From assembly GCA_027596945.1 (NCBI GenBank), contig JADGJH010000002.1, positions 1,696 through 59,772 on the forward strand: a stretch of 58,077 nt of DNA, read 5' to 3'. Numbering within the stretch: position 1 is the stretch's first letter; each line of letters begins with the position of its first letter. This DNA is from Physocladia obscura (Eukaryota > Chytridiomycota > Chytridiomycetes > Chytridiales > Chytriomycetaceae). The position numbers and the translations under genes are program-made. The notes below the pieces were generated by a model. It saw only the letters and a list, made by a program, of their open reading frames with translations, did not search any database and was not told where the DNA came from. Shown here piece by piece: positions 1 to 58,077 of this stretch.

Positions 1-57
1 TTTTTTTGTTTGGCTGTTACTTTTTTTTTCCGACTGCGCATCCTGAACCAAAAACAG

Positions 58-2111
58 ATCCCGTTCGGTTTTCGAACGCTCGTTAGATATTGAGCACCGC
101 AATCATACCCTGTGGATTAAATATGCTGAATTAGAAATGAAGCACAAGAATGTCAACATGGCACGAAATATTTTTGATAGAGCAGTTGCGATTCTACCGC
201 GTGTTGATGTATTTTGGTACAAGTATGCTTATATGGAGGAAGTTATTGATAATGTAGCCGGTGCTCGCCAAGTTTTTGAACGCTGGATGAGTTGGGAACC
301 AAGTGAAGACGCTTGGAATGCTTATATTAAACTCGAAAAACGGTACAACGAAAACGCCAAAGCTCGAGGTGTATTTCAGCGATTTGTTAGCTGTCACCCA
401 CAGCCAAAAAATTGGCTAAAATGGGCGAAGTTTGAGGAAGGCATTGGTCGAACAGGTAAAAAATAATCTCGTTGTTTTTATATTTTCGAAACTAAAACAT
501 TTTTTGATTACAGATTTTGCTCGTGAAATCTACGAAAAATGTATTGAAACTTTGGGCGAAGAATTTGTGGACCAAAATGTCTATATTTCCTTTGCGAAAT
601 TTGAAACCCGACTCAAAGAAATCGACCGTGCACGGGCAATCTACAAATACGCTCTTGGAAAGCTTCCGAAAAGCAAAGCCGAGAACTTGCATAATGTATA
701 CTCACAATTTGAAAAACAATACGGAGGTAGAGAAGGTATTGAAGACGTTATTGTGGCGAAGCGACGCGTGAAGTATGAAGAGGAAATTGCTGTCAATTCA
801 AAAGATTATGACGTCTGGTTTGACTACACACGCTTGGAAGAATCGACTGGTGAAATTGATAGAATCCGAGATTGCTATGAGCGGGCAATCGCTGAAGTAC
901 CTTTGACCAAAGAGAAGAGATTCTGGAGGCGATATATTTATCTTTGGCTATTTTATGCTGCTTGGGAGGAGAAAGTCACAAAGGTAAAAATAGTTTTAGT
1001 CTAAATCTAAAAACAAAGTAACCAAACAATAAAATAAAAGGACTTTGACCGAACGAAAGCGATCTATACGAAATCCTTGAATCTCATCCCACACAAAACT
1101 TTCACTTTCGCAAAGCTTTGGCTTAACTACGCAAAATTTTTGATTCGGCGCGATGATTTCACAGGATTTCGGAAAGCTTTGGGTACATCGATTGGAATGT
1201 GCCCAAAAGACAAACTTTTCCGCGGTTACATTGATCTTGAGTTGAAACTCCAAGAAGTCGACCGTGCACGGATATTGTTTGAAAAATATCTTTCCTGGAA
1301 TTCCAGCAACAGTGCGGCGTGGGTGCGATTTGCACAAATCGAAAAAAGTGTAGGGGATTTTGAACGTTGTCGAGGAATATTCGAGATTGCTATCGGTCAG
1401 GAGGCGTTGGAGATGCCTGAAATTTTGTGGAAGGCGTACATCGATGTTGAAATTGAAGAGGAAGAATACGGAAGAGCTAAAGAGTTGTATGAAAGATTGT
1501 TAAAGAGAAGCGAACACGTGAAGGCAAAAAAGCTTTTTTTATATATTTTTTTTCTCTTAATAATCTCATTTGTTTTTAAGGTGTGGATTGCATTTGCGCG
1601 ATTTGAATACGGCAATCCAGATAATGGTGAAGATCCATCTGATCGTTTGTCTGCTGTTCGAAAAATCTTTTCCCGCGGATACGACGTACTTCGGCGTAAA
1701 GGCGAAAAGACAGACCGCGCATTTTTGGTAGAAACATGGCGTGAATTTGAAAAGTCATTTGGAGACGCAGCCGGGCTTAAAAACGTTGAATCAAAAATTC
1801 CGCGCATGGTCAAGAAGCGGAGAAGAGTGTTGGACGATGATGGAGTTGAGAGTGGAATTTGGGAAGAATACAACGATTATTTGTTCCCGGATGACGAAAC
1901 CGAACGGCCCAACTTGAAGTTGTTTGAAATGGCCCATGCTTGGAAAGAGAAGCTCAAGATGGGGCTATTTGATAGCGACGATGAATCTGCGGATGAAGAC
2001 GAGGACGATAGTGATAATGAAAATATCATGGGTGATGGTGATGGGGAAGCCAGTAACTCGAAGCGAAAACGCGACGCTGATGATGACGGATCTGACGCCG
2101 AGTCTTCCTGA
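58..2111 (+). CDS. clf1: Pre-mRNA-splicing factor Clf1/Crooked-neck (Syf3), 5' partial
   Basis: HAT-repeat scaffold of the Prp19/NTC spliceosome complex, acting in the nucleus. Exons are 58-455, 514-983, 1041-1523 and 1581-2111; the first begins at an intron acceptor, so the start lies outside the window. The frame carries tandem HAT repeats with the family's W..Y...E pattern and stretches nearly identical to animal CRNKL1, such as [36 protein letters not shown] and KSYID-type motifs. The acidic Ser/Asp-rich C-terminus with a KRKR cluster also fits the family. The third intron (1524-1580) has a GC donor and is 57 bp without a stop codon, so unspliced RNA keeps the frame. Identity is firm; only the missing N-terminus (probably three or four HAT repeats) is unknown. 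Confidence 0.95.
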
Positions 2112-2227
2112 TGTTAATTGTCAATGAGTAATTCTCGAAATTTCAATTTTTGAAAAAAATCAATTCTTCCTCATTCTGAATCCGCAAATACAATCGTCAG
2201 CGAGTGTTGATTCATCCGCTGTCTGCC

Positions 2228-3458
2228 ATGGTTTTTGAGCCGAAAAAAACTGCTCGGTTCTCGCAATTGCAGTGACTTTGATTTCGGGATGTTGTTGCTT
2301 GTTGTTTACCTTTGCGTGCATTCTTGACTTTTTTCTTTGAGCCTTTACATAAGAGCAACAAAAAAAAAAAAAAGACTTCCGTCGTTGATTGCACGAGTTT
2401 CTCCAGTTATTGCCGCCGTCTTTGCGTGGCTTTGGCTTGCGTCTTTGGTGCACTTGTTTAAAACTTTGTTGACGGATCCGCGATATTTGTATGACTGTGA
2501 AAAGCACTCCGATTCCACAACCCCAGAACAAAAACAGCCTGTGAACTCTTAAGCATATTGCTACAAATTCGAAAAAAAATGGACATAATTGATGCAAAAG
2601 TTAACTACGGCAAAAAAAAACAGATTGACGTTTCATTGCTACAAGAGAGTGTACCATCAAATCTCGAGAACAGCCCCGAAGTACCCCGAAATCGCGAGAG
2701 CGCTAATTATTCCATCACGCCAACCTAGCCAAAATCTTCCTCAGACATATCCATTTATCAATGTGGAATCATTACATCCTATAACACGATCAGTCTATCA
2801 AGATGTTATCGCAGCTCAAGTCAATGGCACCCCTGTTCAAATAAGATACTGCTATACCTACTAAATATTGCTTCCGCCACGCGCTTCTCATTGCCGGATC
2901 TGTGATGGCTGTATCGAAAATCATGATCATTACTGTTTTTGGACAGGGACTTGTATTGGGAAACATAATTACCATCACTTTTACAATTTCATTCGTGCTA
3001 TCTGGCTTCTAGCCAGTTTTGTTGCAATCATGGGCATCATTGATATCTTGTTTATTGTCCGGAGAAAATAAAAATTCTTGAACTGATTCAGGAGTATTGG
3101 CATTGGAATTAAACCCGCTGCTGCCTATCTTTTTGGTGATGACTGGCATGTTTGCCCTTGCTTTGGGTGGGATGGTTGGATATCTTGTCATTATTTCTAG
3201 CAAGAATATTACAACTCATGAAGATGTTTGTATGCCGTCAAGTTTTGAAACTTTTTTAACTGTTTCAATTAGATACGTCAAAAATACCTTATTGTTGATG
3301 AAGTAGAAGGAAGTGTTACTTCAAACAGACTAAGGCATCGTGATAGGCAAAGAGACTCTGTCAATCTGTTTGATCATGGTGGCTGGAAACAAAATCTGTT
3401 GTGGGTTTTCTGCCAACACTCTGAAAGTACCCATGATCCTTCATATCGATTTGTATAA
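2228..3458 (+). pseudogene. Decayed DHHC-type protein S-acyltransferase (Erf2-like)
   Basis: Palmitoyltransferases of this family attach palmitate to proteins at internal membranes. Pieces occur in the right order: a membrane segment followed by LLTDPRYLYD (usual TDPG), the CYT...PPRASHC zinc region, [17 protein letters not shown], two hydrophobic segments, KNITTHED, and the C-terminal NLFDHGGW...F stretch ending at 3456-3458. Breaks are visible: TAA at 2862-2864 inside the cysteine-rich domain where the family has Lys, Tyr for a zinc Cys just before it, in-frame stops near 2550 and 2586, and a frame change between about 3071 and 3097. The active motif is DHYC followed by F instead of DHHC-P. 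One intron (3226-3272, 47 bp) still joins KNITTHED to the next exon in frame, so decay looks recent. Assembly error is the alternative. Confidence 0.72.
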
Positions 3459-3651
3459 ATGTTACAAATTCGTAAAGTAAATCGAAATTCCAGCCAGAGT
3501 TCTGTACTTATTAACACTGTAACATGGTATCGAAATTTATCTAGCAATATTATCATTGAAAGATGAAAATGTGGGCGAAAGTGACAAGAATGCGTTTATT
3601 TGCGCAATTCATGGGGAAAAAAAAATTCTTCCAGAGACAGCAGTCGCAAAA

Positions 3652-4395
3652 TTATTTCTTAAAGCTCCAAGCAATTGTTGCTGCAAAAGCTGCAAATACC
3701 ATCACCGTTGCCAAACCTTTCTCTCCAGAAATGCCCAAAACGTTAAGTTTATAGCCTCCTGTAGTCCTTCCCGTATCTCCAACGAAACGCTCGTCGTTGC
3801 GCAAATAATACATAGCAAAAAAGTCATTTTGAATCCAAAGAAGTTTGCTGAACGCGGCCAGCGTTTTTGCTCGGGTTTCAGGCACACTCTGGAGCTCAGG
3901 TAGTTTATCAACTGTCTCAGCCAAGAAGCCATGCAACCACCCAAACAATGCGTTACAGTGAATATATTCGACATTGATCCTGGACTTCTTTTCGGGTGTG
4001 GATGTGTGGATTTTGCCAACCCAATCCAAATACTTAATGAATTTTGCGTCGTATTCGGCAGTGACAAGTTTGACAAGGTATTTTGCCAGAAAGTCTTTTC
4101 TGAACTTGACTTGTTCGTCGTCTGTGGTTAGCTCAGCCATGGAATGGGCAAGATGGCCGTGAAAGCCGTCGTTTTTTTGGAGGAAGATCTTCTTTGTGAC
4201 ATCAAAAGTGAAGAGTTTTGCGTACACCGCGTCGACAATCACGGGAACAAGCGGTCCAATCAGCGGCGCCGCGTCTTTGATAGCCTTGATGTCCGTGTCG
4301 CCAAAACCCACAAACTCCGATACATATTTGAACCGATATAGTATATCTGTGTACAACCGCTCACGGTCCACTGTCTTGATTGGCGTACTTGTCAT
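3652..4395 (-). CDS. Protoglobin-family (globin-sensor type) haem protein with C-terminal membrane segment
   Basis: A single-exon frame of 247 residues. Start chosen at the ATG at 4395 (MTSTPIK); the in-frame ATG further out at 4479 would add an unlikely poly-Lys leader encoded by a homopolymer-rich tract. The sequence follows the fungal globin-sensor pattern: DAVYAKLFTFDVTKKIF, then KFRKDFLAKYLVKLVTAEYD, YLDWVGKIH with His130 at the usual proximal haem position, NVEYIHCNALFGWL and LLWIQNDFF. The last 25 residues form a hydrophobic segment ending in FKK, which suggests a tail anchor. Family members bind haem and O2, CO or NO; a sensing or NO-handling role is inference. The gene converges on the decayed DHHC gene. 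Confidence 0.85.
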   Translation of the reverse strand: MTSTPIKTVDRERLYTDILYRFKYVSEFVGFGDTDIKAIKDAAPLIGPLVPVIVDAVYAKLFTFDVTKKIFLQKNDGFHGHLAHSMAELTTDDEQVKFRKDFLAKYLVKLVTAEYDAKFIKYLDWVGKIHTSTPEKKSRINVEYIHCNALFGWLHGFLAETVDKLPELQSVPETRAKTLAAFSKLLWIQNDFFAMYYLRNDERFVGDTGRTTGGYKLNVLGISGEKGLATVMVFAAFAATIAWSFKK

Positions 4396-6192
4396 TAAAC
4401 CTAGGCAAACAATAAAGAAGTTTTCGCTTTTTTTCTTGTTCTTTTTTTTTTCTTTTTTTTTATTGGCTTTTCCGAGCAATGATGAGTCATTGTGAACTCT
4501 GAGAATTGGGGTTCGGCTTTAATCGGTGTTAACCAAGTATTAAGAAAAATTTTTTATTATGAGTCATCCCAGGCATAAGTCAGGAAAACATTGTTGTTGT
4601 CATCTGTATTGCGCGTTATTGTATCATATGGTTTGTAAAGAAACAAATGGGTTTACTGAATACTGCTGACTCATACTTTTAAATTGATCAATATTGCAAA
4701 CTCTATGAATGCAATATGATATCTTCATATATATGCTGAATATAGATCTGAATCTTTCACATTATTAGAAAAAACTCTGAAAAATGAGAGACAGCGCACC
4801 TCAAAGCAACAAAAAATGTGCAGTTGAAAGATCAAGTATTCTTGGACTTGAGCCTGCAGTCTCAGTTCTTCAACAATGTCATCCCCAACAAAGGTCACAG
4901 CTTACAAAGTTTTCAAGCATATTGACCTAAATATACAGGACATCAGCCAAATTGTATATGAAAAAATAAAAAATTGTGAAGCATGTTAATACCCATTTAT
5001 ACAAAATTCAAGAAATTGTTGCAAAATTTGCAGTTTCTTTTGAAGCTGTGATAGATCACTTGAATTCTCTTCAAAGTGAGGTTGAAGAAGTCAAAGAAAT
5101 GCTTCATATAACGAAAATAAAGATTCAAATTTGTTGCGTTCATGTTCACATTTTGAATATTCTCAGGATTTTTATTTCATCCAAGCGTTTGCTTCCTGGC
5201 GATGGCATTTGGGGATTGCGGAAAGTTGGGATTTCAACAGCTACAGCAATTCAGTAATGATTTCTGAATTGCCACAAAGTCCCCCAATCTCCACAAACCC
5301 CGAACAGAACCCCTCCACTGTAGATATAATAAAGCAACAATTAATTTCTTTTGGTCTTGTTTCTGCTGAATAGTGTGAACAGCTTACCCCAAGAAAAAAT
5401 AAAATAAAATCAACAAGAAGTAGTAGGAAAAAAAAAATTAACAAGATGTAACTGAAAGTATGAATTTTATCTTTTTGCCTGCAATATAATTTATGAATCT
5501 GTACTTGAAATATAAGTCAGGATATACTTTTTTTTTTGCCAGTCATGATTACTTGATTTTTGCCAGCATTCGACCTTTACTGCAGTTACTATGTCTGTTT
5601 GTTACAACAAGAGTGTCCACCTCTGCCAGCTTAATGCATTTGTTTTTCTCTGGAGGAGTATTTGTTGCAGAAATTTTAATTGATCGACAATATGTATGAC
5701 TTCCTGCATTCTGAACAATCTTATCAATTGACATACCTTGATTATCTTCATCACATCCATGCCCTTTTGATGTTGTTACATTTCAGAAGAAAGATACACC
5801 TTTTTGCAATTCAACAAGAGGCACACAATATGATTGGAAAATATTTCCAGCAGCAACATCTCCATTGACTTTGAAATGCAATAAACTGCAAAGCTTTCCA
5901 AAATCAACTGTTACACTGCATTTACAGTATTTATCAATCTTTTGAAAACATGGAAAAATAAATAAGTATTACATTGACTTTTTCAGAGACACAAAGGTAT
6001 GTGAAAACTTTGACAAACCTTTCATTACCAACTTCTAAGTTTCCATAGGGAATACAATGACACATTACCTGGAACTTGAGGATTTGTGTTAGATTTAGAA
6101 ATAAAATTATGTTATACAAGCTGTATATATGTTAAATAATAGTTTAATATCGTGGGAAAAGGGGGAGTAGGTTTCAGAAAAATTGTTGTCAA
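4396..6192. other. AT-rich intergenic stretch with decayed coding fragments
   Basis: About 1.8 kb without a supported intact gene. It holds oligo-A/T runs, a possible decayed ORF at 4876-5373 (listed separately) and short open stretches around 5550-5870 on both strands that I do not recognise. The last 100 bases or so should be the 5' region of the F-box gene. Confidence 0.5.
4876..5373 (+). pseudogene. Possible decayed ORF with coiled-coil segment, unknown
   Basis: Starting at the ATG at 4876 the frame reads MSSPTKVTAYKVFKHIDLN and onward, breaks after about 33 codons, continues in another frame with IQEIVAKFAVSFEAVIDHL and a heptad-like LNSLQSEVEEVKEM, and breaks again before a Pro/Ser-rich stretch ending at a stop at 5371-5373. 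The amino-acid use looks protein-like over three consecutive frames, which suggests a gene broken by at least two frame changes, perhaps of mobile origin. I do not recognise the family; chance open frames in AT-rich DNA remain possible. Confidence 0.3.
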
Positions 6193-8391
6193 ATGTTGAA
6201 CTTTGATGAGTATCCAGAGGCAGACCGGCGGACAACAGGCAGCTATGTATGTGTGAAATAGCGAGTATCTAATGAAGAAATTTGGACAACTGGTTCATTA
6301 TGACCGTTTTAATTTGGCTCTGTTTTTTGATTTGATGATGACAGGCACATGCGACACTGGGCTACAGCTCAGTGGCGATCAATACAAACTTTGAAGCCAA
6401 CGAAAGTGCAATGATCGAAGAATCAGTGGGCGGTGCGCGCGTGGTAAGATCGAGTGATACATTTGGCAAACCATTAAACTATCCAACCTTATTATTGATT
6501 GTTTTGGTGCTTAGATAATCGTTGGGGCGCGCAACGGCAAGGCGTCACGTGCGCGCGTGTACGAGCGACAAAGTCCAGCGCGCCGTATCTCCTCAGCCTC
6601 CAGCCAATCAGACGCCAGCTTGTTTGGCGCACTGTTTTCGTGCTTTGCAGGAGAAAGTGCTGAGAGCGACAACGACGATCCAGACTTTGGCCCCGGCTTA
6701 CCGCGAGGCGGAAATCCTTCCATCTTTTCCCGCTCTGCGATTTCCGGCTATGGTCCACCAGCTGTCGACACGTATCCATATCCTCTTCAATATTCTTCTC
6801 CATCAAATCAATATCTGTATCCGTATCCGTATCCACCATCCGCCGAGCCTGCCTTGCCTTCGCTTCCGCTCACTTCATTGCAAAATCCGTCGACCAATTC
6901 TAACGGGAAAAATTCAATATCAACTTTATTCCTGCCACGTTCCTCGTCTCTCTCGTCTTCCGTCTTGACTCTTCCTCCTATTCTCGCACGTTTATTTCCG
7001 TATCTTTCGCCTGGTCAAACTCAGCGCATCGCTAGAGTATGCAAAGTTTGGCGGTCTGCTGCTTTTTTATGTATTTCTGATTCTTGTATTAATGTTAGTT
7101 TGAAATGGATACCATCTCCAGCGTTTCCGTCAGGAATTTGGGATGGTTTGTTCTTAATACTTCTTTTACTCTTTTGTGTTTTAAGGTTCTATTACCATGT
7201 TAACAATTCATCATTATAGGCAGATTTATGCCAGATCAAGTTTACAGTGTTGACAATTCAGGGCTTACTATTCTTCAATTAAATGCGTGGACTTTTGGAA
7301 CTATTTTCCGTAAGTCGAATGAATCGGCCGTTCCAGCTTATCCGCCGCCTTTGGAATCGTCATCATATACTGTCATTCCAGTTCCTCATATCGAGGAAAT
7401 TTCAGTCACATTCCCAATAGTGCAAAAGCTGCCCATCAAACACTCTGCATCGAAAAAATCATTTAAAGACGCTAGCGGGCCAACTACTACTCGCACAGTG
7501 AATTTCACAGTTCCCAAAAATCATTTCCAAACTCAACCTTCATTCAATACATCGAAATCTGCTGCGTCAGTGCCAACTGCGGTTCTATTTTCCGAAAACT
7601 GCGCAATATATTTTGACTCAACAGGCTGCGGAATCCAATCGATTCGACTCGGAAAATTAGCTTCAACGACAGTGACAACAAATAAAGGCAATACAAAAGT
7701 GTCGTACGATTACGGTCTTTGCGTTAAAAAGAATCCATCTATTTATTCTCAATTACGATGGATGCAGCTTATCAAATTTGAAGCTGAAGTTATGTCAGTT
7801 ATGGGAGGCAATAATATCGATGATGGTTCTATGTCGCCATTGATGGCTTGTTTTGAATCATGCGCTGTTCGTAATTACTTGTCATGCCCCGAAAAAGAAC
7901 GAATTCTTGCTTTCAAGAACATAATCACGACCGTCTTAAGCGGGTCTTCCAGCCCCGGGAACACATTTTCAGATCAAGCAGGAACAAACATTCTTGGTCT
8001 TGCAATGTCAAAGCTTGCAAAAATCGCGCATCGTGTTGATATCTTGTTGATGCTGGATATGCCATTTACGCAGCGTGCACAGCGTTTGAACGAGTATCAC
8101 GTTGAGACGTGGCGTCTGTGGATGAATCTTTTGCCAAGTTTCCAAAAAAATGATGTACTGTCATTAACGAAAGTAGAGGATGCCGATCACACAGCGTCAT
8201 TATTTGATGACATCGATTTGACTGATGACAATGAAACTACTTCTGATCAGATTTTTTCGTTCGCAGAAACTCATGTTACGCCTGTTGTTGGGGGTGTTGC
8301 GTTACGCGTTTTCGGATACCGAGGAAATTTGAAAGACTATGAGAATATATACGAATTTATTCACAACACAATTGTTCCTCAACTTAGTTGA
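6193..8391 (+). CDS. F-box protein, 651 residues
   Basis: Exons 6193-6246, 6345-6443, 6515-7145 and 7220-8391, with clear donors GTATGT, GTAAGA and GTTTGT, give a 651-residue protein starting MLNFDEYPEADRR. Residues from about 203 to 232 (LPPILARLFPYLSPGQTQRI, then ARVCKVWRSAA) fit an F-box, so the protein probably recruits a target to an SCF ubiquitin ligase. Before it lies a Pro/Tyr/Ser-rich low-complexity region including a YPYPYP run; after it come about 400 residues of unrecognised substrate-side sequence without obvious leucine-rich or WD repeats. An AATAAA follows nine bases after the stop. Exon phases agree throughout. The F-box call is moderately strong; the target is unknown. Confidence 0.75.
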
Positions 8392-8399
8392 AAACATTA

Positions 8400-8405
8400 A
8401 ATAAA
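8400..8405 (+). terminator. Poly(A) signal AATAAA of the F-box gene
   Basis: Canonical AATAAA placed 9 nt after the stop codon at 8389-8391. Confidence 0.5.
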
Positions 8406-8931
8406 AATTAAGGATTATTGATTTTTGAGATTTATCATTTTGGTGTGCTGTACTGGTGTGTCGTTAAGGTTGGGATCCTCTTATTTAGCATGTTACCAAA
8501 AATGATCCAAAAGCATTTTGCTCCTATCTTCTTTTCATTCAATTTCATTTTTTTTCAAAATCAAATTTTTAACTAGATCACAAAACATATTTGAAGTTGG
8601 TTTTATGCAGTTACAGATATATACTTAATCTATGTTTTGGATTTAACTTCAACAAAGTTTTGATTAAAAAAAATAATTAATTGTTGAATTTCTTATATTT
8701 TTTAAGCGGCTGTTTCCCTGTTTTTTTTGCGAATCATTCATTCCAGAGTTATTGCCATCAACTTCCTTTATATACATGTCCTATGGATGTATGGAGGTGG
8801 TAACTTCCCTGATTTGGCAAATTAAGTGTGCAGTCTTTGTTGGTGCTACAGCCATTGGAGGTTGGAGCTGTGCTTTGTTAGTATATTTCTTCTATTAAAT
8901 TTTGCAACGGTGGATGAGTATACTTAAAATT

Positions 8932-9490
8932 TTAGTTAAAATCTTTTTGTTAATTTTTCCGAAAATAGGAAGTTTAAATAAAACCCCATGTCTGTGTTTC
9001 ATATAACTATTTTAATTTTAATTTAATTTTTTGATTTCAATATATGAGACAAGGTTGGAAGTTAAATTTCCTCCATTCTCATTGTACAATTTATTGGTCA
9101 TAAACCTGTCAAATGAACAATTTTTCTACCAATCACGTAGATATGAGTGTGAATAAATTAATTTTTAATTCTCATCTTGTGCATTCAGTTTTGTTGTGAA
9201 ACCGAAGGCAGGGATGAAACAACAGAAGGTTCAAAGTGGCTAATGGGATTTGTAACGGAAGTGTTTTGGTTTCAAGTTTGTTTCATAATTGGAAAGTTTA
9301 TAAAAGCAATAGTCTTTATTCAATAAACAAGAGTTTTTTCACTGAAACATTTATAACGGAAGTTTACGTTTCACATCAAGTTTGCATATCGAATCTAATT
9401 TTCTTATATTTAGCATCTTCATATGGAAACACTGGATGCCAGGGGAATATTGCCCCAGAGTGATTCAAACCACACAGACACTTCTTCGAA
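8932..9490 (+). repeat. Dispersed repeat, copy 1 (interrupted)
   Basis: About 250 bases from 8932 to 9190 align in direct orientation with 15878-16136: shared blocks include 'taaataaaaccccat', 'tgagacaa.gttggaagttaa', 'cctgtcaaat.aacaattt' and 'ttgtgcattcagttt', roughly 70-75% identical by eye. Similarity resumes at 9380 ('gtttgcatatc') and again near 9465, so this copy carries about 190 bases and about 45 bases that copy 2 lacks. No coding capacity is seen. It is probably an old non-autonomous element or an element end. Confidence 0.7.
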
Positions 9491-9603
9491 TACATTTCGC
9501 CAATTCATCTTTGTTTTTTAATATTTATTTTAATCTCTTGTAAATTTTCATACCAATTCATTTGAACAGATTTGTTCGCAAATTCAAAAAAATGTGACGA
9601 AAG

Positions 9604-10455
9604 TCACCGCCGCTTAGAAACAGTGCGTGTGATTTCATACGCTGCATATCCAGCCATCGACAAAATTCCAACGGATACCGCAACTTTTCCCACATTACTA
9701 TCCAGTACGCTGTCAGTAATTTCAAAAAGAATATCCAAAGCATCAATCATCGACGGACGTGACGGTTGGTTCAAATCCGTGCCAACTTCAGATTCAATCG
9801 CGCTGCTTTCGGTTTTTCTCCATGAATCTATGGCAACAGTTCTAGGATCGATACTTCCCATTCTTTCTCCTCTGATAGTTTTAGAAATGATGTCAAGCAC
9901 AGCATCGTAATCCAAAAATTCGTTGCATTCTTGAGATAAATCCTCAGACAATGCACACTCTGGAGCTTGGGTTGATTGGATAATACCTTGGTGGAGAAAC
10001 TTAGGTGCCGTCAAGTTATTTTTAGAAACTTGGTCTGTGCAAATATCTTGCACTTTTGTTTTGCTGTCAATTCCACCATCTAAAGAAATACTGTTTGCTG
10101 AACTCGCAGAATGTTCAGTACTACTGAGTAGCTGTACATAGTTTGCTGAATTGAAGCCATGATTTGAATTTGCATTTATTTCTTCTTCAAGATGTGTGTC
10201 TTGACTACTAGAGCTGCTGATATAAAATAAATCTGGAGATTTGGAGCAAACACTGTCTTCTCCAGACTGGAGAGTGTCAGTATACCACTGTACTGGAGTC
10301 GTTGGCGTTGAGAGAACGGAAAAGGTTGGAAACTTTTGCTGTGGCATGTATGGTTCTTTCGAACCCCGAGAATCTGAATTCTTGACAATCGAAAAGAACG
10401 TCTTTGTTGGTGACGATTTCTGAATTACTAATTGAAGGTGGCGAGTTTGGATCAT
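9604..10455 (-). CDS. Unknown 283-residue protein with a C-terminal hydrophobic anchor
   Basis: Single open frame from the ATG at 10455. Most of it is hydrophilic and rich in Ser, Thr, Gln and acidic residues (for example SSSSSQDTHLEEE), suggesting a disordered region. A more ordered part follows (SQECNEFLDYDAVLDIISKT, then MIDALDILFEITDSVLDSNV), ending in a hydrophobic stretch of about 20 residues before TRTVSKRR. This resembles a tail-anchored membrane protein with a short basic luminal end. I do not recognise a family. Long uninterrupted frame, ordinary codon use and a single in-frame start support it being real. Confidence 0.6.
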   Translation of the reverse strand: MIQTRHLQLVIQKSSPTKTFFSIVKNSDSRGSKEPYMPQQKFPTFSVLSTPTTPVQWYTDTLQSGEDSVCSKSPDLFYISSSSSQDTHLEEEINANSNHGFNSANYVQLLSSTEHSASSANSISLDGGIDSKTKVQDICTDQVSKNNLTAPKFLHQGIIQSTQAPECALSEDLSQECNEFLDYDAVLDIISKTIRGERMGSIDPRTVAIDSWRKTESSAIESEVGTDLNQPSRPSMIDALDILFEITDSVLDSNVGKVAVSVGILSMAGYAAYEITRTVSKRR

Positions 10456-10875
10456 TTTTTCCTTTTTTTGTTTTATTTTTCTGAAGGAATTTTTTTTTTA
10501 AACAGTAACATACATTTCATCAAGCAAATCGCCCTTTATTGTAATAAAAACCTACCACCCCTCTTCGCTTCATAAACACCTAGTTATTAATTGTAAAATA
10601 AGTCGAAAACTGATTTAATTCCTAAATAGATTATCAAAACGTTATCTAAGGGAGTGATCTTCTTGGAGGAAAATGTTCCGCAGGTTCAACTATAACTCAT
10701 TTGAATACTCTTTCTTGAGCTTCATGATAACCGTAGAAAATATTACTATTAGACCCACGTACCAACCCATAATTCGTAATGTGAGAATAATATTCTACAG
10801 CAAAACTTTGTGATCTGCTTTGTACTAACGATTGAAACTGACACAGTAGCTAAATAAAATTCTATAACGATTAAA
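10456..10875. other. Intergenic, nothing recognised
   Basis: About 420 AT-rich bases between the divergent start of the unknown protein and the 3' end of the first MATE gene. No ORF, repeat or motif stands out. Confidence 0.5.
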
Positions 10876-12565
10876 TTATTCGTTTAAATTGTCCAATGAT
10901 CTCAATCGCGCATTTTCAGTCTCCTTCTCCCAATCCAATCGCAGAATCATCCAGATTTCAACAATAGAAACAGCAAACAGCGCAACAGTCAACCCCGCCC
11001 ACAGTCCAAGCATCCTCAAGTCTAAACTAAAGCAGCAAAAAACTCCAAGCGGAATACCCATCAGATAATACGCGATCAGATTCAAATAAGCGCCAATTTC
11101 CGGACGTCCTGCCCCTCGCAAAATACCGCCAGAGATACATCCAACGACATCGGCCACCTGAAACATAGCAGCGATCGGCATAATCAAATTCACAATGTCA
11201 AGAACGCGGTCGTCGTCAGAGAATATCCTGCCTATGTAGGATCGACCAAGCACAAGAACGCTACTATTGAAAGCTGACAAAATTCCTCCAACGATTATAA
11301 GTGCAACAAATGCTGTTGTTTTTGCGCGGTCTGACAGGCCTGCTCCAAGGGCGTTGCCTATTCTTGTTGTACAGGCAATTCCAAAGCCAAGTGGAATCGT
11401 GTATGCCCAGGAACAGATATTGAGGACGATTGTTTGGGCAGCTAAGTATTCTGGTCCAAGAAGTCCTGCGCAAAGAGCAACAATTTCCCAAGCCCACCTT
11501 GTCCGGAAATTAGTTTTGAGAAAAACGTATTGAAAATATATCTGAAGATATGAAAAAAATCATACCATTCTGAGCAAGTCATTAATATTCCTGAAACAGC
11601 TAGCTTCAAGACAATCCAAAGTTTGCGAGGATTCAGTATTTGATCTTTTTCAAAACCTGCAAATCCATCACCGCCCTCCACAAACTTTGCATACATGATC
11701 AAAGATATCGCAATAAGAGTATGGCTTATTGTCAACGCAAGCGGCGCGCCTTCACCTTCACTCCCAATTTTATATGCCGAAAACACAAAAATATACACAA
11801 GCACACCATTAATTGGCGCAACACACGCAATCACAATCATTTGTGCAGACATGATTCCTTGCGCCATTAGAAATCGTCGAACACATTCGCTTACAAGGTA
11901 TGGGAATAGAGATGGAATCAGCAAGCGCGTGTATCTGCCACTAAGTTCGGCAATATTTGGGTCTTGGCCAGTCAATAGAAGCAGTTCCTTCGTGAACATC
12001 CACAATATAATTACTGGAATCGTGATTAGGAGCATTATGAACATTGTTCGTTGAACGTGTCTAGGTAATCAATTTTTTTTTTTTTTTTTTTGAAGTGAAT
12101 CATTTGATATTTGGGATCATGGAAGACAGGCGAACGGCAAACCTTCCAAGTTCTTTCTTTTCAGCGGTTCCGGCAATATATTCTCCAAAGGCTTGAGAAC
12201 AGAGAGTGTCGATTGCTGCCCCCATTCCAACAATCAGTGAGTATCCTGTTACATTTGCGTATAACGTTGCCAATGCCATTGAAGCAAGTGCGTTGGTTCC
12301 CAGTCGGCCTAGTGCAAAAATCTGTATTGATAATAGTGATTAAAAAAAAAGGTTGGTTTCGCGCGATTTTCCCTCAACACAATCATACTGAGGCGAAGTT
12401 AAGCAGGTTTTGCAAAAGGTAACCAACAGATACTGGCCATGCCAATGGAAAAAGTTCTCGGCTTTCGGTTGCGATTGCTCTGATTGTCAGAAGTTTCGAC
12501 GGGGCGATCGTTGCTGGAAGATGGCCACCAAGTAATGGTGTCTGTTCATTTGTTGTTGATAACAT
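10876..12565 (-). CDS. MATE-family multidrug/toxin extruder, copy A (490 residues)
   Basis: Exons on the minus strand are 12565-12389, 12321-12143, 12060-11566 and 11497-10876. MATE proteins are 12-helix antiporters that export organic cations or drugs with H+ or Na+. Family marks visible are TPLLGG near the N-terminus, AWPVSVGYLLQ, AAIDTLCSQAFGE, LLLTGQDPNIAELSGRY, CSEWWAWEIVALCAGLLG, CTTRIGNALGA and ILRGAGRPEIGAYLNL. Length and topology are normal for the fungal family (Erc1-like). The neighbour immediately upstream is a paralogue with the same intron positions and phases; only 110 bp separate its stop from this ATG, so promoter space is very small. Substrate is unknown. Confidence 0.93.
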
Positions 12566-12675
12566 CTGTGAAGAATTTTCGAAAACCAAAAGAAACAAAT
12601 AAACTAAAATAGAAGGCGAAAACGAGGAATTATTTACTTATTGTCTCTGGTAGTTTAAAACCAAATAGTTATTAC

Positions 12676-14336
12676 CTACGCCAAACACGGATTTAAATGA
12701 TCCAAGCAGCGCATTCTTGCATTATCACTCTCTTTCTCCCAATCAAGCTGCACTATTATTACAATTTCAATTCCAGAGAGAGTAAATAGTGCGACAGTTA
12801 ATCCCACCCATAATCCAACCATTTTCATATCCAATACAAAACAGCAAAAAATGCCAAGCGGAATTCCAACTGCATAATACCCAACCAGGTTCAAACAAGC
12901 GCCAATCTCAGGTCTACCCGCACCGCGTAAAATTCCACCAGATATACCACTCACAACATCTGCAACCTGAAATGCAGCACCGAGAGGAAGTATCGACGAA
13001 ACAATCTCAAGCACGCGTTCATCATCAGAGAAAATTTTTCCTAAATACGAGCGGCCGAATACCAGGAGACTACTGTTTACTGCTGCAAGTACGCCGCCAA
13101 GGAAGAAAAGTGAAACGAACGCGGTTAATTTCGCTTTTTCGGGAGATTTTGCGCCAAGTGCATTCCCGATTCGTGTTGTGCATGCGATACTGACGCCCAG
13201 TGGTATCATATACGCCCATGAACAAATGGTTATTATAATTGTTTGTGCGGCAAGATATTCGGGTCCCAAAAGACCAGCGCAAAGAGCAATAATTTCCCAA
13301 GCCCACCTAATTTTGCATTGAATACGAGTGAGTGAAAGACAATATTGAAGAAATAATACCATTCTGAGCATGTCATAAATACACCCGATATAGCCAATTC
13401 GGTGACAATTCGTAGTTTTCGGGTGTTAAATAGCTGATTCAGCTCCAATCCCACAAAAGCATCTCCACCGTTAACGAACAGTGAATATAATACAAGAAAT
13501 AAAGCAACAAGTGTTTGACTAATTGTTAGAGCAAATGGAGCGCCAGAACCTTCGTCATCCAACTTGAAACGGGAGAATACAAACACGTATTGAAGTATGC
13601 AATTAATTGGCGTTACACAACACATTACAAGCATTTGTGCACTCATGATGCCTTGGGCCATCAAGAAACGTTTTACAGATTCGCTGATGACAAATGGAAA
13701 CAGCGACGGAATCAAAATTTGCGTATATTTTCCGCTGAGTTCGGCAATTATGGGGTCTTGCCCGGCCAGTAACAACAAATCCTCTGTGAACAACCATAAT
13801 ATTGCAATGGGAATTGTTGTGACATACATAACAAGCATCGTTCGCATAAGGTGTCTGTGATAGATAAGAGGAAGGAATTTTCAGCGAGTGACTCAACTTT
13901 TGTAGGGGAACAACCTGCCAAGATCTTTCTTGTCACCGCTTCCAGATACAAACTCGCCGTACGCTTGAGAACAGAGGGTATCGATTGCAGCGCCCATTCC
14001 AAGAATCAAAGAATAGCCCGTTACGTTTGCGTATAAACTAGCCAAAGCCATTGATGCCAATGCAGTGGTGCCAAGTCTACCCAAGGCGACAATCTAATAA
14101 TTGCTTTACAAATTCAGCGCCAAAGCAGTGATACTGGCACTTTGAAAAACACGGGAGAATCTCACAGCGGCAAAATTAAGCGACATTTGTAGCAAGCATC
14201 CCACAGACACTGGCCATGCAAGAGGAACTAGCGCAAAACTTTCGCTTACGACGGCAGCAGGCGTGAGGCACTTTGGCCGTTCCTGTTCTGGTTGCGGGAA
14301 ACTGAGCAGCGGAGTTCTTTCATTATTGTGATTCAT
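12676..14336 (-). CDS. MATE-family multidrug/toxin extruder, copy B (491 residues)
   Basis: Exons are 14336-14166, 14093-13915, 13854-13360 and 13306-12676. The protein starts MNHNNERTPLLSFP and shows AWPVSVGCLLQ, AAIDTLCSQAYGEF, LLLAGQDPIIAELSGKY, CSEWWAWEIIALCAGLLG, TTRIGNALGA and ILRGAGRPEIGACLNLVGYY. Exons 2 and 3 are exactly 179 and 495 nt in both copies, and the three introns sit at the same codons in the same phases, so the pair arose by tandem duplication after the introns were in place. The sequences have diverged clearly, so both copies have probably been kept by selection. Transport role as for copy A. Confidence 0.93.
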
Positions 14337-14445
14337 ATTTCAGTTTGCAGATGGGACAAGGGGAGAAGATATTTTTACTACTAATCACAAAAAAATTTAA
14401 AAAATTGCAAAAGTAGGGCTGGCCGGCGCGAGGCGTCACAAATAA

Positions 14446-14637
14446 CTAATTTTTGATAAGCAAATGCTTTCTCTTTTTTAAATTAATTTTCAAGAAAGAG
14501 GAGGACGCAATAGCCTCGTAGAGTTTCGGGATGCTTCTCAATAAAGAAAGAAAAAATAAATTGATTTCGGTAGGGTTTGCCAATGAGAATATTCCGATTG
14601 AGACAAATACAACTGCAACGCCAACTGCAACCAACAT
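14446..14637 (-). CDS. Small ORF with one predicted membrane segment, doubtful
   Basis: 63 codons starting MLVAVGVAVVFVSIGIFSLA, then SLLRSIPKLYEAIASSSFLK and a basic tail KKRKHLLIKN. The N-terminal hydrophobic segment and basic tail would suit a small single-pass membrane protein, and the ATG follows a pyrimidine-rich stretch. No family is recognised, and the size is within what chance gives in AT-rich DNA. Confidence 0.25.
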   Translation of the reverse strand: MLVAVGVAVVFVSIGIFSLANPTEINLFFLSLLRSIPKLYEAIASSSFLKINLKKRKHLLIKN

Positions 14638-17216
14638 AAAAAGAAAAAAAAGAAGAAACCAATTATTTTCCGCTCAAGACTGTCTCGCGTACTACTTGAA
14701 GACTTTGAGCAACTTCAAAGTCAGTATTCAAAACTGGTACTCGTATTTTGATCATTCCATATATAATTAAAACAAAATGCTCTAAAACAATTTATTACGA
14801 GTTTTCCACTAAATATCCATTTTCTGAGTTTTGACAATTTAGAAATGAGATATTTGCAAAGCATTTTAGCACTTTGACTGACAAATGAAGAATATGAAAC
14901 AATTTATAGATGCCTGTGTTAAGAAACACTGTATAATAAACTTTGTGTGTTTCAGTATAAACTGTCTTTATTTTGTTGGGTTTTTCCTGTCCTTATTTAT
15001 TGCAGCTGCAAGATCTTCCAGCAAAGCTCAGTCATCAGCCCAAAGCTGGTCCATCAGCTCAAAGCTAGATCATCAGCTCAAGGTTAGTAAGCCATAGAGA
15101 ACCAGTAGACTGGCTCTACAACATCTGCACCAACTAATTGAGACTCGCCACAGCAAAGCAATGGGAATAGGTCCACAATGAACTCAGAAAATGTCTGAAC
15201 CCTAGCTAGGTCACAAGAATAACCAGGTAGCATTTTTCATGCTCTGAAGATAAATATAATAGATAGAATAAACAGAAACAGGTAAGTATGGTTAATAAAT
15301 ATACACACAAAGTTTTCTCTTTTTCCCAATTAAAATTCCAAGTTCTTGTTCTGGCACCACCAGCAACAAAAACTTTTTCTTCACACCAAGGCTGCACTCT
15401 GTCAATGCTTGCATCTAGATTTGCCTCATCACCCATTGCCATGGTTGCCTGATTATGCCCTGTCCACATGATGATATACTTTTAATTGCAAGCTTATATT
15501 TGCTGGTCCATTCATTAGGCAGTACACCCCATTTCTGGCAATACCAACACTTCTTAGTCCTGGGGAATATGCCTCCTAAGGGATGATGCACTACTGTAGG
15601 ATATCCACTAACTCATTCCATAGTATCACTAGATCTATTCCAAGTGTCATGGAATGCAGGGCAGAAGGGGTGTAAAGAGAAAGTTGGTACTTACTTCTAG
15701 GGCTGCTGTGAGTCCAGTACAACAGCCCCAAGTGTCACTCTCATGGTGGAAGACCCACAGTGGTGCAGAGACACCAGTTGAGCTTGATGCACCACTAGCA
15801 TCACAGAGCTGTTTGTATACTTTCTAATGTTGAATCCTGTGCCTGCGGATTCCATTCGAATTGTTTACATGGGGCTTGTGATAATTTTAGTAAAACTTGT
15901 TGTTTATTATTCCGAAAATAGAGCACTAAATAAAACCCCATTCTTGTGCCTCATGTAAACTATTCTATATTAATTTAATTTCTGATTCAACTTTATGAGA
16001 CAAAGTTGGAAGTTAAAATTCCTTCATTTCCGTTGCACAATTACTTGATCACGTGCCTGTCAAATAAACAATTTTCTTCCAATTACACTAATAAAATATA
16101 AACTATTTAGTTTAACATTTAATGTTGTGCATTCAGTTTGTATATCTAAATATAATTTCATTACATTTATATCAGGACAAACACAGACATACTTCACCTT
16201 GTGGAAAAATTACACTGATGACTACAACTTGAATGACACTACCATCATCATGGAGTACCAAAAGAAAATGATGAAAAAGGGAAAAGAAAAATAATAAAGT
16301 GCAAAAAACCCAGCCACAAACGAAAAAGCCAAAAACAAAAAAAACTACAACAAGACCACCCATTACAGGAAACCAATGCTCCACACAGTTAAATGCCATA
16401 TGCCACGTTTACAACACAACCTTAAGACAGTACGGTCTGGAGGGTGACGTGGTAGTCTTCATGGGAGGGCATTGGGGCATCTAATGCGAAACACCTACGA
16501 AAACCTGCTAGAAGGAGATGTAATAGAGTAAAGCATAGCAGCAGTGGAGTTATTGTAAAGATTATTATCTAGTTTATTGGGATTATGATTATAAATAAAA
16601 TGTAAACAGTTCCAAAGGATGATCCTTGGCTTAGTTAGCTGTCCCCGGCATAGCACGCCATACATGTTGGAATAAATTTCTTTGGTGGACTTCCAGGGTT
16701 ACTGGTATACCGCACCAACCTGCAAGATCGCAATGCCTTGCTGCCGTTCGTAATTCCGCAAGCTTTCCGTCACTGCTTATGTTGCTTTTTTTTTTTTTTA
16801 AAGATTTCCAAGTGTTTGGTCCTGCACAAGTCTGTATTGCCGATGTTTGGGTAGTTTACTCAATCAGTTGTCAAAGTCGTATCGCGTGCGACTGTGGGTG
16901 TGCAATATGGCTGTCGTACGTCTGGTGTGTTGTATGGGTTGTACGTGTTCAAAAATCCCTGGCTTCAAGCCCGATAAAGAAAAATCAAAGAAGGAATATA
17001 GAATATACAATACTCGTTATTTTGTGATTGGCTGTTGGAAGACAAAAAAACAAAAAGATAAAGAAAGAATATACAAATTGAAATTTAAAAAGCATGGGAA
17101 CTCATTTGTTTCTTTCTCGGCTCCTTGTGGAATGAGTTTGCAACTTTTGACTGGATAATTTTTGAAAGTGCTTGGCGAAAATCGCGGCGACTGATTAAAA
17201 GTGAGCAATAATTCAA
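14638..17216. other. Fossil repeat region without intact genes
   Basis: About 2.6 kb of decayed sequence. On the minus strand between about 15840 and 15470 broken frames read protein-like (for example VHHPLGGIFPRTKKCWYCQK and SAPLWVFHHESDTWGCC) but contain stops and frame changes, suggesting an old mobile-element or other ORF. The dispersed repeat copy 2 lies at 15878-16198. Around 14980-15100 there is a short imperfect 'agctcaaagct..' tandem. Nothing intact is supported up to the SAM-receptor gene. Confidence 0.5.
15878..16198 (+). repeat. Dispersed repeat, copy 2 (uninterrupted)
   Basis: Direct-orientation partner of 8932-9490, about 70-75% identical over the main 250-base block. Here 'gcattcagtttg' runs straight into 'tatatctaaatataatttc' and on to 'acaaacacagacatacttc', blocks that are separated by extra DNA in copy 1. 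This suggests copy 2 is closer to the ancestral form. Confidence 0.7.
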
Positions 17217-19103
17217 ATGGAATCGATTTCAGCAATTGCCGTTTATGCCGACGCAGTGTGCTCTGGATATCCAGAGTTTCTTGTTTACTCCGCTTGCAGT
17301 GTCGGCACCGCTGCGTCCAGTTGCGAACTTTTCTCAACTGATGCTTGGCAGATTGAAGAAGCGTGTGTTGGCAGCAACTATTCCTCTGCGTCAAACTTCA
17401 AAAACTTCTATCCAAACGAAACATTTGCTGCATTTATCGTTCATACAGACACTTTCTGTAACTCGAATCGTATTGTCTCTGGCTTTGTGTACCGTCCAAA
17501 TGTATGCATTTCTCGTCCTGGCTTTTCTCTCACTGCAAACAACTCTACGACTATTGTTCGTTTCTCTTCCCAACTCTTCACGCTCAATTTAGACCAGTCG
17601 ATTTCACGCTTTTTGTACTCTGATCCCGAATGCTCGACTCTGGCAACGCTTCAGCAGTTTTCTAACGCGTCTTGCAGTGACTTTGTTTCTGGCACAGTTT
17701 TCAATGAGCATGGATACGAAACTGTTACAACGCATGCAAATTTTGACTGCGATCTATCTGTTGTCTCTGTTTCTGTTTCCGCCGCACTTCATCAGCCATG
17801 CGCAGACTCGAAAAATATTTGTTCCTATGGGACTTTAGTCACGTGCACCAAAGCTATAAATACTTTACTTGACGAGCAAGTTGCAACCACATTCAAATCT
17901 CAACCATATATCGAGCAAAAAATTTATGCTTCCAGTATCTGTCTTGGATCGCCGGTCTCTGTGCAATATTTTGTATTGAAAGAATGTATTCCCTCTATAT
18001 CACACAATTCGAGTACCTTAAACTATTTACTGCAAACTGGCCAAGTTATGCAAGCCGTATTTTTTGGACTTAATTGCCAAAATCAAACATCCACAGTTGT
18101 ATATCCAATTGGAACTGAAACTTGTTATCAAGGATCTGTGCTGACATTATTTCTCAATTCGAATTCATTCTTTCCAAGCTTATCCACTACATCCTCTATG
18201 TATCTTGAATCGAATATTTCCGGTTCTAGTAACATTTCAATAACTCCAACAAAAAATTCATTTTCTGGCTTACCACTTGCGGAAATCATTGGAATCTCGT
18301 TTGCCATCTTCACTATTTTGGTTTTTTCCGGGATATTTCTTGCATGTTATGTGTGCCAACGGTGTCGCGGTTATGTAATGGAAACGGAAACGCGGTCAAA
18401 CAAATATTTTTCAGCAAAACTAAACTCACCAAATAAGTTTGCAATTATGCCGTCTCCGAGGCGAACTGCGTTATTTTCGAAAAATTCGCCGTTCATTAGA
18501 AATTCCGTTGGACCACATGAAATTCCATCTCCTTTCCCTGAAAACATTAAAGATAATGCAACTGAAAATATTTTCCCTCTTTCTCCAAATGGTATGTATT
18601 TATTCTTTCAGTTGACTAGCGAACTTATTCAATTATTGTTTCTACTCTGTCTTGCATTAGCTCCAGAAATCGACAGTTGTAATTTGGTGGATATAGAAAC
18701 GGAAAAAATAGAAAAACCTCATGATGCAATGATTGTTGAAGCACAAACTTTCGAAAACAGAGTTCGATCTTTGCTTTTAAAAGCAAGAAACAATTTACGC
18801 ATCACCCGAACCGAAGATGGCTTTTATACATTGTCGCTTTCATTGGAATCTGAAAAGAAATTCCCAGAAAATCCACGAACTTGGACTACAGAGCATGTTG
18901 TTTCATTTCTTGCTCACCATGGTATTTACAAAGAAACTCTTGTGGCACTGAGCGATAATTACTTCACCGGTGATTGTATCACACGATTTGAACCTGCTGT
19001 ATTAATTGAGAGGTTTGGAATAACCAGCAAGAACCGGCAAGCGGCGAAATTTGAAAACGCTCTGAATATTTTAAGATTAAAAGCGTTGGCGTTTGATGGC
19101 TGA
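17217..19103 (+). CDS. Single-pass membrane protein with Cys-rich ectodomain and cytoplasmic SAM domain
   Basis: Exons 17217-18591 and 18661-19103 give 605 residues; the intron (GTATGT...TTAG, 69 bp) has no stop, so the unspliced frame stays open. Residues 1-350 carry many Cys and N-glycosylation sites, with a recurring 'Y/H-A/T-D-x-x-C' unit (VYADAVCSG, VHTDTFCNS, IYASSICLG). Residues 355-378 form a membrane helix followed by CYVCQRCRG, then a Ser/Pro-rich cytoplasmic part. The end (WTTEHVVSFLAHHG, YFTGDCITRFEPAVLIERFG, NALNILRLKAL) fits a SAM domain, which usually mediates oligomerisation. No signal peptide is encoded at this ATG; either an upstream exon is missing or the start is different. 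It looks like a lineage-specific receptor; ligand unknown. Confidence 0.75.
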   Translation: MESISAIAVYADAVCSGYPEFLVYSACSVGTAASSCELFSTDAWQIEEACVGSNYSSASNFKNFYPNETFAAFIVHTDTFCNSNRIVSGFVYRPNVCISRPGFSLTANNSTTIVRFSSQLFTLNLDQSISRFLYSDPECSTLATLQQFSNASCSDFVSGTVFNEHGYETVTTHANFDCDLSVVSVSVSAALHQPCADSKNICSYGTLVTCTKAINTLLDEQVATTFKSQPYIEQKIYASSICLGSPVSVQYFVLKECIPSISHNSSTLNYLLQTGQVMQAVFFGLNCQNQTSTVVYPIGTETCYQGSVLTLFLNSNSFFPSLSTTSSMYLESNISGSSNISITPTKNSFSGLPLAEIIGISFAIFTILVFSGIFLACYVCQRCRGYVMETETRSNKYFSAKLNSPNKFAIMPSPRRTALFSKNSPFIRNSVGPHEIPSPFPENIKDNATENIFPLSPNGMYLFFQLTSELIQLLFLLCLALAPEIDSCNLVDIETEKIEKPHDAMIVEAQTFENRVRSLLLKARNNLRITRTEDGFYTLSLSLESEKKFPENPRTWTTEHVVSFLAHHGIYKETLVALSDNYFTGDCITRFEPAVLIERFGITSKNRQAAKFENALNILRLKALAFDG

Positions 19104-19440
19104 AATCATCTATCTATTATTGAGTTCCTCATCTGTTGTTTATTTGTATTTTTTCCCAGGCTGCGGCGGGTCTTGAAAATTTTTTTTTCAAAAAAGAAAA
19201 TAAAATTTTTTTTAGCTCAGAACTATTTCACAAATAATATAATACGAGTGAGTTATTCAGTTATTCAGGGATAAAGTATTTTATTTAATATTCCATTTGC
19301 TAAGACTTGATATCTTTAATTGATCAAATCTCAATATTGCTGAGTCAAATTTTCAATCCTGTTGTTTTCCCACAATTGCAACCGCCACCGAGAGCTGAAT
19401 TCGAGTTTCAATACTAACCGAAGAAAATTACTATTTGGCA
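19104..19440. other. Intergenic, AT-rich
   Basis: Poly-T and poly-A tracts, nothing else recognised. It may include 5' exons of the TKL-TIR-Sel1 gene. Confidence 0.4.
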
Positions 19441-19573
19441 AATACTGAAATAAAGCCCCCTTTTTTTCCAAGTTTTAGTGTAGTTTTCGATAATGGCATC
19501 ACTCACGTGAATTTTGCAAAAGTTGGACCAAAGCTGAAAAGCGAATGGTACGAACTTAGAGAAAGCGAAACTG
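19441..19573 (+). other. Candidate upstream exon of the TKL-TIR-Sel1 gene
   Basis: An open stretch reads ...FDNGITHVNFAKVGPKLKS, EWYELRESET and ends at a GTAATG donor after one base of a codon, exactly the phase needed by the acceptor at 19969. A second candidate exon (about 19726-19851, reading YINTHRVLLRKNGKFMGKVV) also fits in phase between them. No start codon is visible in this frame, so the true 5' end of the gene is open. Confidence 0.4.
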
Positions 19574-19969
19574 GTAATGCAAATAGTATAATTTACCTTT
19601 AAAGCATTTTATTAATGTGATAAACATCCCATGACTGATAGGAACATGTATATTTTGACTTTAATTTTCTTTCGAAGAATACCTCCAAAAAATCATTGGT
19701 GACAATGGGTGCAAACAATTTGCAAAGAATTGTATTCCCATGCATTTGAACTGAAGTATATTAATACCCACAGAGTCCTGCTACGCAAAAATGGAAAATT
19801 TATGGGAAAAGTGGTGCTTTACATATTTTCCGAAACTTATTGGAGCATGAAAGGTGAATATTTTCCTGCGATGTAGTGAAATTAAAGCAGAGACCTGTGA
19901 CACTGCTCAAGATTTTGCCACTTTTGGCACGTGTTGATTTTGATTGCTCGTGATTTAAAATGCTTGCAG

Positions 19970-22900
19970 GAACGAGACCAACCGCTCCGATCACCCCCAG
20001 TTTGGGCTATTCCATCACGGCAAGTGAAGCTACAAATGTTATCACCAATGCCGTGAAAAGTATTGTCCCCGTTCTATCAACTACAGCGCCGTTTGTCGCT
20101 CCAATCTTTGCTGGTAATTAATTGGTTGTTGGTTTTCCTAGGCATAGTTACAGTACTAAACAACAAATACACAGCCGCCACGTTTATTCTACAACAATGC
20201 CAAGCTGCTAAAAGTAATCGCAGTGACTTTCTTGCGCTGGGTGATCTTGTTGCTCGAGCGTCATTGTCAGTCAAGCAAACTGCAGAACACACTACAGTCC
20301 GCCGGGTGCATGCTGATGCGCTGCTCAAAGTCCTTCTCGAAATGAAAGATTTTCTTAAACGTTATGATACCGAAGAAGTCGATCGTGAGCACAGGGTTGA
20401 ACGGTATGTTTTCCGTCGGTTTGTCGAAATAGTTCTGATAAAACATACAAACCCAGATACGTTCACAAACTCAAAGCTATAATTTGTGCCAAAGATATCC
20501 AACTCGAGATTCGAGCATTGCAGTTTCGCTTAATCACTTGCGCTTCTTTTTTGAATCTCGATCTTCAGGTTTTTTTCTCCCATAGTTTCTGCCTTGAAAA
20601 AAGACACTCAAAAAACACCGTCTTGTAGGTGCGTACAGTTACTGGAATTGATGACGTAAAGCAAGATACTCAACAATTGCTTGCAAATAATGAAGCATTG
20701 ACGCAGAAAATTGATGAGCTGACTCTCAGATTTGAACAGCTTGCAGACTTGGCGATTTTCATGGCCCACGCCATGGAGAGAATTGAAACAATGAGCCCTG
20801 AAGGAAGAGGACGCATTACGGGCTCAAGTAGTGGCGACAGTGATCGCGATCGCCGTGCTTCTCTTTTTTCCGAAATGTCACCTACGAGATCCCTTGTGAA
20901 AATTGTCGACAGCTCACGAACGAAAGTATTCCAAGCTGCGCAAAATGCTCGGGCACGCGAATCAACTTTGCCATTTAATCAGTCGACACTACAGCAATGG
21001 ATGATTTCTTCGTTGGAAGTACAATTCGAAATGACTGATGATAACTTGATCGGTAGAGGCTCATCAGCAACAGTGTGAGTAATTTTATCTTAAGATTTTC
21101 CTTTTTTATTTAAATAATTTCGACAGGTACAAAGGATTCTACCACAATGAACCTGTTGCCGTAAAGCTGTTCCACAATTTAATCAACAACGATCCCGATT
21201 CACTTGAAACAGCAATTAGTAAAGAAATATCCACTTGGATGAAACTTTCGGGGAAGCCATATATTTTGCGTTTGGTTGGAGCTTGTACCAAAGTAAAGAA
21301 ACCATATATTGTCAGCGAGTACTGCTTTAGCACCGCGGACAAATATATCCGGCACAACCCCCAAGAACTAATGCGGATTATCTATGAACTTTCATGTGGA
21401 CTTGAAACGATTCATTTGGCCAGTTTCATACATCGCGATATCAAGTCGTTCAATATTTTAATTACCGAAAGAAAACACGTTGCAATTGCTGACTTTGGAT
21501 TGAGTAAAAATGCAGTTGAGCATCTCTCACAAACAAGTGGCATAAGTCCTCCAGCAAGTGTTGGGACTCTCAATTGGATGTCTCCGGAGCAGCGATTTCG
21601 GCCAAGACAAGTCTCAGCGAAATCCGACATTTGGTCTTTTGGAATGGTCATGTACGAGTTTGTTGCTGGAAAAGTACCATTCCACGACTACAGCGACGAA
21701 GAAATCAAGGTGGCTTTAAATAGTGAAAATGATCGCCCAACAAAACCAGATGGGTGCAGCCCGAAGTTGTGGGAACTTATTGTCAAGTGCTGGAAAAGTA
21801 ATCCAGATGAGAGACCGACTGCGTCAGATATCCGCATATTTTTGGAAAACGAATTCTATTCCTTACTTGGTTCAGCTGTTACGAACATAGACTGGACAAT
21901 TTTCATGAGTTACTGTTGGAAAAACTCCAGCGAAGCATTTCAGATGAATCAAATCAGGGAAGATACGGGATGCGGCGTGAGTATTACATTTTTTAAAAGC
22001 TTTTACTGTTGCTGACTTTTATAAAATATTAGCCTTGCGATCCAAGAAATCTGGCGCGAAAACTTACTTCCCTCGGGCATGTTACTTGGCTTGACGTCGA
22101 TCGTTTGAAAATTAATCAACCACTTTTCGAACATCTTGTTGATGGCTTGAATCCCGCGAAACTTGCAGTCATTTGTGTCTCGAATGAATATTCTCAGTCA
22201 GAAAATTGGTGAGCCAGAACAAACTCTTATTTGTTTGAGTCTCATTGAATATTCAGTGTCCGCGAGTTCAAATATATTGTCAATGAGTTAAAAATTCCGC
22301 ATATTATAGTCGTAGTTGGTCCTGATAGCCCTCATGACTGGAAACGCACTGTTATTGGTCTTTTAGCTGAAGATAAACTGGTTAAAAATTATTTTTCATA
22401 CTATATTTCTAATTATTCTACATCACGAATCGTAGTATATCGAAGCAAGAAGCCCTCTTCAGCAAGAATATGCTGACGATACATTTGCTAATATTGTCGA
22501 TGCTGTTGAAGATGCCTTGTGAGGATCCTGATCCTGTTGGGTATTGTATTTCCGACTAACTTTACCACAATAGAAACACCCAGAGAGAATTAAAAGTTGG
22601 CCCACAAATTCATGCTCATTTGGATGCCGCAGCATCTGTTAAACGTTTATCAAACATTTCATCTCCTTCAGTGCTGAAGCCAATTAAAACGACTCCCACA
22701 GTTATGGTTGAAAAACTTACATCTCCGATTAGCGAAAGAAGGCCAAATCCGACGAATATCTTGGAACTTGCTCAAGTTGGCGATATTCAGTCTCAAATCT
22801 TGGTTGCCAATGCTTTTGCTTCCGGCCAGCAAGGATTCCAAAAAGATATAAATCAAGCATTTAAATGGTACAAAAGTGCTGCTCTTGCTGGAAATGTACA

Positions 22901-24409
22901 AGCAGAATATGAAATTGGAGAGATGTATCAGAAAGGCACTGGCGTTGATCAAGATCTTGACAAAGCCGTAGAGTGGTTAGTATTTTTTTTTTTTTTTGAA
23001 TCGGATTTTTGTTTTGATTTGCAGGCATGTTCAGGTTTAAGCGAGCCGCTGCGAAAAACCATGCGCAAAGTCAAGTTTCTCTTGGAAGCATGTATTTGAA
23101 TGGCGTAGGTATTTTAGCATCGGATCCTGGCAAAGCCGTTGAATGCTTTAAAAAGGCTGCTTCCAGTGGAAACCCTGATGGACAAAATAGCCTTGGGCTC
23201 TGCTACATTGATGGCATAGGCGTTACAAAAGATCTCACGAAGGCCATTGAATGGTTTCTCAGCTTATCAGATTTATTTTGTTGATTAAAAAAAAAAAAAA
23301 AGGCTCTCAAAAGCTTCAACTCAGGGCCATATTGAAGCACAAAATCGGTTGGCATTAATTTATCTTCAAGATAATGGCCATCAAAGAGACGAAGCGCGTG
23401 CTATTGAATTGTTTGTTGTTTAATCTTATTATGTAGTTTTACGCTTTACATATCTATTGTTCACTTCAGGCTGAAAAAAGGTGCAGCTCTGAAAAATTCC
23501 AAAAGCCAAAATCTTCTTGGTCTTGCTTATCGAAACGGAACGGGAGTTAAAAAGTGCTATACTGATGCAGTTGAATGGTGAGCTTAATTGGAAAAAATTT
23601 TGACATTGAAAACAAAACCCAAGGTTTGAGCTCTCTGCTAGTCAAGGTAATATTGAAGCCAAAAATAATTTGGCATACATGTGCCTCAATGGTTTCGGAA
23701 CTCCTCAAGATTATCAGGAGGCCATAAATTTGTATACAATGACATCGTCTTTGGGTGATACTTCCGGACAAGTTGGACTAGCTTACATGCATCTGCATGG
23801 TTTAGGTGTTTCGAGAGATTTGGGAAGAGCCTTTGATTTGTTGAGTTTTTTTTTTTTCCCCCTTCTCTCTGTCTATCCTTTTGCTTTTTCTTCTAAGCAG
23901 TTCATCTAGATATACCAAAGCCGCAATTCAAGAAAATTCAGAAGCTCAATGCGCCCTTGGTCGAATGTATCAAAATGGTGCGGGTGTTGAAAGAAACCTA
24001 TATAAGGCATTTGATTGGTATCAAAAATCTGCAAGTCAAAATAACTCTGATGGACAAAATAATCTTGGTTTGATGTACTTAAACGGATATGGAATGGCAA
24101 AACCAAGTTTTTCAAAGGCTTTTGAATGGTTTTTCTTTCGCTCCAGCTTTTATTAATTCATGACTAACATTTTGAATTTCAGGTTTCAAAAATCAGCTAA
24201 ACAAGGTAATCCTAAAGGTGAAAACAATGTAGGCCATATGTATGAATATGGATATGGCGTTCGAAAAGATCAGCGGCAGGCAATTGAATGGTTTGTAAAC
24301 CAAATTTAGAAGAAACTGTAAAATTTATGAAATTTTTAGGTATGAAAAGGCAGCAAACCAAGACTTGGAGGATGCAATAAAATCATTACGTCGACTTGGG
24401 GTTGACTAA
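19970..24409 (+). CDS. TKL protein kinase - TIR-like domain - Sel1 repeat protein, 5' end uncertain
   Basis: Sixteen exons: 19970-20113, 20142-20403, 20457-20568, 20629-21074, 21127-21976, 22033-22208, 22257-22380, 22436-22518, 22574-22975, 23035-23253, 23303-23410, 23470-23577, 23624-23839, 23910-24128, 24183-24290 and 24340-24409, giving at least 1214 residues. After a helical N-terminal part comes a complete kinase: GRGSSATVYKG loop, VAVK lysine, HRDIKSFN loop, ADFGLS, SPEQ and DIWSFG. Next is a TIR-like domain (about 21880-22520: TIFMSYCW, VTWLDVD, AVICVSNEYSQSENCVREF, with the Glu of VREF at the NADase-Glu position). About eleven Sel1 repeats follow, typically SxLGxMYxxGxGVxxDxxKAxEW. 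Likely a signalling or innate-response adaptor kinase in the cytoplasm; its role is inference. The 28-nt intron 20114-20141 is unusually short. Confidence 0.85.
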
Positions 24410-24414
24410 ATAAA
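24409..24414 (+). terminator. Poly(A) signal overlapping the stop codon of the TKL-TIR-Sel1 gene
   Basis: The stop TAA (24407-24409) supplies the first A of an AATAAA hexamer. If this signal is used, the 3' UTR would be only a few tens of bases. Confidence 0.4.
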
Positions 24415-25272
24415 ATCTTTTAAATGATGATTCTGCACATTACTATAATTAATTTTTTATTGCAACTAATTCAGAAATTTCTTCCCAACTAATGTTTGGT
24501 GCAATTTTCACAATATTTCAAATATTCAAAACTTTTCGTTTCTTGCAACAGTTTTAAATCGTGAAGATAACTGTTGTGCGTACAAAACACACCAGTTCTT
24601 CAAATTTGACCAGAAATTTTTCATACAAACTATTTCAACTTCTCAGTTCACAGATACCAATTGACAGTTTTTTTACCCTCGATTCAGGTACCTTTTTTTT
24701 TTTTTTTTCTGTAATATATATATTTTTATTTGTGTGAAGTTTTGCTGAAACAGCAGTATGCAATGGTCATTTCGGTGACAGCTGAAGATTGTTCACGAAA
24801 TAGGAGTTCAAAAACGCTTGTATTACATTAAAAAATAGCTTTAATATTAAAATACAATTTGGAATGGGTGAATTTTTATTACGGCAGTGTCGCCAATTTG
24901 ATGAAAAATATTTTTGCTGGTAGTTTTCATTAGGATTTGTGGGTCACTCGTCAGCAAGTTTGTTCCATCCTTCTTTTTTTTTTTGCAATTAGGTGAAAGT
25001 TCGTTACTTTCCTCAAATATTCGAAAAAATTTGTTATAATTCAAATTCGCTCTTTTGATGCCAAAATTTCATAATTTTCGTCCTATGAGTGGTGATTAAG
25101 TGAGAAGCAGGGATAGGGACTACTATTTGTAGAAGTATTTGTAATTGCTGGCATGGTCGAAACAACGAGGGTCAAACTCTAACCTTAAAAATTTTCCATT
25201 TGGTCAACAAATGGGATAACCAATTAAATAAAATCAAACCAAAGAAGGAAAAATAATAATAAAATAATTTAA
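24410..25272. other. Intergenic, AT-rich, nothing recognised
   Basis: About 860 bases with a 20-base T run near 24690 and a TA-rich patch after it. No gene, repeat or RNA structure is supported. Confidence 0.5.
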
Positions 25273-25899
25273 ATGTCGAGAGCAGCAGTCTACCTCCCAG
25301 ACGGCTTCTACAACTACTCGGCTTCTCTGTACGGCGAAGAACCAAGCAAAAATCTTGCTCTTGGTGCCAGTGGCAGTTTCGCATTGCTGTTCATCGCGCA
25401 CCTTGTCCAATCCATCCGCTTCAATTATTCTACATATTGGGAAATCATTGTTCGCCGATCCGCACACCCTTGATTACAAAACATTTTCGTGGGGTGCGAT
25501 AGATTTTTATTTGCGATTTAAGGTGCCGGGTCTGGGATTCTGGTTTCAAGTGTGGAACATTACACAATAGGCACAAATATTTTGATTGGAGGGTTGATTA
25601 TCCAGGTTCTATCTTATGCCTCGTTTCTTGCCACTGGTTTTTAACCGCGGAAAGCATGTCAACACTGAAGAGTCGCATGTTTTACGTGTTGTTTTCTGGT
25701 GCTGTTTTGGTTATGGCTTGTTACGTGTTCCGTGTGGTTGAGTTTTCGATGGGATATAATTTACCAATGAAGAGCATATGTATGTTTTTTTGCAGTGGCG
25801 ATGCTGCTTTTTAACATTTTCCATCTGGGGCACTTGTTGAGAATTTCAAATATTGTGCCACGTGCAAAGGAGAGAATCGTTACTGTCGAGACTGTTTGA
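25273..25899 (+). pseudogene. Decayed RTA1-like membrane protein (lipid-translocating exporter family)
   Basis: The start MSRAAVYLPDGFYNYS followed by a hydrophobic segment and AHLVQSIRF fits the N-terminus of fungal RTA1-type seven-helix proteins. Later pieces also match in order: FLFAI-stop-GAGSGILVSS (family: ...SF.IQG.G.G), NILIGGLIIQVLSYASF, YVLFSGAVLVMACYVFRVVEF and MLLFNIFHLGHLL. The damage is clear: two in-frame stops (TGA after SAHP near 25472 and TAA in place of a Gln codon before GAG), two frame changes (near 25640 and near 25780), and about 100 residues of the middle helices missing. Family members confer resistance to toxic lipophilic compounds. This copy cannot make a normal protein. 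Confidence 0.7.
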
Positions 25900-26430
25900 G
25901 TCTTTGTTTTTTTTTTCTTCAATCAAAATTTTCAGTCTTAACAAAGACTTTGAACTATTGATGGACATATGAACAAACTCAACATTATCATTTTTTCAAA
26001 ATTTGCACCGCTGGCAAAACACAAAGAAAAGTTTCCTATTTTAAAAACGTGTAGTTCATAAATTCAGGGTTTAAATAGTTACCTTGCTCCTACAAAAGCT
26101 TTTCAAAACTTGGAGAGGCATCTAAAATACTGTGTTGCCTAACAAAGCTGAATCTGTTTGCCATTTTCTTGGTTAGTAACACATTAAAATATCATTAGTT
26201 AACCACATTCACCAAACCATGACCTAATTCAAATTTTGCAGCAAAATACTTTTTTTTGAGGATGACATTTTCGCTGAACAGATTAGCCGTCCAATTTAAA
26301 CTGCCGCATCGGCGCTCTTTCACTTCTTCCGATCTATTGCTCCCCGTGAATTACCCCAAACTTAGCAATCTTGGTCGAATAATTGTGTTTGCCAATCTGT
26401 TGATTCATCTATTCATTGAGACAAAAGAAG
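25900..26430. other. Upstream region of the PDK1 gene
   Basis: About 530 AT-rich bases. An out-of-frame ORF from 26256 runs over the start of PDK1, but the kinase frame is closed by a stop codon just before its ATG at 26431. No clear promoter motif. Confidence 0.4.
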
Positions 26431-28304
26431 ATGCAAAACCAACAACTCCCACATTCAAACGCCGCCACCGCCGCTCGAAAGCCGCAACCGAAAGACTTTT
26501 CGTTCGGAAGAATCCTAGGCGAAGGATCGTACGCAACGGTTGTCGCGGCTAGTGAGAAAGCAACCGGACGCTTGTTTGCAATCAAAATCTTGGATCAGAA
26601 GTTTATCATGTAAATAAGTCATTACTTCTGTATCATGTGTCTATTCCAACGCCGCCAACTGACTCTCATGTCCCAGCAAGGAGAAGAAAATCAAATACGT
26701 GTTTATTGAACGTGATGCTCTCAACGCAACAAACCATCCCTTCATCGTCAAGGTACAGTCAATCGAAAATTGTTTTTTCCATGCTTATGAACACCAACCA
26801 CACAAACTTCACAGCTTTTTTACACCTTTCAGTCTGCAACGTCTCTGTACTTTGCTATGGAGTTCGCGCCGAATGGAGATCTACTCGAACTCATGAAGAC
26901 CAGAGTCTTCAGTCCCAAAGCCATCAAATTTTACACAGCAGAGATTATCGTAGCTGTCGAATACTTGCATTCGTGTGGAATTCTGCATCGTGATATCAAA
27001 CCAGAGGTTGTCTTCGCATATTTTTTATTTTGTCAGTGTACCTTATTTTCTTCGCTGGCAGAACGTTTTGATATCGGTTGGCTATCACATTAAACTGTGT
27101 GACTTTGGGAGTGCGAAACTGCCGCCGAAACCCGGTGATTCACAGCAACCACTTTCATCGCCGTCGGAAGTGTCTGAACAGACCTCATCTGCCTCATTCG
27201 TTGGAACAGCCGAATACTGTCCACCAGAACTTCTTTCCGAACATGCCGCATCACCCGCCTCAGATATTTGGGCTATTGCGTGTATTTTTTTCTATTTGAA
27301 TCTCAAAAGACCGCCGTTCAAAGGCGGAAACGATTATCAGACGTTCCAAACAATCCTTGCGTTGAAATACGAACTGCCTGAAACTTTTGACGTGGAAGCT
27401 CGAAAAGTAATTGAACGTGTTTTGGTTCTGGATCCAGCGACACGTGCGACTATTCCTGAAATCAAATCAATGGCACATTTTGCGACTATCAAAGACTGGA
27501 GTACTTTGCATTTACAGAATGCACCCGAGTTGCCGCGAATACCAGCCGATGGCGATAATAAAGATCGGTTTACTAACGATGAATTAGCCGAATGGTACGG
27601 ACGAGGCTTGAATATTTCTGATACTGTTTCAAGAAATGCTGCAGGCAGTGGTGTTGGAACTGTACAGTCAATGTCAGAAGATATTTTTGAGGATGCAGAT
27701 TCAAGTGCAGATAGCTTACGCTATCCATATGAAGTTGAGGATGGTGTTGATTCGGAAATTGAAGCGCCTACATTTGTGCAAGAAGTTTTGGCTGTTGATC
27801 CGAAATTACAAAGAGAAGAAGCGTTGCACAATCAGAGATCGAGTGTGTTGGCTCCGTTGTTAAAAGATGATGAGCTGGTTGTTATGGTTGGAACGGTTGC
27901 GCGACGAAAGGGGCTATTTTCAAGAAAGGTTGGATTGATGTTAACAGATCTTCCAAGTGAGTGAATTCCCTCTTTTTTTTCTTTTTTTTCTTTTTTTACC
28001 AGCGTGAAAACTTCGATACTGAAATCGTTAATATCAGGATTATCTTTTTTTGATCCCGAAAAATTCATTCATCAAAAGAGCATCGAGTGGAATAACTCAA
28101 TCGTGGTGGAATTGAAGGACAAGAAAAATTTTGTCATTAAAACGCAATCAAAATCTTATTTTTTAAAGGTGAATATTGCTGTACATTTTTAATTTGTCTA
28201 TTTACTGGTTAGCGCTAATAAAAATAATAAAAAATAAAAAATTGAAGGATTTGGAACAGAATGCTGATCGATGGGCAACTGCTATTCGAAAATTTATTCT
28301 TTAG
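26431..28304 (+). CDS. 3-phosphoinositide-dependent protein kinase 1 homologue with PH domain (509 residues)
   Basis: Exons 26431-26609, 26677-26752, 26815-27006, 27062-27956, 28038-28168 and 28248-28304. PDK1 (Pkh/Ksg1 in yeasts) phosphorylates the activation loop of other AGC kinases at the plasma membrane. The kinase domain (about residues 22-345) has GEGSYATVVAA, AIKILDQKFIIKEKKI (the PIF-pocket region), HPFIVKLFYTFQ, HRDIKPEN, LCDFGSAK and SFVGTAEYCPPELL with the PDK1-type activation loop. After an acidic linker, residues 420-505 (RRKGLFSRKVGLMLTD, then LSFFDPEKFIHQ, ending DRWATAIRKF) match the PDK1 PH domain. All catalytic residues are present and all six exons join in frame. Yeast orthologues often lack a clear PH domain, so keeping it is an ancestral trait. 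Confidence 0.93.
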
Positions 28305-29551
28305 TGGCCAGATATTTGCTGGGTATATTAAAAAAAAAAATTCAATAAATATTTGGGTACACAATATTTTTTGAAAGTAATTTCACCAAAACACCGGAAT
28401 AGCGAGTTTTCGAATGTATTTGCATCGACTGGACTAATTGAAGTTGTTGCAAACACTACAGCGAAGGGCAAAAACAAAAACCAATTAGTATTAACAACTT
28501 TTCTCCACTGTAACATAAATTATCAGTATTAATGGCTATAATTCCACCTCCTAACACCAAAGACTGCAGTATCCAGAGCTTTAACCACGGACACCACTGT
28601 TATTCCTCGCGCAAGACGCAACAATATTTGTTTCAATCAGCAAGAGCGACAACTATTCCACAAATATCCTCAAACAGGTATTGAGCAAAACCAAATTTTC
28701 TGGCGTTGTTTGTTATTGAAGTATATTCATAAAGCACGAGGCAGCATATTCAATGATTTCTGCAACATTTTTACAATTTCGAATTCGTCAGTAGGAAATT
28801 CAAGAAACTTTGCGTATGGTGCCTGCAATACAACTTGGAATCATTCATTTGCGACAGACGGGATAGTTATTATTGGCATTGATGCACTTGCCAAAAAATA
28901 TTTACCTTCTTTGAATACTCCGAGTTTCTTCATATTTAATCAGAAATAAACCCCCAATCCTTTGAAATCAGAAATAAGGCCGTTTCGGCAAACATCAGGA
29001 AAAAAATTCCAAATTTCAAAACGAATGTTCAAATTAAATCTGAAAAACACTCCTTTAATTCTGATAGTTGGGCGGATCTTCTGTGGAAATTCAATAAAAA
29101 ATGCAAGGAATTAATCCGACAATCTGAAATCCTTTTTTTTTTTTGTTTTTTTCTAAAGTAGTATGATTCAAGCGAGTCATGTCCTAAGTTGATTGAATTT
29201 TTTGCTCTTTTTTTTTGTTTGATTAGGTAGGTCACGTGCATTAGGCTTTGTGTAATCAGGAAATTTTTCGTTGGAGAGGAATTAGATTCTCGGTTTAACC
29301 TTATCTCTGAAAATTTCCGTAAAAATCATTAAACTTGTTGAATTCAGTTAATGATAACCAATATCGATAGCAAAAAAAAGAAAGAAATTGAAGCTAAACG
29401 AAATCAGCAAATAAATTTTGTGGAATCAAATAAGGACAAAAAAAAAAATTTTTTTTTCCAATGACAAAAAAAATTTAAACCACAGGACTATAAAGAACGC
29501 TGCAATATCTGAAAAATTTTAGTTCAAATCAAAAAGAAAAATTGGTTCGAA
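28305..29551. other. Intergenic with possible coding remnants
   Basis: Short open stretches occur on both strands between about 28530 and 29120 (plus: IPPPNTKDCSIQSFNHGHH and NSDSWADLLWKFNKKC; minus: APYAKFLEFPTDEFEIVKML), all broken by stops. They may be remains of a gene, but I cannot choose a strand or family. The end contains a TATA box for the cellulase gene. Confidence 0.4.
29489..29495 (+). promoter_or_regulatory. TATA box of the GH6 cellulase gene
   Basis: TATAAAG lies 57 bases before the ATG, with the fungal transcription start expected about 30 bases after it. A clear TATA box fits an inducible secreted-enzyme gene. Confidence 0.55.
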
Positions 29552-29860
29552 ATGAAACTGGCCGCTGTTCTTTCTGCAATTACTGTCGCTGCGCCGTTGC
29601 TGGTTGCCGCCCAGAGCTGCCAATCTATTTACCTGCAATGTGGTGGAATCAACTGGACTGGAGCTACTTGCTGTGCTTCTGGTACTGTGTGCACCGACTT
29701 GAATCCATATTACTACCAATGTCTTCCTGGAACTGCATCCTCAACAACCGCGACAAAAACCACTACTACCACAACCACCACAACCACAACGAAACCCACT
29801 ACTACTACTACTAGTACTACTACTAGTACTACCACTGCTACCTCAACTTCAAAACCAACA

Positions 29861-29900
<40 letters not shown>

Positions 29901-31204
29901 TTCCTACCACCACCACAACGACTACCACAGTCCCAACTACAAAAACAACGACCACAACTTCTGCCGCGCCAACGACCACTGCCAGTGCCGGCAACCCATA
30001 CACTGGTCAAAAGCTGTACACAAATTCACTTTGGATCACCCACATGCAATCTTCGGTCGCCATCGACTCAACATTGTCGTGCGCTGTCGGAAAGCTTTCA
30101 ACTGCTGGCCAATCGATTTGGTTGGACACGATGTCCGCTATTAGTTTGATTGCCCCAGCGCTTGCAGATGCAGAAACTGTTTCGGGTGGAGCACCAATCA
30201 TTATTCAATTTGTCATTTACGACTTGCCAGGGCGTGACTGCGCTGCATTGTAAGTTTTAATTCAAGAAAAAATTTTGTCGTCAAAAGAATGAAACTAATT
30301 TAACTCACTATAAAGGGCGTCGAATGGAGAGCTTCCAGCTACAGATGCCGGAATCGCGACATATAAATCAGATTACATTGACCCAATTGTTGCTGCCTTT
30401 AAATTGAAGGCTTCCAACATCCGTTTGGTTTTGATCATTGAACCGGATTCACTCCCTAACATTCTTACCAACGCAAACCTCGCGACTTGTGCTACATCGG
30501 CTCCATACTACCGCGAAGGAATCGAATACGCGTTGTCTCAGTTGGCCAACATTCCCAATGTGTACATGTACCTTGACATTGCCCACGGCGGCTGGCTCGG
30601 TTGGCCAAATAACCTGTCGGGAATTGTTCCAATTATGCAGTCGGTTCTCACTGCCGCAGTTGCTCTCAACCCAGCCGTTTCTTCAGCTGTGCGTGGATTT
30701 GCAACCAACGTTGCCAATTATTCGCCCACCCACGCCAACGGTGTTGCTCCAGTCGTTGGAGCAACACTTTCTCCGGGAACTTACAATGGCGTCACGTACG
30801 AAGAATACGAGGGCAATCCCGCCATTGACGAAACCACCTACGTTCAACTGCTCACTGAGGCGTTTGCCGGAACGGGTCTCCCAGCAAACTTTGTCATTGA
30901 CACGTCTCGTAATGGGCGCGCGGGTATCCGTGACGCGTGGGGTGACTGGTGCAACGTGAACGGAGCTGGTATTGGATACTTCCCGCAAGCCAGCCCAGAT
31001 TCTACAACTCCCAGTCTTGATGCATACACGTGGATCAAACCACAAGGAGACGCAGACGGGACATCCAATACTACTGCACCGCGTTATGATGCTCACTGTG
31101 GACTTGCTGATTCTCTCCCGAATGCGCCACAAGCGGGACAATGGTTCCACGCCGAATTCGATATGCTTGTCAAGAATGCGAACCCAGCAATTGCGGGATG
31201 CTGA
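29552..31204 (+). CDS. Secreted cellobiohydrolase, family GH6 with N-terminal CBM1 (528 residues)
   Basis: Exons 29552-30249 and 30316-31204. The enzyme cuts cellobiose from cellulose non-reducing ends with inversion. Residues 1-20 are a signal peptide ([21 protein letters not shown]). Residues 22-57 are a fungal cellulose-binding module ([19 protein letters not shown]...YYYQCLPG). A Thr-rich linker of about 80 residues follows. The GH6 domain starts near 147 (NPYTGQKLY) and has [18 protein letters not shown] with the first signature Asp, [10 protein letters not shown] with the catalytic acid region, [33 protein letters not shown] and the C-terminal NANPAI. It has the normal length and all signatures. 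The single 66-bp intron falls within the ALASNGE motif. A TATA box and an AATAAA at 31252 bracket the gene. Confidence 0.96.
29755..29965 (+). repeat. Threonine-codon microsatellite in the cellulase linker
   Basis: Runs of ACT and ACC/ACA triplets, including an almost pure (ACT)n tract around 29860-29900, encode the Thr-rich O-glycosylated linker between CBM1 and GH6. The tract is likely to vary in length between strains. Antisense it reads as a long poly-Val frame, which is a shadow. Confidence 0.8.
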
Positions 31205-31251
31205 TCATTTTTAAAATAGGGCTTTTGCCTTTCCCTTTTCGTCGGTTTTAT

Positions 31252-31257
31252 AATAAA
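31252..31257 (+). terminator. Poly(A) signal AATAAA of the cellulase gene
   Basis: Canonical hexamer 48 bases after the stop at 31202-31204. Confidence 0.5.
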
Positions 31258-31893
31258 ATTTTTGTTTGTCTTTTTCGTCTGGCTGGTGAATTCCGATCAA
31301 TTTCTTTAAAAGTTTGTGGTGTAAAGTTTGCAACCCTTGCAGAATCAATGTTGATATCAGATAGCTGACCGCATGACTGATTTTTCATGAAATCAAAAAG
31401 TTTTCTAAAAAAAACTGAATTACTTTCCGCTTTCGTTGTTGATTTTTAAAAAGGAGAATTTAAAATCAAGAAAATAGAGCAAGCCATTTGAATAAAAACT
31501 TTTGCGTCCAAGATCATTTAGTTTTTTATTTTGCAAACTGTGAACTTCTTATATGGTAAATTGATAATTTAAGGAAATTTTTTAATTTTTGCAATTTGAT
31601 AAATGTGATCAAATTGCTTTCTCTTGCTGTAGTTAAAACTCCGATTTTGACTTCTAGAAGCTGCTTTTCCCTACAGGCAATGTTGTGTATCTGACTCAAT
31701 TTGTAAAGTTTGAAGCGTATTATTTATTGCCTTACTGGTTCTCCAGCGTCTCGTTTGCAGTTTAATAATATTACCAATCGATTCAAAATGCTAAACAATA
31801 AAAGTCGGTTGCAACGACAACAACAGTACTGACCGCCAAAATGACAATCGAAACAACAACTCCAGTCAAGCAAGACAACTACAACTATTATTA

Positions 31894-32010
31894 TCATAGT
31901 TGCTGCTGAAGAAACATGTGCAAGTATGTCTGGATAATGCGGCGGGCAAAGTAAAACTGGGTCAACTTGGTGTGTTTCCAGTCTGCCAAACCCAATTTTT
32001 TCCACAGCAT
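31894..32010 (-). CDS. Very small ORF (38 codons), doubtful, possibly a last exon
   Basis: Starts MLWKKLGLADWKHTKLTQFY and ends with a stretch that would form an amphipathic helix (ARRIIQTYLHMFLQQQL). It follows a good acceptor (ATTGTTGCAG) two codons upstream of the ATG, so it could be the last exon of a minus-strand gene whose earlier exons I cannot place. The amino-acid use looks protein-like, but no family is recognised. Confidence 0.25.
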   Translation of the reverse strand: MLWKKLGLADWKHTKLTQFYFARRIIQTYLHMFLQQQL

Positions 32011-32186
32011 CGACAACTGCAACAATTAATACAAAATTCAAGGTAAATAAAATCAATTTTCTCCATTGTTCTTTGGCTTTAGAATACGAAATCGATATGC
32101 AATGAAAGAAAAAAGATGCTGGTCGATTAATCGCACATGGGCGTTTTTTGCAGCAAACCAAAAGATTGAAAGTCACGTGACGGTCG

Positions 32187-33727
32187 ATGGAGTCCGAGCT
32201 TTTGCAGCAAGTTGATCGGGCACAAAGGGCAGCGCACGAAGCGGCGCGAAGATACAAGGAAGAGCAAGGCAAAGAACCGGCGGACCTGGGGCGGCTGCGG
32301 CTTGCGAGCGAGGACGCCGACATTGCTTTGGCGAAAGCGGAGCAGATGGCGGGCTTGGTACGGCGCGCGGAGACAGCGAGCTGGGCGGACTTTCCGGCGG
32401 CGGCAATCGCGCTGGGCATTGCGCGCGTCGACGTCGAGCTGTTCCGGCGCGAGTTTGACGCTTCACTGTGTCTCGACGACGGGGCTGCGTTGGAGAGCAG
32501 CGCGTTCAGCGCGCGGCTGACGCGGCTGTGCGTGGCGAGCGTCGCTGGAGACGGCGCCGCGGGGGCAACGCCGCTGCTCGAGTCCGCCGCCTCCGCCGCC
32601 TTTCTTCTTCTCTTCCGCCTGCGCGACCTCAACGGCCTCGACGCGCTGCTCGCCGCCCTCCCCGCCGCCCTCCCGCTTTCCGACGAGTCCGACGGCTCCG
32701 ACGGCCTCAGTCTCGCCATCGCCTCCCTGCGCCGCGTGTCCGACTTTGACTCGACGAACCCCGCCGACAAAGTAAATTTCGTGGCCGAACTTCTCGCCCA
32801 CCACTGCCGCTCCCCCCCAACAAACAACCACATTGCCGTCGTCCCCAACTCCAAACACTTCCGCGACCAACTCAATGCCATCACCGCCCAATACGCAATG
32901 GACCACCACAATCTCTCTTCATCCCTGTCCGACACTGGCCAGAAAGCAAAAGCTGACCTCGTCAACCTCCTTGCGTTGTGTCGCGGCGCTCCCACGGCCA
33001 ACGACGATACTCTTGATTCAAACTACTTTGACAATCCACCCTTTGTACACTACGACGGCATCACCAATGCTCACGCCTTTGTTCAGCCAATGATTGTTCC
33101 CTGGCTGATCCCCCCTTCCCATATTCCCCTCATCGATGATTTATCCCAGCTTCCCGAAGGCAATCTTGTTTGTATGCATTGGCTTTTGTTTAATCTTGGT
33201 CTTCCTCTTGCTTCTGATCCTACTGTTTTTTCTTTTTCAATGGTGAGACGAGTGATATGAAATGAGCGAAGCAAAGACAACGAATAAGCGAAGTGAAGAC
33301 AAATGAAGCGAGTGACAAGAAATTTTTTCTTTTTCACCATCCATCAAAACACAACCAGGCACACCAAAATCACGCGCATAATATTTCCAAAAAAAGTGAT
33401 TTTGATGAATGGAGCACGAAAAGTGCAGAAAACGACGTTGAAAACAATGATGGCGATAATCAAGTGAAGATTGATTTGTCAATGTTGTCTCGTGTTTTGA
33501 TTGCAGGATCTGGCAATGCACCACCACCGCCAGCGTTTGTACAACAAGCGCAACTGGATGTGTCAGAGCAAGATCAAGAAATTTTGCGCGCTTTGGAAAT
33601 TGAGGATTGGGTTGATGATGAAGAGAATGGTGATAATCGTGATGATGGCAGTGGTAGTGGTGATGATGAATATCAGAAACGGTTACGGGATTTGGAGGCG
33701 TTGTTATTGCCAAAATTTGATAAATAA
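32187..33727 (+). CDS. Unknown protein (474 residues) with a GC-rich first exon
   Basis: Exons 32187-33242 and 33359-33727, joined in phase 0 across a 116-bp intron with donor ATG|GTGAGA and acceptor ACCAG. The N-terminal 60 residues are Ala/Glu/Arg-rich and likely helical or coiled (ESELLQQVDRAQRAAHEAAR). A mid part contains NFVAELLAHHC, FVHYDGITNAHAFVQPMIVP, WLIPPSHIPLIDDLSQLPEG and CMHWLLFNLGLPLASDP, which looks folded. The C-terminus is acidic and ends with a short helix (RLRDLEALLLPKFDK). I know no matching family. The first 570 bases are much richer in G+C than the rest of the gene. A long antisense frame (31724-33001) is judged a shadow of that GC bias. Confidence 0.7.
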
Positions 33728-34107
33728 TCCAACAAGCAAATTACGCAATAACTTAGTAATAAAATATTATGATGTCGAATAAGCAAAGCAAATAATTGAT
33801 GTGAATATCAGAATAAAAAATGAAAATAATGCAATTAGTGTCAAAACAGAATCCGTGATTGAAAAGTACTGTGTTTTGAAACCCATTTGATTGTGCCTGA
33901 GCAATGAGCTCTTCCGCCAAGAAAATTGCTCAAAGAAATACACATTGTTTATTCAAACAAGTATGAGTTTGATCTGTCCGTTCAAGAAAATTGTGCAATT
34001 CCGTGAGCTGGATTCAATAAAGTCAACCTATTTGTTAAGAAACACGACACCAATAATCCCTCTTTTCTTGAGTGAAATTGTGGAATTTAATGAAAGTATA
34101 TGGGTAG
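33728..34107. other. Spacer before the TIR-bounded element
   Basis: About 380 AT-rich bases with a short, unconvincing ORF (33891-34145) that runs into the terminal repeat. Nothing recognised. Confidence 0.4.
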
Positions 34108-34440
34108 ACCCCCCCAATCACACGCCCGCACCGTTTTCTCTGTGAAGATTCTCTAATAAATTTTTGAATTTCAAAGATTTTCCCTTCGGGTAGTGACAAA
34201 TCAACTCAACTTTGAATGCTGTGGTTTATTTACACTGAATTTCAGTGAGGGATAAAGTGATGGATTTGAGTGTGTGTTTGCTAAGAAAATTCAATTTTGT
34301 GACGAATCAACTCAACTGGGAGTTAGTGTTGAAGAGTGAGAGTGATGAAGAGTGAGTGTTCACTTGTGACAAATCAACTCAACTTTGAATCGTGTGTTTT
34401 ATTTACACTGGGAGTGAGTGATGAATAACGTGATTTATTT
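34108..34440 (+). repeat. Left terminal inverted repeat of the element
   Basis: Pairs with the reverse complement of 38720-39027. It contains three units of 'gtgac[a/g]aatcaactcaact' at about 34193, 34300 and 34366, of the kind subterminal transposase-binding sites often show. Confidence 0.75.
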
Positions 34441-34744
34441 CATTGACAGTTTTTGCTGAAATGTGAAGAGTATTATGTGTGGTCAAAGAAAAAGTTCAGC
34501 TGGCCGGATTTTTTGGACTAAAAATAGACCCCAAACAACTATTTTGCAAAAGAAATGTACCTGAACAAAATAGACCAACAACTATTTATTATTTGAAATT
34601 CGTTGATAATTATTTTTATTTATTTTCTTTCCTGTTACAATTTGTGAGAAATCGATTCTTAAAGGCCCTCCCTATTGGAACAATCTATAAGGACCCCACT
34701 ATGAAGTACAGGAACGTAAAATTAATACCACTTTTTTAAAAGTA

Positions 34745-35236
34745 GGTGTGCCATATTTTGGTTCAAATCAAGCCATTGACATTGACGTGCCTGACAAATG
34801 GATGAAAATGGTCAACCCTGTGAGAGCCAATATTAACCAGACTATGAAGGAACAAATAGTCGAATTGGAAGAGACTGTCTAGAGACTTCAATCTGAATTG
34901 AATGACACCAATAATCCTGATTTCGAAAAGCTGTCTGTGATTGAAATAAAACATTCATTACTGGATAAAATAAAACAATTAATGAATGGCAACAAGTACT
35001 TTGAGACTGATAGTGAGTTGTTCTTTGTTGATAAGACACTAGTGTATTATCTGAGAAAGAAGAGCAGTGGTGATAATAAAAAGAGAATTCAGCGAATCAA
35101 ACACGATTTAATGAAAGGAGACACAAACCTCTGTAAAGAACTCCATGACAATCAGCCAGCTATCCAAAAGAGACTATACCATCACTTGAGGAAAGAACTC
35201 GATGAAGAGAAGATTGTTGAAATAAAGAGACGTTAA
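34745..35236 (+). pseudogene. Element gene 1, coiled-coil protein with an internal stop
   Basis: After an acceptor-like ...AAAGTAG the frame reads VPYFGSNQAIDIDVPDKWMK and a helical stretch (TMKEQIVELEETV), then TAG at 34880-34882, then continues in the same frame with RLQSELNDTNNPDFEKLSVI and a Lys/Glu-rich helical part ending EEKIVEIKRR. Removing the single stop would give a continuous coiled-coil. Upstream exons may lie at 34479-34700. No known family. Its stop overlaps the stop of the opposite-strand gene. Confidence 0.5.
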
Positions 35237-36197
35237 TCATCATCAGATTCTACTTCTTGTGCCTGGTGTATGTGCTCAAGAAACTGTCCAATTGCATCAG
35301 CACTTGGACTCCTTGTATTATTCGATTCTTTTTGTTGGGTGGTGATAAAGACTGAGTTTGCTTGTTCAACTTCAATGAAAACAGGTTCACTCGGACTTGA
35401 AGCACATGTAGTGTGCACTATTGATTCAACAATGGCATCATTGGGCATTGATTTGATGGTTGTGATAGTTGCCTTTGATGGAAGCTTTGTTAGTGCGATT
35501 GGTGCAATGACCCTTTTTTGAACATCCACAGTTTTTCACCAATAAAAAGATGATAGCCATTAGTTTTGTTGGTCATGGCTGCAACGTAGTAGAGGCTTTG
35601 ACAGATTTGCCTTGGTCAATCGCATTTTCATTTCTGCTACATCCGTGCCTTTGTACCACCATCTTTCCACAGATTCCTGTGTATGGTATGAATCTGAAAA
35701 TTCCTGCCGAATGTTGTTGTGTATTTCTTGCTTGCAAGCAGGCCATACTTTTGCAGCAATGACTTCACTTGTTGAAATGGGTCAATGATGGTCACTTGAG
35801 TTGTAGTGAGATGGCGCGGAACAGCTCCTTCCATCCGAGTTGGTTCAGTTGGGCTTGACTCCGAAGATGTTGAGCTGGTTGGACTCGGTTGAATTGGTTG
35901 AGCTTGAACCAACAGTTGAGGAACTCTTTCAGGTGACTGTGCTGGAGACGGCAAATGGCTTCGTGCAGTCGGTGCAATATAAGTGCCATCTTCACTTTCG
36001 TTGTCATCGTGAACTTCTTCCGGCAGAGAGTTGAACTCTCTAAGGATAGGTTTAATTAAGCTCAACCTGATACGTTGCAAATCTTCATGGAACTCTTGCT
36101 GAGGCTTTTGTAACTCTCCTCTCATCCATTTGGCAAAGGCGTCGCGACTTGCATCAAGGCGAACATTTCTTTCGACAGATGTTATTTTTAAGAACAA
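35233..36197 (-). pseudogene. Element gene 2, Pro/Ser-rich unknown protein, frame broken
   Basis: From ATG 36197 an open frame of 186 codons reads a charged helical part (RDAFAKWMRGELQKPQQEF) and a Pro/Ser/Thr-rich region (SPAQSPERVPQLL). It then shifts to a neighbouring frame reading VERWWYKGTDVAEMKMRLTK and again to the frame 35529-35233 ending in an acidic tail (QAQEVESDDD). The order suggests one gene whose original introns or frame have been lost. No family is recognised. Confidence 0.45.
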
Positions 36198-36272
36198 AAA
36201 AGTTCAGCGCTGGATTTTTTTGGAAACTGTATTTCAAGCAAAGCGCATAATAAAACATATACTCTCGCTAAC

Positions 36273-38006
36273 TCAAATACGACCACGCCAATGTCCAATC
36301 AAACCCTCAACCATTTCACGTTGCATCTTAATGATGACTTGCAACTCTGACATTTCGTGTTTAGCAGCAAGAGTCCCAAGCCTTGAACGAGCATGGAATG
36401 CAGGGTCGGCTTCACGAGCATCATTCAATCGCGTAGATGTGGGATACGTATCGGGCGCAGAGTAGCGATGCTGCCTAGATTTTCTGTTTTCAAAAGTTAG
36501 ATTGCAAATAATTCAGCTGGTTGTTTGAACCTGTCGTCTGCTAAACCTCCAATCTCCATCAAGTCAACACGGGCGATTCCTGTCACCCAACAAATGTCCC
36601 CTTTCAGTCGGCTATCCTCAACCTTTTCCTCCTTTTTCCAATCGCGAATGTCCTCATACACTTTCCATGTGCCATCCTTCTTTCTTTTAGATGGTGTGTT
36701 TGCAAAAGCCTCACGCGCCTCCTTGCTCTGTGATTCCCACTTTTCCTCGCAATACTTGCGTGCGTCATCTCCGAAAACCACCCCATTATCCACACCGTTC
36801 ACATAATTCGCGAAAAAGATATCTACTCGAGTTGGATTGTACTTGGCGATTAGGAGTCGAATAAATCTGTTGCGTTTGTCCGGGCTCATATTGTTCATCA
36901 ATCTAATAAAATCATGGTTTGTATTGTACAAAACAACGAAATGTGTATTAGCAACACAAACCTTTGAGCCCAGAGAGAAGCAGCAGCAGTTGATTGTCCT
37001 TCGTCAAAATAAGACAAAGACTACAATCCAATACGGTCTGGGGAGAATTGATGGAACCCGGAAAATGAAGTGAAACGAAGTTTGACATTTGTTCAATAAC
37101 AGCGAATATCCACAGTATCCAGCAGGTCAGATAAATTTTCACGCTCCTCACTCGTCAGTGGTGCGTACGCATCGGTCCCAGTAATTGGCCCACGATGAAT
37201 CACGCGAAGAATAAAATCTTTGGCTTCGACTGAGGACAAGATGCGACCAGAGCGGTACGAGAGGTTTGAAGCAGTAGATTTGATGAGGCCATCGATTCTT
37301 GCATAGCTCTTAAGAACATATTTGTTATAGGGGGATAAACAAAAATGAAACTAACTCACCACCAAATTCCTAGTTCCTTTCAAAAGGCCAGCCAATTTCG
37401 AGCGATAATCATCAAGCTTATTGGCATAATCGTCGTCATCAACATCAACTGAGGCAAACTCCGAATTGAGAGCTTCTATTAAAGGCCTATTCTTCTTGTC
37501 AAGCGCGAGAGCCTAAATAAAGATTAGTAAAAGTCAAAAGGGAGAGAACACGACCCGGCTGAAAGTCGTGTTTAATGGGGGCACATCGGCGTTCATTTTG
37601 GGGAGAAGAATACATGGAATTTTGGGAAAGAGTGAAGGGGGTATATAGGGGAGTATGATGGTATGACAATAGAATTACGTCTCTGGTGGAATCCCCATTT
37701 TGCTCCAATTGTCGTTCGAATATGACATTGTACCTCAAATAGGTTCCTTTCTCTGGCGCAATATTAGTCGTCCAAATCGTCTTCGTTAGTGAGATTGAGA
37801 TCGAACCATTCCGTCCATCACATCAAGTATTTCTTGACGTTTTTCGGAGATGTTCGAACCTTGCGTGTGATTGGAGCTGAGAAGTAGTCGGGATTGTCGT
37901 CAATAAACTTCATTGCTTTCATATAGTCAGATTCGATTTTCAATTTCGATCCGATGAAGGTGACTGCCGGAGGATGAATCTGTGTGTGTAACAGGAAATT
38001 GGTCAT
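36273..38006 (-). pseudogene. Element gene 3, multi-exon unknown protein with two in-frame stops
   Basis: The start MTNFLLHTQIHPPAVTFIGS leads through MKAMKFIDDNPDYFSAP to a region where one frame continues across TGA and TAA into YCARERNLFE, then an exon starting at 37512 (ALALDKKNRPLIEALNSEF), an exon from 37308 (SYARIDGLIKSTASNLSYRS), one reading FDEGQSTAAASLWAQR, then SPDKRNRFIRLLIAKYNPTR and GDICWVTGIARVDLMEIGG. The last joins at 36530 to QHRYSAPDTYPTSTRLNDA and ends GHWRGRI at a TGA (36273-36275). Several introns keep clean GT-AG borders. The protein would be some 500-600 residues. It is the element's largest gene and the best transposase candidate, but I see no DDE or other catalytic motif. 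Confidence 0.5.
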
Positions 38007-38175
38007 TTTGATTGAAATTTTAGTAAAAAAACAATCAGCAAAAAGAAAAAGGAAATACCCGTGGAACAAGAGCGGTTTCATGATTATTTAAAGTGATGGG
38101 GGGAGTGATGAGTAAAAAGTTGGACTCCTTTCGAAATTAAATATTAGTTCGGACAACACAAAATTAAACAAAAAA

Positions 38176-38714
38176 TTAAAATTGGCTTAGTCTTTTGAGT
38201 TGGTCCGTTAGTCCAGGAAGTAACTCGCGCTCTTGTGCAAAAACATCTCGTGACAAGTGACATCGCCCTTGTTTAACTACTGCGCCTTCAACACACAAGG
38301 TGGTACCCCAAACGCAGGATTCAGACGATGCGATAAATCGCGGGTTGAAACTGCGTTTCCAGGCGGCAGGCAGCACAGACCCTGGGGCTACTTCAGCTAG
38401 TCGTACCGAAGATTCATTCTACGAGCAGCACTTTTGTCCAGGGTCTCTTGACGCCATGGAACAAGAGAAAGCGCCATACCACGCCATCGTCAGCTGACGG
38501 CGAAGAAGAAGATGAAGAAGTAGATGACATTGATGAGGAAGATGCGCGAGAGTCTGAGTGTGCTTTGATTTTAATTTGTCTGCTTTTCAGACAAACCATC
38601 ACCTGTTTTCGCCTTCTTCATCTCAGAAGACGACGACGATGGTGAGGAGTTGGTTGCAGTTGTGGGTCCGGCGGCGTAGTAGTTTGTGATTGTGTTGGTT
38701 GGCTTTCTCTTCAT
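38176..38714 (-). pseudogene. Element gene 4, short unknown gene near the right end
   Basis: An ATG at 38714 starts MKRKPTNTITNYYAAGPTTA, a basic, Ser-rich N-terminus that could be a nuclear signal, and reaches a GTGATG donor. Downstream the frame ending at 38176 reads APGSVLPAAWKRSFNPRFIA, SSESCVWGTTLCVEG and LLPGLTDQLKRLSQF. I could not join the two in one phase, so either an exon is missed or the frame is broken. No recognised family. Confidence 0.4.
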
Positions 38715-38719
38715 TTTTT

Positions 38720-39027
38720 GAAAGCTTTTAAAAAATCCAGTTGACTCTCAGCGAGAACTACCACATTTATTCATCACTATAATTGAGTGAACAATCTCAC
38801 AACAAATCAAGTGGAGTTGACACAATACTCATTTCATCCACACAACATTTTCAGCGACTCTTCTCACTCAAATCCATCACACTATTGTTCACTGACATTG
38901 AGTGAACAGTCTCACACCATTCAAAGTTGAGTTGATTTGTCACTTGCCGCAGTGCACAAGTCTTCAATTCAAAATTTTATTAGAGAAGCTCCACAGAAAA
39001 GTGTGTGCGGGCGAGTCTATGGGGGGT
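38720..39027 (-). repeat. Right terminal inverted repeat of the element
   Basis: Reverse complement aligns with 34108-34440 over most of its length. It contains one good and one diverged copy of the 'gtgacaaatcaactcaact' unit (about 38924-38943 and 38801-38822, both inverted). Confidence 0.75.
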
Positions 39028-39103
39028 GAAAAAAGTTGTCCAAAATCTGAAATTTATATGAGCACATGACTTGTTGAATCAACAATGCATTCCACCAACA
39101 CAG

Positions 39104-39113
39104 NNNNNNNNNN
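39104..39113. other. Assembly gap (10 N)
   Basis: Ten N bases join two contigs, so order and distance across this point are not sequence-proven. The gap lies between the element's right end and the F-box/ankyrin/Cdc24 gene. Confidence 0.99.
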
Positions 39114-39781
39114 GGTTTTGAACTGAGATAATCTCTCAATCATAAACCTGTTCGATTTGGAGAGAAGGGTTAAGAAAATTTAATAGAACTTTAAGATTGT
39201 TGAAGATTGTAGGTCACATTAGTCTTTGAGTCTGTCGGTTTCTGGTACATAAGCACCACAATCGATCCGCCAGCCTCTTCAAAAGCTGTATGGAGAAAGT
39301 TCTAGTGGTAGTATCAATAAGAAATATAAACAACTTGCATGTGTGCTGCTCAAAGTGCGCTTCAATAATGAATTGATTTTTGATATGCTTAAAACAAAGT
39401 ACAAAAATAAAAATAAGAATGAAAATCATTATCTTATGGGTAAGTCAGGCAACAAACACACATACAATGAAAATTTTTTGTTAAGGGTTAACACATTGAG
39501 CACTTTTCCAACTTTTTATCTTATTTTATCCTTTTCGTAACCAAATTGGCGTTGTTATATGTCTGATAAGTTGGAGATCGCATCGAAGTTTGAAGTGTGA
39601 TGTGCGAAAGAGCACAATGAGTGGTTGTTGAACATTTCGCAAAATGCGTCTTGAGGCTTGCACGACAATTTTGTTTTTTGCCCGATATCCACAAGAACGA
39701 CACGAATGAAAGTGGTCTGGAAAATATCGACCAATAAAAGGTATCAAGGGAACATGTGTGTGTTTGCGTGTACGTGTATGA
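39114..39781. other. Region upstream of the F-box/ankyrin/Cdc24 gene
   Basis: No intact gene is supported. The missing first exon(s) of the downstream gene should lie here or before the gap; I found no ATG and donor that join in phase. Confidence 0.4.
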
Positions 39782-42700
39782 AACATTCGCAGAACTAACG
39801 GCATTCTCAGAAGAACACAAATCACAGCTATACCACCAGAACTGATCCAGCAAATTTTGCTTTACCTGCCCATCAATGCAAGTCTCGTCAATGTTGGAAT
39901 GTCCTCCCGTCGCGTGTTTGCGCAACACCTGTTTTCCGACGTTTCTTTCGCCACTTTACACTTTCGCTCGCAGTTTCGTCAATCAAAACTGGCTTCTCTT
40001 TGGGATTTCATTGAAAGCTCAAGCTTCAAATACAACGGATACCGTGCCTTGCCGTTCGCATACCAAGCTGCAATATTTAGCGAGATTTTGAAAGCCGACG
40101 ATTGGGTTAGAAACGAAAGCCGCGATTGGGAAGTGGAAGGTTTTGAAAACCATTTAATGGCGCCCGAGCGATGGAAGCTTGAATCAGAAAGCTCACTCAA
40201 GCGAATGCAGATGATTTATTCTGGCACTTATGAATTTAACCCAGCAGTTCAAGAAAATCGGGCGATCCGATGGGCTGCAATCGAAGGGCATGTCGATACA
40301 GTCGGCTTATTGCTTTGCGACATGCGAGTAAATCCAGCCGCGTGTCAGAGCAGAGCACTAATTGATGCATGTGAACTCGGCCATTTCAAGGTCGCGAAGC
40401 TTTTATTGCTTACAAATCAAAATTGCGATCCCAGCGAGTTCGAAAACTCGGCAATTTGGAAATCCGCCAAAGCTGGGCACACTGAAATAGTCCGTCTGCT
40501 GCTGCAAGACCCGCGAGTAGATCCAGCAGTTTTTGATCAAATGCCTCTCAAACTTGCTGTTCAGGAAAACCATGTAAACATTGTGAAAATTCTTTTGGCC
40601 GATTCTCGCGTCGATCCGGCGGCTCAAGCAAACTGGTGCATTCAAAATGCTTGTGAACTTGGACGGTTGGAAATTGCTCGACTACTCCTGATGCATCCAA
40701 CCACTGATCCACGTGTTGGAAATAGCAACGCGTTGCAATTAGCCGTCCATGAAAATCACCTCCAAGTCGTGGAATTGCTGCTGCAAGATGGACGGTCTGA
40801 TCCAGCTGTTGCAAATAATTATTGTTTACGCTTCGCGGCAACCGATGGAAATCTTCCGATGGTTAAAATATTGATTAAAGATTCGCGCGTTTCAGTCTCA
40901 AACAGGACTATCGCAGCCGTTATTGATTGTGGAAAGTCGAACTGCGCGGAGTTTTTAATTCAACATAAATTATTGATTTCTCCACCGGCACCTCAACCTC
41001 CATTCACGCCTCTTTTTCAACGATGTATTGATCTAATTGCAAACTTGTACTCTTTTCCTCATTTGTATGAATTCTTTCTCTCACAAAACTATCTCATACC
41101 CAATCTTGAAAACTCTCATTTGCATACTATCGGAGATCCTCTTAACATTTTGTGGCATATATTCAAGCTTGGTGAGGGCTCAGTCAACGTCGTCCTTCTT
41201 CTATATATATATGTATAAATAACATCAAAAAAGGTGCACCGCTTTGTATGATTTACAACGAACTCGCGTTTGCCACCAATGCCCAATATTTGGAACCAGC
41301 CGGCATTTCTGGTATCAGACCTGGATACTACCCAAAAATTCCCTGTAAAGATAATTTGTACAAGTTTGTTTCGGCCTGTGCTGAAATTAATATTCCCCTT
41401 GCCAAAGAAATTGGTGATATTTCGGACCTCTATAAAGATAATACTGATGGTTTTATGAAGGTAAAAAAATGTTTTTACTTCAATATTAACTGCACCATCG
41501 ACGTTATGGCATTAATAAATACACTTAAATTAAATTAAACTAGTTTTTGAGCCTTGTTGAAGACATTATGGATCGAATTAAAATTTCAAACAACATGCCT
41601 GTTCCAAGAAAGCTCCCGTTTATCACCGAAACACCCAAAGAGATTACAAATCAAATCGAAAACCCATCTCGCGTACTAAAGGAATTGATAGAAACTGAAC
41701 GCGCATATGTTTTTTCATTGGAGCAGTTAAAACTTTACGAAAATGAGTTGCGCGCTTCACGACTATTTAGCAAAGATATGATTACACTACTTTTGTCCAA
41801 TTTAAATAAGCTATTGGATTTTCAAAGACGATTTATTGTGGGAATGGAAGCTACTGTGAGTTTGGGAGTTTTTGAACATAGAATTGGGCAATTATTTATT
41901 TTGAATGTGAGTTTTGGCGAATTTTTCATTAACACAAAAGCACACAAACACATACATTTGTCAAATTGATATGAAAATTGAACAGGAAGATGCCTTTGCA
42001 GTATACTTTAAATTCTGTAGAAATTATCAAAGAGCCTCAGATTTTGTGCAATCTAAGACTGAGTACTTGAAAATTTTTGGCCTCACAATCAAACCTTCTG
42101 AAATTCAGTCGTACCTCAACAAACCTGTGCAACGATTAATGAATTATCCAATCTTTCTTGAGCGACTCATCAACATGTCAGAGCCCAAAATATACCCATA
42201 CGTGGACGAACTCAACAAAGCACTTCAATCTATCAAACTTGTGATTAGTAAATTGTCCAAAATTCTCAAGCAGGAAGAAAACATTCTTATCAAGAAAGAT
42301 TTAGCCAAAAAAGCGAATTATTTGGCGGTTCGAACCTCGTTAAATATTATTTAACTGATTATTTAAATTTTTTCTTTTTGAACACTTGATGATGCAGGGG
42401 TTCAATATCGACAAGTTTGGCGATCTTTTGTTGGCAGACAAGATTTCAATTGCGTCCAATCACAATGACAAGAATTGTACCTTGTACTTATTCGAGCACG
42501 TTCTTATCTGTTACAAAAAAGAAAACAATAATGGTATCAGAAGTACCAATGAATCGCTCGATTATAAATACACACTGTGTTGGCACATATTTGTGCATTC
42601 TTTTGTACGCATCGAGGATCATTCAAACCCTGCAAAAGGACTGTTCCAGATTCGGATTTTTTGGCGTAAAACTGACACCGAAATTTTAAGCTGTGTGTTA

Positions 42701-42982
42701 AAGGGACGTGATACCACGCAAATGGCGTTGTGGACTAATCAGCTTAAAAAACAAGTCAAGGTATACCGCCGCACGGCAGGATTAGTGGCTTTAGGAAAAT
42801 ATGACCGTCAAACTGCTGGGCCTGCTTTACAAGCATTGCTGAATATGAATGCTAGGGATACCGGTCCTTTAATTAACACAACGCTAGTGACTGGATCAAA
42901 TGAACAGACTGTTTTTTCGCGAAAAGAAACGAATGGCATGTCTTTTCGCAATGTGTTTAAGACTTGGCCAAAGTGGAGTTGA
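39782..42982 (+). CDS. F-box / ankyrin-like repeats / Cdc24-type RhoGEF fusion, 5' exon missing
   Basis: Exons <39782-41171, 41234-41460, 41544-41906, 41986-42327 and 42398-42982 give at least 968 residues. The N-terminus has an F-box (IPPELIQQILLYLPINASLV) and then about seven ankyrin-like units (AAIEGHVDTVGLLL, ACELGHFKVAKLLL, KAGHTEIVRLLLQDPRVDPA). Without any stop or internal start the same frame runs into a Cdc24 calponin-type domain (FQRCIDLIANLYSFPHLYEF, ILWHIFKLG, GAPLCMIYNEL, ISDLYKDNTDGFMK). A DH domain (VLKELIETERAYVFSLEQL, YLNKPVQRLMNYPIFLERL) and a PH domain (LYLFEHVLICYKK...LWTNQLKKQV) follow. Cdc24 activates Cdc42 in cell polarity. The usual C-terminal PB1 domain is absent. An AATAAA follows at 43071. 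Confidence 0.85.
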
Positions 42983-43699
42983 TAACCTGTTGACTTAGTT
43001 TCTTCCAATAATGTCTCGTTTATTTTTGTAGTACATGCTTGTATTTGATTTTGAAGAAAGTTGAAATTAAAATAAAGCTTTTTGCATGAGTAAGATTTTG
43101 TCCAAATAGTGTCGTCGAAGTATTAAGGATACAACCTTCAAGCTTCTCATAATCTTATAATTCAGATAATAGTGCATGATTTAAACTTGAAACAGAGCAT
43201 TAATTTTCTGCAAGTCTTTTTCCACACTTTCAGAGAAATTTTTGTAAGTTTAAGAATACAAAAAAAAAAAAATAATGCAAGTTACAAGGCGAAAAAATAC
43301 TTTCTATAGGTTAAAACAAGATTCTGTAAAAAACTGAAAATATCCAAAATATTAAGTCAAAAAATTATTTAAAAGAAAAGCTACAAAGACGCAATTTAGA
43401 AAATGAAAAGAGCCTTTTCAAAGAGACTGACGATTTGAATAATATTTTATCTCTTGGCTAAGTAAGATTGGTATGAACAAGGAACAATAGTCAGAAAGAA
43501 TTGGCCAAACAACAGGAGAAATTGCCAAAAAACTAGCAAGAAGAAAACGCATCCAGCGCAGAAAATTTAAAATTTCTAAAAATGATGTTTGTTATCTTTT
43601 TCTTTTGGTTTTGTATCTCCATTTTTTGTTCAAAAGTGTGGGACTTTTTTATCTTTCTTTTCTTTTTTTCTCTCAACAAAATCGTTGAGACAGCCCACA
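42983..43699. other. Intergenic, AT-rich; upstream region of the CAD gene
   Basis: Contains an AATAAA at 43071-43076 that fits the Cdc24-fusion transcript and an A run near 43260. The CAD reading frame stays open back to 43589, but that part is Phe/Ser-rich and non-homologous. No clear promoter motif. Confidence 0.45.
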
Positions 43700-46600
43700 A
43701 TGGCGCCTGCTGTCAAACCCCCAGTTGCACTAACTACTGCTGTATCGGAGGTCTCACTGAGTGCTAGTCGACGCGTGCCGGGCCCGTATCCAGCTGTTGA
43801 TGCTCAGCCGTTCGAAAACAAGGCCACCACCGCTACTCTCTTTCTCAAAACAGGCGAAGCTTTTGACGGTATCTCGTTTGGTTATGAAGGTGCATCTATT
43901 GCCGGAGAACTGGTTTTCCAGACAGGTACGCGCATATCCGTTGTTTTTACCTTGATAATGAACGTCCAAGTAAAACTGACGTTTTTTTTATTAGGAATGG
44001 TTGGCTACCCAGAATCTTTGACTGATCCAAGTTACCGCGGCCAGATTTTAGTTATCACTTTTCCATTGGTAGGCAACTACGGCGTGCCGTCACGCGAGCA
44101 AGTTGACAAAGAACTTAACAACTTACCGCTTTATTTCGAGAGCAGTCGAATTCATGTTGCTGGTCTTATTGTGGGCCAATACAGTCAAGAATATTCCCAC
44201 TATCTGGCTGAATCCTCGCTCTCTGTTTGGCTCAAGCAAAACAAGGTTTGCGCGCTCTTTTTTTATTTGTTGTTGTGATGACTGATTTTAATTTTATCAC
44301 AGATTCCGGCTCTTTCTGGCATAGATACGCGTGCTTTAACCAAGCGTATTCGTACCAATGGCTCAATTTTGTCTAAAATTCTGTTTCCAAAGAGTCTTGT
44401 TGGTCGTGGAGATCTCGAAAACGAACTTCCAGAATGGGGCAGCCACCTCTCCAACCTCGCGTGGTCTGATCCAAATGCGCGTAATCTTGTTGCTGAAGTT
44501 TCTGTCAAGAACCCTATCGTATACAATCCTCCGAAAGAAAAGGCTTTGCTGCGGCCAGATGGCAAGCCATTCTGCGTTTTGGCGATTGACGTTGGAATGA
44601 AAAACAACCAAATTCGCTGTTTTACCAACCGCGGTGTGCAAGTCCGCCGAGTTCCGTGGAATCACAATATTTTGAAAGAATTATCCGACGTTGACGGCAT
44701 TTTCATTTCAAACGGTCCCGGCGACCCTACTGTTGTTTCTGAAACTATTGAAAATATTCGCCAAGTTCTTGAAAAGAAGACGCACCCAGTGTTTGGAATT
44801 TGTCTTGGACACCAAATTATGGCGTTGGCTTCGGGGGCGTCAACAAAGAAAATGCCATTCGGAAACCGAGGCCACAACATTCCATGTACGAACTTGGATA
44901 ATGGACGATGCTACATTACTTCACAAAATCATGGTTTCTGTGTTGATATTTCCACTCTTCAGCAGGGATGGTATGAACTATTTGTGAATGCCAATGACGG
45001 ATCCAATGAAGGAATCGCCAATTCGGAGCTTCCATACTTCAGCGTTCAATTCCACCCAGAAAGCACCCCTGGCCCGTGGGACACAGAATTTTTATTTGAT
45101 CGCTTTATAGATAGTATCAAGGTTTGCAAAATTGCTGGCAAGCTTGTTCCGTTAGTTAGAGACGTGAAACCGATTGCTCCTCCAAGATTAAGACCGAAAA
45201 AGGTACTGGTTCTTGGCTCGGGAGGCTTGTCGATTGGGCAAGCAGGGGAATTTGATTACTCTGGGTCGCAGGTGATAAAAAAAAACAGAAAAAATTGCAA
45301 CCCTAGTTTTTCTGAGATTACGTAATGAAAATTAGGCAATCAAAGCATTGAAAGAAGAGGGGATCTACACTATTCTCATCAATCCAAACATTGCGACAAT
45401 CCAAACTTCAAAAGGGCTCGCCGACAAAGTTTACTTCCTGCCTGTCACGCCTGACTTTGTTCGCAAAGTCATTAAGCATGAAAAACCAGACGGGATCTAC
45501 TGTACGTTTGGAGGACAAACTGCTCTAAATGTGGGAGTCAAAATGAAGGATGAGTTTGCGGGACTTGGTGTCACTGTTCTCGGGACACCGATTGAAACAA
45601 TTGAAATTACTGAAGACCGAGAACTCTTTGCACAACACATGGAAATGATTGGCGAAAAGTGTGCTCAGAGCTCAAGTGCCACGAACTTCGAAGAAGCTCG
45701 TATTGCAGCAAACACTATTGGGTATCCACTTATTGTGCGAGCAGCCTATGCTTTGGGAGGTCTTGGATCTGGCTTTGTTTCAAATGAGGCTGAACTGAAA
45801 GAATTGTGCGCGCGCGCGTTTGCAACATCGCCACAAGTTTTGGTTGAAAAAAGTATGAAAGGTTGGAAAGAAGTTGAATATGAAGTTGTCAGAGATTGTC
45901 AAGACAACTGTATCACTGTTTGTAACATGGAGGTTGGTATTTTATTTCTTTCGTGAAGAATGTTCAACATTTTTTGCAGAACTTCGACCCTCTTGGCATT
46001 CACACCGGAGATTCTATTGTTGTTGCACCATCCCAAACTCTCTCAGATGACGACTATATGATGCTTCGCCGAACTGCTGTTAATGTTATCCGTCATCTTG
46101 GTGTGATCGGGGAATGTAACATTCAATACGCACTAAACCCACATTCGAAGGAATACTGCATTATCGAAGTTAACGCGCGTCTTAGCAGAAGCTCGGCGCT
46201 GGCTAGTAAAGCGACTGGGTATCCGTTGGTATGTTCACAATAAATATATATATGTACATGAATTTATAATCTCACTTCAATTGAAAATTACAGGCATTCG
46301 TTGCTGCCAAGCTTGGACTTAACATTCCGTTGACTGAAGTCAAAAACAGTGTAACGAAAAAGACGATTGCTTGCTTTGAACCCAGTTTAGATTATTGTGT
46401 TGTTAAAATTCCAAGATGGGATTTGAAGAAGTTTAACCGCGTTTCAACGAAAATTTCTTCACAAATGAAATCTGTTGGAGAAGTTATGTCGATTGGAAGA
46501 AACTTCGAAGAAACTATTCAAAAAGCGATTCGCAATGTTGAATATTCATTCACTGGATTCTCGAAGGTATGTAGTGATATGCCTACCTTCAATATGATTT

Positions 46601-49600
46601 AAACCGAGCAAATAGAATGACTACATTGATGATATTGATGAGGAATTGAGAAATCCATCTGATCAACGAGTTTTCGCCATTGCAAACGCCATGCACAATG
46701 GTTATTCTGTCGATAAGATTCACGAAATGACCAGCATAGACAAATGGTTCTTGCACAAGCTGAAAAATATCGTTGACACCGACATTCAGCTGAGCACACA
46801 CACAGCACAAACCATTCCGTCTTATTTGCTGCGCGCAGCCAAGCAAGTCGGTATGTCAGATCGTCAAATTGCTAAAGCTGTAGGAACTTCGGAACTTGCT
46901 ATTAGAAAACTGCGCGTAGACCAAGGAATCACTCCATTTGTAAAACAAATCGACACAGGTTTGTTTTTTTAATCTCGACTCAAATTATTTGATATAAATT
47001 CAATTAATAAAAAAGTTGCTGCCGAGTTTCCGTGTTACACCAACTATTTATACATGACGTATAGCGCAATGGAGCATGACGTAGAATTTAATGATAAGGG
47101 AATAATGGTTCTTGGTTCTGGTGTGTATCGTATTGGTTCTTCTGTCGAATTCGATTGGTGCGCAGTTCGTTCGATTCGCACTCTTCGAGCAAACAAAATC
47201 AAGACTATTATGGTCAATTATAATCCTGAGACCGTTTCGACCGATTATGACGAAGCTGATAGGCTTTACTTTGAGCAGCTCACTCTGGAGCGCATTCTCG
47301 ATATTTATGAACTTGAAAATGCAGATGGTGTTATTGTGTCCATGGGTGGACAAACTCCGAACAATATTGCTCTGCCCTTGTATCGTGAAAACGTGAAAAT
47401 TCTAGGAACTAGTCCAGAAATGATTGATAACGCCGAAAATCGATACAAATTCTCCCGTATGTGTGACAAAATTGGAGTCGATCAACCATTATGGAAAGAG
47501 CTTACTTCTATTGACGAAGCACATATTTTCTGCGATAAAGTCGGATACCCGGTTCTCGTACGACCATCTTATGTCCTTTCTGGTGCCGCAATGAATGTAG
47601 TCTATTCGCCTGCCGATTTAAAAAGCTTCCTTGACATGGCTGTAAATGTTTCTCGCGAATATCCAGTTGTAATTTCGAAATATATCGAAGAAGCGAAAGA
47701 GATTGAGATGGACGCCGTTGCTGTTGGCGGAAAGCTTGTCATGCACGTTATTTCCGAACATGTTGAAAACGCTGGAGTTCACTCTGGAGATGCTACATTA
47801 GTTCTTCCCCCACAAGATCTGGATCCCGAAACAGTTCGTAAAATCGAAATTGCCACAGCGAAAGTCGCCAATGCATTGAATGCAACTGGTCCCTTGAACA
47901 TTCAATTTATCGCCAAAAATAATGAAATCAAAATTATCGAATGCAATTTGCGTGCATCACGCAGTTTTCCGTTTGTCTCTAAGGTTCTTGGAGTGGATTT
48001 GATTGAGATGGCAACTTTGGCAATGGCCGGACTGCCCTTTGAAGCTTACCCGCAGGTTGATATTCCGCCAAACCAAGTCGCGGTTAAAGTTCCTCAATTT
48101 TCTTTCTCCCGTCTGTCTGGTGCAGATCCTGTCCTCGGTGTTGAAATGGCATCTACGGGAGAAGTTGCTTGCTTCGGAAAAGATAAATATGAAGCGTACT
48201 TGAAGGGCCTTTTAGCAACAACGTTTGTTCTTCCAAAGAAGAACATTTTGCTTTCAATGGGCTCCTTCAAGGAAAAGAATGAGTTTTTACCATCAGTTGC
48301 AAAACTTCACGAAATGGGATATTCTCTCTTTGCCACGGCTGGTACGGCTGATTTCATTCAAGAACACGGAATACCTGTCAAATACCTAGACTCAATTGAT
48401 GAAGCGACTGGCTCCAGCATCGATGCAGAGCATAGTTTGGATCAATATTTAGCCAACGATTTGATCGACTTATACATTAACTTGCCATCCAAGAACAAGT
48501 TCCGTCGACCGGCATCTTATGTCTCTCGTGGATATAGAACACGTCGTATGGCTGTTGACTTTGCTATTCCATTGATCACGAACATAAAATGTGCGAAATT
48601 GTTTGTTGAAGCCTTGTCTCGTGGAACAGAGTTTGAAGTGTCGAGCAATGATTACAAGACCAGCCACAAGACTGTCGTTTTGCCAGGCTTGATTAATGCA
48701 GCAAATTACTTCCCAGGAGTTATCAACCCGAAAGTCGATCACAACAATGTGACCAATGAGTTTGCAAGGATCAGTCGATCGGCTATTGCAGGAGGTTTTA
48801 CGTTCCTTTGCAATACAGCTGCTGGATTGGTTAAAGATAAAATCACTTTGGCTTTGGCTCAAACAAATACACGTTCTGGTGTACCTCGAATTGATTATAC
48901 TTTGAGTGTTGCTGGTCTTTCTGATAATTTTGCTGCGGCAACTGCTGCTTCTTCAGACGCAGCCTCCTTGCAGATTCAACTTGGTGAATCTGATTCGTGC
49001 TCTGTTTCAGATCTGATCAACCATTTCAAATCTTGGCCAAGCGATTCTCCAGTTGTTGCATCTGCTCGAGGTACTGATTTGGCTGCTGTTTTGTACGTTG
49101 CCAGTTTGCACAAACGGGAAATTCATATTACTTCTGTCTCTACTGGCGAAGATATTTCGATTATTCGTTTAGCGAAAGAAAAAGGACAGGCAGTCACATG
49201 TGATGTCAATGTTCATTCTTTATTTATTTCAACCAACGACTTTCCTAATTGTCTTGAATTGAGCGCTCCAAAAGATTTAGTTGCCCTTTGGGATAATGTT
49301 GAATCGATTGATTGCTTTACTGTTGGATCTTTGCCATTCCAAATCTGGAAGTCTGCCGCTGCTAATGATAAAGATATTCCGCCTCCTAGTCCAAGTGCAG
49401 GTCTTGAAGAAGCTCTGCCACTACTTTTGACAGCTGTTGCTGATGGAAAACTGACTATGGAAGATGTTATTTCTCGAACTCATACTCGGCCACGTGAAAT
49501 TTTTAGTGTTCCCGAACAGTTGGATACTTATATCGAAGTTGAAGTTGACAGAAAAATAACTGTTAATGCTGAGACGTTTGGTAGCTGGTCTCCATTAATT

Positions 49601-50996
49601 GGCAAGAATGTTTCTGGCCAAATTCACCGCGTCGTTATTCGCAGTCAGACAGTCTTTTTAGACGGTTTGTTTTTTGGCGAAAGTATTGGGCGCGATGTTA
49701 CCCTTGCTACAAAAAATATTCTCAAGACCCCTGTGCCAACTATTGCTGCCACACCAAATATTCGTCGCGGTACTACTCTATTCCAGAATGCTCTTGAAAT
49801 CAGATCACCGACTCGAACTACTATATTTGGAGAACTTTCACAACGGACTGGATCGATTGTTGAAGGAAATGCGTTAATGCAAGGCGCTGCATTCTCCAAT
49901 GTCAAAGATCTTGCTTTAGACTTGGAGGGAGAAGATAAGAAAAACATTGGATACTTTGGTTCTGGTTATATTTCAGATGTTCCAAGGTTTGTTTTTTTTT
50001 TGTTTTTAGTTTGTTTTTTTTTAAATTTGAATTTCATTTTCTAGTTCGTTGTCAAAGTTGACATCGCAATCTCCGTTCTACAAAAAGCATGTTGTTAGCG
50101 TTTCTCAATTCAACAGAAATGACTTGCATGTTCTGTTCGGCGTAGCGCAGGAGCTTCGAAACATTGTGGATCGCCGAGGATCAATTCCATTGTTGGCTGG
50201 AAAGGTTCTTTGCTCTGCGTTCTATGAAGCTAGCACCAGAACTTCGAGCTCGTTTGAAGCAGCTATGTTGAGATTGGGTGGATCAGTTGTTTCGATAGAC
50301 CAAATTACGTCTTCTGTTGCAAAAGGAGAGAGTTTGGGCGATACTGTTCGTACTCTAACATCATACGGTGATGCGCTTGTTCTTCGGCACCCTGAGCCTG
50401 GCAGTGCAAAAGTTGCGGCAAAGTTCAGCTTAGTTCCAGTAATTAATGCTGGTGATGGAATTGGCGAGCACCCGACACAAGCATTCTTGGACGCTTATAC
50501 TATTCGTGAAGAGATGGGCACTATTAATGGGTTGACTATCACAATGGTTGGTGATTTGAAGCATGGCCGGACTGTTCACTCTCTAGTCAAGCTGTTGTCC
50601 CAATATGACGTCAAAATTAATTTGGTTGCTCCTTCAACTTTGCGCCTGCCGGATGAAATCAAGGAAATTTCACGCAAAAATGGTGTTCGCTGCTACGAAA
50701 CAATTTCTTTAGATGAAGTTATTTCCAGCACAGATGTTTTATATGTCACGCGAATTCAAAAAGAGCGTTTTACTGATTTATCCGAATATGAACGTGTTTT
50801 GGGAACCTACGTCATCAATAATAAGGTTATGAGATCTGCCAAGGAACATATGATTGTAATGCATCCGTTGCCCCGTGTCAACGAAATTGATCCCGAGGTT
50901 GACTTTGACCAGAGAGCCGCATACTTTAGGCAGATGAGATATGGTCTGATTGTTCGTATGGCTTTGTTGTTGTTGGTCTTAGGTCGCTCTGGTTAG
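43700..50996 (+). CDS. ura2: Multifunctional pyrimidine enzyme URA2/CAD: GATase - CPSase II - pseudo-DHOase - ATCase (2276 residues)
   Basis: Exons 43700-43925, 43995-44245, 44303-45271, 45336-45932, 45980-46228, 46294-46566, 46616-46958, 47016-49986 and 50045-50996. It catalyses the first two steps of UMP synthesis: glutamine plus bicarbonate to carbamoyl phosphate, then carbamoyl aspartate. The glutaminase (about residues 60-455) has GICLGHQ with the catalytic Cys and [10 protein letters not shown] with His/Glu. Both CPSase halves (465-1375) are complete, starting [20 protein letters not shown]. An MGS-type regulatory region (1377-1440) follows. The DHOase-like part has [19 protein letters not shown] where active enzymes have DVHVHLR, so it cannot bind zinc. 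The ATCase has [29 protein letters not shown] and [10 protein letters not shown] separate DHOase must exist elsewhere in the genome. Confidence 0.98.
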
Positions 50997-51047
50997 TTTT
51001 TATCATGGGTTTTTGGGCCAAGTTTTGGGTGCTTGGATTTTTATTTA

Positions 51048-51053
51048 AATAAA
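51048..51053 (+). terminator. Poly(A) signal AATAAA of the CAD gene
   Basis: Canonical hexamer about 50 bases after the stop at 50994-50996. Confidence 0.5.
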
Positions 51054-51113
51054 GTTATGCAAGAACTGGTTGGAAATGATATATAGAGTGAACTCTTTTG
51101 AAAGATACCCGTA

Positions 51114-51305
51114 TTATTTATTTATTCGGGAGAGTTTATTCTGTTTATTATTTCTTCTCATTTCACTTTTTAAAGTTTGCATCCACTTTTTATATAACTT
51201 TTTTTCATTCACCTTCACTGCAATTACAAGCGACACAAACTGAGAGACAACCAGCAACAAGCAAAATATAATCTGATGCGTTCTGTCAAGATCTTTCGGT
51301 GGCAT
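51114..51305 (-). CDS. Small ORF with one membrane segment and basic C-terminus, doubtful
   Basis: 63 codons: MPPKDLDRTHQ, a hydrophobic segment (IIFCLLLVVSQFVSLVIAV), then a Lys/Arg-rich tail (KVNEKKLYKKWMQTLKSEMR). The order of polar N-end, single helix and basic tail would fit a small ER or mitochondrial membrane protein. It would converge on the CAD gene. No family recognised. Confidence 0.35.
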   Translation of the reverse strand: MPPKDLDRTHQIIFCLLLVVSQFVSLVIAVKVNEKKLYKKWMQTLKSEMRRNNKQNKLSRINK

Positions 51306-52415
51306 AGCTTATAAAAATTAGTCGGTGGTACCACTGATAAAAAATAGCGTCGGATTGCGAAGAAAAAACAAACACTGTGAACTAAAAATTTTTTTTTTAA
51401 GAAATACCAATAAATATCTAAACTGTTCCAAATTAAATTGAGTTCAAGTTGTTTTCATACATACGCGTGTGTGTATGTATATGTGTGTGGCTTGTGTCTG
51501 TGTATGATGAATGTGATGGCATATTGATTGTATTGTTGGAAAAGAATGAGCAAGGAATGAATAGTACGATGTTCCAACAGTTTGAGTATTGTTTGAGTAT
51601 TTTTTTTTTGCGTTGTTTGCTTGTTCGGAAGTAGAAGATAAAAAAGAAGATAAAATTATCATTATAATATTAAAGAATTGCAACTGAAGCCACTGAAATG
51701 GACATGTTGTAATTCACCAAGGCTACACTTAACGTTGCTTCATTTGGTTCCAATATCTGTGGTCATGAAATGCAGATTCATGGAAACACTGATGGCAAAC
51801 ACTACTTCCAAGTTGAGCTTAGCAAAATTAATTGGTACTTATGTGTGACTTGGCTGATTTAGAATTCCGGATTTTTGATTTTTGAATTTTTGAATAAAGT
51901 TTCAGTTCTTTTTTTATTTTTTTTTATTTTATTTAATTGTTTGTTTTTGAAAATTTGATTTCGTTGTGAATTTGAATTTTATACGTAAAAATATTTGATT
52001 AAGAGCGCTGTTAAGTGCAGAAATTTTTCGTTTCTTTGTATTTCTTCTTTTAACTCAGAAAAATCTGGTGTGAGAACACCAAAAAAGGAAGTCAATTTTC
52101 CTTGTGGCCAACTTCAATCTGTTGACAAATTTCTTTCTTGAAATTGACCATTCCTTTCCGTTTGGTTGACTCTTTGTTCGTGTGAGCAACCGCGAACAGT
52201 CAGCCTGCTTCTCTCAACAGCAAACCCAACGCCGGCTGTATTTCAGTCCTCTCTTTTTTGCTACTCCGTCCGTCAGTCTGCTGTTGCTTCAAGCTCCAGT
52301 GAACAGTTCAGCACCAGTGTATTCTCAGTAGCCCGCGTACGCACAGTCCCGTCTACTCTAGTTTCCGGCGTACGCTTCCCCTCATCTCCTACCGTCGTCA
52401 CTACTCCAGTTGTTT

Positions 52416-53834
52416 ATGCAAGTTGCGCCCAGCAAAGCCTCTTTTCTCGACTTTGACTTTGTGCTCTTTTCTGACAACAATAACTACAAAAACGACAGTT
52501 ACAGTAGAAGCAGCAGTAACGCAACCAATACTCTCGCGCTTGACTATCAAGACCTTTTTGCTTTTGCCGCCCGCGACACTCTAAGTTCTCGCACCTGCCA
52601 GTCTGCCTCTACTGCCATGAGCAACGCCAGCAACAGCAATAGCATCGGCAGCCCCACCGTCCGTACGGTGCCTCAGCCGTTTAAATGGCCATTGGCTATC
52701 CCAGCCAGGTATGGTATTCATTTCTAACCCTACTTTTTCTTGCAATTTTTCTGTGGTGAAGTTGTGGAAAAGTGGCCAACTTTTCGGACTTCCAACTGAA
52801 ACATCAATTATTCACAACTCCATATTGACATGTCACTCAAAACCAGATTGGCTCCAAATGTAACTACGCCAAACATTGGCACACCACTTGACGTTAACGC
52901 GTTTATGTGTCCGTCGCCCTTTGAGACGCCGATGGACAGTTTGCTTGGTCTCGAACTCGCTCTTGCAACTGCGGCGTTTGGTACTTCCAGTCCATACATG
53001 AACAGCTTTATGATGCCGTCTCCAGCCGCGGGCGCATTAAATAACTCACCGTTCTTGGGTGCCTATTCTGACACAATCGACTCTTCAAACGCGGGCAAGT
53101 CGTTGTTTGACGACTTTGAAGATATTTCCAGTGCTGGAAACGATTTCCCTCTTTTCCCAGACCTTTTTGATTCCAAAGAATATAGCCAACCAGCGACTCC
53201 AAAAATGGCTCAGCTTGTCAACACGTCAATTACACATGGAACTCCTCACATTCCTCTACACTCTACTCCGTTCGTTTCTGCGACGCCAATGTTTCCTCAA
53301 ACCCCAAAAGTTAGCATTTCTATGGAGGATTTGACTGCTCTTATTCAACTTGCCACCAACAACAATCTTAACCTTGGGCCGGCGAACCTGTTCGTTCTTC
53401 AACAACAGATTGAAAAGGCTGCTGCAACTGTCGGTGGTACAACAAACCCTACCTCTGCGTCTTCTTCATCGTCCTCAGCCTCCCAATCTTCAGACTCTCG
53501 TCCGTCAGCTGGTGGAAGACTTCGCCGTCGTCCCAGCAAATTTTATACATGCTCGATTGAAAACTGTGGCAAACAGTTTTCTCGCAACTTCAACCTAAAA
53601 ACCCACGAGCTGACACACGAAACAAACCGTTCTCGTGACTTTGTCTGTGATGAGCAAGGTTGTGGCAAAACATTTGTAAGAATCCACGATTTGAACCGTC
53701 ATGCAGCTGCACACGATCAAAGCAAATGGCACTTTTGTGGAGGCTGTTCTCGTGGGTTTGCACGTATTGATGCCTTGCGGAGGCACGAGAAGAGTGGGTC
53801 TGGGGCATGCAAAACTGCCTCTACTTCTGCATGA
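52416..53834 (+). CDS. C2H2 zinc-finger transcription factor (426 residues)
   Basis: Exons 52416-52708 and 52847-53834, joined in phase 2 (GCCAG|GTATGG...ACCAG|ATTGG), start MQVAPSKASFLDFDF. The first 330 residues are Ser/Thr/Asn/Pro-rich with short hydrophobic-acidic patches (DDFEDISS, FPLFPDLFD) that could be activation motifs, and a Ser run. Residues 331-412 hold two full C2H2 fingers (CSIENCGKQFSRNFNLKTHE and CDEQGCGKTFVRIHDLNRH) and a third of C2HC type (CGGCSRGFARIDALRRH, then Cys). Basic residues RLRRRPSK before the first finger could be a nuclear signal. A long CT-rich leader precedes the start. Target genes cannot be told. Confidence 0.9.
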
Positions 53835-56620
53835 ACGAAAGAACAGGTTCTCTGGAGATACTTTTCTGCCTGCAACATCATCAGGCTCTCTAAAACATTT
53901 TTTTAACGAAGATGCTTATTCGACGAAATCACGCTGTTAATGAGGATTTTCTGTTTGCAGAAGGAAAAAAATAATAATTACGCTTTATGCCTCACGGCCG
54001 CCCCCTCTTGTCGCGCTCCCCTCTTTTTTCTCTTTATTACCGTTCTGGTTCTCTTACTCTTGTCAACTTTCGTTTAATTTTTTTTTTTTTTTTTTTCGCC
54101 TCGTAAACTGTTTTTCGGGGGCAGAAGAAGGGAGGTAAAAAAGTTGTGAGCGTTTTATACATGGAGAGATATTTTCATGGTTTCTTTTTACTTTTTTTGT
54201 TCATTCTGGGATTCAGGTCTCCTCTTTTCATCTTTTTCTGGCTTTTTCTTTTTTGACTGGTCATGAGAACAAGGTTTTGGGAAGTGTTTTTTTCTTTTTT
54301 TCTTCTTCATTCCTTTTTTTTTCTTATATCTTTGGAAGTATGTATAGCTTTTCTTGCTTCTGTATCTCTTGCTTTTCTCTTCTCGATTTGTGACTAGTTT
54401 CAAGTGGTTTTTTTTTCAAGTTCAAGCTTTGCCATGAATTTAATTTTCAATTTCTTCTGTGTTCAAAAAAGTGTTCAAATTCTTCTCTTGATTAGTATTT
54501 CAGAAGTGAAGAAACTCGCAATAGCTCAAAAAAAAAAACGTAACGACAGAGGATTTGCCACAAATCGCTTCTCATTCAAAACGAATCGAAAAAATAAATA
54601 ATGACTCACTATCCTACCAATTCGAAATCACGCCACGACAATGTTTGACAACCCAGACTTTATCGGCAATTAGCTCCACGAAGCGCATATCGATCCGAAT
54701 GCCGGTGCATCGTTGGATAGCTATTCATTTGATATCACCGCTGCTATAATCAGACAGACGTCAATATAAGAATTTATAAGAACGTTTAATTTAGTTATTT
54801 TTTTGTAAGTTACAAAAACCAACTACCGTTCTGTAACTGAACGACGAAACAGAAACATGGGCGTAAGAATGTGAGTGGTTGAGAACTTGCATAAACGCAA
54901 CTGCAAGGCATAACCAGGTCGTTAAAAAGGAATATCACTATCGGAACAAAACAATTTGATACAGCTATCATATCAAAATATTCACATTTGTTCCGCGTGG
55001 AGCAACGTGAGTGTCATACATGTTTTTACATTATTTGAGAGTCACGCGAATCAATTAAAATTGAACAAAGCTAATCACACAAAATTCAGACTTTTTCATT
55101 TGAATGCAAGGAATTATCTGAATAAATGCGTTGCGAAACAGAAGGAGATTGACTAGGAAAAAAACATTATGCTTTTGAGGGAAAAATTTTTGCTATCGTC
55201 ATCCAACGCCGCTGTTGAAGTTAATGGTTTTTGTCCTAGATGGCATTGAAGATACTACTGTCCCTGAAAAACTAGGTGGAAGCAAAAAAGTCGAAGAGTC
55301 GGTCAAAAGATGGTAGAGAAAGTAAATTGCTCGGAGACTAGTAGCGGTAGGGAATAATAAATGGTATATGGAAACCAGAAACGTAAGCGCTTGCTTGTAA
55401 TTTTTTTTTTGATTTATGTTTTGGATATTTAAATGCAAAATTTTTCTCATTCCGAAATTGGTGTAAATCAACAAGATACTGGAACTTCACAACTATATTG
55501 CAGTAATCGTATCTCGGTCGCTCGAAAATCTCTGGACACATGAAATCAGAGTTCTGAATAGCCAAAAAAAAAAAAATCCACACCGGATATTCTGTCTTAA
55601 AAGATAATGTCATGTCACAACTTTTTTGGCATTGAAATCGCACTTGCGATATTCGACAATTCATGCCGTAGACAGTTGTTCAAAATTGTTTTGCTGAAAT
55701 TCAATATCAGTACAACGGATATGGTAAAGATGTTGAATGGAGCAAAATTGCACATCAACGCAATATCATTGTTTACTCGCGGAGATTTATTATTTCTTTA
55801 TTTTATGGCACGGTGTATTCACATTACAATCAAAATGGTTCTCTTGGAATATAATAAAAAATGTAAATACAATTCAAATGAATATTAAAAAATTATCCGT
55901 GAATATGTGGATGCATATTATTTTTTTCAACAAAAGAAAATAATTCCAATAATAGTTATAAGTTGGAAAGAAATTTGAAGCAACATATTATTCATTAACT
56001 TAGTGTATTTAAATTGTTCTTATTTGTCAATATATATATATATATATATTATTTCCCCCTCCCGATTGACTCAGATGTCCACGTAGAATATATTTCTATA
56101 AAACAGGAAATATATTTTTGATATTTGCATCCTGAAATAACTCATCTTAATTTTATATTGCCTAATAAAAAAAATTTGATTTATTATTATTTGTCGACTT
56201 ATTATGCTTTTACGTTTCCATGAGTCATAATTATACTAAAGACCAAATATATAATGTGTTAAAAATAATGTCCATCGAATGCGCTTGCTTGGATTTTTGA
56301 TGTCGCTGTTTTCCGGTTAATTTCATTATGAAATGAAATGAAAAAAAATTCTGACAGTGTCTCTTTTTTTTTCATTAAAGTTTTCATTTAAGCCACCATC
56401 AGCGTCAATGATATTCTATGAGAGAAAGAAAGTTGAAGTGATTGTCTGCTGGACGGTAGAAAAATAACCAGTTGAAGGAGTACCATGGCGGCACCAGGTG
56501 TCTGTCAGAAGTCGGCGAGATTTTGTTTGTTTATCCACTGCCCGCAACAAAAAATTTTCATTTTGAAATTGATATAAACAAGTCATTAATCTTTTCTATA
56601 AGATAATAATTAAGTGAAAA
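53835..56620. other. Large intergenic region, nothing intact
   Basis: About 2.8 kb of AT-rich DNA with T runs near 54080 and a (TA)n tract at about 56031-56050. Short open frames at 54188-54400 (Lys-rich antisense of T-rich DNA) and 55340-55890 have no protein-like pattern. No repeat or RNA gene is supported. Confidence 0.5.
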
Positions 56621-57724
56621 ATGACGACAGTTACCTCTGCAAGCAACACTTACTCGTTCATAACGATCAATGACGCGGCGGACCCGACATTCAACCAACT
56701 GTTGGGCATTAACAACGCAAACACGATTGCCGGTTACTTTGGCAGCGGCGCTACCGACCACCCTAATGTCGGATACATCCTCGCTTCGCCAAACTACCTG
56801 ACTAATATCGACTTGGCCAACTTTCCCAACGCCAACCAGACGCAGCAGATTGGCATTAATGCGGACGGCACTACCGTCGGCTTCTATGTAGACGCAGAAG
56901 GAAACAACTTTGGCTTCGTGTTCGCGTCAGGCACTTATACTACAGTTGCCAGCCCTGAGACCGGTGCGGGCACCGTCAATCAGTTGCTGGGTCTCAACGG
57001 TGGCTATGCAGTTGGCTTCTTCACGGACGAGACTGGCAACAACCATGGTTACTCGTACGACATTGCGACGCAGGCGTTCGCTGATGTCACGCCCCCTGCT
57101 GCCTTCGCTTGCACATCCACCACTGCCACTTCCACCAACAACAACGGAGATGTTGTTGGCTTCTGCGACACAGACGCAAACACCACCATCTCTTTCTTTG
57201 CCAACAGCGGCAGCTACCTGCAGCTCAACGTGCCTGGCTCCACAAACACTCAAGCGTTTGGTATCAACATTAACAGGGATGTTGTCGGTTCGTTCGTTGA
57301 CGCCGAAGGGGTCACCCACGGCTTTATTGCGACCGGCGCGAACACCGCCACTCCCACCTACCAGTCCATTGACCACCCCAGTGCCGTAAACTCGACTATT
57401 CTCAACGGCATCAATGACCAGGGCTACATTGTAGGCTTCTACCTTGATGCTGGCGGCAACACTAACGGTGTGCTTGCAACCCCTGGCGGGACAGGTTCCA
57501 CCTCTATTGCTCCTGGCTCTGGCATTGCCACTATTGCCACTAGTAGCTCTGCTTCCACGGTACCGGCCAGCTCTACTACTACAACTACTACAACTGCTGC
57601 TTCAGCAACTGTTGCCAAAGTTAGCAGTGTTTCAATTCCTACTGGCCTTACAAGTGGTTCTGCAATGAACTTTTCTCTGTTTTCAGCTGCAATTTTAGCT
57701 GCCATCAGTGTTTTGATTATTTGA
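56621..57724 (+). CDS. HAF-repeat surface protein with GPI-anchor-like C-terminus (367 residues)
   Basis: Intronless frame of 367 residues. It consists of repeated units of about 40-50 residues with a GINxxGxxVGFYxDAxGxxxGF core: GINNANTIAGYFG, GINADGTTVGFYVDAEGNNFGF, GLNGGYAVGFFTDETGNNHG, GININRDVVGSFVDAEGVTHGF, GINDQGYIVGFYLDAGGNTNG. This is the pattern of bacterial 'HAF' extracellular repeat proteins. The end is Ser/Thr-rich, followed by a 20-residue hydrophobic tail (SLFSAAILAAISVLII), as in fungal GPI-anchored wall proteins. No N-terminal signal peptide is encoded from this ATG, so export is unclear. The DNA is clearly richer in G+C than its surroundings. Transfer from a bacterium and later gain of a fungal C-terminus is the best inference. 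An AATAAA lies at 57747. Confidence 0.8.
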   Translation: MTTVTSASNTYSFITINDAADPTFNQLLGINNANTIAGYFGSGATDHPNVGYILASPNYLTNIDLANFPNANQTQQIGINADGTTVGFYVDAEGNNFGFVFASGTYTTVASPETGAGTVNQLLGLNGGYAVGFFTDETGNNHGYSYDIATQAFADVTPPAAFACTSTTATSTNNNGDVVGFCDTDANTTISFFANSGSYLQLNVPGSTNTQAFGININRDVVGSFVDAEGVTHGFIATGANTATPTYQSIDHPSAVNSTILNGINDQGYIVGFYLDAGGNTNGVLATPGGTGSTSIAPGSGIATIATSSSASTVPASSTTTTTTTAASATVAKVSSVSIPTGLTSGSAMNFSLFSAAILAAISVLII

Positions 57725-57746
57725 TTATTTTTTTTTTTTGTTCTAC

Positions 57747-57752
57747 AATAAA
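57747..57752 (+). terminator. Poly(A) signal AATAAA of the HAF-repeat gene
   Basis: Canonical hexamer 22 bases after the stop codon. Confidence 0.5.
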
Positions 57753-57967
57753 ATACAAATCCTTTTTTTTCGTGTACAATTGTTGAATGGATTGTTTTTT
57801 GTTGGTAACTTCAATAAAAACCAAATTTTTCCTAGGTGTTTGCAGCCATGCAACAGTTTTTAATTAATTAACTATGTGCCTGTCATTTATTATCTTGTTT
57901 TATATTTCTGCGTGTTTCTATTGTCACCTTTAATTTATTGTTGTATTGTCGAAAGAGATTTGATTGG

Positions 57968-58077
57968 ATGAAGATAATTTCTGTGACGCACCAGCTGCCG
58001 GTTGTGGTGGCGGCGACGGGGGCGGGGCAGAGGGAGGCGACGGCGCGACGCGGGCACTCGGCGCTGTATGCGGGGCT
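57968..58077 (+). CDS. Start of a trehalose-6-phosphate synthase/phosphatase-like gene (3' partial)
   Basis: The frame from ATG 57968 to the window end reads MKIISVTHQLPVVV and then ARRGHSALYAG. This fits the N-terminus of Tps2/Tps3-type subunits, which begin with an I-I-x-V-T-x-Q-L-P strand followed within about 20 residues by R/T-x-G-x-S-A-L-Y-S. Those proteins act in trehalose synthesis. The exon is strongly GC-rich compared with the 240 bases before it, like the first exon at 32187. Only 36 codons are visible, so the assignment rests on two motifs. Confidence 0.6.
   Translation, partial: MKIISVTHQLPVVVAATGAGQREATARRGHSALYAG

What the first reader, a model, noticed from the sequence alone, without database searches (positions are those of the whole stretch)
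19970..24409. One polypeptide joins a TKL kinase, a TIR-like domain and about eleven Sel1 repeats
The frame encodes an intact kinase (VAVK, HRDIKSFN, DFG), then a TIR-like fold (TIFMSYCW ... VTWLDVD ... CVSNEYSQSENCVREF) and Sel1 repeats to the stop. TKL-Sel1 proteins are known in early-diverging fungi. A TIR module between the two, with a Glu where NAD-cleaving TIR domains have their catalytic Glu, suggests a fungal innate-type signalling protein that could couple phosphorylation to NAD+ signalling. TIR and Sel1 domains also meet in bacterial immune systems; any link is speculative.
Basis: partly seen in the sequence, partly recalled or inferred. Interest (0 to 1): 0.8.

Follow-up and report, generated by a model that had tools for sequence, protein, structure and literature searches.

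The report
Chytrid kinase-TIR-Sel1 four-module signalling protein
A gene of a chytrid fungus encodes one long protein that strings together a conserved head, an intact protein kinase, an immune-type TIR domain and eleven Sel1 repeats, and the same order in three related genera suggests a real but untested signalling switch.

Summary
In Physocladia obscura (Chytridiomycota), window 19960-24409 splices into 16 exons, 1207 aa, equal to public HK100_003862 except at one splice junction. Pfam finds a kinase, TIR_2 over its cut-off and eleven Sel1 stretches; the kinase-TIR junction lies inside one exon. The same order is predicted in Podochytrium, Siphonaria and Entophlyctis (53-63% pairwise TIR identity). 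No second copy was found; of 25 TIR_2 matches on 23 contigs only this one shares a contig with a Sel1 match. Best reading: an innate-type or cell-death signalling protein with Sel1 as sensor or scaffold, TIR as assembler and perhaps NADase, and an active kinase.

The parts
19960..24409 (+). whole gene, 16 exons, 1207 aa
   Evidence: splice model; public protein P0001; orthologs P0002-P0004
20041..20194 (+). hydrophobic N-terminal segment (aa 28-58), interrupted by intron 20114-20174
   Evidence: best 19-residue mean hydropathy in the first 70 residues 1.74 in P0001, 1.8 in P0003, 1.42 in P0004, 0.96 in P0002, whose model lacks this part
20113..20691 (+). N-terminal domain (about aa 52-186), helical by inference only; weakly MLKL_N-like in two orthologs and shared with two Aphanomyces TKL-type kinases
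   Evidence: the window's own copy gives no MLKL_N match
21040..21835 (+). protein kinase domain with intact VAVK, HRDIK..N, DFG, SPE
21887..22518 (+). TIR domain (exons 5-8)
   Evidence: Pfam TIR_2; PDB profile matches
21971..22038 (+). CGPC (CxxC) motif split by intron 21977-22032, in an insertion behind the first strand motif of the TIR; present in 4 of 4
22264..22266 (+). Glu codon of VREF (E659), at the position of the catalytic Glu of plant TIRs; residue -4 is Asn, not Trp
22758..24406 (+). Sel1 repeat array, 11 Pfam stretches plus a partial cap; all seven introns in the array are phase 2 at the same place in the repeat

Best explanation
A family-conserved chytrid signalling protein, apparently single copy, of innate-immunity or regulated-cell-death type. 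Proposed working: the Sel1 array binds a protein or microbial cue or a scaffold (inferred); this releases or clusters the chain; the TIR domains assemble (inferred) and may cleave NAD+ with E659 (possible, not shown); the neighbouring intact TKL-type kinase, joined to the TIR by a linker of about 18 residues, is brought close to others and phosphorylates itself or the N-terminal head (inferred); the head with its hydrophobic segment then oligomerises or engages a membrane (inferred from a weak MLKL_N resemblance). Shown here: the anatomy, its prediction in four genera, intact kinase motifs, TIR profile membership and the invariant Glu.
For: One exon (21127-21976) spans the kinase-TIR junction. 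Same order in 4 of 4 public proteins. Mean pairwise identity of the TIR (0.58) is near that of the kinase (0.64) and N-terminal region (0.56) and far above the spacer (0.24), so the TIR is under constraint. Kinase motifs VAVK, HRD, DFG and WMSPE in 4 of 4. Glu invariant in 4 of 4 and aligned to Roq1 position 86. No second copy of the N-terminal region or of this TIR subtype found in the genome; the only other TIR reached by single-sequence search is 29% identical. N-terminal MLKL_N match below cut-off in 2 of 4 orthologs, same register, 0 of 6 reversed or shuffled controls made from P0002. Literature context (passages): HELL domains in proteins with kinase/pseudokinase in fungi (PMC12881547); MLKL-family homologs with Sel1 repeats in Glomeromycotina (PMC8778642).
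Against: No expression, structure or biochemical evidence. The Trp at -4 of the Glu is Asn in the window, P0002 and P0003. The window's own N-terminal region, P0003 and a consensus of the four give no MLKL_N match, and P0004 matches in only one of the five constructs scanned (twice, 75, 89). Profile comparison with the MLKL_N regions of Funneliformis fails (probability 0.3%, 6% with P-value 0.006) and the PDB profile searches of this region list no MLKL. The genes beside it look by eye like ordinary genes, not a defence cluster (families not searched).
Confidence: 0.42

Rival explanations
1. The TIR is a non-catalytic oligomerisation or adaptor module: a scaffolded kinase in which TIR contacts and Sel1 repeats only bring kinase domains together, as TIRs do in Toll/MyD88 signalling (recalled).
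For: Asn instead of Trp before the Glu. Of ten other TIR loci of this genome that I read, four have Asn-Cys at this place too (L002, L004, L009 with Glu; L007 with Asp in place of the Glu), so part of this repertoire may lack NADase function. Kinase and TIR lie back to back; a kinase-TIR-ankyrin protein exists elsewhere (P0107).
Against: The catalytic-position Glu is kept in 4 of 4 orthologs.
Confidence: 0.33
2. An ordinary TKL-Sel1 environmental or nutrient signalling kinase of early-diverging fungi into which a TIR was inserted, with no immune or cell-death role.
For: Kinase-Sel1 loci on contigs without a TIR_2 match are present in the same genome (C159 twice, C432, C243) and kinase-Sel1 proteins in Glomeromycotina; R. 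irregularis kinase and Sel1-like families have been proposed to serve perception of the environment (PMC8647823, passages).
Against: The N-terminal region was found nowhere else in the genome, those loci included, and the proteins outside chytrids that match its head profile best are two Aphanomyces kinases (among 120 proteins), so it looks like a separate lineage.
Confidence: 0.2
3. Gene-model artefact: two neighbouring genes (kinase-TIR and Sel1) joined by prediction.
For: Without splicing of intron 22519-22573 the frame stops directly after the TIR (sequence); no transcript data were available; one ortholog record (P0003) is marked UNVERIFIED_CONTAM by its source.
Against: Same join predicted in three further genera; residues just past the splice are alike in 3 of 4 (LNTQ, LNVT, LNCQ; P0003 has LEFS); canonical GT..AG with matching phase. 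The kinase-TIR join needs no splice at all.
Confidence: 0.05

Closest known systems
Kinase-Sel1 proteins of Glomeromycotina (MLKL-family homologs with Sel1 repeats, PMC8778642 passages; P0010, P0012)
   Same: TKL-type kinase followed by Sel1 repeats; P0012 also has a Pfam MLKL_N domain before the kinase
   Different: no TIR match; P0012 carries two N-domain-kinase-Sel1 units
MLKL (animal and plant necroptosis-type executioners)
   Same: a conserved N-terminal domain directly before a kinase fold; MLKL_N resemblance in 2 of 4 orthologs
   Different: resemblance below the curated cut-off and absent in the window's own copy; kinase motifs intact rather than pseudokinase; TIR and Sel1 added
Plant and bacterial TIR NADases (Roq1, RPV1, RUN1, AbTIR)
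   Same: best PDB profile matches, Glu aligned
   Different: weak E-values (0.0099 to 1.2), Trp at -4 missing, insertion of about 25 residues with CGPC behind the first strand motif
Aphanomyces euteiches kinases P0005 and P0006
   Same: related N-terminal domain (25.3 and 27.0 bits to the head profile) before a kinase
   Different: no TIR or Sel1 match; a second kinase in both, ankyrin repeats in P0005. P0008 and P0009 were aligned with them but do not match the head profile (1.2 and 1.4 bits)
P0107, kinase-TIR-ankyrin protein (ENA, organism not given)
   Same: TIR follows the kinase directly, then a repeat array
   Different: ankyrin instead of Sel1; kinase starts near the N-terminus
Avs5 bacterial immune proteins (PMC12931631, passages)
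   Same: NAD-related effector domain with C-terminal TPR/Sel1-like sensor repeats
   Different: NAD/FAD-binding-superfamily effector and STAND NTPase; no kinase named in the passages

Membership tests
TIR domain | sequence profile of the TIR family over curated cut-off | tested here: met
   TIR_2 35.1 bits against 28 for the window's protein; 3 of 4 public proteins over the cut-off, P0003 26.3; PF01582 below its cut-off in 4 of 4
TIR domain | five-stranded flavodoxin-like fold | not testable with these tools
TIR NADase | catalytic Glu in the third helix | tested here: met
   E659 invariant in 4 of 4, aligned to Roq1 position 86
TIR NADase | Trp four residues before that Glu, as in the plant TIRs | tested here: not met
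   Asn in the window, P0002 and P0003; the P0004 model has an extra stretch behind its Asn
TIR NADase | NAD+ cleavage | not testable with these tools
   needs a bench assay
active TKL-type protein kinase | VAIK Lys, HRD Asp, DFG Asp, APE-like Glu | tested here: met
   VAVK, IHRD, DFG and NWMSPE in 4 of 4
active TKL-type protein kinase | membership of the TKL group rather than TK | tested here: inconclusive
   best kinase family PF07714; the 60 listed of 558 PDB matches mix SYK, ABL, MAP3K12 and an EGFR entry; no kinase tree was built
Sel1 repeat protein | tandem PF08238 repeats | tested here: met
   11 stretches; solved Sel1 proteins are the best full-profile PDB matches
MLKL family | MLKL_N four-helix domain | tested here: inconclusive
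   2 of 4 orthologs match below the cut-off of 27 bits (P0002 23.5 bits; P0004 16.9 bits in 1 of 5 constructs); window and P0003 none; 0 of 6 controls; profile comparisons negative
MLKL family | pseudokinase lacking catalytic residues (animal MLKL, recalled) | tested here: not met
   catalytic motifs intact in 4 of 4
fungal NLR | NB-ARC or NACHT domain | tested here: not met
   no such Pfam match up to E = 1

The most novel reading that the evidence does not exclude
A one-chain necrosome: sensor (Sel1), assembling NADase (TIR), active RIPK-like kinase and MLKL-like membrane-attacking head in a single fungal polypeptide, so that NAD+ depletion and membrane permeabilisation are triggered by the same switch. 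It would put in one protein what animals spread over SARM1, RIPK3 and MLKL.
Probability: 0.12. Interest if true: 0.88.

Novelty: new variant of a known kind. Interest (0 to 1): 0.58.

Why it matters
Two recent reviews of fungal immunity and cell death (PMC10197012, PMC12881547; passages read) do not contain the word chytrid in their main text (counts), although TIR-bearing NLRs of Chytridiomycota are on record (PMC9815663, passages). A conserved chytrid protein that places a TIR between an active-looking kinase and a Sel1 array gives one concrete gene in which kinase-TIR coupling, and any NAD+ signalling in chytrids, can be tested. I found no paper on a kinase-TIR-Sel1 protein: searches returned none; one search returned two papers (listing only, not opened); search 44 three (passages of two); search 72 four (passages of two). 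Only open-licence PMC papers are held, so this is weak evidence of novelty.

Tried and rejected
Prokaryotic or viral origin of this TIR subtype: no relative confirmed in genome contigs (77 pattern matches) or viral contigs (23 pattern matches); this only speaks against close relatives. PADLOC gave, among the 25 shown of 34-35 families per protein, only kinase models; NCBIfam gave 16 families, kinase and repeat matches far below their cut-offs. MLKL_N as an established domain: rejected as established, kept as suggestive. An MLKL_N family search of the own genome returned nothing, but its control did not ring either, so it says nothing. A gene cluster around the locus: not seen by eye in the long ORFs of the window; their families were not searched. 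My notebook is looser than this report in places: it calls the Asn chytrid-wide, gives 4 of 236 where only 120 were listed, and records the first gene model.
Full report
IDENTITY. The window lies in contig C2 (59,772 bases) of an assembly of 21.76 Mb in 1222 contigs. The encoded protein is public HK100_003862 of Physocladia obscura, on a contig of the same length; family Chytriomycetaceae, Chytridiomycota.

GENE MODEL. I read splice sites by eye, tested them by translation and corrected intron 1 after comparison with orthologs: 16 exons 19960-24409, 15 GT..AG introns of 46-70 nt, 1207 aa, one terminal stop. The first version (28-nt first intron, 1218 aa) was used. The public protein differs only by FSSR in place of L at exon 13/14; P0002, P0003 and P0004 have no extra residues there, so I keep mine. 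The kinase-TIR junction lies inside exon 5 (21127-21976), so no splicing is needed for it. The TIR-Sel1 junction depends on splicing of intron 22519-22573; if retained, the frame stops right after the TIR. Seven of seven introns inside the Sel1 array (introns 9-15) are phase 2 and fall at the same place of the repeat, before a residue that is Trp in 5 and Leu in 2; exons 10-15 have 219, 108, 108, 216, 219 and 108 nt, one or two repeats each, which suggests growth of the array by exon duplication.

DOMAINS. The TIR segment alone gives 40.7 bits. A profile of the four orthologous TIRs against PDB sequences lists 16 distinct sequences up to E = 10: 14 that I take for TIR proteins by name or recall (Roq1 E 0.0099, RPV1, RUN1, AbTIR and others) and two O-methyltransferases. 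The Roq1 alignment puts the window's VREF Glu on chain position 86 (counted), recalled by me as its catalytic Glu, and the Asn before it on a Trp.

CONSERVATION. A search with the TIR region (490 candidates) found 4 proteins at E <= 1e-3: this one and orthologs in Podochytrium sp. JEL0797, Siphonaria sp. JEL0065 (record marked UNVERIFIED_CONTAM by its source) and Entophlyctis sp. JEL0112, all Chytriomycetaceae. All four carry kinase, TIR_2 and Sel1. A profile search with the full alignment found 236 proteins at E <= 1e-10 among the 7991 candidates scored; 120 were listed. By my reading of their Pfam column 4 of these 120 have kinase+TIR+Sel1, one (P0107) kinase+TIR+ankyrin, two AM-fungal ones (P0010, P0012) kinase+Sel1. 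The other 116 were not shown, and candidates are limited by length and shared words, so absence elsewhere is not shown. Mean pairwise identity among the four: kinase 0.64, TIR 0.58, N-terminal region 0.56, Sel1 0.47, linker before the kinase 0.40, spacer behind the TIR 0.24.

OWN GENOME. 25 TIR_2 matches on 23 contigs, 71 Sel1 matches on 16 contigs and 152 kinase matches, not all listed; all are lower bounds in a fragmented assembly. C2, the window's contig, is the only one with both TIR_2 and Sel1 matches (recounted). Kinase followed by Sel1 occurs at C159 (two places), C432 and C243; read in unspliced frames, 3 of these 4 have degraded catalytic motifs (HSN, HGN or HTA for HRD; DVN, DIN or DIG for DFG), the C432 copy has HAD and DFG. 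Single-sequence search with the window's TIR finds one other place (C499, 29% identity, 8.3e-5); with its N-terminal region none.

CATALYTIC RESIDUES. The kinase has VAVK, HRD, DFG and WMSPE in 4 of 4 (the HRD position printed for P0002 is another HRD in its linker). In the TIR the Glu is invariant in 4 of 4, while the residue at -4, Trp in the plant TIRs, is Asn in the window, P0002 and P0003; P0004 has the aligned Asn but a short extra stretch behind it. Of ten other TIR loci of this genome that I read, L002, L004 and L009 have NCKRE, L007 NCNLD, L001 YCKRE, L003 ECEAE, L006 ACFIE, L005 and L008 no such Cys, and L010 is cut short before it. So the Asn is not peculiar to this protein, nor is it general. 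That the Trp matters for catalysis is recalled; a paper search on it returned nothing. An insertion behind the first strand motif carries CGPC, a CxxC of the thioredoxin type (recalled), in 4 of 4; its meaning is unknown.

N-TERMINAL HEAD. The first 70 residues hold a hydrophobic stretch (best 19-residue mean 1.74 in P0001, 1.8 in P0003, 1.42 in P0004, 0.96 in P0002, whose model is short there). The following region matches Pfam MLKL_N below the cut-off of 27 bits in P0002 (17.8 bits, E 0.0025 in the full protein; 23.5 bits, E 4.2e-5 trimmed) and in one trimmed P0004 construct (16.9 bits, 0.0047), from profile position 7 or 8 to 124 or 125 of 142; one unnamed member each matches (3.3e-4, 6.3e-5). 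Against: no match for the window or P0001, P0003, a consensus of the four or four further P0004 constructs (twice, 89); profile comparison with Funneliformis MLKL_N regions negative; PDB profile searches list no MLKL. Controls: 0 of 6 reversed or shuffled P0002 sequences matched MLKL_N. A profile of the four heads against the 120 fetched proteins ranks Aphanomyces euteiches kinases P0006 and P0005 first after the orthologs (27.0 and 25.3 bits; next 5.2; best reversed decoy 2.2), so head plus kinase is a unit shared with an oomycete; P0012, which has a Pfam MLKL_N domain, does not match this profile. No secondary structure was computed: helical is an inference.

LITERATURE (passages only). PMC8778642: MLKL-family homologs exclusively in Glomeromycotina in that study, with Sel1 repeats. 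PMC12881547: some HELL domains occur with kinase or pseudokinase, reminiscent of MLKL. PMC9815663: TIR reported in NLRs of plants, bacteria and Chytridiomycota. [quoted passage not shown] PMC8647823: kinase and Sel1-like families highly expanded in R. irregularis. PMC12931631: Sel1-like/TPR repeats in the sensor part of Avs5. PMC7159879: TIR and Sel1 among effector modules of bacterial conflict systems. PMC4102429: no bearing.

VERDICT. The architecture is real by sequence, predicted in four genera and not described in what I could search. The immune or cell-death role is an inference from the parts; NADase activity is an even bet at most; the MLKL-like head is a lead that one structure prediction could settle.

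Noticed in passing
window 22758-24406: All seven introns of the Sel1 array sit at the same place of the repeat and in phase 2; inner exons are one or two repeats long, as if the array grew by exon duplication.
   Followed up: partly
window 21971-22038: CGPC motif inside the TIR insertion, present in 4 of 4 orthologs; a possible redox or metal site.
   Followed up: no
L020, L021, L023 (G000 C159, C243): Kinase-Sel1 loci with degraded catalytic motifs (HSN/HGN/HTA; DVN/DIN/DIG) in unspliced frames, so perhaps pseudokinase-Sel1 proteins.
   Followed up: partly
L002 and L004 (G000 C499): Two TIR segments in tandem within about 1 kb on one contig.
   Followed up: no
P0005, P0006 (Aphanomyces euteiches): Head-kinase unit related to the chytrid one, with a second kinase and, in P0005, ankyrin repeats.
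   Followed up: partly
window 56618-57721: Long single ORF of a repetitive protein with a Ser/Thr-rich tail that looks secreted by eye; not searched.
   Followed up: no
window 29513-31201: ORFs resembling a cellulose-binding module plus a GH6-type cellulase by eye; not searched.
   Followed up: no
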